Shown piece by piece: positions 1-42,004 of a stretch of 42,004 nucleotides of DNA. Made by a program: the position numbers and the translations under genes. This DNA is from an uncultured Eubacteriales bacterium. Lineage in GTDB: Bacteria > Bacillota_I > Bacilli_A > RF39 > UBA660. Below the pieces are notes generated by a model. It had not been told where the DNA came from. It saw nothing but the letters and a program-made list of their open reading frames with translations, and did no database searches. Within the stretch, counting starts at the first letter, position 1. The number at the start of each line of letters is the position of its first letter. The stretch is taken from assembly GCA_900313815.1 (NCBI GenBank), contig OMST01000063.1, positions 1-42,004 on the forward strand, written 5' to 3'.

Positions 1-771
1 AATAAAATTAGCTTTTTCTTTTATCTCACCCATTTTAAAAGCACCCATTTCAGCTATAAAAATATCATTAAATTTATCCATATAATTGTTAATAGCATTC
101 ATAAGCCCATACATAGTGTTAAAACTTTTAGGTGTTGCGAAAGAATTATATTTAACATTTAATATATCATTTAATATATTTTTAGTACTTGTTTTACCAT
201 AACTACCTGTTATAGCAACTCTTTTTAAACCAATCATGCTATTTAATTTATCATTAGCAAGTTTTTTATAATGTAAAAATACTAATTTTTCTATTGGTTT
301 ATTTATAATATTAGCAAACATAACAAATATATAACTTAACCATATAGAAAGACCAATATATGTATAATAAAGATAAATATATTCTTCAACAAATCCAATT
401 ATCATTGGTAACATAATTAATATGTATATTAATATAAATGTTACATATAATCTTTTTATTCTAGCAGTAATTACAAGAGGTTTTTTAGATTGCTCTTTAC
501 TAAAAACACTTTTATAAATTACATATGTAATAATATAAAATAATGCAAATAAAGATAATGCTACATAGTTATTCATAAATTTAAATGCTAAGAAACATAT
601 AGCAATTAAATCTAATGTTATAAATGTTTTTGTACTATTATCAAGTACCCATTTAAAATATCTGTTATCATCGTTATACCAGTTTTGTTGTAACATATGC
701 ATTGCTTTTTTACTTTTAAAAAGCAAATAATATAAACAAGGTATTAAACTTAATAAAAAATATAATTTCAT
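1..771 (-). CDS. murF: MurF-type Mur ligase with N-terminal membrane domain (partial, C-terminus outside window)
   Basis: The reading frame is open from the ATG at 771 to the window edge (257 codons). The first ~165 residues are hydrophobic, with about four or five membrane segments. Around residue 190 comes VAITGSYGKTSTKN, the ATP-binding P-loop of Mur ligases, followed by an AEMG motif typical of MurF-like enzymes. By family this would add D-Ala-D-Ala, or a related group, to the UDP-MurNAc peptide at the membrane. Soluble MurF lacks the membrane domain; membrane-fused forms are seen in some Firmicutes. The start shares one base with the stop of the upstream hydrolase (TAATG), so translation is probably coupled. 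MurF rather than another Mur ligase is inferred; the substrate-binding part is missing. Confidence 0.82.
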   Translation of the reverse strand, partial: MKLYFLLSLIPCLYYLLFKSKKAMHMLQQNWYNDDNRYFKWVLDNSTKTFITLDLIAICFLAFKFMNNYVALSLFALFYIITYVIYKSVFSKEQSKKPLVITARIKRLYVTFILIYILIMLPMIIGFVEEYIYLYYTYIGLSIWLSYIFVMFANIINKPIEKLVFLHYKKLANDKLNSMIGLKRVAITGSYGKTSTKNILNDILNVKYNSFATPKSFNTMYGLMNAINNYMDKFNDIFIAEMGAFKMGEIKEKANFI

Positions 772-1511
772 TACTTATCACTTCCTAAAAAACTTTCTAT
801 TACTTTAATTGTTTGACCTAATCTTTCTAAATAAGCATAATGAGTACATCCTTCATATGTTACTAATCCAGAATCTTGAATTAAATCTTCTAATTCATAT
901 GCATCTTCTATAGGAACAGCAGTATCATTAGTTCCCCATATTAGTAATGTAGGACATTTAATCTTCTTTACTTCTTCTGTTAAATCAAGATTAACATGTT
1001 TAACTAATATTTTTTTCATCATTTCACTTGCATTCTTGTAATCAGTAGAACCAACATGATTTTTAACATAATTTTCTAATCCTTTAAGTATAGGTACCTT
1101 TTTTAAAGCTTTAAATATTTTCATCTTTAATGTTTCTTTTTTTATTTTTACTTTATATGGACTAGCAAGCAATACTAGTTTTTTAGTCTTGTACTTAGTA
1201 GCGTACGCTAATGATATTTTTCCACCAAAAGAATGCCCAATTAATATTGGATTATCAATTTTTAATTCTTTGCTTAATTCATAAACCATATCAGCATAAT
1301 CATATATATCCCATACTTCTTTTGGTTCATCACTATTACCAAAACCAGGTAAATCAATTATTAAAACATTATATTTCTTACTAAATGGTTTTGCTAAACT
1401 CATCATCATTTCAATATTCTGTCCCCATCCATGTAAAAAAATAAGATTTGTTTTAGATTTATTATCATAAAAAGTATAATTAACATTAACATTTTTAATG
1501 TTCATTTGCAT
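771..1511 (-). CDS. alpha/beta-fold hydrolase
   Basis: A soluble hydrolase of 246 residues. HGWGQN forms the oxyanion-hole region, GHSFGG is the nucleophile elbow (Ser), an Asp lies in WGTNDTAVP and the catalytic His in CTHYAYLE, so the triad looks complete. Substrate is unknown; this superfamily includes esterases, lipases and haloperoxidase-like enzymes. The start at 1511 is chosen because GGTGA at 1517-1521 is five bases upstream; the earlier in-frame ATG at 1523 overlaps that site. It is transcribed from an extended -10 at 1528-1536 and ends overlapping the murF-like start, which suggests a two-gene unit with possible envelope function (inference). Confidence 0.88.
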   Translation of the reverse strand: MQMNIKNVNVNYTFYDNKSKTNLIFLHGWGQNIEMMMSLAKPFSKKYNVLIIDLPGFGNSDEPKEVWDIYDYADMVYELSKELKIDNPILIGHSFGGKISLAYATKYKTKKLVLLASPYKVKIKKETLKMKIFKALKKVPILKGLENYVKNHVGSTDYKNASEMMKKILVKHVNLDLTEEVKKIKCPTLLIWGTNDTAVPIEDAYELEDLIQDSGLVTYEGCTHYAYLERLGQTIKVIESFLGSDK

Positions 1512-1527
1512 ACAATTCACCATATTA

Positions 1528-1536
1528 ATTATATCA
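1528..1536 (-). promoter_or_regulatory. extended -10 promoter (TGATATAAT)
   Basis: The minus strand reads TGATATAAT, upstream of the hydrolase Shine-Dalgarno. No convincing -35 is seen. Confidence 0.6.
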
Positions 1537-1580
1537 TAATACTATTTTTTTAGAATTAAATTGAACATTTCGTTTACATA

Positions 1581-1958
1581 TTACTTTAATATTTGAATCT
1601 TATTTATTAAAGGTAACCCTCTTGCTTTTCCACTACATACATTTGATATTCCAATACATGAAAGTATTAATAAAAGTAACCATATAATAGATAATATAAC
1701 TTGTACTATTACAATATCATTACTTATAGGATTAATCATCTTAAAAATAATATAATAAAAAATACTAATTATAAATAAATTCATTCCTATAATTGAATGA
1801 TATTTTACATAGTTATTTTTCTTATTTAAAAAATATGGCAGTAAAGGCATTATATAGCAAAGTACTCCCATATCTTTTCCATCTTCTATTTCACTTTCAT
1901 TAAATTTATTTGTTTCATCTGGTACACTATTTATTATTTTTATTATTATATTTCTCAT
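1581..1958 (-). CDS. small DUF4870/Tic20-like membrane protein
   Basis: A protein of 125 residues with an acidic N-terminal tail and three hydrophobic segments. The layout MGVLCYIMPLLPYF, then a polar YVKYHS loop, then a terminal GLPLINKI, matches the DUF4870/Tic20-like family of small membrane proteins, for which no firm bacterial function is known. AGGTGA lies just upstream of the ATG. It follows the GH13 gene by 32 bases and is probably co-transcribed with it. The family call rests on pattern only. Confidence 0.6.
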   Translation of the reverse strand: MRNIIIKIINSVPDETNKFNESEIEDGKDMGVLCYIMPLLPYFLNKKNNYVKYHSIIGMNLFIISIFYYIIFKMINPISNDIVIVQVILSIIWLLLLILSCIGISNVCSGKARGLPLINKIQILK

Positions 1959-1990
1959 ATATTCACCTATATAAATATATGATTAAAATA

Positions 1991-2893
1991 TTATTTTTTA
2001 ACTAATTTTAAATTAGCTTGTTTAACTCTATTACTTCTCCATGAATTCCAATCATTAGAATAATTTCTAGCATAATACAATGTATTAGGATAATAATTAC
2101 ATATATTATCATACCAATTATCTATTTCCCATATAGGAACATTCTTAGTAAAACTTAATTCTGAAGATAAATAACTATCTTTATTCTCTATAAATTTAAT
2201 AATATCATTATTATTATATGCATCACTATTAGTTAATACTTTCAAATATTTGGCATATTTCTTAATTAATTCTTTATCTGAAAATAATACTTCTCCATAT
2301 ATAATGGGTAGCCATCTTTTTAAAGAAAATGTAACATTTTTAAAAAAGTCACATCCTTCTTCTGGAAGGGCTATGCTTTTAGCAGCATCAAATCTAAATC
2401 CACCTACTCCACACTCAATAAGTTCATTTAACATATTTATAACTTTTTCTTGTACTAATTTATTATTTGGATTAAGGCCAGGTAATCCCATACAATAATG
2501 AGTTACTTGATATCTATCATCCCAGTTAATAACACTTTTCCTTTCTTTCCAACAATCTGGATTATATAATAAATCTTTATCACATCTCTCATTCGGAATT
2601 AAACTAAATCTTTCATTTGTTGCTGCTAAATGATTAACAACTACATCTGATATTATATGTATTCCATATTTAGCCGCTTCATCACATAATCTTTTTAAAG
2701 ACTCTTTATTTCCTATTCTATTTCCAATATTAAAATTAATTGGTTGATATAACATCCACCATTCTTTTGAGTTATCATCTTTAGTATTTTGAAGAGGACT
2801 TATTTGAACAGCATCAAATCCCTGCTCTTTTATTTCTTTTAAAAAGCATTTTATATTATCCAAATTACAATCAAATAAACTTACTACTCTCAT
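1991..2893 (-). CDS. GH13 alpha-amylase-like protein with degenerate region IV
   Basis: A protein of 300 residues resembling the catalytic barrel of Firmicutes alpha-amylases. Region I is SDVVVNH (about 82-88), region II is GGFRFDAAK with nucleophile Asp169, and region III is IIYGEV with acid/base Glu201. Where relatives have W-V-E-S-H-D, this protein reads PIWEIDNWYDN (about 253-263), so the usual His-Asp pair is absent. There is no signal peptide and no C-terminal domain, and it is shorter than typical amylases (over 400). The ATG has no Shine-Dalgarno; a TGTTAAAAT element ends six bases before it, suggesting a leaderless mRNA. It may be an inactive or altered-specificity enzyme; substrate is unknown. 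Confidence 0.75.
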   Translation of the reverse strand: MRVVSLFDCNLDNIKCFLKEIKEQGFDAVQISPLQNTKDDNSKEWWMLYQPINFNIGNRIGNKESLKRLCDEAAKYGIHIISDVVVNHLAATNERFSLIPNERCDKDLLYNPDCWKERKSVINWDDRYQVTHYCMGLPGLNPNNKLVQEKVINMLNELIECGVGGFRFDAAKSIALPEEGCDFFKNVTFSLKRWLPIIYGEVLFSDKELIKKYAKYLKVLTNSDAYNNNDIIKFIENKDSYLSSELSFTKNVPIWEIDNWYDNICNYYPNTLYYARNYSNDWNSWRSNRVKQANLKLVKK

Positions 2894-2899
2894 AATATT

Positions 2900-2908
2900 A
2901 TTTTAACA
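2900..2908 (-). promoter_or_regulatory. extended -10 (TGTTAAAAT) placing +1 at the ATG
   Basis: The minus strand reads TGTTAAAAT, then six bases, then ATG at 2893. The spacing fits a transcript starting on the A of the start codon, in keeping with the lack of a ribosome-binding site. Confidence 0.5.
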
Positions 2909-2923
2909 TTAATGCAAATAAAA

Positions 2924-2945
2924 ATGAAGAATTATCATTCTTCAT
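2924..2945 (-). terminator. intrinsic terminator of the double-glycine protein gene
   Basis: ATGAAGAAT/ATTCTTCAT stem (9 bp) with a four-base loop, followed on the minus strand by a T-rich run. It overlaps the gap before the GH13 promoter. Confidence 0.65.
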
Positions 2946-2946
2946 C

Positions 2947-3192
2947 TTATCTTCTTAAAGATTCTATTTCTTCTTCGTATGCCTTTATTTCTTTATCATA
3001 TTTTCTTTTTTGAAAGAAACCTGCTTTTGATTTTAATGTTCTTAATACATCTAATTGGCTTTGTAAATCATCAATCTTTTTTTGATTATCATCTTTTTCT
3101 ACTTCTTTAAACTTAGATGCATATTCTTTTCCTGCTTCGTATGTTACACCACCTACAGCATTTTCCAAGTCATTTTCATTTAACTCTCCCAT
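2947..3192 (-). CDS. small protein with double-glycine-type leader and coiled-coil body
   Basis: 81 residues with a GGAGG ribosome site. The N-terminus, MGELNENDLENAVGGV, looks like the leader of class II bacteriocins and other peptides cut after Gly-Gly by C39-peptidase ABC exporters. Instead of a small hydrophobic core, residues 16-81 are highly charged with heptad-like helical spacing (KKIDDLQSQLDVLRTLKSK), and are predicted to form a coiled coil. No C39 peptidase, exporter or immunity gene is in the window. It has its own promoter (3230-3238) and terminator. It could be an exported helical peptide or a cytosolic protein with a chance match. Confidence 0.6.
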   Translation of the reverse strand: MGELNENDLENAVGGVTYEAGKEYASKFKEVEKDDNQKKIDDLQSQLDVLRTLKSKAGFFQKRKYDKEIKAYEEEIESLRR

Positions 3193-3229
3193 ATAACCTC
3201 CTTATATTAATATGAGTTCTTACAATTTA

Positions 3230-3238
3230 ATTATAACA
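3230..3238 (-). promoter_or_regulatory. extended -10 promoter (TGTTATAAT)
   Basis: The minus strand reads TGTTATAAT about 35 bases upstream of the ATG of the double-glycine-leader protein. Confidence 0.5.
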
Positions 3239-3261
3239 TTATAATTGATTTTAAAAAACAA

Positions 3262-4524
3262 TTATTTTATTTTTCTTGCTTCTAAATAAAATCTCTTATC
3301 ATAACTATGTCCCATAGAGAATGTTTTTCTAGGCAATGCACCATCTAATATAACAGTTTTAAATAAATCTTCTTTAGCCATTGGATCAAATATAAATCCG
3401 ATATTATTATCCTTAGAAGCTAAATTTTTAGTAGTATCTTCTCCATGAATATAATCTATCTTACCACTATGATTAGATAAATAATCATCTAAGAATATTT
3501 GGATAGAGCCAACAGCTATATTAGATTTAGGATTAGTTATATATAATTCTTTAACACCATCATTTGTAACTAATTCAAATCTTTGACCATTTCCATCTTC
3601 ATTAATATCATAGTATTCATATAAGTTTTTCAATAAATCTTCTTTATCTGCATCAAATACTACTCTATGAATTGCTTCAAATTCTAATGCACTACTATGA
3701 AGATTTACTAATTCAACTAGAGCATATCTAGCAGGATTATTTAAATACTCTTCCTTGCTCATAGTTCCTTTTAATTTTTCATAACATGCTTTTGCTGTTG
3801 CTAAAGAGTGATTACCATCCCCCATAGCAAATAGTAAAACTCCTTTATCATGAACATCATATTTATTTTCAAAATTAGTCTTATCCATTAATAATTCTAA
3901 CTTATTATTTATTTCATTAATAATATCATTATTTAATAGATATCCTTTAATATGACCACCTTTTTGCATTAAATCAAAATCATAAACTACATCACTATCA
4001 GATACTTTATTCTTTAAACTTTCAATTATATCTTTTTTATCATCATCAATTAATATCATAATGTGAGGTAATTCTAATAGAGCATTTTCACGAACTTTCA
4101 TTCTAGGAGGTATTCTCTCAATAACAGTTTTCTCTGTAGCTCTTATTAATGTTTGTGATCCTTTTTCATATGAATATGCTTCTAAATCAACTAGGCCCAT
4201 TAGCCCTTCACGAATTTTACCATCATTTTGAGTTCTCTCAACATATATCATAGAGTCTTTATATTCATCAAAAATATCATTATCTAACATTTTTTTCATA
4301 TTAGCATTAATATTTTTAATTCTGCTTTCAACATCGCTATCTTCCAAATATATTTCTGGTAATGTTAAATTTAATGTGGATGGTTCATCACCAACTATTT
4401 CATTAACTTCCTTCCAGTATTCAGGCTCAGATGTATATTGATCACACGCAACAACACTCCATTTATACATATCTACATTTTTCTTTGGTAATAATATATT
4501 ACCAGCTTTAAAAGGTAATTCCAT
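3262..4524 (-). CDS. DUF1015 family protein
   Basis: 420 residues matching the DUF1015 family: an N-terminal PFKAGNILL start, ERTQNDGKIREGLMGLVDL around residue 100, and the family hallmark FAMGDGNHSLATAKA around residue 235. The family is widespread in bacteria and archaea and biochemically undefined; a nucleotide-dependent role has been suggested. The start at 4524 is chosen because GGAG lies nine bases upstream and the promoter at 4544-4552 lies downstream of the earlier in-frame ATG (4569), which therefore cannot be on the mRNA. No membrane segments or signal peptide. It is monocistronic. Confidence 0.85.
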   Translation of the reverse strand: MELPFKAGNILLPKKNVDMYKWSVVACDQYTSEPEYWKEVNEIVGDEPSTLNLTLPEIYLEDSDVESRIKNINANMKKMLDNDIFDEYKDSMIYVERTQNDGKIREGLMGLVDLEAYSYEKGSQTLIRATEKTVIERIPPRMKVRENALLELPHIMILIDDDKKDIIESLKNKVSDSDVVYDFDLMQKGGHIKGYLLNNDIINEINNKLELLMDKTNFENKYDVHDKGVLLFAMGDGNHSLATAKACYEKLKGTMSKEEYLNNPARYALVELVNLHSSALEFEAIHRVVFDADKEDLLKNLYEYYDINEDGNGQRFELVTNDGVKELYITNPKSNIAVGSIQIFLDDYLSNHSGKIDYIHGEDTTKNLASKDNNIGFIFDPMAKEDLFKTVILDGALPRKTFSMGHSYDKRFYLEARKIK

Positions 4525-4543
4525 TTTTCTCATCTCCAAATTC

Positions 4544-4552
4544 ATTATATCA
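4544..4552 (-). promoter_or_regulatory. extended -10 promoter of the DUF1015 gene (TGATATAAT)
   Basis: The minus strand reads TGATATAAT, giving a leader of only about 13 bases to the start. The upstream part overlaps the terminator at 4564-4585. Confidence 0.6.
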
Positions 4553-4563
4553 CAATATTTAAA

Positions 4564-4585
4564 AAGCAAACTATATAGTTTGCTT
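4564..4585 (-). terminator. intrinsic terminator containing the 3' end of the 124-residue protein gene
   Basis: AAGCAAACTA/TAGTTTGCTT near-perfect inverted repeat followed on the minus strand by TTTTT. The stop codon (4571-4573) lies inside the hairpin. Confidence 0.75.
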
Positions 4586-4945
4586 AGTATTTAATTTTAA
4601 AACACTATTTTTTTTAATCAATTGTAAATCTATTCCGTCAAAGTATGGGGTGTCTTCATCAACGAATATACCCATTCTTCTAACACCGCCAATAAATTTA
4701 TAATCATAAAGCGTATAACCTAAATTATCAGCATATTCATTTAATGCCGTATTTATGTTGTTTTCATGAAGATATATTACTCTATTAAATTCTTTAACAT
4801 ATAATTTAATAAGTGGTGACATAGAAATAGCACCATATTCAATACCTAATTCCATTTCAACTGAAAGGTTTCTATTTGCTATGTTAGAAATGTAATTAGA
4901 CATTATATCTAAGAACTCTTCTTTGCTTATTTTTTTATTTTCCAT
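4571..4945 (-). CDS. uncharacterised protein (124 aa)
   Basis: I do not recognise this family. It is a soluble mixed alpha/beta protein with no signal peptide or membrane segment; the C-terminal half (GVRRMGIFVDEDTPYFDGIDL) looks like a compact beta-rich fold. The start at 4945 is chosen because GGAG is five bases upstream and the -10 element at 4962-4970 falls between it and the earlier in-frame ATG (4987). It has its own promoter and terminator, so it is a single-gene unit. Confidence 0.7.
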   Translation of the reverse strand: MENKKISKEEFLDIMSNYISNIANRNLSVEMELGIEYGAISMSPLIKLYVKEFNRVIYLHENNINTALNEYADNLGYTLYDYKFIGGVRRMGIFVDEDTPYFDGIDLQLIKKNSVLKLNTKQTI

Positions 4946-4961
4946 ATTAACTCCTGATTCA

Positions 4962-4970
4962 ATTATATCA
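4962..4970 (-). promoter_or_regulatory. extended -10 promoter (TGATATAAT)
   Basis: The minus strand reads TGATATAAT just upstream of the GGAG site of the 124-residue protein gene. Confidence 0.6.
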
Positions 4971-5018
4971 TTTTTATACAAAAACATCTATTATGAATAA
5001 AATATTATAGGTGATTTT

Positions 5019-5447
5019 ATGCTTATAAAATATTCAGATAAAGAATTAGATTTATGTGCTAGATTAATGAGAGCAGAAGCCTTAGCAGAAGGAGAACTTG
5101 GAATGCTTATGGTAGGAAATGTTATTGTTAATAGAGCAATAGCTAATTGTCTAGATTTTAAGAAGATAAGAAGTATTACAGATGTAATATATCAAAAGCC
5201 AGGAGGATTTGTTGGAACAAGTAGTTCTCTTTTTAATAGTGGTAGCTCTACTACAAAGGAAAAAGAACTTGCAAAAAGAGTTTTAAAGGGAGAATGTTAT
5301 CATCCAGCAACAAATGCATTATGGTTTTATTCCCCATCTAAAAATCAAGATTGTAAAGAAAAATGGTTCAATCAAAAAAATTCAGGAAGATATAAAAATC
5401 ATTGCTTTTATGAGCCGGATCCTGGTGTATGTGGAGAACTACATTAG
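5019..5447 (+). CDS. SleB/CwlJ-type cell-wall hydrolase
   Basis: 142 residues making up essentially one SleB-type hydrolase domain: LCARLMRAEALAEGELGMLMVGNVIVNRA (catalytic Glu in the RAEA segment), then ITDVIYQKPGGFVG, and a C-terminal ALWFYSPSKNQDC...NSGRYKNHCFYEP. In spore formers SleB and CwlJ cut cortex peptidoglycan during germination; the same domain also occurs in non-sporulating bacteria and phages. There is no signal peptide, so it acts after lysis or release, or in a mother-cell-like compartment. AGGTGA lies five bases before the ATG. The next gene has its own promoter. Confidence 0.85.
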   Translation: MLIKYSDKELDLCARLMRAEALAEGELGMLMVGNVIVNRAIANCLDFKKIRSITDVIYQKPGGFVGTSSSLFNSGSSTTKEKELAKRVLKGECYHPATNALWFYSPSKNQDCKEKWFNQKNSGRYKNHCFYEPDPGVCGELH

Positions 5448-5470
5448 TACTACCACTTTAAAAACAATTG

Positions 5471-5479
5471 TGATATAAT
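5471..5479 (+). promoter_or_regulatory. extended -10 promoter (TGATATAAT)
   Basis: TGATATAAT lies 12 bases before the AAGAGGTGG ribosome site of the coiled-coil membrane protein. No clear -35 is visible. Confidence 0.65.
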
Positions 5480-5508
5480 TTAATATAGAATAAGAGGTGG
5501 TAGACATA

Positions 5509-7080
5509 ATGAAATTAAATCCTAAAGATATTCAATCATTTTCTAACGATTTAAAAAAGCTAAATGAGAGTATTGATAATATCACTGATAATGTAGATGA
5601 CATTAATAATCAATTCGAAGGATATAGTGATGAAATTAGCGCTATTAAAGATAATGTTCGAACATTAGAAAATGAACTTAAAAATTTCATTAGTGATGTA
5701 AAAGTATCACCTATTATTAGTGAAGCAAAACAACAAATAGAAGCGTGTGAAATAGAACTAGATAAAAAATATCATAAATATAATGTTGTAAGAGATAAAT
5801 ACTTAGAAATAATAAATGGAATTAAAGATAATGAAATAGATAAATCACTCATATTAAGCGGTGATGATTTAATGAGTATTAATATTCCTAATTATTATTT
5901 ATCTTATGTGCTTATGGCTGTAATATCATGGATTAATAATAATAAAAAACAATGCAATAAATATATAAAACAAGCTTTAGATATTGATAAAGAAAAAACA
6001 GCTATAGCATTATTAACACTATATACAAGAATTAATAAAACTGATATTGCTCTTAAATGGTTAAAATATTACTTAGATACAATTGACCCTAAATCAACTA
6101 ATAAATATTTTGTAAAAGTGTTACAATTAATTCAAAATGATGACAAATTAATAAACGAATTAAAATCTTGGCTAAAAAAATATTCTCAAGATTTAGATGA
6201 AGATGATTATAATAAAGTCATGGAAGAATGGATATCTTTCTTAGGCCTAAATAAAAATTATATAAACGATTCATATAATTTCATATTAGAATATTGTGAT
6301 TCAGAAAAAATACTTAATGAGTTGAATGATTCATATGCATATTCAAATGCATATACAAAAATATTAAGTCTATTAAAAGATACAGATTATGATGTATGTA
6401 AAGATTTAGTATATATACCAGAAGAAAATGAAAAAGTTCTATTAGATAATATATCTAAAAATAAATTAATTATTAAGAATAATGGTAAAAAAACAGAAAA
6501 GAAAACTAAAAATGATAATGTATTTATTATTATGTTAAATTCACTATATTCTAAAAAATATAATAAAAGAACTAAAGAGTTAATATTATCTATATCTAAA
6601 AAATATATATTAAATTTATTAGGTGATATTAAAACAAATGAATTATTAATTCAAATAGGTAATTGGAAAGGAAGTACCAAAGATGGTAGCAATGAAAAAC
6701 AATTGCTTAATGAAATTACTAATTATGTTAAAGAACCATTTGATAAAGATATAGAAGATGCTAGATATATTAATTATAAAACTATTTATTCAATAGTATT
6801 TGTATTAATAGGTATTGCGGTGCTAATATTCAGTACAACTCTTGGAGTAACAATGATATTAGTAGGAGCAGGTATGACAGTTTATTTTCTTAACTACACT
6901 ACTTCTATGAAAAATGATTATAGGAAGCTGTATGAAGAAACATTAGACACATATATTATTGAATTAAATAATACTTTAGCAGAAATAGTAGATGTTAATA
7001 TTATTATTAATCGTAATAGTAGTAATAGAGATAAACTAATAAATTATATTAAAAATATCGGAGGTAAGAATGAAGATTAA
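5509..7080 (+). CDS. large coiled-coil, helical-repeat protein with C-terminal membrane hairpin
   Basis: 523 residues, family not recognised. Residues 1-110 are a long heptad coiled coil (repeated Asn/Asp/Leu/Ile, no Pro). The middle is all-helical and looks like degenerate TPR pairs (ALALLTLYTRINKTDIALKWLKYYL region). Two adjacent membrane segments lie at about 425-465 and are separated by a short turn, followed by a ~55-residue helical tail. This implies a membrane-anchored scaffold with a large cytosolic face. ATG 5509 is preferred over the in-frame GTG at 5497 because the latter lies within the AAGAGGTGG Shine-Dalgarno. Its last codons carry the GGAGG site for the micro-ORF below. Confidence 0.75.
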   Translation: MKLNPKDIQSFSNDLKKLNESIDNITDNVDDINNQFEGYSDEISAIKDNVRTLENELKNFISDVKVSPIISEAKQQIEACEIELDKKYHKYNVVRDKYLEIINGIKDNEIDKSLILSGDDLMSINIPNYYLSYVLMAVISWINNNKKQCNKYIKQALDIDKEKTAIALLTLYTRINKTDIALKWLKYYLDTIDPKSTNKYFVKVLQLIQNDDKLINELKSWLKKYSQDLDEDDYNKVMEEWISFLGLNKNYINDSYNFILEYCDSEKILNELNDSYAYSNAYTKILSLLKDTDYDVCKDLVYIPEENEKVLLDNISKNKLIIKNNGKKTEKKTKNDNVFIIMLNSLYSKKYNKRTKELILSISKKYILNLLGDIKTNELLIQIGNWKGSTKDGSNEKQLLNEITNYVKEPFDKDIEDARYINYKTIYSIVFVLIGIAVLIFSTTLGVTMILVGAGMTVYFLNYTTSMKNDYRKLYEETLDTYIIELNNTLAEIVDVNIIINRNSSNRDKLINYIKNIGGKNED

Positions 7081-7120
7081 ATTACCAAATTGGGATATAG
7101 AGCCTCCTGTAAAGGAGTAA
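7070..7120 (+). CDS. 16-codon micro-ORF MKIKLPNWDIEPPVKE, translationally coupled
   Basis: An ATG with a perfect GGAGG five bases upstream begins inside the last codons of the 523-residue gene in another frame and ends one base before the ATG of the next gene. Its last codons contain the AAGGAG site for that gene, which is paired to CTCCT at 7104-7108 in a 5-bp hairpin with a GUAA (GNRA) loop. A ribosome translating it would open the hairpin. It may therefore be a cis-acting coupling element, a real micropeptide, or both. Confidence 0.5.
   Translation: MKIKLPNWDIEPPVKE
7104..7117 (+). promoter_or_regulatory. hairpin sequestering the Shine-Dalgarno of the 139-residue protein gene
   Basis: CTCCT (7104-7108), loop GTAA, AGGAG (7113-7117). 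The 3' arm is the ribosome site of the gene starting at 7122. The GNRA loop adds stability to a short stem. Confidence 0.45.
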
Positions 7121-7121
7121 T

Positions 7122-7541
7122 ATGAACACATATTTTGAATTAGCAAGTTATTTAGAAAATGTAGTTAATTATGATATTAATGATGAAATTATAAGTAATC
7201 TTAATGATACAATTATAGATCTCAGAGATGAAAGATATAATAGATTCTTAAATCATATATTAGATATTCTAGATAATAGAATTAATATGTTCTATAAAAA
7301 CTTACATGATAAGCTTGATCAGATAAAAACATTATCAGAATTTGAAAGCGAATTTAATATCTTAACTGATGAAATAGATTTACAATTAAAATTGGTTACT
7401 ATTAATTTAATTAACGAAGATGATAAAAATAAATTAACGGAATTTATTAAAACTAATTTTAATGAAATACTTAATAGATTAAAAACACACTATAAAAATA
7501 ATAGTATGTTTACTCATTACATTAATAAATATTATTTATAA
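7122..7541 (+). CDS. uncharacterised helical protein (139 aa)
   Basis: I do not recognise this protein. It is acidic and predicted to be almost entirely helical (NDEIISNLNDTIIDLRDE, NRFLNHILDILDNR and similar amphipathic stretches), without signal peptide or membrane segment. It is the third cistron after the coiled-coil membrane protein, reached through the micro-ORF, so it is probably a soluble partner of that protein (inference from coupling). The stop codon sits on the 5' edge of a strong terminator. Confidence 0.7.
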   Translation: MNTYFELASYLENVVNYDINDEIISNLNDTIIDLRDERYNRFLNHILDILDNRINMFYKNLHDKLDQIKTLSEFESEFNILTDEIDLQLKLVTINLINEDDKNKLTEFIKTNFNEILNRLKTHYKNNSMFTHYINKYYL

Positions 7542-7557
7542 AAGCAGAAATGCTTTT
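7540..7557. terminator. bidirectional intrinsic terminator
   Basis: AAAAGCA/TGCTTTT stem (7 bp) with GAAA loop, between convergent genes. It serves the plus-strand unit ending at 7541 and the minus-strand amidase gene ending at 7558. Confidence 0.8.
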
Positions 7558-8598
7558 TTAATTTGTTGGAATTATTAAGCTTTGTCCTATTTTTAATACT
7601 GTACTTGTTAAATTATTAATGGACATTATTTTACTAACACTAGTTCCATATGCTCTTGCTATATCCCATAAAGTATCGCCTTTCTTTACAGTATAAATAT
7701 TGCTGGTATTTACACCCGATTTATTACTTTTAGGTATAAAAATTTGCTGGTTTATTGATAAACTTGAATTGTTTAAATTGTTTAAACTCTTTAAAGTGTC
7801 AACATTAGTATTATATTTTTTGGCCAAATCCCATAATGTATCACCTTTTTGAACTATATATTTTATATATTCATCTGTATCATTAATTTTTAATGTTTGA
7901 CCAACTTTTAATAAATTATTAGATAGATTATTTATCTCTTTTAATTTTTTCACTGTAGTTCCAAATTTATTGGCTATGCTCCAAAGAGAATCACCTTTTA
8001 CAACTGTATAGTAATTAGAATCAGATGGATTAGTATACTTTAAGCCTTTATATTCCATTACTGCCTTAACAACAGCTTCTGCATATTTCTTATAATCATT
8101 CTTAATCTGAGATACATCATCTTTTTTACTATCTACAAAACCATATTCTATTATAAGAGCCTCATTATTTGGAGTGTCCCTATGAATAAAATAATAATCT
8201 TTTATTGGATTATTTGGAAGTCTTAATTGATAATATTTTCTAACATTTTGCCCTGCATTTTCTATTTCTTCAAGTATTTTTCTTGATAATTTGCTATTAT
8301 TTCTAAGAGCATATATTATTTCTGCTCCATCCCCTCCACCCGCATTTAAATGATTAGATAAAACGATAACATCACTACTATTGCCATAAAAATTCTTTAT
8401 TTTATTTACTCTTTCTTTAGGAGATAGTGTAATATCTGTACTACGAGTCAAACTAACAGGTACTCCTAGTTCTTTAAATCTATCATACATATATTTACTT
8501 ATCAATAAAGCATAGTCTTTTTCCTTTATATTATTAGAAACTGCCCCAGGATCACTCCCACCATGTCCAGGATCTATAACAACACCTTTTAATGCCAT
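7558..8598 (-). CDS. N-acetylmuramoyl-L-alanine amidase with three LysM domains
   Basis: 346 residues. The N-terminal Amidase_3 domain has VVIDPGHGGSDPGA (zinc His), a Glu in NIKEKD, a His in VLSNHLNAGGG and the catalytic Glu in LIIEYGFVDS. Three LysM peptidoglycan-binding repeats follow, each opening with a KGDxLW motif (about residues 200-345). It cleaves the MurNAc-L-Ala bond. The start at 8598 is chosen because GGTGA is four bases upstream; the longer frame adds 11 unlikely residues. There is no signal peptide, unusual for a wall hydrolase but shared with the SleB-like protein at 5019; this hints at lysis-type or autolytic release. Confidence 0.93.
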   Translation of the reverse strand: MALKGVVIDPGHGGSDPGAVSNNIKEKDYALLISKYMYDRFKELGVPVSLTRSTDITLSPKERVNKIKNFYGNSSDVIVLSNHLNAGGGDGAEIIYALRNNSKLSRKILEEIENAGQNVRKYYQLRLPNNPIKDYYFIHRDTPNNEALIIEYGFVDSKKDDVSQIKNDYKKYAEAVVKAVMEYKGLKYTNPSDSNYYTVVKGDSLWSIANKFGTTVKKLKEINNLSNNLLKVGQTLKINDTDEYIKYIVQKGDTLWDLAKKYNTNVDTLKSLNNLNNSSLSINQQIFIPKSNKSGVNTSNIYTVKKGDTLWDIARAYGTSVSKIMSINNLTSTVLKIGQSLIIPTN

Positions 8599-8625
8599 AC
8601 AATCACCTAATTTATTGTATGAAAA

Positions 8626-8643
8626 AAGCACATTTCTGTGCTT
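8626..8643 (-). terminator. intrinsic terminator downstream of the 197-residue protein gene
   Basis: On the minus strand AAGCACA, loop GAAA, TGTGCTT, then a T run. It also overlaps the region from which the amidase gene would be transcribed (TACAAT at about 8613-8618). Confidence 0.75.
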
Positions 8644-8647
8644 AATA

Positions 8648-9241
8648 TTACATATGTAATCTTCTTTGATATATGTTTCCTCTAGTCAAGTCATATGGTA
8701 CTTTATTAATATTTACTCTTTTGTAAAGAACCATTTCTCTTCTACCATTTAAGATTTCATGATTATGTGAAACGTAATATCCTATTGGGAAATGATGAAT
8801 ATTATATTCTCTTTCTATCTCTTTTGTTATTTGCATTTTATCACTTATATATTCTGTACTAACAATATTAGTTACAGTGCCTAACCATTCTTCATCACTA
8901 TATTCCAATGATTCTATTTCATCTTTAGTTATAGGGCAAAGCATTAATTCAAATAGATCTTCTTCCATTTCTCCGGCAACTATACCTTTTGTTATAGTAA
9001 TGCATGTATCAAAAGGATCAAAATTAAAATTATAAAATACATCTCCATATACACTATCATAAACTCTAAATGATATATCATCTTCTATTTCATCGCTTTT
9101 AGCTTTCGCTAATGTTTCTCTAATCTTAAATATAAATTCTCTAGGTAATTCTCTTAATAATTTTACTAATGCTTTTCCATTTTTTCTATCACTATTTACT
9201 ATATACCATAATGAAGTGTCATAATCCTTATCAAATATCAT
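8648..9241 (-). CDS. uncharacterised protein (197 aa)
   Basis: Not recognised. A soluble mixed alpha/beta protein, acidic in the middle (AKSDEIEDDISF, GEMEEDLFELML), with no signal peptide or membrane segment. The start at 9241 is chosen because GGAGGG lies five bases upstream; the earlier in-frame ATG at 9262 overlaps the stop of the preceding gene. It is the second gene of a two-gene minus-strand unit with the 169-residue protein; both use an identical strong GGAGGG site, which suggests the products are needed together. Confidence 0.7.
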   Translation of the reverse strand: MIFDKDYDTSLWYIVNSDRKNGKALVKLLRELPREFIFKIRETLAKAKSDEIEDDISFRVYDSVYGDVFYNFNFDPFDTCITITKGIVAGEMEEDLFELMLCPITKDEIESLEYSDEEWLGTVTNIVSTEYISDKMQITKEIEREYNIHHFPIGYYVSHNHEILNGRREMVLYKRVNINKVPYDLTRGNIYQRRLHM

Positions 9242-9261
9242 AAAAGCCCTCCTAATATACA

Positions 9262-9771
9262 TTAATTATGTATATTTCTAACTAATTCCTTTACTCTTCC
9301 TTTTTGAAGTTTAAGTAATCTACTTTGATTTCTTGAATTTGCTCTTTGTTGCTTTTTTGCTTCTTTTGCATTAATCCTTGCTTTAGCATATTTTTCTTTT
9401 ATTGAATTAATTCTATTAACATATCGTTCAATATCTTCTTTAGACATTGATTGTAATTTTTCTTTCATCTCTTTTTCAGAGATTTGCTTATAAAATAGAA
9501 TAATAAGTTTACCTTTTCTAATCATTTTCTTTTCAGCAGCCTGCTCTAATTCAATAACATATTTATTTCTTGAATATAGTGGAGTCCCGGTAATAATATC
9601 TTTCCCAATAACATAATCCCCTATATATTCTTTACTTTCAGCATCAATCATTCCTATCTTTCTAAATTCAAATAAAACTTCAAATTCACGTTCTCCCGTA
9701 TAAGCATCGATTACATTTTTTACCTTATAATCACCTAAAATATCACATACTCCATAATACTTTTCAAACAT
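9262..9771 (-). CDS. uncharacterised basic protein (169 aa)
   Basis: Not recognised. The N-terminal ~90 residues look beta-rich (DYKVKNVIDAYTGEREFEVLFEFRK); the C-terminal ~70 residues are helical and strongly basic (IKEKYAKARINAKEAKKQQR), a pattern compatible with RNA or DNA binding (inference). GGAGGG lies four bases before the ATG. The promoter is TTGCTT-17 bp-TATAAT at 9795-9823, back to back with that of the plus-strand gene at 9886. Confidence 0.7.
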   Translation of the reverse strand: MFEKYYGVCDILGDYKVKNVIDAYTGEREFEVLFEFRKIGMIDAESKEYIGDYVIGKDIITGTPLYSRNKYVIELEQAAEKKMIRKGKLIILFYKQISEKEMKEKLQSMSKEDIERYVNRINSIKEKYAKARINAKEAKKQQRANSRNQSRLLKLQKGRVKELVRNIHN

Positions 9772-9794
9772 AATGCCCTCCTATACGAGTCAGT

Positions 9795-9823
9795 ATTATA
9801 TAACAATCATATGCCAGAAGCAA
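9795..9823 (-). promoter_or_regulatory. sigma-A-type promoter for the 9262/8648 gene pair
   Basis: The minus strand reads TTGCTT (9823-9818), a 17-base spacer, and TATAAT (9800-9795). Confidence 0.7.
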
Positions 9824-9838
9824 TATTTTTAATAAATC

Positions 9839-9867
9839 TTGACTTATTATTGATCATATTCTATTAT
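9839..9867 (+). promoter_or_regulatory. sigma-A-type promoter for the gene at 9886
   Basis: TTGACT (9839-9844), 17-base spacer, TATTAT (9862-9867), followed by AAGGA and the ATG at 9886. The two divergent -35 boxes are only 15 bases apart. Confidence 0.7.
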
Positions 9868-9885
9868 ATAGAACCAAGGATGTGA

Positions 9886-10482
9886 ATGATAATGGCAAAT
9901 GATAGCCTAAATGCTTTGTGGAAACAAGTTATGAAAGATGCAACAATAACTTATAAAAAGAGTAGATTAAAAGATTTGCACTATGCTATGATGCGTATTG
10001 AAATATCAAAAATGGATATAGAGAATCAATATGTTATTGATAAAGAGTATTATGGAATAGACCAAGCTACTCCTACATATAGATATTCTATATATGAAGC
10101 ATATAAAGAAGGATATAGACTAGGTACTGAATTTTTTGAATTAAAAACACAATTATTTAATGAAGGCCTATTATCAATCAATGAACACGCACAATTCTCT
10201 GATGCAACTTTTATTGCAGCGACTAAAATGTTGAGAGATTATGGCTTAAGTTATCCTAATTGCTGGAGTGTTAGATTCGCTGGAATTAAATATAGTTCAG
10301 AAGAATCAATGGAAAAAGATTACTTGGATTTTGTTTCAAAAGTCAATGAAATGTTTGATAACAATAAAATAACAGATTTAGAAAAAGAATTATTATATTT
10401 AACAGCAAATTATTTTCATGCAAGGAACAAATATTATCTAAAAGATAATAAAGATAAATCAAGAAATTTAAAAACAAATTAA
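9886..10482 (+). CDS. uncharacterised helical protein (198 aa)
   Basis: Not recognised. A soluble, predicted all-helical protein with many aromatic residues (HYAMMRIEISKMDIENQYV, NYFHARNKYYL). No signal peptide or membrane segment. AAGGA at 9876-9880 supports ATG 9886; a second ATG two codons later is possible. It is transcribed divergently from the unknown pair 9262/8648, and the short shared promoter region suggests joint control. The stop codon is inside a strong terminator hairpin. Confidence 0.7.
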   Translation: MIMANDSLNALWKQVMKDATITYKKSRLKDLHYAMMRIEISKMDIENQYVIDKEYYGIDQATPTYRYSIYEAYKEGYRLGTEFFELKTQLFNEGLLSINEHAQFSDATFIAATKMLRDYGLSYPNCWSVRFAGIKYSSEESMEKDYLDFVSKVNEMFDNNKITDLEKELLYLTANYFHARNKYYLKDNKDKSRNLKTN

Positions 10483-10506
10483 AATGATTACATGTGTAAT
10501 CATTTT
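10481..10506. terminator. bidirectional intrinsic terminator
   Basis: AAAATGATTAC/GTAATCATTTT stem of 11 bp, loop ATGT, T run on the plus strand and T-rich on the minus strand; it sits between convergent genes and includes the stop of the 198-residue gene. Confidence 0.85.
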
Positions 10507-10508
10507 TA

Positions 10509-11018
10509 TTAATATTGAATTGATTTTAGAAATATTTCCTCTAGTCTAGAAATATCAATACCTGATGTGAATACAAATGCATAAACATCATTATTATGTT
10601 TATGATAATAAATATTAACATCTGCTTTAGTAAAGTTTAAAAAATGAACAACTGTATAATCAACTCCATCTATTGTGGTATCATATTTTTTATCATATGA
10701 TTCAGTAGAATCATTTATAGCATAATCAATAGATTTATTTTTATAATGAAATATTCTAATAACAAAATATGGTTGATCATTAATGTTTTCAGAGAAATAA
10801 TTAATAGCATTAATTAGTTCTGTTTTTCTAAAATTCTCAGCTATTTTATATGAAATACCATATCCAGTTTCATCCTTATCCAACTTATATTTAATATTTT
10901 CTAATACCACTTCATCATCTGCTAATTGTTCTTCCATTGGAATAGCTTCTTTCTTACCACATCCTATTAACAATATAGAAACTAATAAAAATATAAATAT
11001 CTTAAAAAAACGTTTCAT
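10509..11018 (-). CDS. lipoprotein of unknown function
   Basis: 169 residues: a basic N-terminus, a hydrophobic core and lipobox LIGC (Cys20) followed by GKKEAIP, so it is a diacylglycerol-anchored surface lipoprotein. The mature part is a small alpha/beta domain of about 140 residues without a recognised motif; its length and pattern resemble the lipoprotein at 38607, suggesting a related fold. GGGGTGA lies upstream of the ATG. Confidence 0.8.
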   Translation of the reverse strand: MKRFFKIFIFLLVSILLIGCGKKEAIPMEEQLADDEVVLENIKYKLDKDETGYGISYKIAENFRKTELINAINYFSENINDQPYFVIRIFHYKNKSIDYAINDSTESYDKKYDTTIDGVDYTVVHFLNFTKADVNIYYHKHNNDVYAFVFTSGIDISRLEEIFLKSIQY

Positions 11019-11068
11019 TAACTCACCCCAAATATATTATAGTATAAAAAATATAGTAGTAATCTACT

Positions 11069-11947
11069 TTATCTATATCTTTTTACGTATTTAAATTCTT
11101 CTTTATCACAACATGGAAAACCAGTATTATAAGATATATTATTAGTTATCAAACAATTTGTCAAAGGTTTATCCAAATATAAATAATTGTTTACATCCTC
11201 AATTAATTCAGATGCAACTGTTAAAGATTCTCTCCATAGATCGTCAAATGATTCATGATACTCATCGCCAGTTATTGGATTTTGTATACTTGAATGACTC
11301 AGATTTAAAAATCTTGACACTCTTCCAGTATTTCTATTATATAGGAAGTCTCCTAATTTAAATCTACTACATATTAATTCTTTTAATCTTGTTCTTTTTG
11401 ATCTAAATTTATCAAATTCAACTATGGTATTAACTCCTATGTCATATCTCACTGACATATTATTTCTATTATATATTTTTTTATAAGTATCATTTATAAC
11501 TCCAGATAATTCTTTATTAAATAATCTGGTTTTTAAATAATATTTTTGAAATTTTCTTCTGTTTTTAACAGTAACATAATCTGCTATCCAAAGTTCTATT
11601 AAAGCATGAGGATTAATAACACTATCTGAAGGCATTTTCTCTGTCATATAGTATATTAATGGGTGCATTACTAAATCAAGCACAAAATGGTCTAATTGGC
11701 CATATAAAAACGCCATAACTTTGCTATTATCTTGTAATTTTCTTTCCTTTATTATGTTAATCATAGTTTCAAAATAATATCTTGTATTATGGGAATGTTG
11801 ATAATCAAATAAAGCATAATCAGTTATCATAAGTGAATCAGGTCCAAAAGCAAATCTTTTTAAATCTGCTGAACTAATTTCAGTTCTTTTTTTAATATTT
11901 GGAAGAACCATTTCACTATGTATTGAATGTGATTTATAGTCTGGCAT
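11069..11947 (-). CDS. zinc-dependent phospholipase C-like protein
   Basis: 292 residues resembling the zinc-dependent phospholipase C/S1-P1-like family of Firmicutes: an N-terminal HSIHSEMVL segment, then FAFGPD, DYQHSHNTRYYFE, and FLYGQLDHFVLDLVMHPLIYY with the spaced His and Asp ligands expected for a zinc cluster. There is no signal peptide, so a cytosolic phosphoesterase is as likely as a secreted phospholipase. The start at 11947 is chosen because GGGGTGA lies four bases upstream and the -10 (11964-11972) overlaps the earlier in-frame start. Confidence 0.75.
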   Translation of the reverse strand: MPDYKSHSIHSEMVLPNIKKRTEISSADLKRFAFGPDSLMITDYALFDYQHSHNTRYYFETMINIIKERKLQDNSKVMAFLYGQLDHFVLDLVMHPLIYYMTEKMPSDSVINPHALIELWIADYVTVKNRRKFQKYYLKTRLFNKELSGVINDTYKKIYNRNNMSVRYDIGVNTIVEFDKFRSKRTRLKELICSRFKLGDFLYNRNTGRVSRFLNLSHSSIQNPITGDEYHESFDDLWRESLTVASELIEDVNNYLYLDKPLTNCLITNNISYNTGFPCCDKEEFKYVKRYR

Positions 11948-11963
11948 TTTTTCACCCCGCAAC

Positions 11964-11972
11964 ATTATACCA
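11964..11972 (-). promoter_or_regulatory. extended -10 promoter (TGGTATAAT)
   Basis: The minus strand reads TGGTATAAT, 16 bases upstream of the ATG at 11947, with the GGGGTGA ribosome site in between. Confidence 0.6.
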
Positions 11973-11988
11973 CATTTAATTTAAAGAA

Positions 11989-12011
11989 AAAAGTACATTT
12001 TTTGTACTTTT
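11989..12011 (-). terminator. intrinsic terminator of the HAD gene
   Basis: AAAAGTAC/GTACTTTT stem (8 bp), 7-base loop, followed by T-rich sequence on the minus strand; the stop codon (12010-12012) overlaps the stem. Confidence 0.7.
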
Positions 12012-12567
12012 ATGCCATAACTAATTTCATAGGTTTTTCATTATAATTAATTGAATTTTGTATAGTTCTTAAAATACTTTTAGATTTTAATAATTCATCT
12101 AAAGAGTTAATTGTAATATATTTATCACTTTGTTCACTAGTAAATTTAATGCCTAGACCACCACATTCAATCCATGGTTTTAAGTTTCCTCCATAGTCAT
12201 CTACTAGTATTGAATTTAATGGATTAACTATATCGCATTTTTCAACTCCCTTAGGGACACATATTATTGGTATGTTTTTATTTTTACTTCTAACATATGA
12301 AACTTTTGCTTTGATTTCACTTATAGAATGAACTGTTGTTAATATAGATATATTAAATATTTTACTTTCTTGTAATATTCTAATATTTTTAAAAGCATCA
12401 TTTATTTCTTGTGTATTAAGCAATAAATCATTCCAATCTAATTCCCTATAGAATTTACCAACATTTTTAGAATCACTAAGACTTATACCTCTATCTGCCA
12501 TCATTTTATATGTTTCGTTTATAGTATCTACTAGTACCCCATCAAAATCAATATATAAATTAATCAT
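12010..12567 (-). CDS. HAD-superfamily phosphatase (5'-nucleotidase-like)
   Basis: 185 residues. Motif I is YIDFDGVLVDT (nucleophile Asp7 and general acid Asp9), motif II is ILTTVHS, motif III Lys lies in the VPKGVEKCDIV region, and motif IV is LVDDYGGNLKPW. The layout is closest to small deoxyribonucleotidase-like HADs, but the substrate is not readable. GGAGG is six bases before the ATG. The sequence GTGTATTTAGTACAC at 12581-12595 matches the operator in the promoter of the adjacent Nudix regulator, so the pair is probably one regulon; a role in nucleotide or NAD salvage would fit (inference). Confidence 0.8.
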   Translation of the reverse strand: MINLYIDFDGVLVDTINETYKMMADRGISLSDSKNVGKFYRELDWNDLLLNTQEINDAFKNIRILQESKIFNISILTTVHSISEIKAKVSYVRSKNKNIPIICVPKGVEKCDIVNPLNSILVDDYGGNLKPWIECGGLGIKFTSEQSDKYITINSLDELLKSKSILRTIQNSINYNEKPMKLVMA

Positions 12568-12580
12568 AATTACCTCCTAT

Positions 12581-12595
12581 GTGTATTTAGTACAC
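12581..12595. promoter_or_regulatory. operator upstream of the HAD gene
   Basis: GTGTATTTAGTACAC: half-sites GTGTA and TACAC. It differs at two positions from the site at 13319-13333 in the NrtR-like gene promoter and lies between the HAD promoter region and its GGAGG, a repressor position. Confidence 0.65.
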
Positions 12596-12612
12596 ATTTA
12601 ATTTTATATATA

Positions 12613-12635
12613 AAGCATATATTTAAAATATGCTT
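12613..12635 (-). terminator. possible weak terminator after the Nudix regulator gene
   Basis: AAGCATAT/ATATGCTT stem (8 bp) with a 7-base loop. It overlaps the stop codon; the downstream T run is poor, so read-through into the HAD gene is likely. Confidence 0.4.
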
Positions 12636-13291
12636 ATATCTTTTTTCTTTTTATCAAACTTATATAATTTAGCTTTTTTCTTTCCAACATAATTTACTTC
12701 TTTTTTAGTATCGACTATTACGTTTAACATTTTTTTTCTAAAATTCCTTCTATCAATTTTTATATTTAAGATAGATTCATATACTGTTTGTAACTCTGGT
12801 AATGTAAATCCGTTTGGAAAAAATGATTTTAAAATATCTGTAGTAATAATTCTTTCTTTTAATTTTTCAATTGCATAATTTAATATTTCATTATGATCAT
12901 AAGCAAGTTTAGGAATGTTATCTAATGTAAACCAATCTGCATTAGATGTTTTATTAGTTGTCTTAAGTATTTCAACTGTTTGAGAATCAATTATACCTAT
13001 ATAACCTACTCCTATCATACGATAAAGAGGACTTCTATCTAATGCATCAAATGTTCTAAAAGGTGTTAAATCATCAAGTTCAATTCCAGTCTTTTCTTTT
13101 AGTTCTCTTAAAGCACCATCTTTAATAAGCTCATTATTATACATGGCTCCACTTGGAAGTGCCCACATTCCTTTGAATGGATCATTGGTTCTTCTAACAA
13201 GTAATACTTTTGTTGTTCCCTTTTCTACAGTAAACAATGCTGTTATAACATGAATACCTATATTCTTGTATAGAGGGTTCTTTAATTCCAT
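12623..13291 (-). CDS. NrtR-family transcriptional regulator (Nudix domain plus winged helix)
   Basis: 222 residues. Residues 1-145 form a Nudix domain with a near-complete Nudix box at 48-70; the usual EE pair reads Glu66-Lys67, so hydrolase activity is probably lost, as in ADP-ribose-sensing NrtR regulators. Residues 155-212 (NGFTLPELQTVYESIL, DRRNFRKKML, ending KKAKLYKF) match the NrtR DNA-binding winged helix. NrtR proteins repress NAD-biosynthesis genes; the effector here is not known. The gene's own promoter carries a palindrome between -35 and -10, indicating autorepression, and a second copy precedes the HAD gene. Confidence 0.85.
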   Translation of the reverse strand: MELKNPLYKNIGIHVITALFTVEKGTTKVLLVRRTNDPFKGMWALPSGAMYNNELIKDGALRELKEKTGIELDDLTPFRTFDALDRSPLYRMIGVGYIGIIDSQTVEILKTTNKTSNADWFTLDNIPKLAYDHNEILNYAIEKLKERIITTDILKSFFPNGFTLPELQTVYESILNIKIDRRNFRKKMLNVIVDTKKEVNYVGKKKAKLYKFDKKKKDISIF

Positions 13292-13311
13292 ATCTACCTC
13301 CTTACAATTAT

Positions 13312-13340
13312 ATTATATGCGTATTTTGTACACTTGTCAA
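13312..13340 (-). promoter_or_regulatory. consensus sigma-A promoter of the NrtR-like gene with operator in the spacer
   Basis: The minus strand reads TTGACA (13340-13335), exactly 17 bases, TATAAT (13317-13312). The spacer contains GTGTACAAAATACGC (13333-13319), a near-palindrome with half-sites GTGTA and TACGC. Binding there would occlude RNA polymerase. Confidence 0.85.
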
Positions 13341-13351
13341 TACCTAAATAA

Positions 13352-13377
13352 AAAAATAATATAAAAATATTATTTTT
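13352..13377 (-). terminator. intrinsic terminator of the DUF3267 gene
   Basis: AAAAATAATAT/ATATTATTTTT stem (11 bp) with an AAAA loop, ending at the stop codon of the gene at 13378. Confidence 0.6.
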
Positions 13378-14055
13378 CTACATCATATACTCAATATAAA
13401 AGTATAAAATAGCTACCAGTATAAAAATAGCAAATGTTATCCAACTAGCTTTACTGATCCTAATTTTTTTCATATCTTGCTTTTCTAATTTATCTGTTGT
13501 TCCTTTAAAATCAAGTGCATACATTTTCTTTTTAGATAAATCTTCACTAGAATATAATCCAAATGCCATTGGATTATCATATTCAGAATATTCAAAATCT
13601 TTTAATTTAGATAATCCTATAAACATAAATATATCGCCAGCACATCCAGATATATTAAATATTGACAAAGAAACTAAAACACTATTATCAATTATTATCC
13701 CTATTATATATGTAATTATTCCTATAAATATTAATGGATATACAAGTGAAATAAGAATGTTCTTTTTTGTTATATTTTGTTTACATAAACAACATAATAT
13801 TCCTTTTTCTAAGTGAGCTCCATATGTTATATTTTCAAACTTTGCTCCATGAAGTACATAACTAATACTATGTAGTATCTCATGAAAAATTAAATATGGT
13901 ATCAATAGTATTAATATCAAAAAATAATTAGAAAATATTAAGCTTTCTTTGCCAATCAACTCAGTAAATATTATCATTACTAATAAAAGTATAGTAGATA
14001 TAATAGTTAATTTGCTTGAATTCATTTCAAATATATAATATTTTTTATTTTTCAT
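13378..14055 (-). CDS. DUF3267 putative membrane zincin peptidase
   Basis: 225 residues with about four or five membrane segments. LIFHEILHSISYVLHG (about 56-71) carries an HExxH zinc-binding motif within the membrane region, as in the DUF3267 family, which resembles site-2-protease-type intramembrane metalloproteases. Two membrane segments follow around residues 100-150 and a C-terminal one at 205-222. Substrate is unknown. GGTGA lies four bases upstream of the ATG. It is divergent from the signal-peptidase-like gene at 14137. Confidence 0.8.
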   Translation of the reverse strand: MKNKKYYIFEMNSSKLTIISTILLLVMIIFTELIGKESLIFSNYFLILILLIPYLIFHEILHSISYVLHGAKFENITYGAHLEKGILCCLCKQNITKKNILISLVYPLIFIGIITYIIGIIIDNSVLVSLSIFNISGCAGDIFMFIGLSKLKDFEYSEYDNPMAFGLYSSEDLSKKKMYALDFKGTTDKLEKQDMKKIRISKASWITFAIFILVAILYFYIEYMM

Positions 14056-14108
14056 TTAATCACCATAATAAATATAGCAAATATTATATGTATTTACAAC
14101 AAAATATA

Positions 14109-14117
14109 TGCTATAAT
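14109..14117 (+). promoter_or_regulatory. extended -10 promoter (TGCTATAAT)
   Basis: TGCTATAAT is followed by AGGAG and the ATG at 14137. Confidence 0.65.
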
Positions 14118-14136
14118 CATACTAGGAGAATAAAAT

Positions 14137-14622
14137 ATGAAAAAAAAGAAACTTACTTTATTTATAAAGCCTATAATATTCGCTATAAGCGTAATAATAT
14201 TATTATTAGCGGTTGTATCTATTTATAGTTCTATTTATAAAATACTTAATGATACAAACAATGCCTATATTTTTAATAACACATTATTTTTAGTAAAAAG
14301 CAATTATTATTATCCAGATTATAAAAAGAATGATTATTTATTATTAAATAAGAAGAAATACTATTTTGAAGGTGATAGAGTTGTATATCTAAACGGAGAA
14401 TCCTATGGAATAGCTAGAATAGTAAATTATAATGGTGGTACATACACTATAGTTGAAGAAAATAATAAGTATAATAGAGTAGATAATACAATGATAGTGG
14501 GAAAAATAAAAGCCAATCTCCATAAATCAGGATTATTAATATCTAGTCCACTATTAATACTTGCACTAGCAATATTTATATCATTATATTTTGTACTTGG
14601 CATATATGAAAAAGATAGTTAA
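14137..14622 (+). CDS. signal peptidase I (SipW-like) pseudoenzyme
   Basis: 161 residues with membrane segments at about 10-33 and 133-155, the SipW/archaeal-type signal peptidase topology. The core aligns by pattern: VKSNYYYPDYKKNDYLL takes the place of the SGSMxPTIxxGDxVI catalytic strand, GIARIV the place of the T-H-R-V motif, and TMIVGKI the terminal VGKV. At the nucleophile Ser there is Tyr57 and at the general-base His there is Ala93, so proteolysis by the usual mechanism is not possible. It could bind signal peptides without cutting, or regulate an active peptidase. The N-terminus is strongly basic (MKKKK). The stop codon lies in a terminator hairpin. Confidence 0.65.
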   Translation: MKKKKLTLFIKPIIFAISVIILLLAVVSIYSSIYKILNDTNNAYIFNNTLFLVKSNYYYPDYKKNDYLLLNKKKYYFEGDRVVYLNGESYGIARIVNYNGGTYTIVEENNKYNRVDNTMIVGKIKANLHKSGLLISSPLLILALAIFISLYFVLGIYEKDS

Positions 14623-14637
14623 TAAATAACTATCTTT
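14611..14637. terminator. bidirectional intrinsic terminator
   Basis: AAAGATAGTTA/TAACTATCTTT stem (11 bp), 5-base loop; it contains the stop codons of both convergent genes. Confidence 0.85.
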
Positions 14638-15847
14638 TTATTGGATATTTTTTAGTAATATTTATTACTCTTGTTTTTAATTCTCTTAATACATTTTTAT
14701 TATCATGATTTTTTAGTGCTTCTATTATAATATCTGCTATTAGTATAAAATCTTTTTCGTTTAATCCTCTAGTGGTCATTGCTGCGCTTCCTATCCTAAG
14801 TCCACTTGCTATATTAGGTTTTTCCGTTTCGCCCGGTATTGTGTTTTTATTTACTGTTATATAAATACTATCTAATACTTTTTCTGCATCTTTACCAGTT
14901 AATCCAAAACTACTTTTAACATCTATTAACATTAAATGATTATCAGTACCATTAGATATTACTTTAACATTATTCTTTTTAAATTCTTCAGCCATAGCAT
15001 GAGCATTTTTAATTATATTTTTAGCGTAATATTTAAAATCATCTTGTAAAGCTTCATAGAAGCATTGTGCTTTGGCTGCTATAACATGCATTAGAGGTCC
15101 GCCTTGTATTCCAGGGAATATTGTTTTATTAACTTTTTTAATTATTTCTTCATCATTAGTAAGTATTATACCGCCTCTTGGTCCTCTTAATGTTTTATGG
15201 GTGGTTGAGGTTACTACATGTGCATAATCGCAAGGATTTTGATGAACACCCCCAGCTACTAAACCAGCTATATGAGCCATATCTACCATTAAATATGAAC
15301 CACATTTATCAGCTATTTCTCTAAATCTTTTAAAATCTATTTTTCTACTATAAGCACTACAACCAGCAATAATCATTTTAGGTTTTTCTTTTAATGCAAT
15401 TTTTTCTATTTCATCATAATTTAATACTTCATTTACTAGTCCGTATGATATTACATTATAATCTATCCCACTAAAATTAACACTACTACCATGAGTTAAA
15501 TGACCACCTTCAGAAAGTGACATTCCCAATACTTTATCGCCTTTTTCAAGCAATGATCTATAAACTGCCATATTAGCGGAACTGCCACTATGAGGTTGAA
15601 CATTTGCGTACTTGCAATTAAATAATTTACATGCATATTCTATTGCTTTGCTTTCAAATATATCTATATATTCACATCCACCATAATATCTTTTTCCAGG
15701 ATATCCTTCTGCATACTTATTTGTAAGAATACTTCCTTGCAATCTTAACACATCTTTAGATACATAGTTTTCACTAGCAATTAATTCTATATTTCTATTT
15801 TGCCTTTTTCTTTCATTAATTAATGCATTTTTTAATTCTTTATTCAT
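14630..15847 (-). CDS. glyA: serine hydroxymethyltransferase
   Basis: 405 residues, full length for bacterial GlyA. It converts serine and tetrahydrofolate to glycine and 5,10-methylene-tetrahydrofolate in the cytosol. [13 protein letters not shown] near the N-terminus, [18 protein letters not shown], the Asp of DMAHIAGL, and the PLP lysine motif [14 protein letters not shown] are all present. The start at 15847 is chosen because AGGTGA lies five bases upstream; an in-frame GTG further upstream overlaps that site. It is transcribed alone from 15866-15874. Confidence 0.97.
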
Positions 15848-15865
15848 TTTACTCACCTAAGTTAA

Positions 15866-15874
15866 ATTATATCA
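15866..15874 (-). promoter_or_regulatory. extended -10 promoter of glyA (TGATATAAT)
   Basis: The minus strand reads TGATATAAT, followed by AGGTGA and the glyA ATG. Confidence 0.65.
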
Positions 15875-15883
15875 AATTAAAAA

Positions 15884-15915
15884 AAAGAATAATATATTAT
15901 TTTACATTATTCTTT
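15884..15915 (-). terminator. intrinsic terminator of the LppM-like lipoprotein gene
   Basis: AAAGAATAAT/ATTATTCTTT stem (10 bp) with a 12-base loop, then T-rich on the minus strand; the last two codons and the stop lie in the stem. Confidence 0.6.
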
Positions 15916-17082
15916 AATTTCGATTATATCTTCTTTCTTTTCTATTGTATTTATCATATCCATTAATTCTTCTTCAACTTCTTTACTTGGCTTTAATGGA
16001 TTATCTTCTTTTATTTCTTCAGTATCATCTATTTCTTGGATAGGTTCATCTTCGTTTGGTATTACATTACTTTTTTCATTAAGAGCAATATCTTTAATAC
16101 TTGGATCATAATCAGTATGTATAGGTGTAGAACTCTCTATTTTTGCTTTCTTTAGGTTTTTAATCTTAACAACCATTATAACTAATATAAATAGTAATAA
16201 TACTGATAAAACAACAACTCCAAACAACAAATAATAATTACTCTTATTAGCTATTTCAAATACTAAATTTATATTTAATTCATTATTATTATAATTCCAT
16301 GTTAATTCTTTTCCATTACTTGAAGCATTACTAGCATTATGACTAATAGCGGAAGCAGGTAATATAATATTAAATACTATATTAGAACTCTCCTTATTAA
16401 CTGCATTAATTTCATCTATATCTATATCATCAAATACAATATTTTCAACAGATTCTTTCTTATAGCTATAATATCCATCAGATACATCTAACAGTATAAC
16501 GTTACCCTCAGCATCTATAAGAATATTATACTTAATATAACTATCAAATTCTAAACCACTATTTTCATTATTTAAAGATATTCTCTTATTAGACAATTCA
16601 TATTCTTCAGTAGCTTTATCATATATAGTTTTTATTTTATCAACAAAGCTTTCTACACTCTCTATATCATATATTTCTTTCTCTTCATCATGTTTATATA
16701 CAAAATCAATAGTATATTTATTTTTTAAGAAACCTTTTTCTACTTTAAATAATGTTTTATCATCAAAATCTTTATCTAGATATTTATTTATATCAACTTT
16801 AACATCAGATTCAATAGAATAGTTATCAATATTATCATACTTTTTAGTAATCTTATATCCACTATATTCATTTTCTTTTATTTTATTTATAGAAATATTC
16901 CTTTTTTCATATGCGTCTCTATTATCACTATATAAACTCTCATCTAGAGGTCTTTTAGTTAATATTTTTATATCTAAATCCATACTTTTATCAGCGTTTA
17001 TTTTAATAGTCGATTCTTGTTGATAACAGCCAGTCATAAATAGTAATAAAAATATAATAATTATCTTTTTCAAATTTTTCAT
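15907..17082 (-). CDS. membrane-anchored lipoprotein, LppM-like, with acidic cytosolic tail
   Basis: 391 residues. Lipobox LFMTGC near residue 19, then an extracellular beta-rich domain beginning STIKINADKSMDLDIKI that resembles LppM-type domains. A membrane segment follows at about 283-307 (YYLLFGVVVLSVLLLFILV), and a ~80-residue acidic, disordered cytosolic tail. An N-terminal lipid anchor plus a C-terminal transmembrane helix is an unusual double anchor. The start at 17082 is chosen because AAGG lies just upstream; the first in-frame ATG precedes that site. Function is unknown. Confidence 0.72.
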   Translation of the reverse strand: MKNLKKIIIIFLLLFMTGCYQQESTIKINADKSMDLDIKILTKRPLDESLYSDNRDAYEKRNISINKIKENEYSGYKITKKYDNIDNYSIESDVKVDINKYLDKDFDDKTLFKVEKGFLKNKYTIDFVYKHDEEKEIYDIESVESFVDKIKTIYDKATEEYELSNKRISLNNENSGLEFDSYIKYNILIDAEGNVILLDVSDGYYSYKKESVENIVFDDIDIDEINAVNKESSNIVFNIILPASAISHNASNASSNGKELTWNYNNNELNINLVFEIANKSNYYLLFGVVVLSVLLLFILVIMVVKIKNLKKAKIESSTPIHTDYDPSIKDIALNEKSNVIPNEDEPIQEIDDTEEIKEDNPLKPSKEVEEELMDMINTIEKKEDIIEIKE

Positions 17083-17103
17083 ACTATACCTTCTCATAGA
17101 TAA

Positions 17104-17112
17104 AGTATATCA
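17104..17112 (-). promoter_or_regulatory. extended -10 promoter (TGATATACT)
   Basis: The minus strand reads TGATATACT upstream of the LppM-like lipoprotein gene. Confidence 0.5.
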
Positions 17113-17136
17113 TATTTTATTATATAAATAAACAAA

Positions 17137-17158
17137 AAAGCATTACATGAATGCCTTT
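17137..17158 (-). terminator. intrinsic terminator of the ferritin-like gene
   Basis: AAAGCATT paired with AATGCcTTT (one bulged base) and followed by TTTTTT on the minus strand; it includes the final codons. Confidence 0.6.
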
Positions 17159-17580
17159 AATTTTTCTATCTCTTCTTCTTGAAATTCTAAGAATTCTTTA
17201 GCTAACTTTAATGTCTTTCTATCAGCGTTTTTCTTATAACTATTTATCTTAGCACTAATTAATGTAACTCCCATAGTAATACCCTCTATTAACATTTGTG
17301 CTAGAGCAGAATCACTATTATCCATCATCGTTTCTCTCATAATACCAATATTGCTTCCTATTTTGGCCATAAATGATGTTTTTTGAGGTTTAATACCATT
17401 TTTTAATAATAATTTTTCAGTAATATTTATATACTTTTCATATTCTTTTATTTCTTTTTCAATTATAAATTTAATCTTATTTTCTTTATTCTTGATTTTA
17501 TTAATTAATGTAGTAATAGTATAACTTCCCATCTCTGCTGTTTCATATATATGAGTTAACAACTCTAAATTTTCATCCAT
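17143..17580 (-). CDS. ferritin-like four-helix protein
   Basis: 145 residues predicted as four helices. Glu-rich stretches recur (LLTHIYETAEMG, EKEIKEYEKY, LEFQEEEIEKL) at the spacing of ferritin-like or rubrerythrin-like diiron bundles. A Met-rich, Gly-containing linker follows (FMAKIGSNIGIMRETMMDNSD). Similar proteins are common in Clostridia and Bacilli and have no assigned function. It is soluble with no signal peptide. The start at 17580 follows AGGTGA by five bases; an upstream in-frame GTG overlaps that site. Metal binding is an inference. Confidence 0.6.
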   Translation of the reverse strand: MDENLELLTHIYETAEMGSYTITTLINKIKNKENKIKFIIEKEIKEYEKYINITEKLLLKNGIKPQKTSFMAKIGSNIGIMRETMMDNSDSALAQMLIEGITMGVTLISAKINSYKKNADRKTLKLAKEFLEFQEEEIEKLKAFM

Positions 17581-17646
17581 TTTAATCACCTATTTTTATT
17601 ATTATCATTTATTACTCTTTTATGCATTTAATTTTTTATTAACTTG

Positions 17647-17655
17647 TGTTAAACT
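17647..17655 (+). promoter_or_regulatory. extended -10 (TGTTAAACT) placing +1 at the ATG
   Basis: TGTTAAACT, six bases, then ATG 17662. There is no purine-rich ribosome site upstream, so a leaderless transcript is likely. It is nearly identical in plan to 2900-2908. Confidence 0.45.
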
Positions 17656-17661
17656 TATCTT

Positions 17662-18843
17662 ATGAAAAAAATATTATTATTGTTTTTAATTATTTTATTA
17701 TTAGGCTGCTCTAAAAAAGAGAAAGTTATTCCTGCAGTACATATTGAACTTGAAAGCAATAAAATTTACGAATATGCTGAGGAAGTTCTTTCACATGATC
17801 TTATAGATGATGATTCTATCACTATAACTTCAGATAATGCTCTTTTAGATACTAGCACTCTTGGAGAACATAAAATAAGAATAGAATTTATAAAAGAGGA
17901 AACAAAAGCCTATGATGAAGTTATATATTATGTAGTTGATACTACTGAACCACTTGTATTAATAAACTCTACATATACTTACAATAAAGGTGATAAAGAT
18001 AACCTTGTAAATAGAATATTATGTGCTGATAACTATGATAAAAGACCTAATTGCTATATCGAAGGTAATTATGATTTTAACACAATTGGTACATACAATT
18101 TAAAGCATATCGCAATAGATACATCAAATAATAAAGTTGAAAATGACTTTATTTTAAAAATAGTTAAGCCTTCTTCATCTAGTTCTTCAAGCAATAAACC
18201 TAAATATAAAATAGAGGATTTAATTAAAGAACATAAAAATGATAATACGCTAATAGGTATAGATGTATCTGAATGGCAAGGAAATATTAATTATCAAAAA
18301 GTTAAAGACGCCGGGGTTGAGTTCGTTATGATTAGAGTTGGATTCGGTCATAATAGAAATAATGAAATAATAATGGATAAGCAATTTAAAAACAATATTA
18401 AAAATGCTAAAGAAGCTAATCTTAAAGTTGGATTATATTTCTATAGTTATGCTAATACAATTGATAAAGTAAAAGAACAAGTAAAATGGATAAATGATAA
18501 CTTAGAAGGTCAAACATTAGATTTGCCAATAGCATTTGATTGGGAAGATTGGTCTAGTTTTAATAGTTACAATATGTCATTAACTGATATTAAACAAATT
18601 GCTAAAACATTTATTAGTGAATCAGAAAAATATGGATATAAAGGAATGCTTTATAGTAGTAAATATTATTTAGAAAAGATATGGGGAATAAATAAATATG
18701 ATACTTGGTTAGCACATTATACAGATAAGACTAATTATGAAGGCAATTATTATATATGGCAATTATCCAATAGAGGTAAAGTTGATGGTATATATGGGGA
18801 TGTTGATTTAGATATCTTGTATACAAAAAATACGCTTAATTAA
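17662..18843 (+). CDS. GH25 lysozyme lipoprotein with Ig-like domains
   Basis: 393 residues. Lipobox LLLGC (Cys16) anchors it outside the membrane. Two Ig-like (DUF5011-type) modules cover about residues 25-165, then a Ser-rich linker, then a GH25 muramidase from about residue 195: LIGIDVSEWQG (Asp), VMIRVGFG, LYFYSYA, and AFDWEDW with the catalytic Asp-x-Glu. GH25 enzymes cut MurNAc-GlcNAc bonds, so this is a surface autolysin. No Shine-Dalgarno is present. The stop lies in a terminator hairpin. Confidence 0.9.
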   Translation: MKKILLLFLIILLLGCSKKEKVIPAVHIELESNKIYEYAEEVLSHDLIDDDSITITSDNALLDTSTLGEHKIRIEFIKEETKAYDEVIYYVVDTTEPLVLINSTYTYNKGDKDNLVNRILCADNYDKRPNCYIEGNYDFNTIGTYNLKHIAIDTSNNKVENDFILKIVKPSSSSSSSNKPKYKIEDLIKEHKNDNTLIGIDVSEWQGNINYQKVKDAGVEFVMIRVGFGHNRNNEIIMDKQFKNNIKNAKEANLKVGLYFYSYANTIDKVKEQVKWINDNLEGQTLDLPIAFDWEDWSSFNSYNMSLTDIKQIAKTFISESEKYGYKGMLYSSKYYLEKIWGINKYDTWLAHYTDKTNYEGNYYIWQLSNRGKVDGIYGDVDLDILYTKNTLN

Positions 18844-18855
18844 TAAGCGTATTTT
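18827..18855. terminator. bidirectional intrinsic terminator
   Basis: AAAATACGCTTA/TAAGCGTATTTT stem (12 bp), loop ATTAA containing the GH25 stop; it serves the convergent pyrophosphatase gene too. Confidence 0.88.
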
Positions 18856-20480
18856 TAATTATCTTTATCTACGGCATCCATTATATATGGCGCTATTTGA
18901 ATTTTACGAGATAGAACATTTTTAAGTTCAAATCCTTCATAAACTTTTTCTAATTCAAAGCTATTCTTAAGTATTCTTTCAGCAGATTCATTATATAGAC
19001 AATGAGATGTATGATTAAATATATCAGTAAAAAATAATGTTAATACTTTATAATTACTTCTTTCTGCTACTAAGTTTAAATAACCTACCATTTCATCAAT
19101 ATGAATTGAATCATAATCAGAAGTTAATACTTGACCAATTCCAATTATATCGTTGTCAACTTTATATGATTTAAAATCCTTATAAAGTAATTCTTCATTT
19201 GTTAATCCTTTAATACTCATTCCCTGTTTTAAAAGAATAATACCATCTTTTGTATACTCTATTTTAGCTATCTTTGATAATTCTATTAAAGCATCTCTAT
19301 CCTTTGATGTAGTAGTTGGAGATGTCAATAATAATGTATCTGACATTATCGCACAAGCCATAATTCCTGCAATATTTTTAGGTATCCTAATATTATTTTC
19401 ATTAAACATATCAAATATTATAGTATTAACGCTACCGACTCCAGCATTTCTAAAATTAATAGGCCTTTGAGTAACTATATCACCAATATTATGATGGTCA
19501 ATAACCTCAAGAATATCTGCTTCATCTAAACCATCTACACTTTGTGAATAATTATTATGATCAACTAAAATAACTTTCTTTTTATCTACATGATTGCAAT
19601 CTGTTAAAGTTAGAAGACCAGTACATATACCTTTACTATTTAGTATTGGATAATTAGTATGTTTTAATTTTTTACTTTGTTCAATAAAATCTGATAAATA
19701 GTCAAGTTCATGAAATGTTGCAATATCTTCTTCCCTAACTATATTCTTAATGTAATTAGAGTATGACATTAATTTACTAACTTCATAAGCAGTATAGATA
19801 GTACTTATAACATTAATATGATTATCTTCAGCTTTTTTCATTAACTCTTTATTTAATATTTTTTTAGATACCAATATTATTAATCTAACGCCACTATTTA
19901 TTGCATATTCTATTATTTCGTTTCTATCACCAACTATTAAAATATTATTACTATCTAAATGAACATCATGAATAAAAGTATCTTTACTATAAGTTGCTGC
20001 TACTATAGTTCCACTTATTTCTTTATCAAATTTTAGTATTTTAGTTCCACCAAGTATTTTTAAAATATTGCCATATGAAGTCTCTAATTCATTATAGTTT
20101 CCATTTAATAACTCTCGAGCTATTTCCTTTAATGAAACATATCCATAATATTTATTTTTGCTCTCAACTACTGGTATACCAGTTAATGAATATTTATTCA
20201 TATAATCAAAAGCATCTTTAATAGATAAATTCCTATCAATGAAACAATTTTTATGATAATTAATATCTTTTATTTGAAGTTTAACATCACTTAAATGAGA
20301 TGGTTCTTTTATATTAAATTTATTTAAAGCATATTTAGTTTCTGCATTTATATTACCAAGAACCATTGGTACAGTATTATATCCTAATTGATTTTTTAGA
20401 TATGAAAGAGCTATAGCTGAACATACAGTATCAGTATCAGGATTTTTATGGCCAAAAATATAAGTAAGTTTCTTATTCAC
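18855..20480 (-). CDS. ppaC: CBS-domain manganese-dependent inorganic pyrophosphatase (family II)
   Basis: 541 residues, the long regulatory form. GHKNPDTDTVCSA at the N-terminus is the DHH metal-binding motif; CBS repeats flanking a DRTGG domain cover about residues 70-290 (adenine-nucleotide control); VILVDHNNYSQ and EVIDHHNIGDI follow; the C-terminal DHHA2 domain includes SPTTTSKDRDA. It hydrolyses pyrophosphate in the cytosol, with Mn or Co, and is regulated by AMP/ADP and diadenosine polyphosphates in characterised homologues. The start is GTG (20480) with GGGTGA just upstream. Confidence 0.95.
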   Translation of the reverse strand: MNKKLTYIFGHKNPDTDTVCSAIALSYLKNQLGYNTVPMVLGNINAETKYALNKFNIKEPSHLSDVKLQIKDINYHKNCFIDRNLSIKDAFDYMNKYSLTGIPVVESKNKYYGYVSLKEIARELLNGNYNELETSYGNILKILGGTKILKFDKEISGTIVAATYSKDTFIHDVHLDSNNILIVGDRNEIIEYAINSGVRLIILVSKKILNKELMKKAEDNHINVISTIYTAYEVSKLMSYSNYIKNIVREEDIATFHELDYLSDFIEQSKKLKHTNYPILNSKGICTGLLTLTDCNHVDKKKVILVDHNNYSQSVDGLDEADILEVIDHHNIGDIVTQRPINFRNAGVGSVNTIIFDMFNENNIRIPKNIAGIMACAIMSDTLLLTSPTTTSKDRDALIELSKIAKIEYTKDGIILLKQGMSIKGLTNEELLYKDFKSYKVDNDIIGIGQVLTSDYDSIHIDEMVGYLNLVAERSNYKVLTLFFTDIFNHTSHCLYNESAERILKNSFELEKVYEGFELKNVLSRKIQIAPYIMDAVDKDN

Positions 20481-20544
20481 TCTTTCACCCTCTATTCTCT
20501 AATTTATAATAACATTTTTTATTAAAAAAAGAAAGATGTTAAAA

Positions 20545-20574
20545 AAGAATGATTTTTTAATCAAAATCATTCTT
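20545..20574 (-). terminator. intrinsic terminator of the DUF362/DUF1653 operon
   Basis: AAGAATGATTTT/AAAATCATTCTT stem (12 bp), then TTTTTT on the minus strand. The 5' arm is made from the last codons of the DUF1653 gene and its stop codon (20557-20559) is in the loop. Confidence 0.85.
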
Positions 20575-20793
20575 CTCTTCAAACCTATACTTCTGTTTAA
20601 TATCAGGATATTTTTTATGATCAACTTCAGATAAGAAATCTTCTTTACGTCTTGCCCATAATTTATGTTCTCCATATAATCCTCTATATATTACTAATTC
20701 ATCTAAAGTGTCACTATCAGTTGCAATATCTTCTACTATATAATAATTACCTTTAAAGTGTTTATAAATACCTTTAATTTTAACTTTTCTCAT
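20557..20793 (-). CDS. DUF1653 small protein
   Basis: 78 residues matching the DUF1653 family: GIYKHFKGNYYIVEDIATDSDT, LVIYRGLYGEHKLWARRKEDF, ending in a charged tail. It is a small SH3-like beta-barrel family of unknown function. The start is one base after the DUF362 stop (TAATATG) with only a weak ribosome site, so translation depends on coupling to that gene. Confidence 0.85.
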   Translation of the reverse strand: MRKVKIKGIYKHFKGNYYIVEDIATDSDTLDELVIYRGLYGEHKLWARRKEDFLSEVDHKKYPDIKQKYRFEEKNDFD

Positions 20794-20794
20794 A

Positions 20795-21685
20795 TTAATC
20801 CAATTCTATAAGTTCATAATTTGTTGAACCTAATCCTAAACTTTCAGCATATGGAAGAATATGTCTTCCCTCCCTACTATCTATTCTTTCTTGAAGTAAA
20901 TGTGCTCCTTCATCTTTAGAATTCCATACCATATCAATAAATGCTTGATCATTTGCTACAGGATCTAGTGAACCTATAATACCCAAATCTTTCATAACTG
21001 GATCCCCTTGGTTACAATCACAGTCACAATCAACTGACAATGCATTCATTACAGTTATATATACTATAGGTTTATTATTATCTTTTAAATAATCGGCAAC
21101 TGCAGTAGCAGCTTCAGCCATTGACTCTATAAAATCCTTTTGTTCATACTTACAAGTCCAGCAAGCATCTGGATCTTCGCTTTGACCGCAGCTATGAATA
21201 TATGCTTTTCCATGACGGGAAGCTATTCCGATTGATTGATTTTTTAAGTTTGCTCCAAAGCCACCCATAGCATGTCCCTTTCCATGCGCTAAATTTAATA
21301 TAGAATCATAATTTTTAAAACTCTCTCCTATTAAATCATATTTTAAATGTTTACCATTTTTAACAGGTATTCTAAATTCACCATTAGTATCCATTATGTC
21401 TACGTCTGCATAAGACGTAAAACCATGCTTACGGGCCACTTCCATATGTTTTTTTGAATCAGTTCTTGCTCCCGGATAAGCTGTATTACATTCAATAATT
21501 GTTCCATTTAATTTCTTAACTAAAGGCCCAATTAAATCTGCTTTCAAATACCCTTTAGCACCATCCTCACCAGTAGATACTTTAACACCTACTTTTCCAT
21601 TTAAGCTAACCCCAAGCGAATCATATATTTTAATTAAACTATCACTACTAATATCTTTAGTAAAATAAACTTTTGATTTTTGCAT
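20795..21685 (-). CDS. DUF362 (putative Fe-S centre) protein
   Basis: 296 residues of the DUF362 family: KVGVKVSTGEDGAKGYL, IECNTAYPGARTDS, LNLAHGKGHAMGGFGANLKN. Cys clusters HSCGQ...CWTCK and DCDCDC suggest a metal or Fe-S site. Function is undefined; family members are often annotated as uncharacterised Fe-S proteins. The start at 21685 follows GGAGG by eight bases. It is the first gene of an operon with DUF1653, from promoter 21706-21714, divergent from the HD gene. Confidence 0.88.
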   Translation of the reverse strand: MQKSKVYFTKDISSDSLIKIYDSLGVSLNGKVGVKVSTGEDGAKGYLKADLIGPLVKKLNGTIIECNTAYPGARTDSKKHMEVARKHGFTSYADVDIMDTNGEFRIPVKNGKHLKYDLIGESFKNYDSILNLAHGKGHAMGGFGANLKNQSIGIASRHGKAYIHSCGQSEDPDACWTCKYEQKDFIESMAEAATAVADYLKDNNKPIVYITVMNALSVDCDCDCNQGDPVMKDLGIIGSLDPVANDQAFIDMVWNSKDEGAHLLQERIDSREGRHILPYAESLGLGSTNYELIELD

Positions 21686-21705
21686 ATAACTATCCTCCTT
21701 TACAT

Positions 21706-21714
21706 AGTATATCA
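21706..21714 (-). promoter_or_regulatory. extended -10 promoter (TGATATACT) of the DUF362 operon
   Basis: The minus strand reads TGATATACT; the divergent plus-strand promoter at 21742-21750 has the identical nine bases. Confidence 0.6.
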
Positions 21715-21741
21715 TATTTATTTTTATTTAATAATAAAATT

Positions 21742-21750
21742 TGATATACT
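21742..21750 (+). promoter_or_regulatory. extended -10 promoter (TGATATACT) of the HD-CmpB-murD unit
   Basis: TGATATACT lies 17 bases before the ATG of the HD gene, with AAAGAGG in between. Confidence 0.6.
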
Positions 21751-21767
21751 TATTAAAGAGGAAACTA

Positions 21768-22265
21768 ATGAAATACGATAAAGAATATTTAGAATATGTT
21801 AAAGAAATATTAGATTCAGAAGAATTTCAAAAAAGAAAAAATTATGAACATCATGAAAATGAATCTGTATATAATCATTCATTAAAAGTATCTTACTCAT
21901 CATATTTATATGCTAAAAAGCATAATTTAAATATGAAGGATATAAGTATTGGTGGATTATTACATGATTTTTATTATAAGCCATGGAAAGAAGACACCAC
22001 TAAAAAACCCTTGTTTAAAAAGCATGGGTTTGTACATGCTAAAGAAGCATTAGAAAACTCTAAAAAGCATTTCCCAGATTTAATAAATGATAGAGTTGAA
22101 GATATTATTTTAAAGCATATGTTTCCTTTAAATATTAAACTTCCAAAGTATAGAGAATCATGGGTAGTAACTATGATGGATAAAAAGAATTCATTAAATG
22201 TACTTGCTCATCCTTCTGCTTGGCCAAATTATTTAGGTTTAAAAAGAAAGAAGATTAAAAAATGA
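21768..22265 (+). CDS. HD-domain phosphohydrolase
   Basis: 165 residues of a single HD domain: His in YNHSLKV, HD in GGLLHDFYY, then HGFVHA and ILKHMFP for further metal ligands. HD proteins hydrolyse nucleotides or other phosphoesters; the substrate here is unknown. ATG 21768 is preferred because AAAGAGG is six bases upstream; the longer frame would start at a TTG inside the promoter. It overlaps the next gene by ATGA. Confidence 0.88.
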   Translation: MKYDKEYLEYVKEILDSEEFQKRKNYEHHENESVYNHSLKVSYSSYLYAKKHNLNMKDISIGGLLHDFYYKPWKEDTTKKPLFKKHGFVHAKEALENSKKHFPDLINDRVEDIILKHMFPLNIKLPKYRESWVVTMMDKKNSLNVLAHPSAWPNYLGLKRKKIKK

Positions 22266-22942
22266 TTAATATTAAAGTTTTATTTTTGTTGTTTATTATT
22301 TATTCTTTTCTAGGTTGGTTAATGGAAATGATAGTTACATTAATTAATGATAAAGAATTAGTTAATAGAGGATTTTTAATAGGCCCTTACTGCCCTATAT
22401 ATGGTACTTGCTCTATAGCCATGATACTACTATTAAGTAAAGTAAATAATCCAGTATTATTATTTATACTATCCATCCTAATCTGCAGTGTTGGAGAATA
22501 TATAACTAGCTATTTAATGGAAAGAATATTCAAAGCAAGATGGTGGGATTACTCTAATAAAAAATTTAATTTAAATGGTAGAATTTGTTTACAAAATTGC
22601 TTAGCTTTTGGTATATTAGGCTTCATAGTTGTAAAATATATTAATGTCATAATAACTAAACAATTATTAATGTTAAGTAGTACCAATCTTAATATATTAT
22701 TCTTTTCTATAATAGTAATATTTATATCAGATTTAATTATTTCATTTAATGTAATATGTAAAATAAAAGATATGTCTATAAAATATGTTCATTTAGATAA
22801 TACAAAAGAAATAACAGAGAGAGTTAGAAAGATTCTTGGAAAAAGCTTATTACCTCGAAGATTACTTAATGCATATCCAAACGTAAGATTTTTAATTAAA
22901 GAGAAAATATCTAACTTAAAAAATGTTACTAAAAAGAAGTAG
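22262..22942 (+). CDS. CmpB-like (PF06541) putative ABC-transporter type IV membrane protein
   Basis: 226 residues with about five membrane segments. YSFLGWLMEM, NRGFLIGPYCPIYG, GEYITSYLMERIFKARWWDYSNKKFNLNGRICLQN are the recognisable PF06541 signatures. The family is named as a putative ABC permease, but no ATPase partner is nearby and its role is unproven. It is coupled to the HD gene by an ATGA overlap and followed eight bases later by murD. Confidence 0.85.
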   Translation: MINIKVLFLLFIIYSFLGWLMEMIVTLINDKELVNRGFLIGPYCPIYGTCSIAMILLLSKVNNPVLLFILSILICSVGEYITSYLMERIFKARWWDYSNKKFNLNGRICLQNCLAFGILGFIVVKYINVIITKQLLMLSSTNLNILFFSIIVIFISDLIISFNVICKIKDMSIKYVHLDNTKEITERVRKILGKSLLPRRLLNAYPNVRFLIKEKISNLKNVTKKK

Positions 22943-22950
22943 GTGTTACT

Positions 22951-24294
22951 ATGTTTGAAAACAAAAAAATATTTATATTAGGAATGGCAAGAAGTGGTTA
23001 TTGGGCTGCTAAAGTACTAGCTAAAATGAATAATGAAATAGTACTTAATGATGCAAATGATAATCAAGATAAAGATAGAGTAAAAGAATTAGAAAGTTTA
23101 GGTATCAAAGTAATATTAGGATCTCATCCAGATGATATTTTAGATGAATCATTTGATTATATTATTAAAAATCCCGGAGTTCATTTTGATCATAAATACT
23201 TAATATATGCAGAACAACATAATATTAAAGTAATTAATGAAATAGAAATGGCATATCATTTATTACCTAAAGGTGTTAAATTAGTAGCCGTTACTGGTAC
23301 TAATGGAAAAACCACTACTACATCTTTAATATTTGAAATAGTCAAAACTGCATTTAAAGAAAAAGCTCATCTAGCAGGTAATATTGGATTCCCATTATGT
23401 GAAGTTATCAATGACATAAAGGAAAATGATTACTTAATAATGGAAATTGGAGTTCCTCAATTACATGATTTTTATGATTTTAACCCTGACATAGCAGTGC
23501 TTACTAATATATATGAAGCACACTTGGATATGTTTAAAACAAGAGAATATTATAATGAAAATAAAAAAAGAATATTCATGAACCATACCAAAAAGAATAT
23601 TGCTATTGTTAATAAAGGTAATGAAGATGCATATAGAATTACTAAAGATATTAATAGTACTATAAAATACTTTACCTCTAAGGAAGTAATAGACGGATGT
23701 TACTTAAAAGATAATAAAATCTATTATTATGGTGAAGAAATAATAGATACAAAAGATATTAAATTACAAGGAGTACACAATTATGAAAACATAATGTGTG
23801 CTGTTATGGTAAGTAAAGAATTAAATATAGCAAATGATATTATAGTTCAAGTTATAAAAGAATTTAGTGGAGTTGAGCACAGAATAGAATATGTTAAAAC
23901 GATTAATGGAGTTGATTATTATAATGATTCAAAAGCAACTAATGTAACTTCTACTCAAATAGCTTTATCCTCATTCAAAAGGCCAACTATTCTATTACTA
24001 GGAGGATTAGACAGAGGGCATTCATTTGAAGGACTAACTCCTTACATAAAGAATGTTAAATTAGTGTGTTCCTTCGGACAAACCAATAATAGAATAAAGG
24101 AATATTGTGATAGCATTAATATTCCTTGTTTAGTAAGTAATACACTTACTGAAGCATTAAATAATGCTTATGATAATTCTAAACCAAATGATGTTGTATT
24201 ATTAAGTCCAGCTTGTGCTTCCTGGGATCAATATAAATGCTTTGAAGATAGAGGAACTGAATTTAAAGAATTAGTAAAAAATATGGTTAAATAA
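22951..24294 (+). CDS. murD: UDP-N-acetylmuramoyl-L-alanine--D-glutamate ligase
   Basis: 447 residues, full length. The N-terminal Rossmann-like domain starts KIFILGMARSGYWAAKVLA, the ATPase P-loop is VTGTNGKTTTT (about 112-122), GVEHRIEYV and YNDSKATN follow, and the C-terminal Mur_ligase_C contains LLLGGLDRG. It adds D-Glu to UDP-MurNAc-L-Ala in the cytosol. AGGTG precedes the ATG. It is the last gene of the HD-CmpB-murD unit, with a terminator containing its stop. Confidence 0.95.
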   Translation: MFENKKIFILGMARSGYWAAKVLAKMNNEIVLNDANDNQDKDRVKELESLGIKVILGSHPDDILDESFDYIIKNPGVHFDHKYLIYAEQHNIKVINEIEMAYHLLPKGVKLVAVTGTNGKTTTTSLIFEIVKTAFKEKAHLAGNIGFPLCEVINDIKENDYLIMEIGVPQLHDFYDFNPDIAVLTNIYEAHLDMFKTREYYNENKKRIFMNHTKKNIAIVNKGNEDAYRITKDINSTIKYFTSKEVIDGCYLKDNKIYYYGEEIIDTKDIKLQGVHNYENIMCAVMVSKELNIANDIIVQVIKEFSGVEHRIEYVKTINGVDYYNDSKATNVTSTQIALSSFKRPTILLLGGLDRGHSFEGLTPYIKNVKLVCSFGQTNNRIKEYCDSINIPCLVSNTLTEALNNAYDNSKPNDVVLLSPACASWDQYKCFEDRGTEFKELVKNMVK

Positions 24295-24306
24295 TAACCA
24301 TATTTT
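24278..24306. terminator. bidirectional intrinsic terminator
   Basis: AAAATATGGTTA/TAACCATATTTT stem (12 bp), 5-base loop containing the murD stop, between convergent genes. Confidence 0.87.
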
Positions 24307-25256
24307 TAATTGTTTATAATTTTTAATATTTCATTACCATATTTATTTACTTTTATATCAGAAAAACCAGTTATTTTCTTTAATTCTTCTTTATTAAATG
24401 GCTTTTTCTTTACTAACTCATTTAATGTTTTATCATTAAATATAAAATATGGTTTATATTTTAATTCTTGAGATTTCTTAAATCTATATTTCTTTAATTT
24501 ATTCTTTAATATAATATTTAAATTTAAATCTTCTTCATTATATTCAACGTCAGTAGTAACTATTTCATCCTTAATTTCATTAGGAACATTTAACTTTAAT
24601 ATTTTATCTGCTAAAGATTCTGTTTCCTCTAATGTATCAGGTAATACATGAGATTTCTTTTCCTCTTTTTTAATATAATCTATTAATTTATCTAGTCTAA
24701 CTACTTTATCTTTTACTTTTTTAGGTGCCTCTTTATCTTTAATAATCATTCTATCATTTGTTAGAACTACTAATCCTTTATAGTACTTTTCAAATGCATA
24801 ATTAGTTAATAACTTTCCTATAATACCATTTTGATCATATATATATTCTTTCATAATATCCATATGTCTATTTAATTGAGTTATAGGATTATAAATAGCT
24901 TCAGTATTATTGTTAAATACTCTATAGAAATTACCTGACTCATCAATTATAAGATTACCATATAGATTTTTACACTCTAATATATAAATATTTTTATTAG
25001 TCATAATTATATAGTCTATTTGAGCTTTATAATCCTTGTAGCAAATATTTAAGTCGTGTAATACTAACATCGGAATATGACTGTGTTTCAATTCATATAA
25101 AATACGTTGTTCACCTTTTAGACCATATTCATATTTTCTAATATCACTTTCAAGATAAACTTTTTCTTCCGAAGTTGCTTTAATAAGTTTTGACTTTAAA
25201 TAATTGATCTTATTTTCTAATGTTTTACCATCATAATAAATAACTATTTCTTGCAT
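24306..25256 (-). CDS. NERD-domain protein with C-terminal HRDC domain
   Basis: 316 residues. Residues ~50-165 form a NERD nuclease-related domain: GLKGEQRILYEL, QIDYIIMTNKNIYILECKNL with the Asp and Glu-x-Lys of the PD-(D/E)xK fold. A charged linker follows, then from ~245 an HRDC nucleic-acid-binding domain (PYFIFNDKTLNELVKKKP, ITGFSDIKVNKYGNEIL). It is probably a DNA-processing nuclease. AGAGGT lies four bases before the ATG. It is eleven bases downstream of the Sel1-repeat gene and co-transcribed with it. Confidence 0.87.
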   Translation of the reverse strand: MQEIVIYYDGKTLENKINYLKSKLIKATSEEKVYLESDIRKYEYGLKGEQRILYELKHSHIPMLVLHDLNICYKDYKAQIDYIIMTNKNIYILECKNLYGNLIIDESGNFYRVFNNNTEAIYNPITQLNRHMDIMKEYIYDQNGIIGKLLTNYAFEKYYKGLVVLTNDRMIIKDKEAPKKVKDKVVRLDKLIDYIKKEEKKSHVLPDTLEETESLADKILKLNVPNEIKDEIVTTDVEYNEEDLNLNIILKNKLKKYRFKKSQELKYKPYFIFNDKTLNELVKKKPFNKEELKKITGFSDIKVNKYGNEILKIINN

Positions 25257-25266
25257 AACTACCTCT

Positions 25267-26532
25267 TTATTCTTTTATTCCCGATTTATTATAGTAATCT
25301 TTTGCTTTTTTACTATCCCTTTTAATATTAACACATTTATTACCATTTTCATAATAAAATTTTGCTAAATTATAATAAGCATATAAACATCTTTCATTAA
25401 TTGGACATTCAATTGCTTTATTATAATAAATAAAAGCTGTCTTAAAATCTCCTTTTTTTCTATAATATTCCCCTACCTTATTAAGAGCCCAACTTTCATT
25501 CATGTCTGCACTAATTTTATAATATTTAATAGCCGTCTCCATGTCTTTTTCTTCATATAATCTACCTAAATTATTAAATGCATAAACATAACCATACTCA
25601 CTAGATATATTAAAACATTCCTTAGCTTTTTCAATATTAATATCATTATTTGGATTTATTCCTTTTAAATAACATAAACCAAGTGTATTGTATCCAGCAG
25701 CGCTATTTAATTTAATTGATTTATTTAGATATTCCCACATAATATCAAAATCAAACTTAATTTTACCAGTTAACATTAAATTTGCTATCATAAAACATGC
25801 TTTAGGGTGCCCCTTTTTAGCAGATATTAAATAGTATTTATAACTTTTTTCATAGTCTTTTATTCCACTAACTAATCCATCAAATTCTAAAGAACCAAGT
25901 TCAGCACATGCGTACATATTATCTTGTTTAGATAACTCTATTAAAGAATTAATATAACTTCTACCAAAATATAATTTAATTTTTAAATATTCATCCAATT
26001 CATTTTTATTTATCTTAATGTTAATATCCTGTTTATATATAGGCTGATTATTCTCTAGTATACTATAATTTAATAATTCTATTAAGGCATCATAATTATT
26101 CAATTCCTTTAACATTGATATATATTCTTTTTTAATATTTTTATCAACAGAGCATATTTTTAATAAGTTTGTAATAACATTTTTTAATTTAACACTATTA
26201 TTAATAAATTCAATTTTATTCTCTATATTTGAATATATTTTATTATCTAAAATACTAATTATTGAAATAATAATATCGGTATAAACATATTTATCCTTGA
26301 AATATTCCTCTTTTAAGTCTTGATACTTTTTCTTTAATTCAATAGGTATTGGTCTATATCCAATGCAATAATTATTTATAGCTGTATTATTTATATTATT
26401 AACATTAAAAATACATAGAAATATTTCACTTTGAGTTGCAGATTTATTAGAGGCGATTTCTTTTATTATTTCTATAACATTTCCTATGGATAAATAATTC
26501 TTATCATTCATTTTAATATAATACTTTTTCAT
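25267..26532 (-). CDS. Sel1-like repeat protein
   Basis: 421 residues. The N-terminal ~190 residues are Asn/Ile-rich and unrecognised. From about residue 205 there are five or more Sel1-like helical repeats (ACAELGSLEFDGL, KYYLISAKKGHPKACFMIANLML, AAGYNTLGLCYLKG, YAFNNLGRLYEEKDME, WALNKVGEYYRKKGDF), a protein-protein interaction solenoid. The ATG at 26532 has no Shine-Dalgarno; TGCTATAAT ends six bases before it. The longer frame starts with TTG within the promoter and is rejected. It shares an operon with the NERD-HRDC gene; the pair could be a nuclease with its sensor or scaffold (inference). Confidence 0.82.
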   Translation of the reverse strand: MKKYYIKMNDKNYLSIGNVIEIIKEIASNKSATQSEIFLCIFNVNNINNTAINNYCIGYRPIPIELKKKYQDLKEEYFKDKYVYTDIIISIISILDNKIYSNIENKIEFINNSVKLKNVITNLLKICSVDKNIKKEYISMLKELNNYDALIELLNYSILENNQPIYKQDINIKINKNELDEYLKIKLYFGRSYINSLIELSKQDNMYACAELGSLEFDGLVSGIKDYEKSYKYYLISAKKGHPKACFMIANLMLTGKIKFDFDIMWEYLNKSIKLNSAAGYNTLGLCYLKGINPNNDINIEKAKECFNISSEYGYVYAFNNLGRLYEEKDMETAIKYYKISADMNESWALNKVGEYYRKKGDFKTAFIYYNKAIECPINERCLYAYYNLAKFYYENGNKCVNIKRDSKKAKDYYNKSGIKE

Positions 26533-26538
26533 ACAATA

Positions 26539-26547
26539 ATTATAGCA
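26539..26547 (-). promoter_or_regulatory. extended -10 (TGCTATAAT) placing +1 at the ATG
   Basis: The minus strand reads TGCTATAAT, six bases, ATG 26532. This is the strongest of the three leaderless-type arrangements because the hexamer is perfect. Confidence 0.65.
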
Positions 26548-26578
26548 CAATCGTTATATTTAAAAAATAATATGAATA

Positions 26579-26587
26579 TGATATAAT
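26579..26587 (+). promoter_or_regulatory. extended -10 promoter (TGATATAAT)
   Basis: TGATATAAT, followed by GAAAGGAAA and the ATG at 26617; divergent from the Sel1 promoter. Confidence 0.65.
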
Positions 26588-26616
26588 TTATATATGCGAG
26601 ATGAAAGGAAATTATT

Positions 26617-28362
26617 ATGGGAATAGTAAATAATTATATTAACAAATTATTAAATATTATTAAAAAAGATAAAAAAGACGATAAAGAAAAACCATGGTTA
26701 AAATATTATGAAGATGTTCCAAAACATTTAAATTATTTTAACGGAAGTATGTATGATTGTCTAAAAGAAAGTGCACTAAGAAATGCTGATAGAACAGCAT
26801 ATAAATATTATAATACAGAAGCTACTTATAGACATTTTTTAAAACAAATCGATAAAATTGCTAATGCACTAACTCAATTTAAAATAGTTGAAAATGAATG
26901 TATAACATTGTGTTTACCAAATACACCTGAAAGTTTTGCACTAATATATGCGATTAACAAGATAGGTGCTATTGCTAATATAGTTCATCCATTATCAACA
27001 ACTGCAGAAATCGAAAGAGCATTAAAATGCACAAATAGTTCAGTATTATTTTGTTCTGATGTTTCAATGCCAAAAGCAAGAGAAATTAAAGTTAAACACT
27101 TTGTAATGGTACCAACTAGTAATTCTTTAGCAGGAATATTAAAAACATTATATAATATTAAATCTTCCAAAAATCTAAAGTTAAATGAAGGAATGCTATC
27201 ATGGAATGATTTCTTATCATACAAGTTAAAAGAAGATGTTTATGTTAAAAGAGAAAATGATGATCCTGCTGCTATTATATATAGTGGTGGAACTACAGGA
27301 AAACCTAAAGGAATTATATTATCTAACATGAACTTTAATGCAATGGCACTACAAACTATATCTGTTTGTAATAAGGCAGTGCCAGGTAACACATTATTAT
27401 CTGCATTACCAATATTCCATGTATTTGGATTATCAATTGGGGTTCACTCTGGATTTATTGGAGGTATGACCAGTTTAATAGTTCCTAAACTAAATACTAA
27501 AAAAATAAATAAAGAACTTAAAAAATATAAACCAAGCGTATATCCAGCTGTACCATCATTATTAAAAATGTCATTAAATGATAAAGATCCTGGCAGAAAC
27601 GGATTTAAAGATATTAAAGTATTAGTAGTTGGTGGAGACTATTTACCTCCACAATTAAAGAAAGATATGGAAGAATATCTACATAAACATGGAAGCAATG
27701 CAGTAATCAAAATCGGTTATGGTCTTTCAGAAGCAACTGGATTTAGTTGTTCAACTGCTCCTATGAATGAAAAATATGTGAAAGATTCTTCACTTGGAGT
27801 TCCTAATCCAGATACATTACTAAAAATATTTGAGCCTAATTCTGATATCGAAAAAATGCCTAATGATATTGGAGAAATTTGTATATCAGGTCCTACTGTT
27901 ATGATGGGATACATTAATGAAGAAGAAGAAACTAACAATACCATTAGAATACATAATGATGGTAGAAAATGGTTACATACTGGTGACTTAGGTTATATGA
28001 CAGAAGATGGTATGGTATTCTATTCATCAAGACTAAAAAGAATGATTATTAGTAATGGATATAATATTTACCCACTTGAATTAGAAGGTATCATTTCAAA
28101 ATGTAAATATGTAGAAGCATGTACAGTGGTAGCTGTACCTCATAAAATTAAAAATCAAACTCCTAAAGCTGTTATTGTATTAAAAGAAGGAATAGAAGAT
28201 ACATTCGAAATACGTAACGAAATTAAATCATATTGCTTTAAAAACATTGCTAGATACGCAGTACCAAGTGAATATGAATTTAGAAAAAGTATTCCTCAAA
28301 CAGCAATTGGAAAAGTAGATTATAAAAGTTTACAAGTAACTAAAAAAAGTAAAAGCAAATAA
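26617..28362 (+). CDS. AMP-forming acyl-CoA synthetase (long-chain fatty acid-CoA ligase type)
   Basis: 581 residues of the adenylate-forming superfamily. IIYSGGTTGKPKGI (about 220-233) is the ATP-binding loop, GYGLSEATG is A5, WLHTGDLGYM is A7, and the C-terminal QTAIGKVDYKSL carries the adenylation lysine. It activates a fatty or other organic acid with ATP and CoA; the substrate cannot be read. There is no signal peptide; the N-terminus is short and basic. It is monocistronic with a terminator overlapping its last codons. Confidence 0.9.
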   Translation: MGIVNNYINKLLNIIKKDKKDDKEKPWLKYYEDVPKHLNYFNGSMYDCLKESALRNADRTAYKYYNTEATYRHFLKQIDKIANALTQFKIVENECITLCLPNTPESFALIYAINKIGAIANIVHPLSTTAEIERALKCTNSSVLFCSDVSMPKAREIKVKHFVMVPTSNSLAGILKTLYNIKSSKNLKLNEGMLSWNDFLSYKLKEDVYVKRENDDPAAIIYSGGTTGKPKGIILSNMNFNAMALQTISVCNKAVPGNTLLSALPIFHVFGLSIGVHSGFIGGMTSLIVPKLNTKKINKELKKYKPSVYPAVPSLLKMSLNDKDPGRNGFKDIKVLVVGGDYLPPQLKKDMEEYLHKHGSNAVIKIGYGLSEATGFSCSTAPMNEKYVKDSSLGVPNPDTLLKIFEPNSDIEKMPNDIGEICISGPTVMMGYINEEEETNNTIRIHNDGRKWLHTGDLGYMTEDGMVFYSSRLKRMIISNGYNIYPLELEGIISKCKYVEACTVVAVPHKIKNQTPKAVIVLKEGIEDTFEIRNEIKSYCFKNIARYAVPSEYEFRKSIPQTAIGKVDYKSLQVTKKSKSK

Positions 28363-28374
28363 CTTTTACTTTTT
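28344..28374 (+). terminator. intrinsic terminator of the acyl-CoA synthetase gene
   Basis: AAAAAGTAAAAG/CTTTTACTTTTT stem (12 bp) with a 7-base loop holding the stop codon, then TCTTT. Confidence 0.8.
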
Positions 28375-28398
28375 CTTTGCACCTCTTAATATATTACA

Positions 28399-28418
28399 TG
28401 TGGATAATCTGTGGATTA
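28399..28418 (-). promoter_or_regulatory. two tandem DnaA-box-like sites
   Basis: On the minus strand TTATCCACA (28407-28399) is a perfect DnaA box, and TAATCCACA (28418-28410) differs by one base; they are 11 bp apart, on the same DNA face. They lie 31-50 bases upstream of the TATAAT (28449-28454) of the symporter gene. Confidence 0.55.
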
Positions 28419-28473
28419 TATATTGTTTATATTTTTAAAACTAAATTATATAATTTAATTAGGAGGAGAAAAT

Positions 28474-29715
28474 ATGAAAAATTTTTTAAAAAATTATAGA
28501 TCTACCTTAATACTAATTGGATCTATAATAATTGGTACAATAGTGGGTATAATTTTTAAAGAGAAAGCTGCTATATTAAGTCCATTTGGAGATTTATTCT
28601 TAAATATGCTACTTGTAATTATAATTCCATTAATATTTTTAACAATAAGCGTTTCAATTGGTAAAATGAAACAACCTAAACGTATTGGAAAAATATTATC
28701 TACTATTATACTTGTATTTGCTATTACATCATTAGTAAGTGTATTTGTAGGTATAATATCTACTAAATCATTTAAATTAGTAAATGTTAAAGATGCTAAT
28801 TTAATAAGAGAAACATTAAATATGGAAGAATCTGTTTCATCTGAAAAAGTTAATTTCTTAGAACGTACTATACAAACAATAAGTGTTAATGACTTTAGTA
28901 AATTATTAACAAGAGATAATATGATTGCTTTAATAATCTTTTCTATATTAATTGGTATAAGTATTAATATGGCAAAAGAAAAAGGAACTAAGTTGTTGGA
29001 AGTATTAGATAGTGCTAATGAAGTAATACAAAAATTTATTAAAATAATTATGTATTATGCACCTATAGGACTAGGATGCTACTTTGCAGCTTTAGTAGGA
29101 ACATTTGGTAAAGAGATCGCTATTGGGTATGGTAAAACATTTGTTATTTATACTATTGTTAGTGTATTATTTTATTTTATAGTATATACCCTATATGCTT
29201 TTATAGCAGCCGGTTTAAATGGTGTTAAAAGTTACTGGAGAAATATATTACCTGCAACGTTTACTTCATTAGCTACATGCTCTTCTGCTGCATCTATTCC
29301 AGTAAATACATCATGCGCTAAAAAAATAGGAGTACCCGAAGATATAGCTGATACAACAATACCTCTTGGTACTAGTTTTCATAAAGATGGTTCTATTATA
29401 GGAAGCGTATTTAAAATAATGTTCTTAGTTTATTTATTTAATGCATCAATACCTACATCTAAAATACTAGGTGTTGCCTTATTAGCAACTTTACTCGTAA
29501 CTGCAGTCCCAATCGGTGGCGGAACTATATCTGAAATGTTAATATTAACTATGTTAGGTTTCCCAGTAACTGCTCTTCCAATACTTACAATTATAGCTAC
29601 TATAATAGATCCACCTGCTACTATGCTTAATGTTGTAGGAGACTCAGCATCAAGTATGCTAGTTGCAAGAATAATAGATGGCAAAAAATGGTTAAAAATT
29701 AAAAAATCACATTAG
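28474..29715 (+). CDS. dicarboxylate/amino acid:cation symporter (DAACS family)
   Basis: 413 residues with about eight membrane segments and re-entrant loops. TCSSAASIPVNTSCAKKIGV corresponds to the Ser-rich hairpin HP1, PLGTSFHKDGSIIG to the NMDGT-containing segment 7 (here HKDGS), and AVPIGGG to HP2. Family members import glutamate, aspartate, serine/threonine or C4-dicarboxylates with Na+ or H+. The changed NMDGT motif means the substrate and ion cannot be assigned. AGGAGGAG precedes the ATG. The last codons form a terminator. Confidence 0.9.
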   Translation: MKNFLKNYRSTLILIGSIIIGTIVGIIFKEKAAILSPFGDLFLNMLLVIIIPLIFLTISVSIGKMKQPKRIGKILSTIILVFAITSLVSVFVGIISTKSFKLVNVKDANLIRETLNMEESVSSEKVNFLERTIQTISVNDFSKLLTRDNMIALIIFSILIGISINMAKEKGTKLLEVLDSANEVIQKFIKIIMYYAPIGLGCYFAALVGTFGKEIAIGYGKTFVIYTIVSVLFYFIVYTLYAFIAAGLNGVKSYWRNILPATFTSLATCSSAASIPVNTSCAKKIGVPEDIADTTIPLGTSFHKDGSIIGSVFKIMFLVYLFNASIPTSKILGVALLATLLVTAVPIGGGTISEMLILTMLGFPVTALPILTIIATIIDPPATMLNVVGDSASSMLVARIIDGKKWLKIKKSH

Positions 29716-29724
29716 TGATTTTTT
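29701..29724. terminator. bidirectional intrinsic terminator
   Basis: AAAAAATCAC/GTGATTTTTT stem (10 bp), loop ATTA; it includes the symporter stop and borders the convergent gene's stop. Confidence 0.85.
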
Positions 29725-30821
29725 TATTTATTAGGTTGTTTTAAATATCTATTTTCATTATTGATTTTTATCCATTGCTCCCTATTATTATAATTACCAG
29801 ATAACGGTAAACTATATAATAAATCTATTTCATTTTTACTAATATCATTTCTAAAATATGACATTAAATTGTTTTGAGTAACTAATATATTCTTATCATC
29901 AGACTTTGGTAAATATTTATTTTCAACGATCTCTAAGAATTTATTATTATCATAATAACTTAACATTATTAAATCTTCTTCCATATTAATTCCATATTTG
30001 TGATAATAATAGTTGTTAATACTGTTTACTATTCTTTTTTCTAATTTAATTATTGCTTGCTTATTTTCGTAATTAAGATTATCATATAATATTTTCATTT
30101 TATCTAAATCATATAATAATTTTAATGCATCATTCTTATTACCATATATTTTAGATAATTCAATGGTTATTGGATCAAGTGAATTATAACCTTGATACTT
30201 TTTAAATGGCTCACTTCCAATTATTTCAATTAACATCTTAGTATAAAAATAATAGTTATCATATATAGAATTTTCATATATACCATTATATTCTTCATTA
30301 AAAATAGTATTTACTGTTTCTGTTAAAAATAAATTATTGTTTTTATATCTATTTTTTTGCATAGTATGAAAAAGCTCATGAGTCCATGTAATAGTATTTA
30401 GATCACTAATACTACTAACACCATAAAAATATAATGTGTTTTTTTCACTATTATATTTTCCATTAATAGAATTCTTTTTATCAGTATATATTATTTTTAA
30501 ATCTCTAAACATATTAGATATATATTCAATATCTAAATATTTTTTATTTTCAGCAAACACCCATAAGTAATTCTCTATTAAACGCTTTTCATCTTGAGTT
30601 AGATTTTTATTATTATTTATAGACTCACTCAATATTATTTTTACATATTCATCACTATACTCACTAGATTTTTTAATATTCTCTAATGTCTCATTATATA
30701 ATTCTAGATACTTTAACTCATTTAAATCGGTTTTTAATAACGCTATGCACACTAAAAAAGATAATAATACCACTATTATATTTTTAATAATTCTACGTTT
30801 TCTACTATCTTCTTTATCCAT
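29724..30821 (-). CDS. membrane-anchored HExxH zinc metallopeptidase-like protein
   Basis: 365 residues. One membrane segment at about 12-31 after a basic start (RKRRIIKN). The rest is an extracytoplasmic helical domain with TWTHELFHTMQ (HExxH, about 146-156) and a downstream LTETVNTIFNEE that could supply the third ligand, as in gluzincins. I do not recognise the family. AAAGGAT lies upstream of the ATG, which is only 21 bases after the ABC-F fusion stop with no terminator between, so it is part of that inducible operon. A role in envelope response to antibiotic is an inference. Confidence 0.7.
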   Translation of the reverse strand: MDKEDSRKRRIIKNIIVVLLSFLVCIALLKTDLNELKYLELYNETLENIKKSSEYSDEYVKIILSESINNNKNLTQDEKRLIENYLWVFAENKKYLDIEYISNMFRDLKIIYTDKKNSINGKYNSEKNTLYFYGVSSISDLNTITWTHELFHTMQKNRYKNNNLFLTETVNTIFNEEYNGIYENSIYDNYYFYTKMLIEIIGSEPFKKYQGYNSLDPITIELSKIYGNKNDALKLLYDLDKMKILYDNLNYENKQAIIKLEKRIVNSINNYYYHKYGINMEEDLIMLSYYDNNKFLEIVENKYLPKSDDKNILVTQNNLMSYFRNDISKNEIDLLYSLPLSGNYNNREQWIKINNENRYLKQPNK

Positions 30822-30842
30822 TACTCTTATCCTTTAATAATA

Positions 30843-33206
30843 CTATTTTAACATATTTATGAGCACTCTATAATATTGACTTTTTGATTCATCCTTTTCT
30901 ATACCTATTTTATCATAAAATACATTAACATAATCTACTCCATAATACTTTTCTATAGACATTTCACACGAAACTAAATCAAAATATATATCACATAATC
31001 CGCAATGTCCTATATCAATAAATCCACTAAATTCTCCCTTAAATGCATAAATATTATTAAGTGTTAATTTACCATGTGTGAATCCAATTATTTGTTTTGG
31101 CTTATTTCCTTTTAAATACTTAATAATACCTTCCCTAGTATAATATTTTTTTAATAAGTCATCATTTATTTTTCCGTTGTTATTTTCTATTGATTTAATC
31201 TTAGTATCGATAGTTTCATCCAGTATGCAATCACTATAATCGATATTATAAAGGTTATTAAATGCACTAACTATTATATCTATTCCTTCGTTAGGATTAG
31301 AACAATAATATTCACTAGATAATGCTTCTCCTTTAACCTCTTTCATTAATATATATGACATATCATTATATTTTTCATAAAATACTTTTTCAGGTATTAA
31401 CAATTTATCTTTAAGATATTCTAATCTTATTGATTCATTGCTTAAATGATTAGCTGTTTTCAGATAAAATATTTTACTTTTCTTTCTAATTTTATATACT
31501 TTTATAAGAGAAGAACTAATTAATTCTATTTTAGTAGCATCTTTTAAAAATTCAGTTAATCTTTTACTACCTTTAATATTTACTTCTTCTTTTATTGCTT
31601 TCTTTTCTTCAGTTGTAATTTTAGGCTCTTTTATTGAATCATAATTGCCCATATATGTCACTAATTTTTTATTTTCAATTCTAACTATTTTAGTAGCCAA
31701 TTTATTAATAAAATACCTATCATGAGAAATAAATAATATAGTACCATCAAAATCAAGTAACGACGATTCTAAAATTTCTCTTGTATCTATATCAATATGG
31801 TTTGTAGGTTCATCTAATATTAAGAAATTAGCATGGCATAATATTAATTCTAATAATTTAATTCTAACTTTTTCACCACCACTTAAAGACTTTAATTTTT
31901 TAAATATAGATTCGGAATCAAAATAAAACCTATATAATTTACTTCTAAGTTCACTTTCACTACCCACAAATATACTTCTCATATAATCGTATATAGTTAA
32001 ATTATCATTTTCAAATCTAATTTCCTGTGGAATATATCCCATTTGCACATTTGCACCTATTTTAATATTATTGTGTGTATTATTTAATATGTTTTTAATC
32101 AAAGTTGTCTTTCCAGAGCCGTTTTTTCCCATCAAGCATACTCTTTCTTTATGGTTTACATCCATACTTGACGCAATTAAAAGTTCTTTATTACCTATAC
32201 TTAAATTTAAATTATCTATTGTTAATACGTGATTAGCACTTCTATCATTAAAAGCTAAATTAATCTTTAAATCTATTTTTTCTTTAGGCTCCTCTACTTT
32301 AACCATTTTATCCAATCTCTTTTGCATTGATTCAGCTCTCCTAAAGAAAATAGGATTGTCACTTTTAGTTCCCCAGGCTTTTAATCTCTCTATTGCTTCT
32401 TCCATTGCTTTTATTTTCTTTTGTTGATTTTTATATGCCTGAAATTGAAGCATTAATCTTTTTTCAGATTCTTCTATATAATAGCTGTAATTTCCACAAT
32501 AAATATCAGCATTACCATTTTCTAAACATATTATTTTATTAATAACATGATCCAAAAAATATCTATCGTGACTCACTATTACTATAGTACCTTTATATGT
32601 TTTTAAATATTCCTCAAACCATTCTAAGGTATCAATATCCAAATGGTTAGTAGGTTCATCTAATAATAATATATCAGGATTAGATAATACAAGTGACGCT
32701 AGATTTACAATTGTCTTTTCACCACCACTTAAATTATTATAATAATTATTTAATATACTATCGTCTAATTTAAAGCCATTTCTAATTTTTTCTATTCTTC
32801 CATTTAATTGATATCCACCTTTAATTCTAAATTCTTCTTGTAATTTACCAAGTTCATTTAGTTCTTTTGAACTAGAATTCATATTATTAATAAAATTTTT
32901 AATCTTGTTTTCTAAGTCAATTAACTCCCTTAAACCTCTTAAATATACTTCTCTAGCAGTAACATTATCATTTTCTTTTTCTGGTATTTGAGTTAAATAT
33001 CCTATAGATACACCATTTCTAATGCTAACTGTTCCATTATCAGGTGTTTCTTTTCCCATAATTAATCTAAGTGTAGTTGTCTTACCACACCCGTTACTTC
33101 CAATTAGAGCTACTCTTTCACCAGTTTTAATATCAAAAGTTAAATCATTTAACACTTGATTATAACCATAGTTTTTATTTATTTTACTTAAACTTATTTC
33201 TATCAT
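30843..33206 (-). CDS. ABC-F ATPase fused to APH(3')-like kinase domain
   Basis: 787 residues in one uninterrupted frame. Two ABC cassettes: Walker A GSNGCGKT (36-43) and GKNGSGKT (360-367); signatures LSGGE (159, 441); Walker B with catalytic Glu184 and Glu466. A long charged linker (about 250-310) matches the P-site-tRNA-interaction motif of ABC-F ribosome factors; no membrane segments. Residues ~555-787 match the aminoglycoside 3'-phosphotransferase fold: KVYKI, YLK (ATP Lys583), LMKEVKGE, HGKLTLNN (711-718) and SGFIDIGHCG (Asp731). The catalytic Asp of HGD is Lys713, so phosphotransfer is doubtful. It is likely a ribosome-protection or translation factor with a kinase-derived binding module. 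GGAG precedes the ATG; control is by the leader at 33207-33335. Confidence 0.92.
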   Translation of the reverse strand: MIEISLSKINKNYGYNQVLNDLTFDIKTGERVALIGSNGCGKTTTLRLIMGKETPDNGTVSIRNGVSIGYLTQIPEKENDNVTAREVYLRGLRELIDLENKIKNFINNMNSSSKELNELGKLQEEFRIKGGYQLNGRIEKIRNGFKLDDSILNNYYNNLSGGEKTIVNLASLVLSNPDILLLDEPTNHLDIDTLEWFEEYLKTYKGTIVIVSHDRYFLDHVINKIICLENGNADIYCGNYSYYIEESEKRLMLQFQAYKNQQKKIKAMEEAIERLKAWGTKSDNPIFFRRAESMQKRLDKMVKVEEPKEKIDLKINLAFNDRSANHVLTIDNLNLSIGNKELLIASSMDVNHKERVCLMGKNGSGKTTLIKNILNNTHNNIKIGANVQMGYIPQEIRFENDNLTIYDYMRSIFVGSESELRSKLYRFYFDSESIFKKLKSLSGGEKVRIKLLELILCHANFLILDEPTNHIDIDTREILESSLLDFDGTILFISHDRYFINKLATKIVRIENKKLVTYMGNYDSIKEPKITTEEKKAIKEEVNIKGSKRLTEFLKDATKIELISSSLIKVYKIRKKSKIFYLKTANHLSNESIRLEYLKDKLLIPEKVFYEKYNDMSYILMKEVKGEALSSEYYCSNPNEGIDIIVSAFNNLYNIDYSDCILDETIDTKIKSIENNNGKINDDLLKKYYTREGIIKYLKGNKPKQIIGFTHGKLTLNNIYAFKGEFSGFIDIGHCGLCDIYFDLVSCEMSIEKYYGVDYVNVFYDKIGIEKDESKSQYYRVLINMLK

Positions 33207-33232
33207 TTTTATCTCCTTTATTTTTCCATGTC

Positions 33233-33279
33233 AAAAAAAATCACACTTGCCATATCTAAAGGATCTAACAAAGTGTGAT
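33233..33279 (-). terminator. attenuator terminator in the ABC-F leader
   Basis: On the minus strand ATCACACTT (33279-33271), 22-base loop, AAGTGTGAT (33248-33240), then a T run to 33233. The 5' arm is the end of the leader peptide coding sequence. GTGATA within the leader's ribosome site (33329-33324) can pair instead with TATCAC (33280-33275), a possible competing structure. Confidence 0.85.
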
Positions 33280-33321
33280 ACCATTAGTATAAATTATAAC
33301 TGTTTTACAATATATACACAT
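33265..33321 (-). CDS. 18-residue leader peptide (uORF) of the ABC-F fusion gene
   Basis: MCIYCKTVIIYTNGITLC, with AAAGGTGA four bases before its ATG and a TAG stop. The last codons (ATC ACA CTT TGT) form the 5' arm of the downstream terminator. This is the arrangement of antibiotic-sensing leaders before ABC-F and other ribosome-protection genes: drug-stalled ribosomes cover the arm and prevent termination. The sequence itself is not one I recognise. Confidence 0.75.
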   Translation of the reverse strand: MCIYCKTVIIYTNGITLC

Positions 33322-33341
33322 AATATCACCTTTCAAAAAAT

Positions 33342-33369
33342 ATTATACTATAAAATTACTTCTTGTCTA
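33342..33369 (-). promoter_or_regulatory. sigma-A-type promoter of the ABC-F operon
   Basis: The minus strand reads TAGACA (33369-33364), 16-base spacer, TATAAT (33347-33342). Transcription would begin about 33335, just before the leader peptide ribosome site. Confidence 0.7.
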
Positions 33370-33388
33370 TAACAATATATTATTTTGT

Positions 33389-33417
33389 TTGACTTTTAGT
33401 CAAGGATGTATTATTAT
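33389..33417 (+). promoter_or_regulatory. TetR gene promoter with overlapping palindromic operator
   Basis: TTGACT (33389-33394), 17-base spacer, TATTAT (33412-33417). The -35 is the left half of a perfect palindrome TTGACT-TTT-AGTCAA (33389-33403), the expected place for an autoregulatory TetR site. The ABC-F -35 is about 20 bases away on the other side. Confidence 0.75.
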
Positions 33418-33442
33418 ATTAACTCGTCAAGAAGGAGATATT

Positions 33443-34024
33443 ATGAAAATCGCTGAGAACAAGCAAATAAAAAGAGAAAATTTATTAACTTCAGCATACA
33501 ATTTATTTATTAGAAAGGGAGTTCACGCAACATCTATTGATGAAATAACTGATAATGCAGGTGTTGCGAAAGGAACATTTTATCTATATTTTGAAGATAA
33601 ATGGGATATATTTGAAAAAACTATAATTGAAAGATCTCATTTATTATTTGAAGAAGCTTTAATATATGTTAATAATCAAAACATTAAAGGCTTTAAAGAT
33701 AGAATAATTAATATGATAGACTATATTATAGAGTCATTTAAAGATAATAACGAGTTACTTAAATTCATAGGTAAGAATTTGTCTTTAGGCATGTATAATA
33801 AAGTAATTATTGATGAATATGAACAATATAGTGATATTAAAGAAACTCTTGAAAAAGAATTTAAAGAATATAATAAAAAAGAGAAAAATGCTGAAATTAA
33901 GCTATTTATGATAATAGAACTTACTAGTAGTACTATTTATAACTCAATATTGAATGATTTTCCATTATCAATAAATGATTATAAAAAAATATTATTTGAA
34001 CAAATTAAAAACATAATAAAATAA
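33443..34024 (+). CDS. TetR/AcrR-family transcriptional regulator
   Basis: 193 residues. N-terminal helix-turn-helix: RENLLTSAYNLFIRKGVHATSIDEITDNAGVAKGTFYLYFEDK is the TetR signature; residues ~60-193 form an all-helical ligand/dimerisation domain without recognisable specificity. The start at 33443 follows AAGGAG by six bases; the longer frame begins inside the operator. It is divergent from the ABC-F fusion operon, which it may co-regulate. Confidence 0.93.
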   Translation: MKIAENKQIKRENLLTSAYNLFIRKGVHATSIDEITDNAGVAKGTFYLYFEDKWDIFEKTIIERSHLLFEEALIYVNNQNIKGFKDRIINMIDYIIESFKDNNELLKFIGKNLSLGMYNKVIIDEYEQYSDIKETLEKEFKEYNKKEKNAEIKLFMIIELTSSTIYNSILNDFPLSINDYKKILFEQIKNIIK

Positions 34025-34041
34025 GGTTACAAACCTTATTT
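34019..34041. terminator. bidirectional intrinsic terminator
   Basis: AAATAAGGTT/AACCTTATTT stem (10 bp), 3-base loop; it contains the TetR gene stop and abuts the methyltransferase stop. Confidence 0.8.
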
Positions 34042-34830
34042 TTATTTTAAACTATTATATATTATCATATATTCTTCATTAGATAAATTTTCCATTAATT
34101 TATTTAATGTTTCTTTAGGAATATTATAACTATCAACCACCGCTTTACTTTCTTTTTTAGTTAGCTTTTGATCATGAAGTTTAGCAAATTCTATTAATGC
34201 TTCCATTAGATTATTTTTTAATTTTTTATCTCTATGAAAGAACATTTCTCTAAATATAAACCTTTTAAAACTTGTTTTTAAGCTTTCTCTTTTAATGGGT
34301 ACTAATCTAATCATGGAAGACATAACTCTAGGCATTGGATCAAATGCTTCCCTAGAAATATCCATTATTTTAGTTACTTCAAAGAATGAGTTTGTAAGTA
34401 AAGCTAATTTATTTAATTCTTTATTGATAACAGAATCAGCATACTTTTTACCCACTATTAATAAGCATTCTTTAAATGAACATCTTAATAATTTTTCTAT
34501 GAAAGGTTCTGTTATCGAATAAGGTAATGCAGATATTATTTTATCGCATTCAGGAATATAAACATTTAGTGCATTTCCATATATAATATCAACATTATCA
34601 TATTTATCCTTTAAAACGTTCATAAAATGTTCAAGATTTCTATCTATTTCAATACATGTTAAATGTCCACATCTTCTTGCTAAAGTATCACTTATTTGAC
34701 CTTTTCCAGGACCAATTTCAACAACGCTTTCTTCCACACTTAAATGAGCTTCATCAACAAAAGCATTTATAATACTTTTATTAACTAAAAAATGTTGATC
34801 CAAATAATTTGTATCGTTTTCAAATTCCAT
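34042..34830 (-). CDS. KsgA/Erm-family rRNA adenine methyltransferase with altered motif IV
   Basis: 262 residues. The N-terminal LDQHFLVN (Q-H/N-F motif X), VEIGPGKGQISDTLA (SAM motif I, about 37-51), CIEIDRNL (motif II), and SALPYSITEPFIEKLL (motif IV, about 100-115) define the KsgA/Dim1/Erm family, which dimethylates an adenine N6 in 16S or 23S rRNA. Motif IV normally reads N-L/I-P-Y/F; here the Asn is Ala101. The C-terminus (FREMFFHRDKKLKNNLMEALI) resembles the archaeal KsgA/Dim1 helical domain. AAGGGTG precedes the ATG. It could be housekeeping KsgA or a resistance-type paralogue; activity is uncertain. Confidence 0.85.
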   Translation of the reverse strand: MEFENDTNYLDQHFLVNKSIINAFVDEAHLSVEESVVEIGPGKGQISDTLARRCGHLTCIEIDRNLEHFMNVLKDKYDNVDIIYGNALNVYIPECDKIISALPYSITEPFIEKLLRCSFKECLLIVGKKYADSVINKELNKLALLTNSFFEVTKIMDISREAFDPMPRVMSSMIRLVPIKRESLKTSFKRFIFREMFFHRDKKLKNNLMEALIEFAKLHDQKLTKKESKAVVDSYNIPKETLNKLMENLSNEEYMIIYNSLK

Positions 34831-34935
34831 AATAACACCCTTATTCTTTTTTATATTCTTTTATTATAATACTTTTTTCATTTATTAGTTGATCTGTTTT
34901 TGTGCCTATAAACTATCCACTTACATTTTAACACA

Positions 34936-35589
34936 CTATTTAAAAATATTAAATGGGTATCTGCAAGGTAAATCTAATTCAAAATGCATTTTTTCTTTAG
35001 TTGTAGGATGAATAAATTCAATACTTTTAGCGAATAATGCTACTTGTTCACCAGATTTAGCATTCTTATTATATTTATTATCCCCATATAATGGGTATCC
35101 AAAATTAGATAATTGTACTCTAATTTGATGAGATCTTCCAGTTTCTAAATTGATTTTTATTAATGATAAGTTATCTTTATAATCAAGTTTTTCAAATGAT
35201 AAAATTGCTTCTTTTCCATTTTTGTCTACTTTAACTATATTATTCTTATTATCCTTTAATAAATAATCTTTTAAAGTTTTATTCTGACATATGTTGCCCA
35301 CTACAACTGCAATATATGTTTTTTTAAATAATTTATTTCTGACTTGTTCGCTTAATCTAGATGCTGCTTTGCTAGTTCGTGCAAATACCATTATTCCGCC
35401 TACCGGTCTATCAAGTCTATGAACTAGCCCTAAATATACATTACCAGGTTTATTATATTTTTCTTTTATATATTCTTTTAATATATTAAGTAAATCCTTA
35501 TCCTTACTACTGTCTTCCTGTACTGGAACGTTAATTGGCTTTTCAACAACTAATAAATGGTTATCCTCATATATAATATTAATATTCAT
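34936..35589 (-). CDS. RluA-family RNA pseudouridine synthase
   Basis: 217 residues. IIYEDNHLLVVEKPINVPVQ opens the family, GLVHRLDRPVGGIMVFART (about 58-76) carries the catalytic Asp of HRLDR, and TGRSHQIRVQLSNFGYPLYGDNKY is the RNA-binding motif. It isomerises uridines in rRNA or tRNA; the site is unknown. No S4 domain precedes the catalytic domain, as in short RluA-type enzymes. The start at 35589 follows GGGAG and overlaps the upstream methyltransferase by 11 bases, so the two are coupled. Confidence 0.92.
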   Translation of the reverse strand: MNINIIYEDNHLLVVEKPINVPVQEDSSKDKDLLNILKEYIKEKYNKPGNVYLGLVHRLDRPVGGIMVFARTSKAASRLSEQVRNKLFKKTYIAVVVGNICQNKTLKDYLLKDNKNNIVKVDKNGKEAILSFEKLDYKDNLSLIKINLETGRSHQIRVQLSNFGYPLYGDNKYNKNAKSGEQVALFAKSIEFIHPTTKEKMHFELDLPCRYPFNIFK

Positions 35590-36454
35590 TTTTCTCCCAT
35601 CTTCCATATACACCACAAGGTAAGATTAGATGACTATTAGTTATTTTTAGTCCTATTTCATCAGTAGATATTTTACCATCTGATAGTCTATTACCACAAC
35701 TGGTTACTAAAATATTTTTTAATATTTCAGGTGTTATTCCCTTAGTATATGAGCTAATTAATAAGAATAATGGATCATCACTTAAAATATCAATACAAGA
35801 GTCTATTAATTTATTTAAACTATCTTCAAATCTCCATAATTCTTTTGATGGACCTCTTCCATATGTAGGAGGATCCATTATTATAGCATCATATCTATTT
35901 CCTCTTTTTTTCTCTCTTTCAACAAATTTTAAACAATCATCACATATATATCTTATTTTATTGTTTTCTAATTTTGATAGTTTAGAATTCTCTTTAGCCC
36001 AATCATTCATTCCTTTAGATGCATCAACATGTACTACTTCGATAGCCCCTGCATATGAAGCTGCCATAGTAGCACCTCCAGTATATGCAAATAAATTAAG
36101 AACTTTAATAGGTCTATTTGCTTTTTTAATTTTATCTATTATGAAATCCCAGTTAGCAGCTTGTTCAGGAAAAAGCCCAGTATGTTTAAATCCAGTAGGA
36201 CTAACTTTAAATGTTAAATCTTTATAATTTACAGTCCAAAACTCAGGAAATTTTTTAATATTTTCCCAATATCCACCACCTTTATCACTTCTGTGATATA
36301 TAGCGTGATAATTTTTCCATATATTATCTTCTTTATGTGTCCATAATGCCCATGGATCTGGTCTTCTTAGTATTACATCTTTCCATCTTTCAAGTTTTTC
36401 ACCATTTCCAGCATCTATGCATTCATAGTCTTTCCATTCATTACTTACTAACAT
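35579..36454 (-). CDS. class I SAM-dependent methyltransferase (RlmI/RlmK-like)
   Basis: 291 residues. LNLFAYTGGATMAASYAGA (about 131-149) is SAM motif I, VHVDASKGMNDWAKEN motif II and IIMDPPTYGRGP motif IV (DPP-T/S), the arrangement of 23S rRNA cytosine methyltransferases of the RlmI/RlmK group. The N-terminal ~100 residues (DVILRRPDPWALW, GYWENIKKFPEFW) are a family-specific substrate module rather than a PUA domain. Target RNA is unknown. It starts the unit with the pseudouridine synthase from promoter 36473-36481. Confidence 0.87.
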   Translation of the reverse strand: MLVSNEWKDYECIDAGNGEKLERWKDVILRRPDPWALWTHKEDNIWKNYHAIYHRSDKGGGYWENIKKFPEFWTVNYKDLTFKVSPTGFKHTGLFPEQAANWDFIIDKIKKANRPIKVLNLFAYTGGATMAASYAGAIEVVHVDASKGMNDWAKENSKLSKLENNKIRYICDDCLKFVEREKKRGNRYDAIIMDPPTYGRGPSKELWRFEDSLNKLIDSCIDILSDDPLFLLISSYTKGITPEILKNILVTSCGNRLSDGKISTDEIGLKITNSHLILPCGVYGRWEKNEY

Positions 36455-36472
36455 ACTCTTTCACCTAAGTGT

Positions 36473-36481
36473 ATTATATCA
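36473..36481 (-). promoter_or_regulatory. extended -10 promoter (TGATATAAT)
   Basis: The minus strand reads TGATATAAT, then AGGTGA, then the ATG at 36454. Confidence 0.65.
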
Positions 36482-36495
36482 TAATTAAAATAAAA

Positions 36496-36513
36496 AAGAG
36501 CATTATACTCTTC
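36496..36513 (-). terminator. intrinsic terminator of the zinc-ribbon/TPM operon
   Basis: On the minus strand AAGAG paired with CTCTT, extendable by a wobble and an A-T pair, then TTTTTT. Confidence 0.6.
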
Positions 36514-37455
36514 TTATCCGTGTCTTCCGCCACCTGAATGTCCAATACCACTGGAACCTCCAAAAGAGTGGCTAGAGCCTCCAAAACTGCCTCCTCCGCT
36601 TGATTCATGAGGTGGATGATAATGTCTAACAGTATTTGAAGATACTAAATGACTTTCTTTATGTTCATATTTCATTGAATTTGCATCAATATAATCATTA
36701 GCATTATTAAGTTTTTTAACCATTTTATTCTTAGAAACTAATACTCCCATTGTTATTCCTGTTACGGCTAAAGATATTATAGCAGCTACAGCAATTGGTG
36801 GATTAAATCTGTTAGGAACTATTAAAAAGCCATTTTCATCTAAATAACTATCTTTATAATCATCTGGTATTCCAAGCTCATAATAATTTATAAAATCATC
36901 AATAAATAGCTTAATTCCTCTAACATAATTCCTATTTACAAAATAATTATATATTTTATCTAATGTAGCATCATATCTTTCTTCAGGAAAATATTGTTGA
37001 GCAATACCAGTATTATATATTCCATAATAAGGATCCATATCATAAGTATTCCTAAATAATATTACCCCACTATAACTATCATAATCTATTCCGAAATTAT
37101 TATAATCATAGAAATCCACCGCATATTCAGCATTTCTTTCATCATATGTATAAGGAACACTATCAAATAATATTACTAAATCCATTTTAGTGACTGATAT
37201 AAATTTATCAACATATTCTTTTATTTCTGCTTCTTCATCATCAGTTAATACATCTGAAAAATCATATATTTTTTCACTTGCATCTACATATTTAGTTTGT
37301 TTTATTATATTTAATCTTGCTGGAGTTATTTCAATACTTTTATTAATTCCCCAATTATTTTCTTCATTTCTTTCAAGTAGATTAGTACTTGCAAATACAT
37401 TAATTGATATTATAAATATGATAATTGTAAATAATACTCTATATACTTTTCTCAT
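36514..37455 (-). CDS. TPM-domain membrane protein with Gly/Ser/His-rich tail
   Basis: 313 residues. An N-terminal signal segment (about 7-22), then a TPM domain (about 60-190: IYDFSDVLTDDEEAEIKEYVDKF, DLVILFDS, GVILFRNTYDMDPYYGIYNTG). A membrane helix follows at about 222-242, and a cytosolic tail ending in a low-complexity Gly-Ser-His stretch. TPM proteins have been linked to photosystem repair phosphatases in plants and are of unclear role in bacteria. The SD (AGGAGG) is made by the final Gly-Gly codons of the upstream zinc-ribbon gene, whose stop is one base before this ATG. Confidence 0.87.
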   Translation of the reverse strand: MRKVYRVLFTIIIFIISINVFASTNLLERNEENNWGINKSIEITPARLNIIKQTKYVDASEKIYDFSDVLTDDEEAEIKEYVDKFISVTKMDLVILFDSVPYTYDERNAEYAVDFYDYNNFGIDYDSYSGVILFRNTYDMDPYYGIYNTGIAQQYFPEERYDATLDKIYNYFVNRNYVRGIKLFIDDFINYYELGIPDDYKDSYLDENGFLIVPNRFNPPIAVAAIISLAVTGITMGVLVSKNKMVKKLNNANDYIDANSMKYEHKESHLVSSNTVRHYHPPHESSGGGSFGGSSHSFGGSSGIGHSGGGRHG

Positions 37456-37456
37456 A

Positions 37457-38539
37457 CTAACCTCCTATAAACCCTAAGTAGCAAATGAAAATAATAAATG
37501 CCGCTACTAAAATAAACATTAATATACCGCTTATTACAGCTTTTGTCACATTAATTGGTATATTTCCAACAAACTCTCCAGTTTGCCCGTTCATAGCAAA
37601 TAAATAGTATTTACCATTATATTTTATATTAACTAACCATACAGGTAATAATACATATTCAGTTAAAGTTCTATTCGCAGCTAACGTATTTTCAGTTATT
37701 ACTTTTACACCCGGAGCTGTCATATCATGAAGCATTTTATCAGTTGTACTTTTAACAGTTCTTTTATTAGCATCTTCAAATGCATTATCAGAATTAATAT
37801 CATACTTTTCTGCTAAGAAACCAGAAAGATACGCATGATTATAATCCTCTAATTCATTATAATCAAAAGGTTCTATAGAATTCATAATATCATTTTCAAA
37901 TCTAGTTGATCCATCTACTGGTACTCTTGTAAAAGTCATTTCTCCAAAACTATCCATATGATATATATCAGTTTTAGTATAAGTATAATCTCCACTACGC
38001 CATGAAGTAACATGTGTACTTTTTGCTTTTAGTCCACCTTTAACAAGAACGCTATATAACCAAAATGGTATATATACACCAGTTATTTTTTCTATATTCT
38101 TTTCACTAATAAATTCTTTAGGAATAAAAGGTCTACCTTTTTTTAATCCTTTAAAAGCTTCTACAGCATATTTTTTATCTTTTTTAAAAGGAATTATTTT
38201 AGATGGAGCGAACTCACCAGATAATTTTTCCTTAAGTATTGCTGTATTTCCACAATATATACAAAATGTTGAAGCAGTATTCTCATCCGCTATTATCTCA
38301 GCATTACAGTTCTTACATAAATAAGTTACATAATTTACATTATTATCTTTTTTAACTACTTTTTTTGCTTCATTAGTATTGTCATTATTTTTAGCGCTAC
38401 TAGCTTTATTATATTTTTGCATTTCTTCTAATGTAAATTCACTCTTACAATAATCGCATTTCCAATTATGTGTAGTAGCACTATACAATATAGGTGCCCC
38501 ACAACTAGGGCATTTGTTATCTAAAGCTTTACTTCTCAT
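37457..38539 (-). CDS. zinc-ribbon membrane protein (TFIIB-type zinc ribbon)
   Basis: 360 residues. Two zinc ribbons: CPSCGAP...CDYCKSEF (about 10-35) and CKNCNAE...CIYCGN (about 73-98). A ~200-residue domain with FIPKEFISEKNIEKITGVYIPFWLYSV, and a C-terminal membrane helix at about 335-356. Such proteins are common in Firmicutes next to TPM genes, as here; the pair is probably a membrane complex of unknown role. GGTGA lies before the ATG. Confidence 0.88.
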   Translation of the reverse strand: MRSKALDNKCPSCGAPILYSATTHNWKCDYCKSEFTLEEMQKYNKASSAKNNDNTNEAKKVVKKDNNVNYVTYLCKNCNAEIIADENTASTFCIYCGNTAILKEKLSGEFAPSKIIPFKKDKKYAVEAFKGLKKGRPFIPKEFISEKNIEKITGVYIPFWLYSVLVKGGLKAKSTHVTSWRSGDYTYTKTDIYHMDSFGEMTFTRVPVDGSTRFENDIMNSIEPFDYNELEDYNHAYLSGFLAEKYDINSDNAFEDANKRTVKSTTDKMLHDMTAPGVKVITENTLAANRTLTEYVLLPVWLVNIKYNGKYYLFAMNGQTGEFVGNIPINVTKAVISGILMFILVAAFIIFICYLGFIGG

Positions 38540-38560
38540 TTGATCACCTACTATAAAAAT

Positions 38561-38569
38561 ATTATATCA
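38561..38569 (-). promoter_or_regulatory. extended -10 promoter (TGATATAAT)
   Basis: The minus strand reads TGATATAAT, upstream of the zinc-ribbon/TPM operon. Confidence 0.65.
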
Positions 38570-38582
38570 TATATGCAATTAA

Positions 38583-38608
38583 AAATCTTGTAATAAAATA
38601 CAAGATTT
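38583..38608 (-). terminator. intrinsic terminator of the 159-residue lipoprotein gene
   Basis: AAATCTTGTA/TACAAGATTT stem (10 bp), 6-base loop, then T-rich on the minus strand; the stop codon lies in the stem. Confidence 0.75.
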
Positions 38609-39086
38609 ATAATTCTATACTTTCACTCCAAACAAGGAATTCTTTAGATAATTCTTTTTTATACTTTTCTTCACAAGTATAATTAACTAACCAAAATCCA
38701 CTATTACTCTTAAACGCAACACATAAATGATAATATTTATTACCATTTGTTGTAGTGTCATATGAAATATATGCATTATTCTTTCCTAATTGAATTTCAG
38801 CTTCTTTTCCACTTTTTTCCATTGCTTTTGTTAAATATTCACTAATAGTTGTATCTTCTGATAATCCAGCAGTAGCTACCGCATCATATGATTCATTTAT
38901 AACAGTTATTATTGCTTTATCAGATTGATAATAGTATGTAAATGTATCCATAGTTTTCTTTTTAAAATCACTAGGTAATTTTATTTTAAAATTATCTTCT
39001 TTGAATTCAATAGTTTTACTTTTGCATGCACATAAACTAGTTAGTGCTACTATAATAATTAATACTTTAAATAACTTATTTCTCAT
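38607..39086 (-). CDS. lipoprotein of unknown function
   Basis: 159 residues. Lipobox LCAC (Cys21) after a hydrophobic signal. The mature ~138 residues begin FKEDNFKIKLPSDFKKK and look like a small PsbP/Mog1-like alpha/beta domain (pattern only), similar in layout to the lipoprotein at 10509. AGGAGG precedes the ATG, with promoter at 39103-39111. It is divergent from the sortase gene. Confidence 0.8.
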   Translation of the reverse strand: MRNKLFKVLIIIVALTSLCACKSKTIEFKEDNFKIKLPSDFKKKTMDTFTYYYQSDKAIITVINESYDAVATAGLSEDTTISEYLTKAMEKSGKEAEIQLGKNNAYISYDTTTNGNKYYHLCVAFKSNSGFWLVNYTCEEKYKKELSKEFLVWSESIEL

Positions 39087-39102
39087 ATTGCCTCCTATTC
39101 AT

Positions 39103-39111
39103 AATATATCA
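39103..39111 (-). promoter_or_regulatory. extended -10 promoter (TGATATATT)
   Basis: The minus strand reads TGATATATT upstream of the lipoprotein ribosome site. Confidence 0.5.
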
Positions 39112-39152
39112 CATTTTTCTATGAAAAAGTATTAATTTATTTAAAAATATAT

Positions 39153-39158
39153 TATAAT
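39153..39158 (+). promoter_or_regulatory. -10 element (TATAAT) of the sortase-alr unit
   Basis: TATAAT would start transcription near 39165, after the in-frame ATG at 39160, forcing use of the TTG at 39175, which has GGAGG five bases upstream. Confidence 0.65.
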
Positions 39159-39174
39159 TATGTCGGAGGTTATC

Positions 39175-39933
39175 TTGAAAAAAAATTACTACTATTTATT
39201 ATTAGCATTCTTAATTTTAATATTCTTTTTATCATCATTTAAAATATTTAAATGGAATAAAGACAATAATTTAAATGAAAAAGAAATGCAATCAATCTAT
39301 AATATAACTGTTATTGACAAAATAGAGAATGATACGGCTGAAGAAGAAAATGAATCCAACCTATTATTAAATGTTGATTTTGATAATTTAAAAAGCATTA
39401 ATAATGAAGTTAAAGGATGGATACAAGTTAGTAATACTAATATTGATTATCCATTCGTACAACATACAGATAACAATTATTACTTAAATCATTCATTTTA
39501 TAAAGAATCATCTAAAGCAGGATGGGTATTTCTAGATTATAGAAATAATATAAATGACTTTGATGACAATACTATTATATATGGCCACAACAGAGCTAAC
39601 AAAGATATGTTTGGCTCATTAAAAGATGTTAAATCAGAAAATTGGTTAAGTAATAAAGATAATCATATTATTAAATTATCTACTGAAAAAAATAGTACAT
39701 TATGGCAGGTATTTAGTATTTATACTATTACTACTACTAGTGACTATTTAGTAACTAACTTTGATAACAAAAAAGAACATAAGGATTTTATTAAAATGCT
39801 TGTAAACAGAAGTATATATAATTTTAATATTGAAGTTACAACTAATGATAAAATACTTACACTATCAACATGTAATGGTAATAATCAAAAAATGGTATTA
39901 CATGCTAAATTAATTAAAACACAATTAAAATAA
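39175..39933 (+). CDS. class B sortase with Arg-to-Lys at the catalytic arginine position
   Basis: 252 residues with a TTG start. N-terminal membrane anchor (about 7-23), extracellular sortase fold: GWIQVSNTNIDYPFVQ, IIYGHNR (catalytic His138), LTLSTC (Cys233), and QKMVLHAKLIK, where class B relatives have Arg before the I/MVVHA strand and this protein has Lys239. Class B sortases join surface proteins or pilins to the wall. It is followed ten bases later by alr. The TTG is supported by GGAGG spacing and by the promoter position. No sortase substrate motif is seen in the window. Confidence 0.88.
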   Translation: MKKNYYYLLLAFLILIFFLSSFKIFKWNKDNNLNEKEMQSIYNITVIDKIENDTAEEENESNLLLNVDFDNLKSINNEVKGWIQVSNTNIDYPFVQHTDNNYYLNHSFYKESSKAGWVFLDYRNNINDFDDNTIIYGHNRANKDMFGSLKDVKSENWLSNKDNHIIKLSTEKNSTLWQVFSIYTITTTSDYLVTNFDNKKEHKDFIKMLVNRSIYNFNIEVTTNDKILTLSTCNGNNQKMVLHAKLIKTQLK

Positions 39934-39943
39934 TGGAGGAATT

Positions 39944-41110
39944 ATGAATAATACATATCTAGAAATTAACTTAGATACTTTAAAAAATAATGTTAAAAGT
40001 ATTATAAAAATATATAATAATTATGATTATTATTTTGGAGTAGTTAAATCAGATGCATATGGACATGGAAGTTATATAGTCAATTCACTTATTGAAGGTG
40101 GTATTAACTATCTAGCAGTATCTTATTTAGATGAGGCAATAGAGGTAAGAAAATATAATAAAGATATTCCATTATTATGCTTTGTCCCCATAGACTTAAA
40201 TGATTTAGAAAAAGCAATAGAAAATAATATTACTATTACTATAACTAGTTATAATTATTTATTAGATTTAATAAAAAAATTAAAACAAAATATTAAAGTA
40301 CATATTAAATTAGATTGTGGTATGAATAGATTAGGATTTAAGAATAAAAACGAAGTTACTAAAACATATAAAGATATAGTGAATAATAAGCATATTAAAT
40401 TAGAAGGTATATATACACACTTATCATCAGTAGGAGTTCATGAAAGTGGATATGATGATCAAGTTAAAAGATTTAAAGAATTAACAAAGGATATTGATCT
40501 TAATAAAGTACCAATCGTACATATAACAAGTAGTTCTAATTTAGTGGCTCATGAAAAGATAAAATGGACTAATGGAGTTAGACTTGGAAGTATAATGTAT
40601 GGTTATAATCCAACTATTAGAACAAACAATCACGGTATTATTAATAAATTAAGAAATTTAAGAAACAAATACATGCAGAAAAAATTAAAATTAAGCAAAA
40701 TAATAACTGATGTTGATTTAGATATTAAACCCGCTATTAAAATGTATACTAATATAATTCAAATAAAAGATGTTAAAAAAGGTGAACAAGTTGGATATGG
40801 ACTTTCTTATAAAGCAAAAGAATATATGAAAATAGCAATTATTCCAGTAGGATATAATAATGGTATTGGATTTGGAATTAGTTCACATTATGTAATGATA
40901 AATGATAAAAAATATTATTCAGTAGGGCAAACATCTATGAACATGATGGCAATTAAAGTAGATAGTAAGGTTAATATAGATGATAAAGTTTATATTATAA
41001 ATGAAAAAATAACTCCTAAAATGGTTGCCAATATGACAAATAAATTAACTATAGAAATATTATTAATGGCTGGTCATTCTAATAAGAAAATATATATTAA
41101 TGATAAATAA
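39944..41110 (+). CDS. alr: alanine racemase
   Basis: 388 residues, full length. It interconverts L- and D-alanine for peptidoglycan. YFGVVKSDAYGHG carries the PLP lysine (about 38), KLDCGMNRLGF and THLSSVG follow, GVRLGSIMYG provides the Arg facing the PLP ring, and GEQVGYGLSYKA the second-base Tyr. The usual SMD in the C-terminal barrel reads SMN, a minor change. GGAGG is five bases before the ATG and the gene is co-transcribed with the sortase, joining D-Ala supply with surface anchoring. Confidence 0.93.
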   Translation: MNNTYLEINLDTLKNNVKSIIKIYNNYDYYFGVVKSDAYGHGSYIVNSLIEGGINYLAVSYLDEAIEVRKYNKDIPLLCFVPIDLNDLEKAIENNITITITSYNYLLDLIKKLKQNIKVHIKLDCGMNRLGFKNKNEVTKTYKDIVNNKHIKLEGIYTHLSSVGVHESGYDDQVKRFKELTKDIDLNKVPIVHITSSSNLVAHEKIKWTNGVRLGSIMYGYNPTIRTNNHGIINKLRNLRNKYMQKKLKLSKIITDVDLDIKPAIKMYTNIIQIKDVKKGEQVGYGLSYKAKEYMKIAIIPVGYNNGIGFGISSHYVMINDKKYYSVGQTSMNMMAIKVDSKVNIDDKVYIINEKITPKMVANMTNKLTIEILLMAGHSNKKIYINDK

Positions 41111-41112
41111 AA

Positions 41113-41140
41113 AAATAAAACACTATATAGTGTTTTATTT
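41113..41140. terminator. bidirectional intrinsic terminator
   Basis: A perfect 28-base palindrome, AAATAAAACACT/AGTGTTTTATTT around TATA, between convergent genes. Confidence 0.88.
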
Positions 41141-42004
41141 TTAATTACTTTCAATTTTTTTAATTGTTATTACCGGTCTAATTCCTCTTCCAGAAGTATC
41201 AGTTGTTGAGTTTGATGCTATAGCACTTGTATTTCTAAGATTATATGCATTTCTTACATTAGATGTAGATGTTAATAGCCAATATCCATATGGAGTTAAC
41301 GAATAATTTGTTCCATTCATATTACCATATAACCAATCAGGGCAATTATTATTAGTAGAAGTTCTACAACCTAAACCATATGCTTCTTCATATGTTAATA
41401 ATCTAGCTCTTGATGTACCTTCTATAGTAGTTTCCCCATCTTCAGAATTAGTAACAGTTGTGACACCTGATACTATTGTTACCTTTTTATAGCCAGAACC
41501 ACTGTTAGTATATGAATAATTAGCTATATTATCTATATTTGTCCAATCAGCAGTCACAGTATTAAGCGAAGTTAAAACTGTAATTGGACCAACGCTTGTA
41601 TTTCCAGAAGAGCCAGCATACCATGCCACAGTTGTTGTATTATTATCTCCAATATTTGATGCTGATATTAAAGTGATATTTACACTATCATCATTAATAA
41701 CATAGAAATCTTGTGTTTTATCATTATTTACTTTAACTGTCATTAAAGTACCATTTGTACAATTAGTACCTTTAATATAACATCCAAGATTCTCACTATC
41801 ACCATTTACTGATGTAACTATAGAGTTAATTGGATTGTTGTTATTACCTCCGCCACTGTTACCACCGCCGGTAGAACCAGTGATTTCAATAAGATCAGTC
41901 CATGTTTCGTCAGTAGTATATTTCCATTGAATCATTGACCCTTCTGCCCTTAACTCAATTGTTTTTCCATCAGTTCCGTTTGTACCATCTATTCCATCTT
42001 TACC
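41141..42004 (-). CDS. collagen-like surface protein, C-terminal part (N-terminus outside window)
   Basis: The frame is open to the window edge; 287 codons are visible. The visible N-terminal residues, GKDGIDGTNGTDGKT, are Gly-x-y repeats of a collagen-like stalk. A short Trp-rich unit (IQWKYTTDETWTDLIEI), a Gly/Asn-rich hinge, and a ~100-residue beta-rich section follow. The C-terminal domain (RARLLTYEEAYGLGC to GRGIRPVITI) resembles the DUF6273-type domain of Firmicutes surface proteins. There is no LPxTG or NPxTN motif and no membrane tail, so it is not an obvious substrate of the neighbouring sortase. The first Met codon at 41935 is internal, not the start. Confidence 0.78.
   Translation of the reverse strand, partial: GKDGIDGTNGTDGKTIELRAEGSMIQWKYTTDETWTDLIEITGSTGGGNSGGGNNNNPINSIVTSVNGDSENLGCYIKGTNCTNGTLMTVKVNNDKTQDFYVINDDSVNITLISASNIGDNNTTTVAWYAGSSGNTSVGPITVLTSLNTVTADWTNIDNIANYSYTNSGSGYKKVTIVSGVTTVTNSEDGETTIEGTSRARLLTYEEAYGLGCRTSTNNNCPDWLYGNMNGTNYSLTPYGYWLLTSTSNVRNAYNLRNTSAIASNSTTDTSGRGIRPVITIKKIESN

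Follow-up and report, generated by a model that had tools for sequence, protein, structure and literature searches.

The window, a stretch of 42,004 nucleotides from an uncultured Eubacteriales bacterium, contains on its reverse strand the gene of a putative methyltransferase of the KsgA/Dim1/Erm superfamily, called here the paralogue of the canonical KsgA that the same genome encodes. The gene, the parts of it discussed below and its neighbors are the following.

30843 to 33206, reverse strand: ABC-F protein with an APH(3')-like C-terminal part (NF000355, 431.6 bits, above the cut-off of 380).
33389 to 34024, forward strand: TetR-family regulator (PF00440).
34042 to 34830, reverse strand: KsgA/Dim1-superfamily paralogue, 262 aa, with an ATG start, called from the Pfam match, motif IV and the AlphaFold2 model.
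34318 to 34344, reverse strand: motif VIII, Phe163 to Ser171, with the base-holding aromatic Phe163 kept.
34432 to 34452, reverse strand: residues 127-133, with Gly127 for Gln and Ser133 for the basic RNA-contact residue (Arg134 of ErmC').
34513 to 34533, reverse strand: motif IV, SALPYSI (residues 100-106), with Ala101 replacing Asn and with Leu102, Pro103 and Tyr104 kept.
34573 to 34575, reverse strand: Asn86 of motif III, for Asp (Asp84 of ErmC', Asp117 of Pyrococcus horikoshii DIMT1).
34789 to 34797, reverse strand: motif X, Gln12-His13-Phe14, with His replacing Asn (Asn11 of ErmC').
34936 to 35616, reverse strand: RluA-type pseudouridine synthase (PF00849), upstream of the paralogue and in the same direction.
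35579 to 36454, reverse strand: RlmL-related class I methyltransferase (PF10672).

A sequence-only reading of this DNA had described the open reading frame as KsgA/Erm-like, and it does match the Pfam family RrnaAD (PF00398) with 121.3 bits, above the gathering cut-off of 24. Against TIGR00755 (KsgA/RsmA) it scores 157.6 bits, below the curated cut-off of 171; three other members of its clade score 141.9, 155.1, and 146.3 bits, and the cell's own KsgA 264.3 bits. Against the broad Erm model NF000499 it scores 121.4 bits, below the curated cut-off of 212, with ErmT as a control at 289.2 bits. The protein thus falls short of the curated cut-offs of both models. The AlphaFold2 model, built on an alignment of 11 rows, has a mean pLDDT of 90.3 and a predicted C-terminal helical domain, and in structural comparison it comes closest to human and archaeal Dim1, KsgA, and ErmC' (Z of 22-25, with an rmsd of ~7-8 over the whole protein). 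Among PDB sequences, the 11-row profile best matches the Dim1 of M. jannaschii (6e-45) and the wild-type DIMT1 of P. horikoshii (1.3e-42).

A second, canonical ksgA, whose presence the sequence-only reading had proposed to check, is found in the same genome (G000:C15). It has a RrnaAD match of 209.6 bits, reads GNLPYYI at motif IV, and adjoins open reading frames that by eye resemble mfd, spoVT, and tatD. Hence, the paralogue is not the KsgA of this cell. A canonical KsgA above 180 bits is present in 15 of the 17 carrier genomes (13/15 plus 2/2). It was not found in the carriers G349 and G392, both drafts of 84-85% completeness, and two congeners of these, G887 and G888, have both genes. G058, of the window's own genus, has the canonical KsgA only. 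When 117 genomes from the family were searched with the single protein, the five matches at 2.8e-53 or better defined the carriers, followed by a gap until 5.7e-28, where the canonical KsgA start. A profile search of the order at E 1e-45 matched 7 of 385 genomes, and in draws of 395 genomes from the class and 392 from the phylum, which included some members of the family, the own genome alone was matched; this limit was chosen to exclude canonical KsgA, so that remoter members may be missed. A scan of genome contigs added six loci, and the genus of G349 another two carriers. As far as these searches reach, the paralogue is lineage-restricted and is kept in a small clade, mostly alongside KsgA. 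Carriage by phages or plasmids was considered and rejected: matches on plasmids (1664 records, the best 25 being 24 Erm and one rsmA) and on phages (31 records, the best 20 examined) all have less than 60% identity, and a scan of viral contigs with two peptide patterns found no relative.

The paralogues form one side of a branch in both phylogenetic trees (support of 99/97 with 52 rows and of 100/99 with 42 rows), apart from the canonical KsgA and from four Erm and two Erm-like rows, so that they do not fall with Erm in either tree (ErmE being absent from both). Genus-mates group together in the 42-row tree (three of g99 and four of g139), which suits a mainly vertical descent with what would be many losses. 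In the 52-row tree, the sister of the clade is a "third" KsgA-like type (L044:6214-7359 and L045:5658-6860, both on the reverse strand), found in G115 and G082, each of which has three KsgA-type genes above the Pfam cut-off. This type resembles the clade in its DQHF and in the ITEP that follows motif IV. It differs in that motif IV keeps the Asn (ANLPYTITEP), that the residue at the position of Arg134 is basic, that its proteins, of 381 and 400 aa, carry a long extension at the C terminus, and that its branch is long. The clade and this type were joined to two archaeal rows at 97/86. In the tree without the long-branched type, with two more clade rows and other canonical rows, the support fell to 94/62, which makes an archaeal origin of the clade no more than one possibility. 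Two members of the family, G084 and G005, contain Erm(42)-like genes (L046:6285-7208, forward strand; L047:6369-7238, reverse strand) that group with Erm(42) in both trees, the one of L047 reaching 199.9 bits where the Erm cut-off is 212.

The absence of Asn from motif IV, on which the sequence-only reading was built, is confirmed in the window and extends to the orthologues. None of the 17 clade rows has the NLPY typical of KsgA/RsmA: the Asn is replaced by Ser in 9 and by Ala in 8, with at least two changes between these states within the clade (42-row tree), and the Tyr is present in all 17. The Asn is found in 41/41 canonical KsgA, as well as in 4/4 Erm, 2/2 Erm-like, 2/2 archaeal, and 2/2 "third" rows and in the KsgA of Bacillus subtilis. 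With 0/17 in the clade versus 41/41 in canonical KsgA, the absence is due neither to sequencing error nor to chance.

The role given to this Asn, that of contacting the target adenine, does not agree with the description of ErmC', where Asn101 instead makes a hydrogen bond to the carboxyl group of SAM (PMC6787224). ErmE of Saccharopolyspora erythraea, which dimethylates A2058, naturally has an Ala at this position, like the paralogue, with 131AIPY134 where ErmC' has 101NIPY104 (PMC6787224; Table 4 of PMC8844858), and this Ala is discussed as costing one hydrogen bond to the SAM carboxyl (PMC6787224). Enzymes that dimethylate are described as having the motif (A/S/N)(L/I/V)P(Y/F), which includes the ALPY of the paralogue, and a small hydrophobic second residue is described as permitting the second methylation (PMC3814359). 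ErmB Y103A serves as a catalytically inactive mutant (PMC5118997), and human DIMT1 is inactive when NLPY is changed to AAAA, which removes the Pro and the Tyr as well (PMC8463865). Structures exist for the N132A (PDB 8x4l) and D117A mutants of P. horikoshii DIMT1, residues presumably mutated because they were thought important. The motif of 8x4l was considered as a natural archaeal Ala and ruled out, since the wild type has Asn; it carries the same Asn to Ala change as the paralogue, but as a single engineered one. Literature searches on ErmC N101, on the Arg contacts of KsgA, and on the P. horikoshii mutant structures returned nothing usable. In a 2003 J Mol Biol study, Asn101 of ErmC' was reportedly not essential and Tyr104 essential. 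Because ErmE has AIPY and the published motif allows Ala or Ser, what can be concluded from the Asn alone is weak. Its absence is tolerated in a known active enzyme, ErmE; the observation is real, but its emphasis on the Asn is misplaced. With ErmE, the case named in the sequence-only reading as overturning it, a neutral Ala in orthologues that dimethylate A1518/A1519, is nearly reached, yet ErmE is a homologue that acts on the 23S. The question of this single residue is largely answered in print by ErmE.

The other motifs had been regarded as intact, which is not the case: motifs X, III, and VI (the names X and VI being assigned here), the residues after motif IV, and the RNA-contact residue are all altered. 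In motif X, the position of the Asn has His in 17/17 clade rows, Asn in 41/41 canonical KsgA, and His or Cys in the two archaeal rows. In motif III, the SAM-contacting Asp is kept in 5 of the 17 clade rows; the other 12 have Asn (11) or Ser (1), and Asn is also found there in 2/41 canonical KsgA. The column of Arg134 of ErmC' is never basic in the clade, where it has N, S, G, or D in 17/17 rows. It is R in 41/41 canonical KsgA, 2/2 archaeal, 1/1 B. subtilis, and 2/2 Erm-like rows, R or K in 4/4 Erm, and K in 2/2 "third" rows. In the literature, this residue is paired with Lys164 of ErmE (Table 4 of PMC8844858), and the ErmC' arginine that matches this lysine is called essential for resistance (PMC6787224). 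We called a difference near-fixed when a residue was present in 16 or 17 of the 17 clade rows and at least 37 of the 41 canonical KsgA had another one. These differences (given as canonical to clade) are Gly11Asp, Asn13His, Tyr105Ser, Thr108Glu, Ile110Phe, and Gln127Gly, in addition to the Ala/Ser of 101, and all lie within motifs X, IV, and VI or adjacent to them. Residue 213 was also flagged, against gaps only, and 19 positions are near-fixed and identical in the two sets. His13 and Phe110 are also present in P. horikoshii DIMT1. In the C-terminal basic stretch, 26/26 canonical rows have Lys-Arg-Lys, and 0/15 clade rows have Arg or Lys in the middle, a residue likewise absent from the Dim1 of M. 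jannaschii; the clade's own lysines lie at 203 (14/15 rows) and 205 (15/15). The median pI is 6.34 in the clade versus 8.92 in canonical KsgA, which is weak evidence because the corresponding stretch of B. subtilis KsgA is acidic too (5.21).

What is conserved is the core. The SAM-binding residues Glu38, Gly40, Gly42, Glu61, and Asp63 are kept in 15/15 clade rows, and the aromatics that hold the base, Tyr104 and Phe163, in 17/17. In yeast mtTFB, a member of the superfamily that does not methylate, the two corresponding aromatics are gone and the SAM residues remain (PMC2614427), a pattern that the paralogues do not share. The gene evolves under purifying selection: pairwise dN/dS is ~0.11-0.30 in the 15 pairs of a six-member subclade, values that are partly saturated because dS spans 0.22-1.43.

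The neighbors of the paralogue agree with the sequence-only reading: the ABC-F protein that carries an APH-like part at its C terminus and, as RNA-modification enzymes, an RluA-type pseudouridine synthase and an RlmL-related methyltransferase. The RluA-type protein scores 180.7 bits against TIGR00005, below the cut-off of 192.7, and its gene adjoins the paralogue in L034-L038. The order RlmL-like, RluA-type, paralogue is common to the window and these five relatives, with an extra open reading frame of 122-125 aa between the first two genes in L036-L038. The RlmL-like gene co-occurs with the paralogue in 15/15 carriers and is absent from the one non-carrier compared (0/1). Its presence is nonspecific because 338 of the 385 genomes of the order have a homologue, and the link was dropped. 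The ABC-F-APH protein scores 128.4 bits against APH_3p, below the cut-off of 205. In a search of 16 genomes at E 1e-120, its gene was detected in six, namely the window's and those of the five nearest relatives, and not in nine other carriers (G887 and G888 being outside this search). It follows the paralogue in L035, L036, and L038; in the genome of L034 the two share a contig at a distance of ~7.6 kb, and in that of L037 they are on different contigs. A resistance module formed with the paralogue was rejected, as the ABC-F-APH gene is found only in the subclade of the window. The loci of this fusion include L095-L100. In the window's copy, the APH-like catalytic-loop motif departs from the form kept by five relatives, which makes the kinase activity of this part doubtful. 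The TetR-family gene lies between the paralogue and the ABC-F-APH gene also in L035, and not in L036 or L038. In the remoter carriers L039-L043, the neighbors differ, and the paralogue has therefore no constant partner. Two of these loci (L039:3533-5017 and L040:10268-11731) have a gene that by eye resembles a (p)ppGpp synthase/hydrolase and whose end the paralogue overlaps by 17 bases. In the window, a 365-aa open reading frame at 29724-30821 (reverse strand) matches nothing in Pfam or NCBIfam at E 0.001 and contains an HELFH stretch that by eye resembles a zinc-protease motif.

Three other explanations must be weighed. The paralogue could be a redundant second KsgA acting on A1518/A1519 of the 16S, perhaps under other conditions, its active-site changes being neutral. 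The profile scores do favor KsgA over Erm (157.6 versus 121.4 bits), the C-terminal helical domain is predicted, a 16S 3' end (L093) shows by eye an h45 loop with adjacent adenines, and divergent orthologues, including the Dim1 of M. jannaschii, complement KsgA in Escherichia coli (PMC2614427). The two drafts with no canonical KsgA found, G349 and G392, would also fit. Yet the congeners of these drafts are among the 15/17 carriers with a canonical KsgA, the score is below the curated KsgA cut-off, and the changes are common to the whole clade, including the loss in 17/17 rows of an Arg kept in 41/41 canonical proteins; we regard this redundancy as unlikely. Alternatively, the paralogue could be an Erm-like methylase of A2058 in the 23S that confers macrolide-type resistance together with the neighboring ABC-F-APH protein. 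This is the least probable of the explanations. The two genes are adjacent in the window and in three other loci (and the ABC-F-APH gene occurs in 6/16 genomes), and the same Ala is found in ErmE. The 23S genes of four carriers (G041, G099, G170, and G392) have the A2058 stretch, located by the E. coli numbering. But the paralogue is apart from Erm in both trees and its 121.4 bits are below 212, the ABC-F-APH gene was not detected in nine other carriers at E 1e-120, and the basic residue essential for resistance in ErmC' (PMC6787224) is absent in 17/17. ErmE has Lys164 there (PMC8844858).

The sequence-only reading had left the choice between a noncanonical methylase and an RNA-binding protein that has lost its methylase activity. 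A scaffold or regulator comparable to the mitochondrial mtTFB would have a precedent in the same superfamily (PMC2614427), and the paralogue has replacements at SAM contacts in motifs III and IV; moreover, mtTFB kept its SAM-binding residues after losing activity (PMC2614427), a point against taking the paralogue as catalytic. However, Tyr104 and Phe163 are invariant, the SAM-binding Gly, Glu, and Asp are kept in 15/15 rows, and binding of RNA is hard to reconcile with the loss of a conserved RNA-contact residue. A noncatalytic function thus seems improbable, about as much as redundancy with KsgA, and the noncanonical methylase is retained, for reasons other than the Asn.

The paralogue is best read as an undescribed member of the superfamily; in 12 of 46 papers on KsgA paralogs, gene duplication, and related subjects, the titles and opening lines of abstracts contained no description of it. 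It probably represents a second, lineage-restricted methyltransferase of the KsgA/Dim1/Erm superfamily, which accompanies KsgA and likely has a target of its own. It shares with KsgA/RsmA and with archaeal and eukaryotic Dim1 the fold, the length, the SAM motif, the pair of aromatics, and the C-terminal helical domain, and with P. horikoshii DIMT1 the His of motif X. It differs from KsgA and Dim1 by the Ala/Ser of motif IV, the mostly Asn motif III, the near-fixed Ser105, Glu108, and Gly127, and the loss of the basic RNA contact, and from KsgA by coexisting with a canonical copy in most carriers. Such a protein would most likely still bind SAM and would methylate an adenine at N6, with the base held by Tyr104 and Phe163, and Leu102 is the type of residue said to allow a second methylation. 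The target, or else the contacts by which it is reached, would probably differ from those of KsgA and Erm, since the whole clade has replacements in the base pocket and at the conserved RNA-contact residue. The change of Asn to Ala or Ser would be one part of this remodeling and need not abolish catalysis. A more specific version, which we advance tentatively, is that the catalytic core was kept and the rRNA contacts shared by KsgA and Erm were given up, with a substrate other than the two known rRNA sites, so that the enzyme would be an addition, specific to this lineage, to translation or to the modification of nucleic acids.

Judged from the sequences, the main interest of the paralogue is this wider remodeling of the base pocket and of the RNA contacts around an apparently preserved methyl-transfer core. 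The case also offers a natural series (Asn, Ser, Ala, with the Tyr kept) for the role of the motif IV Asn in adenine dimethylation. If the substrate does differ, the KsgA fold would have been turned to a new target inside bacteria, beside that of Erm.
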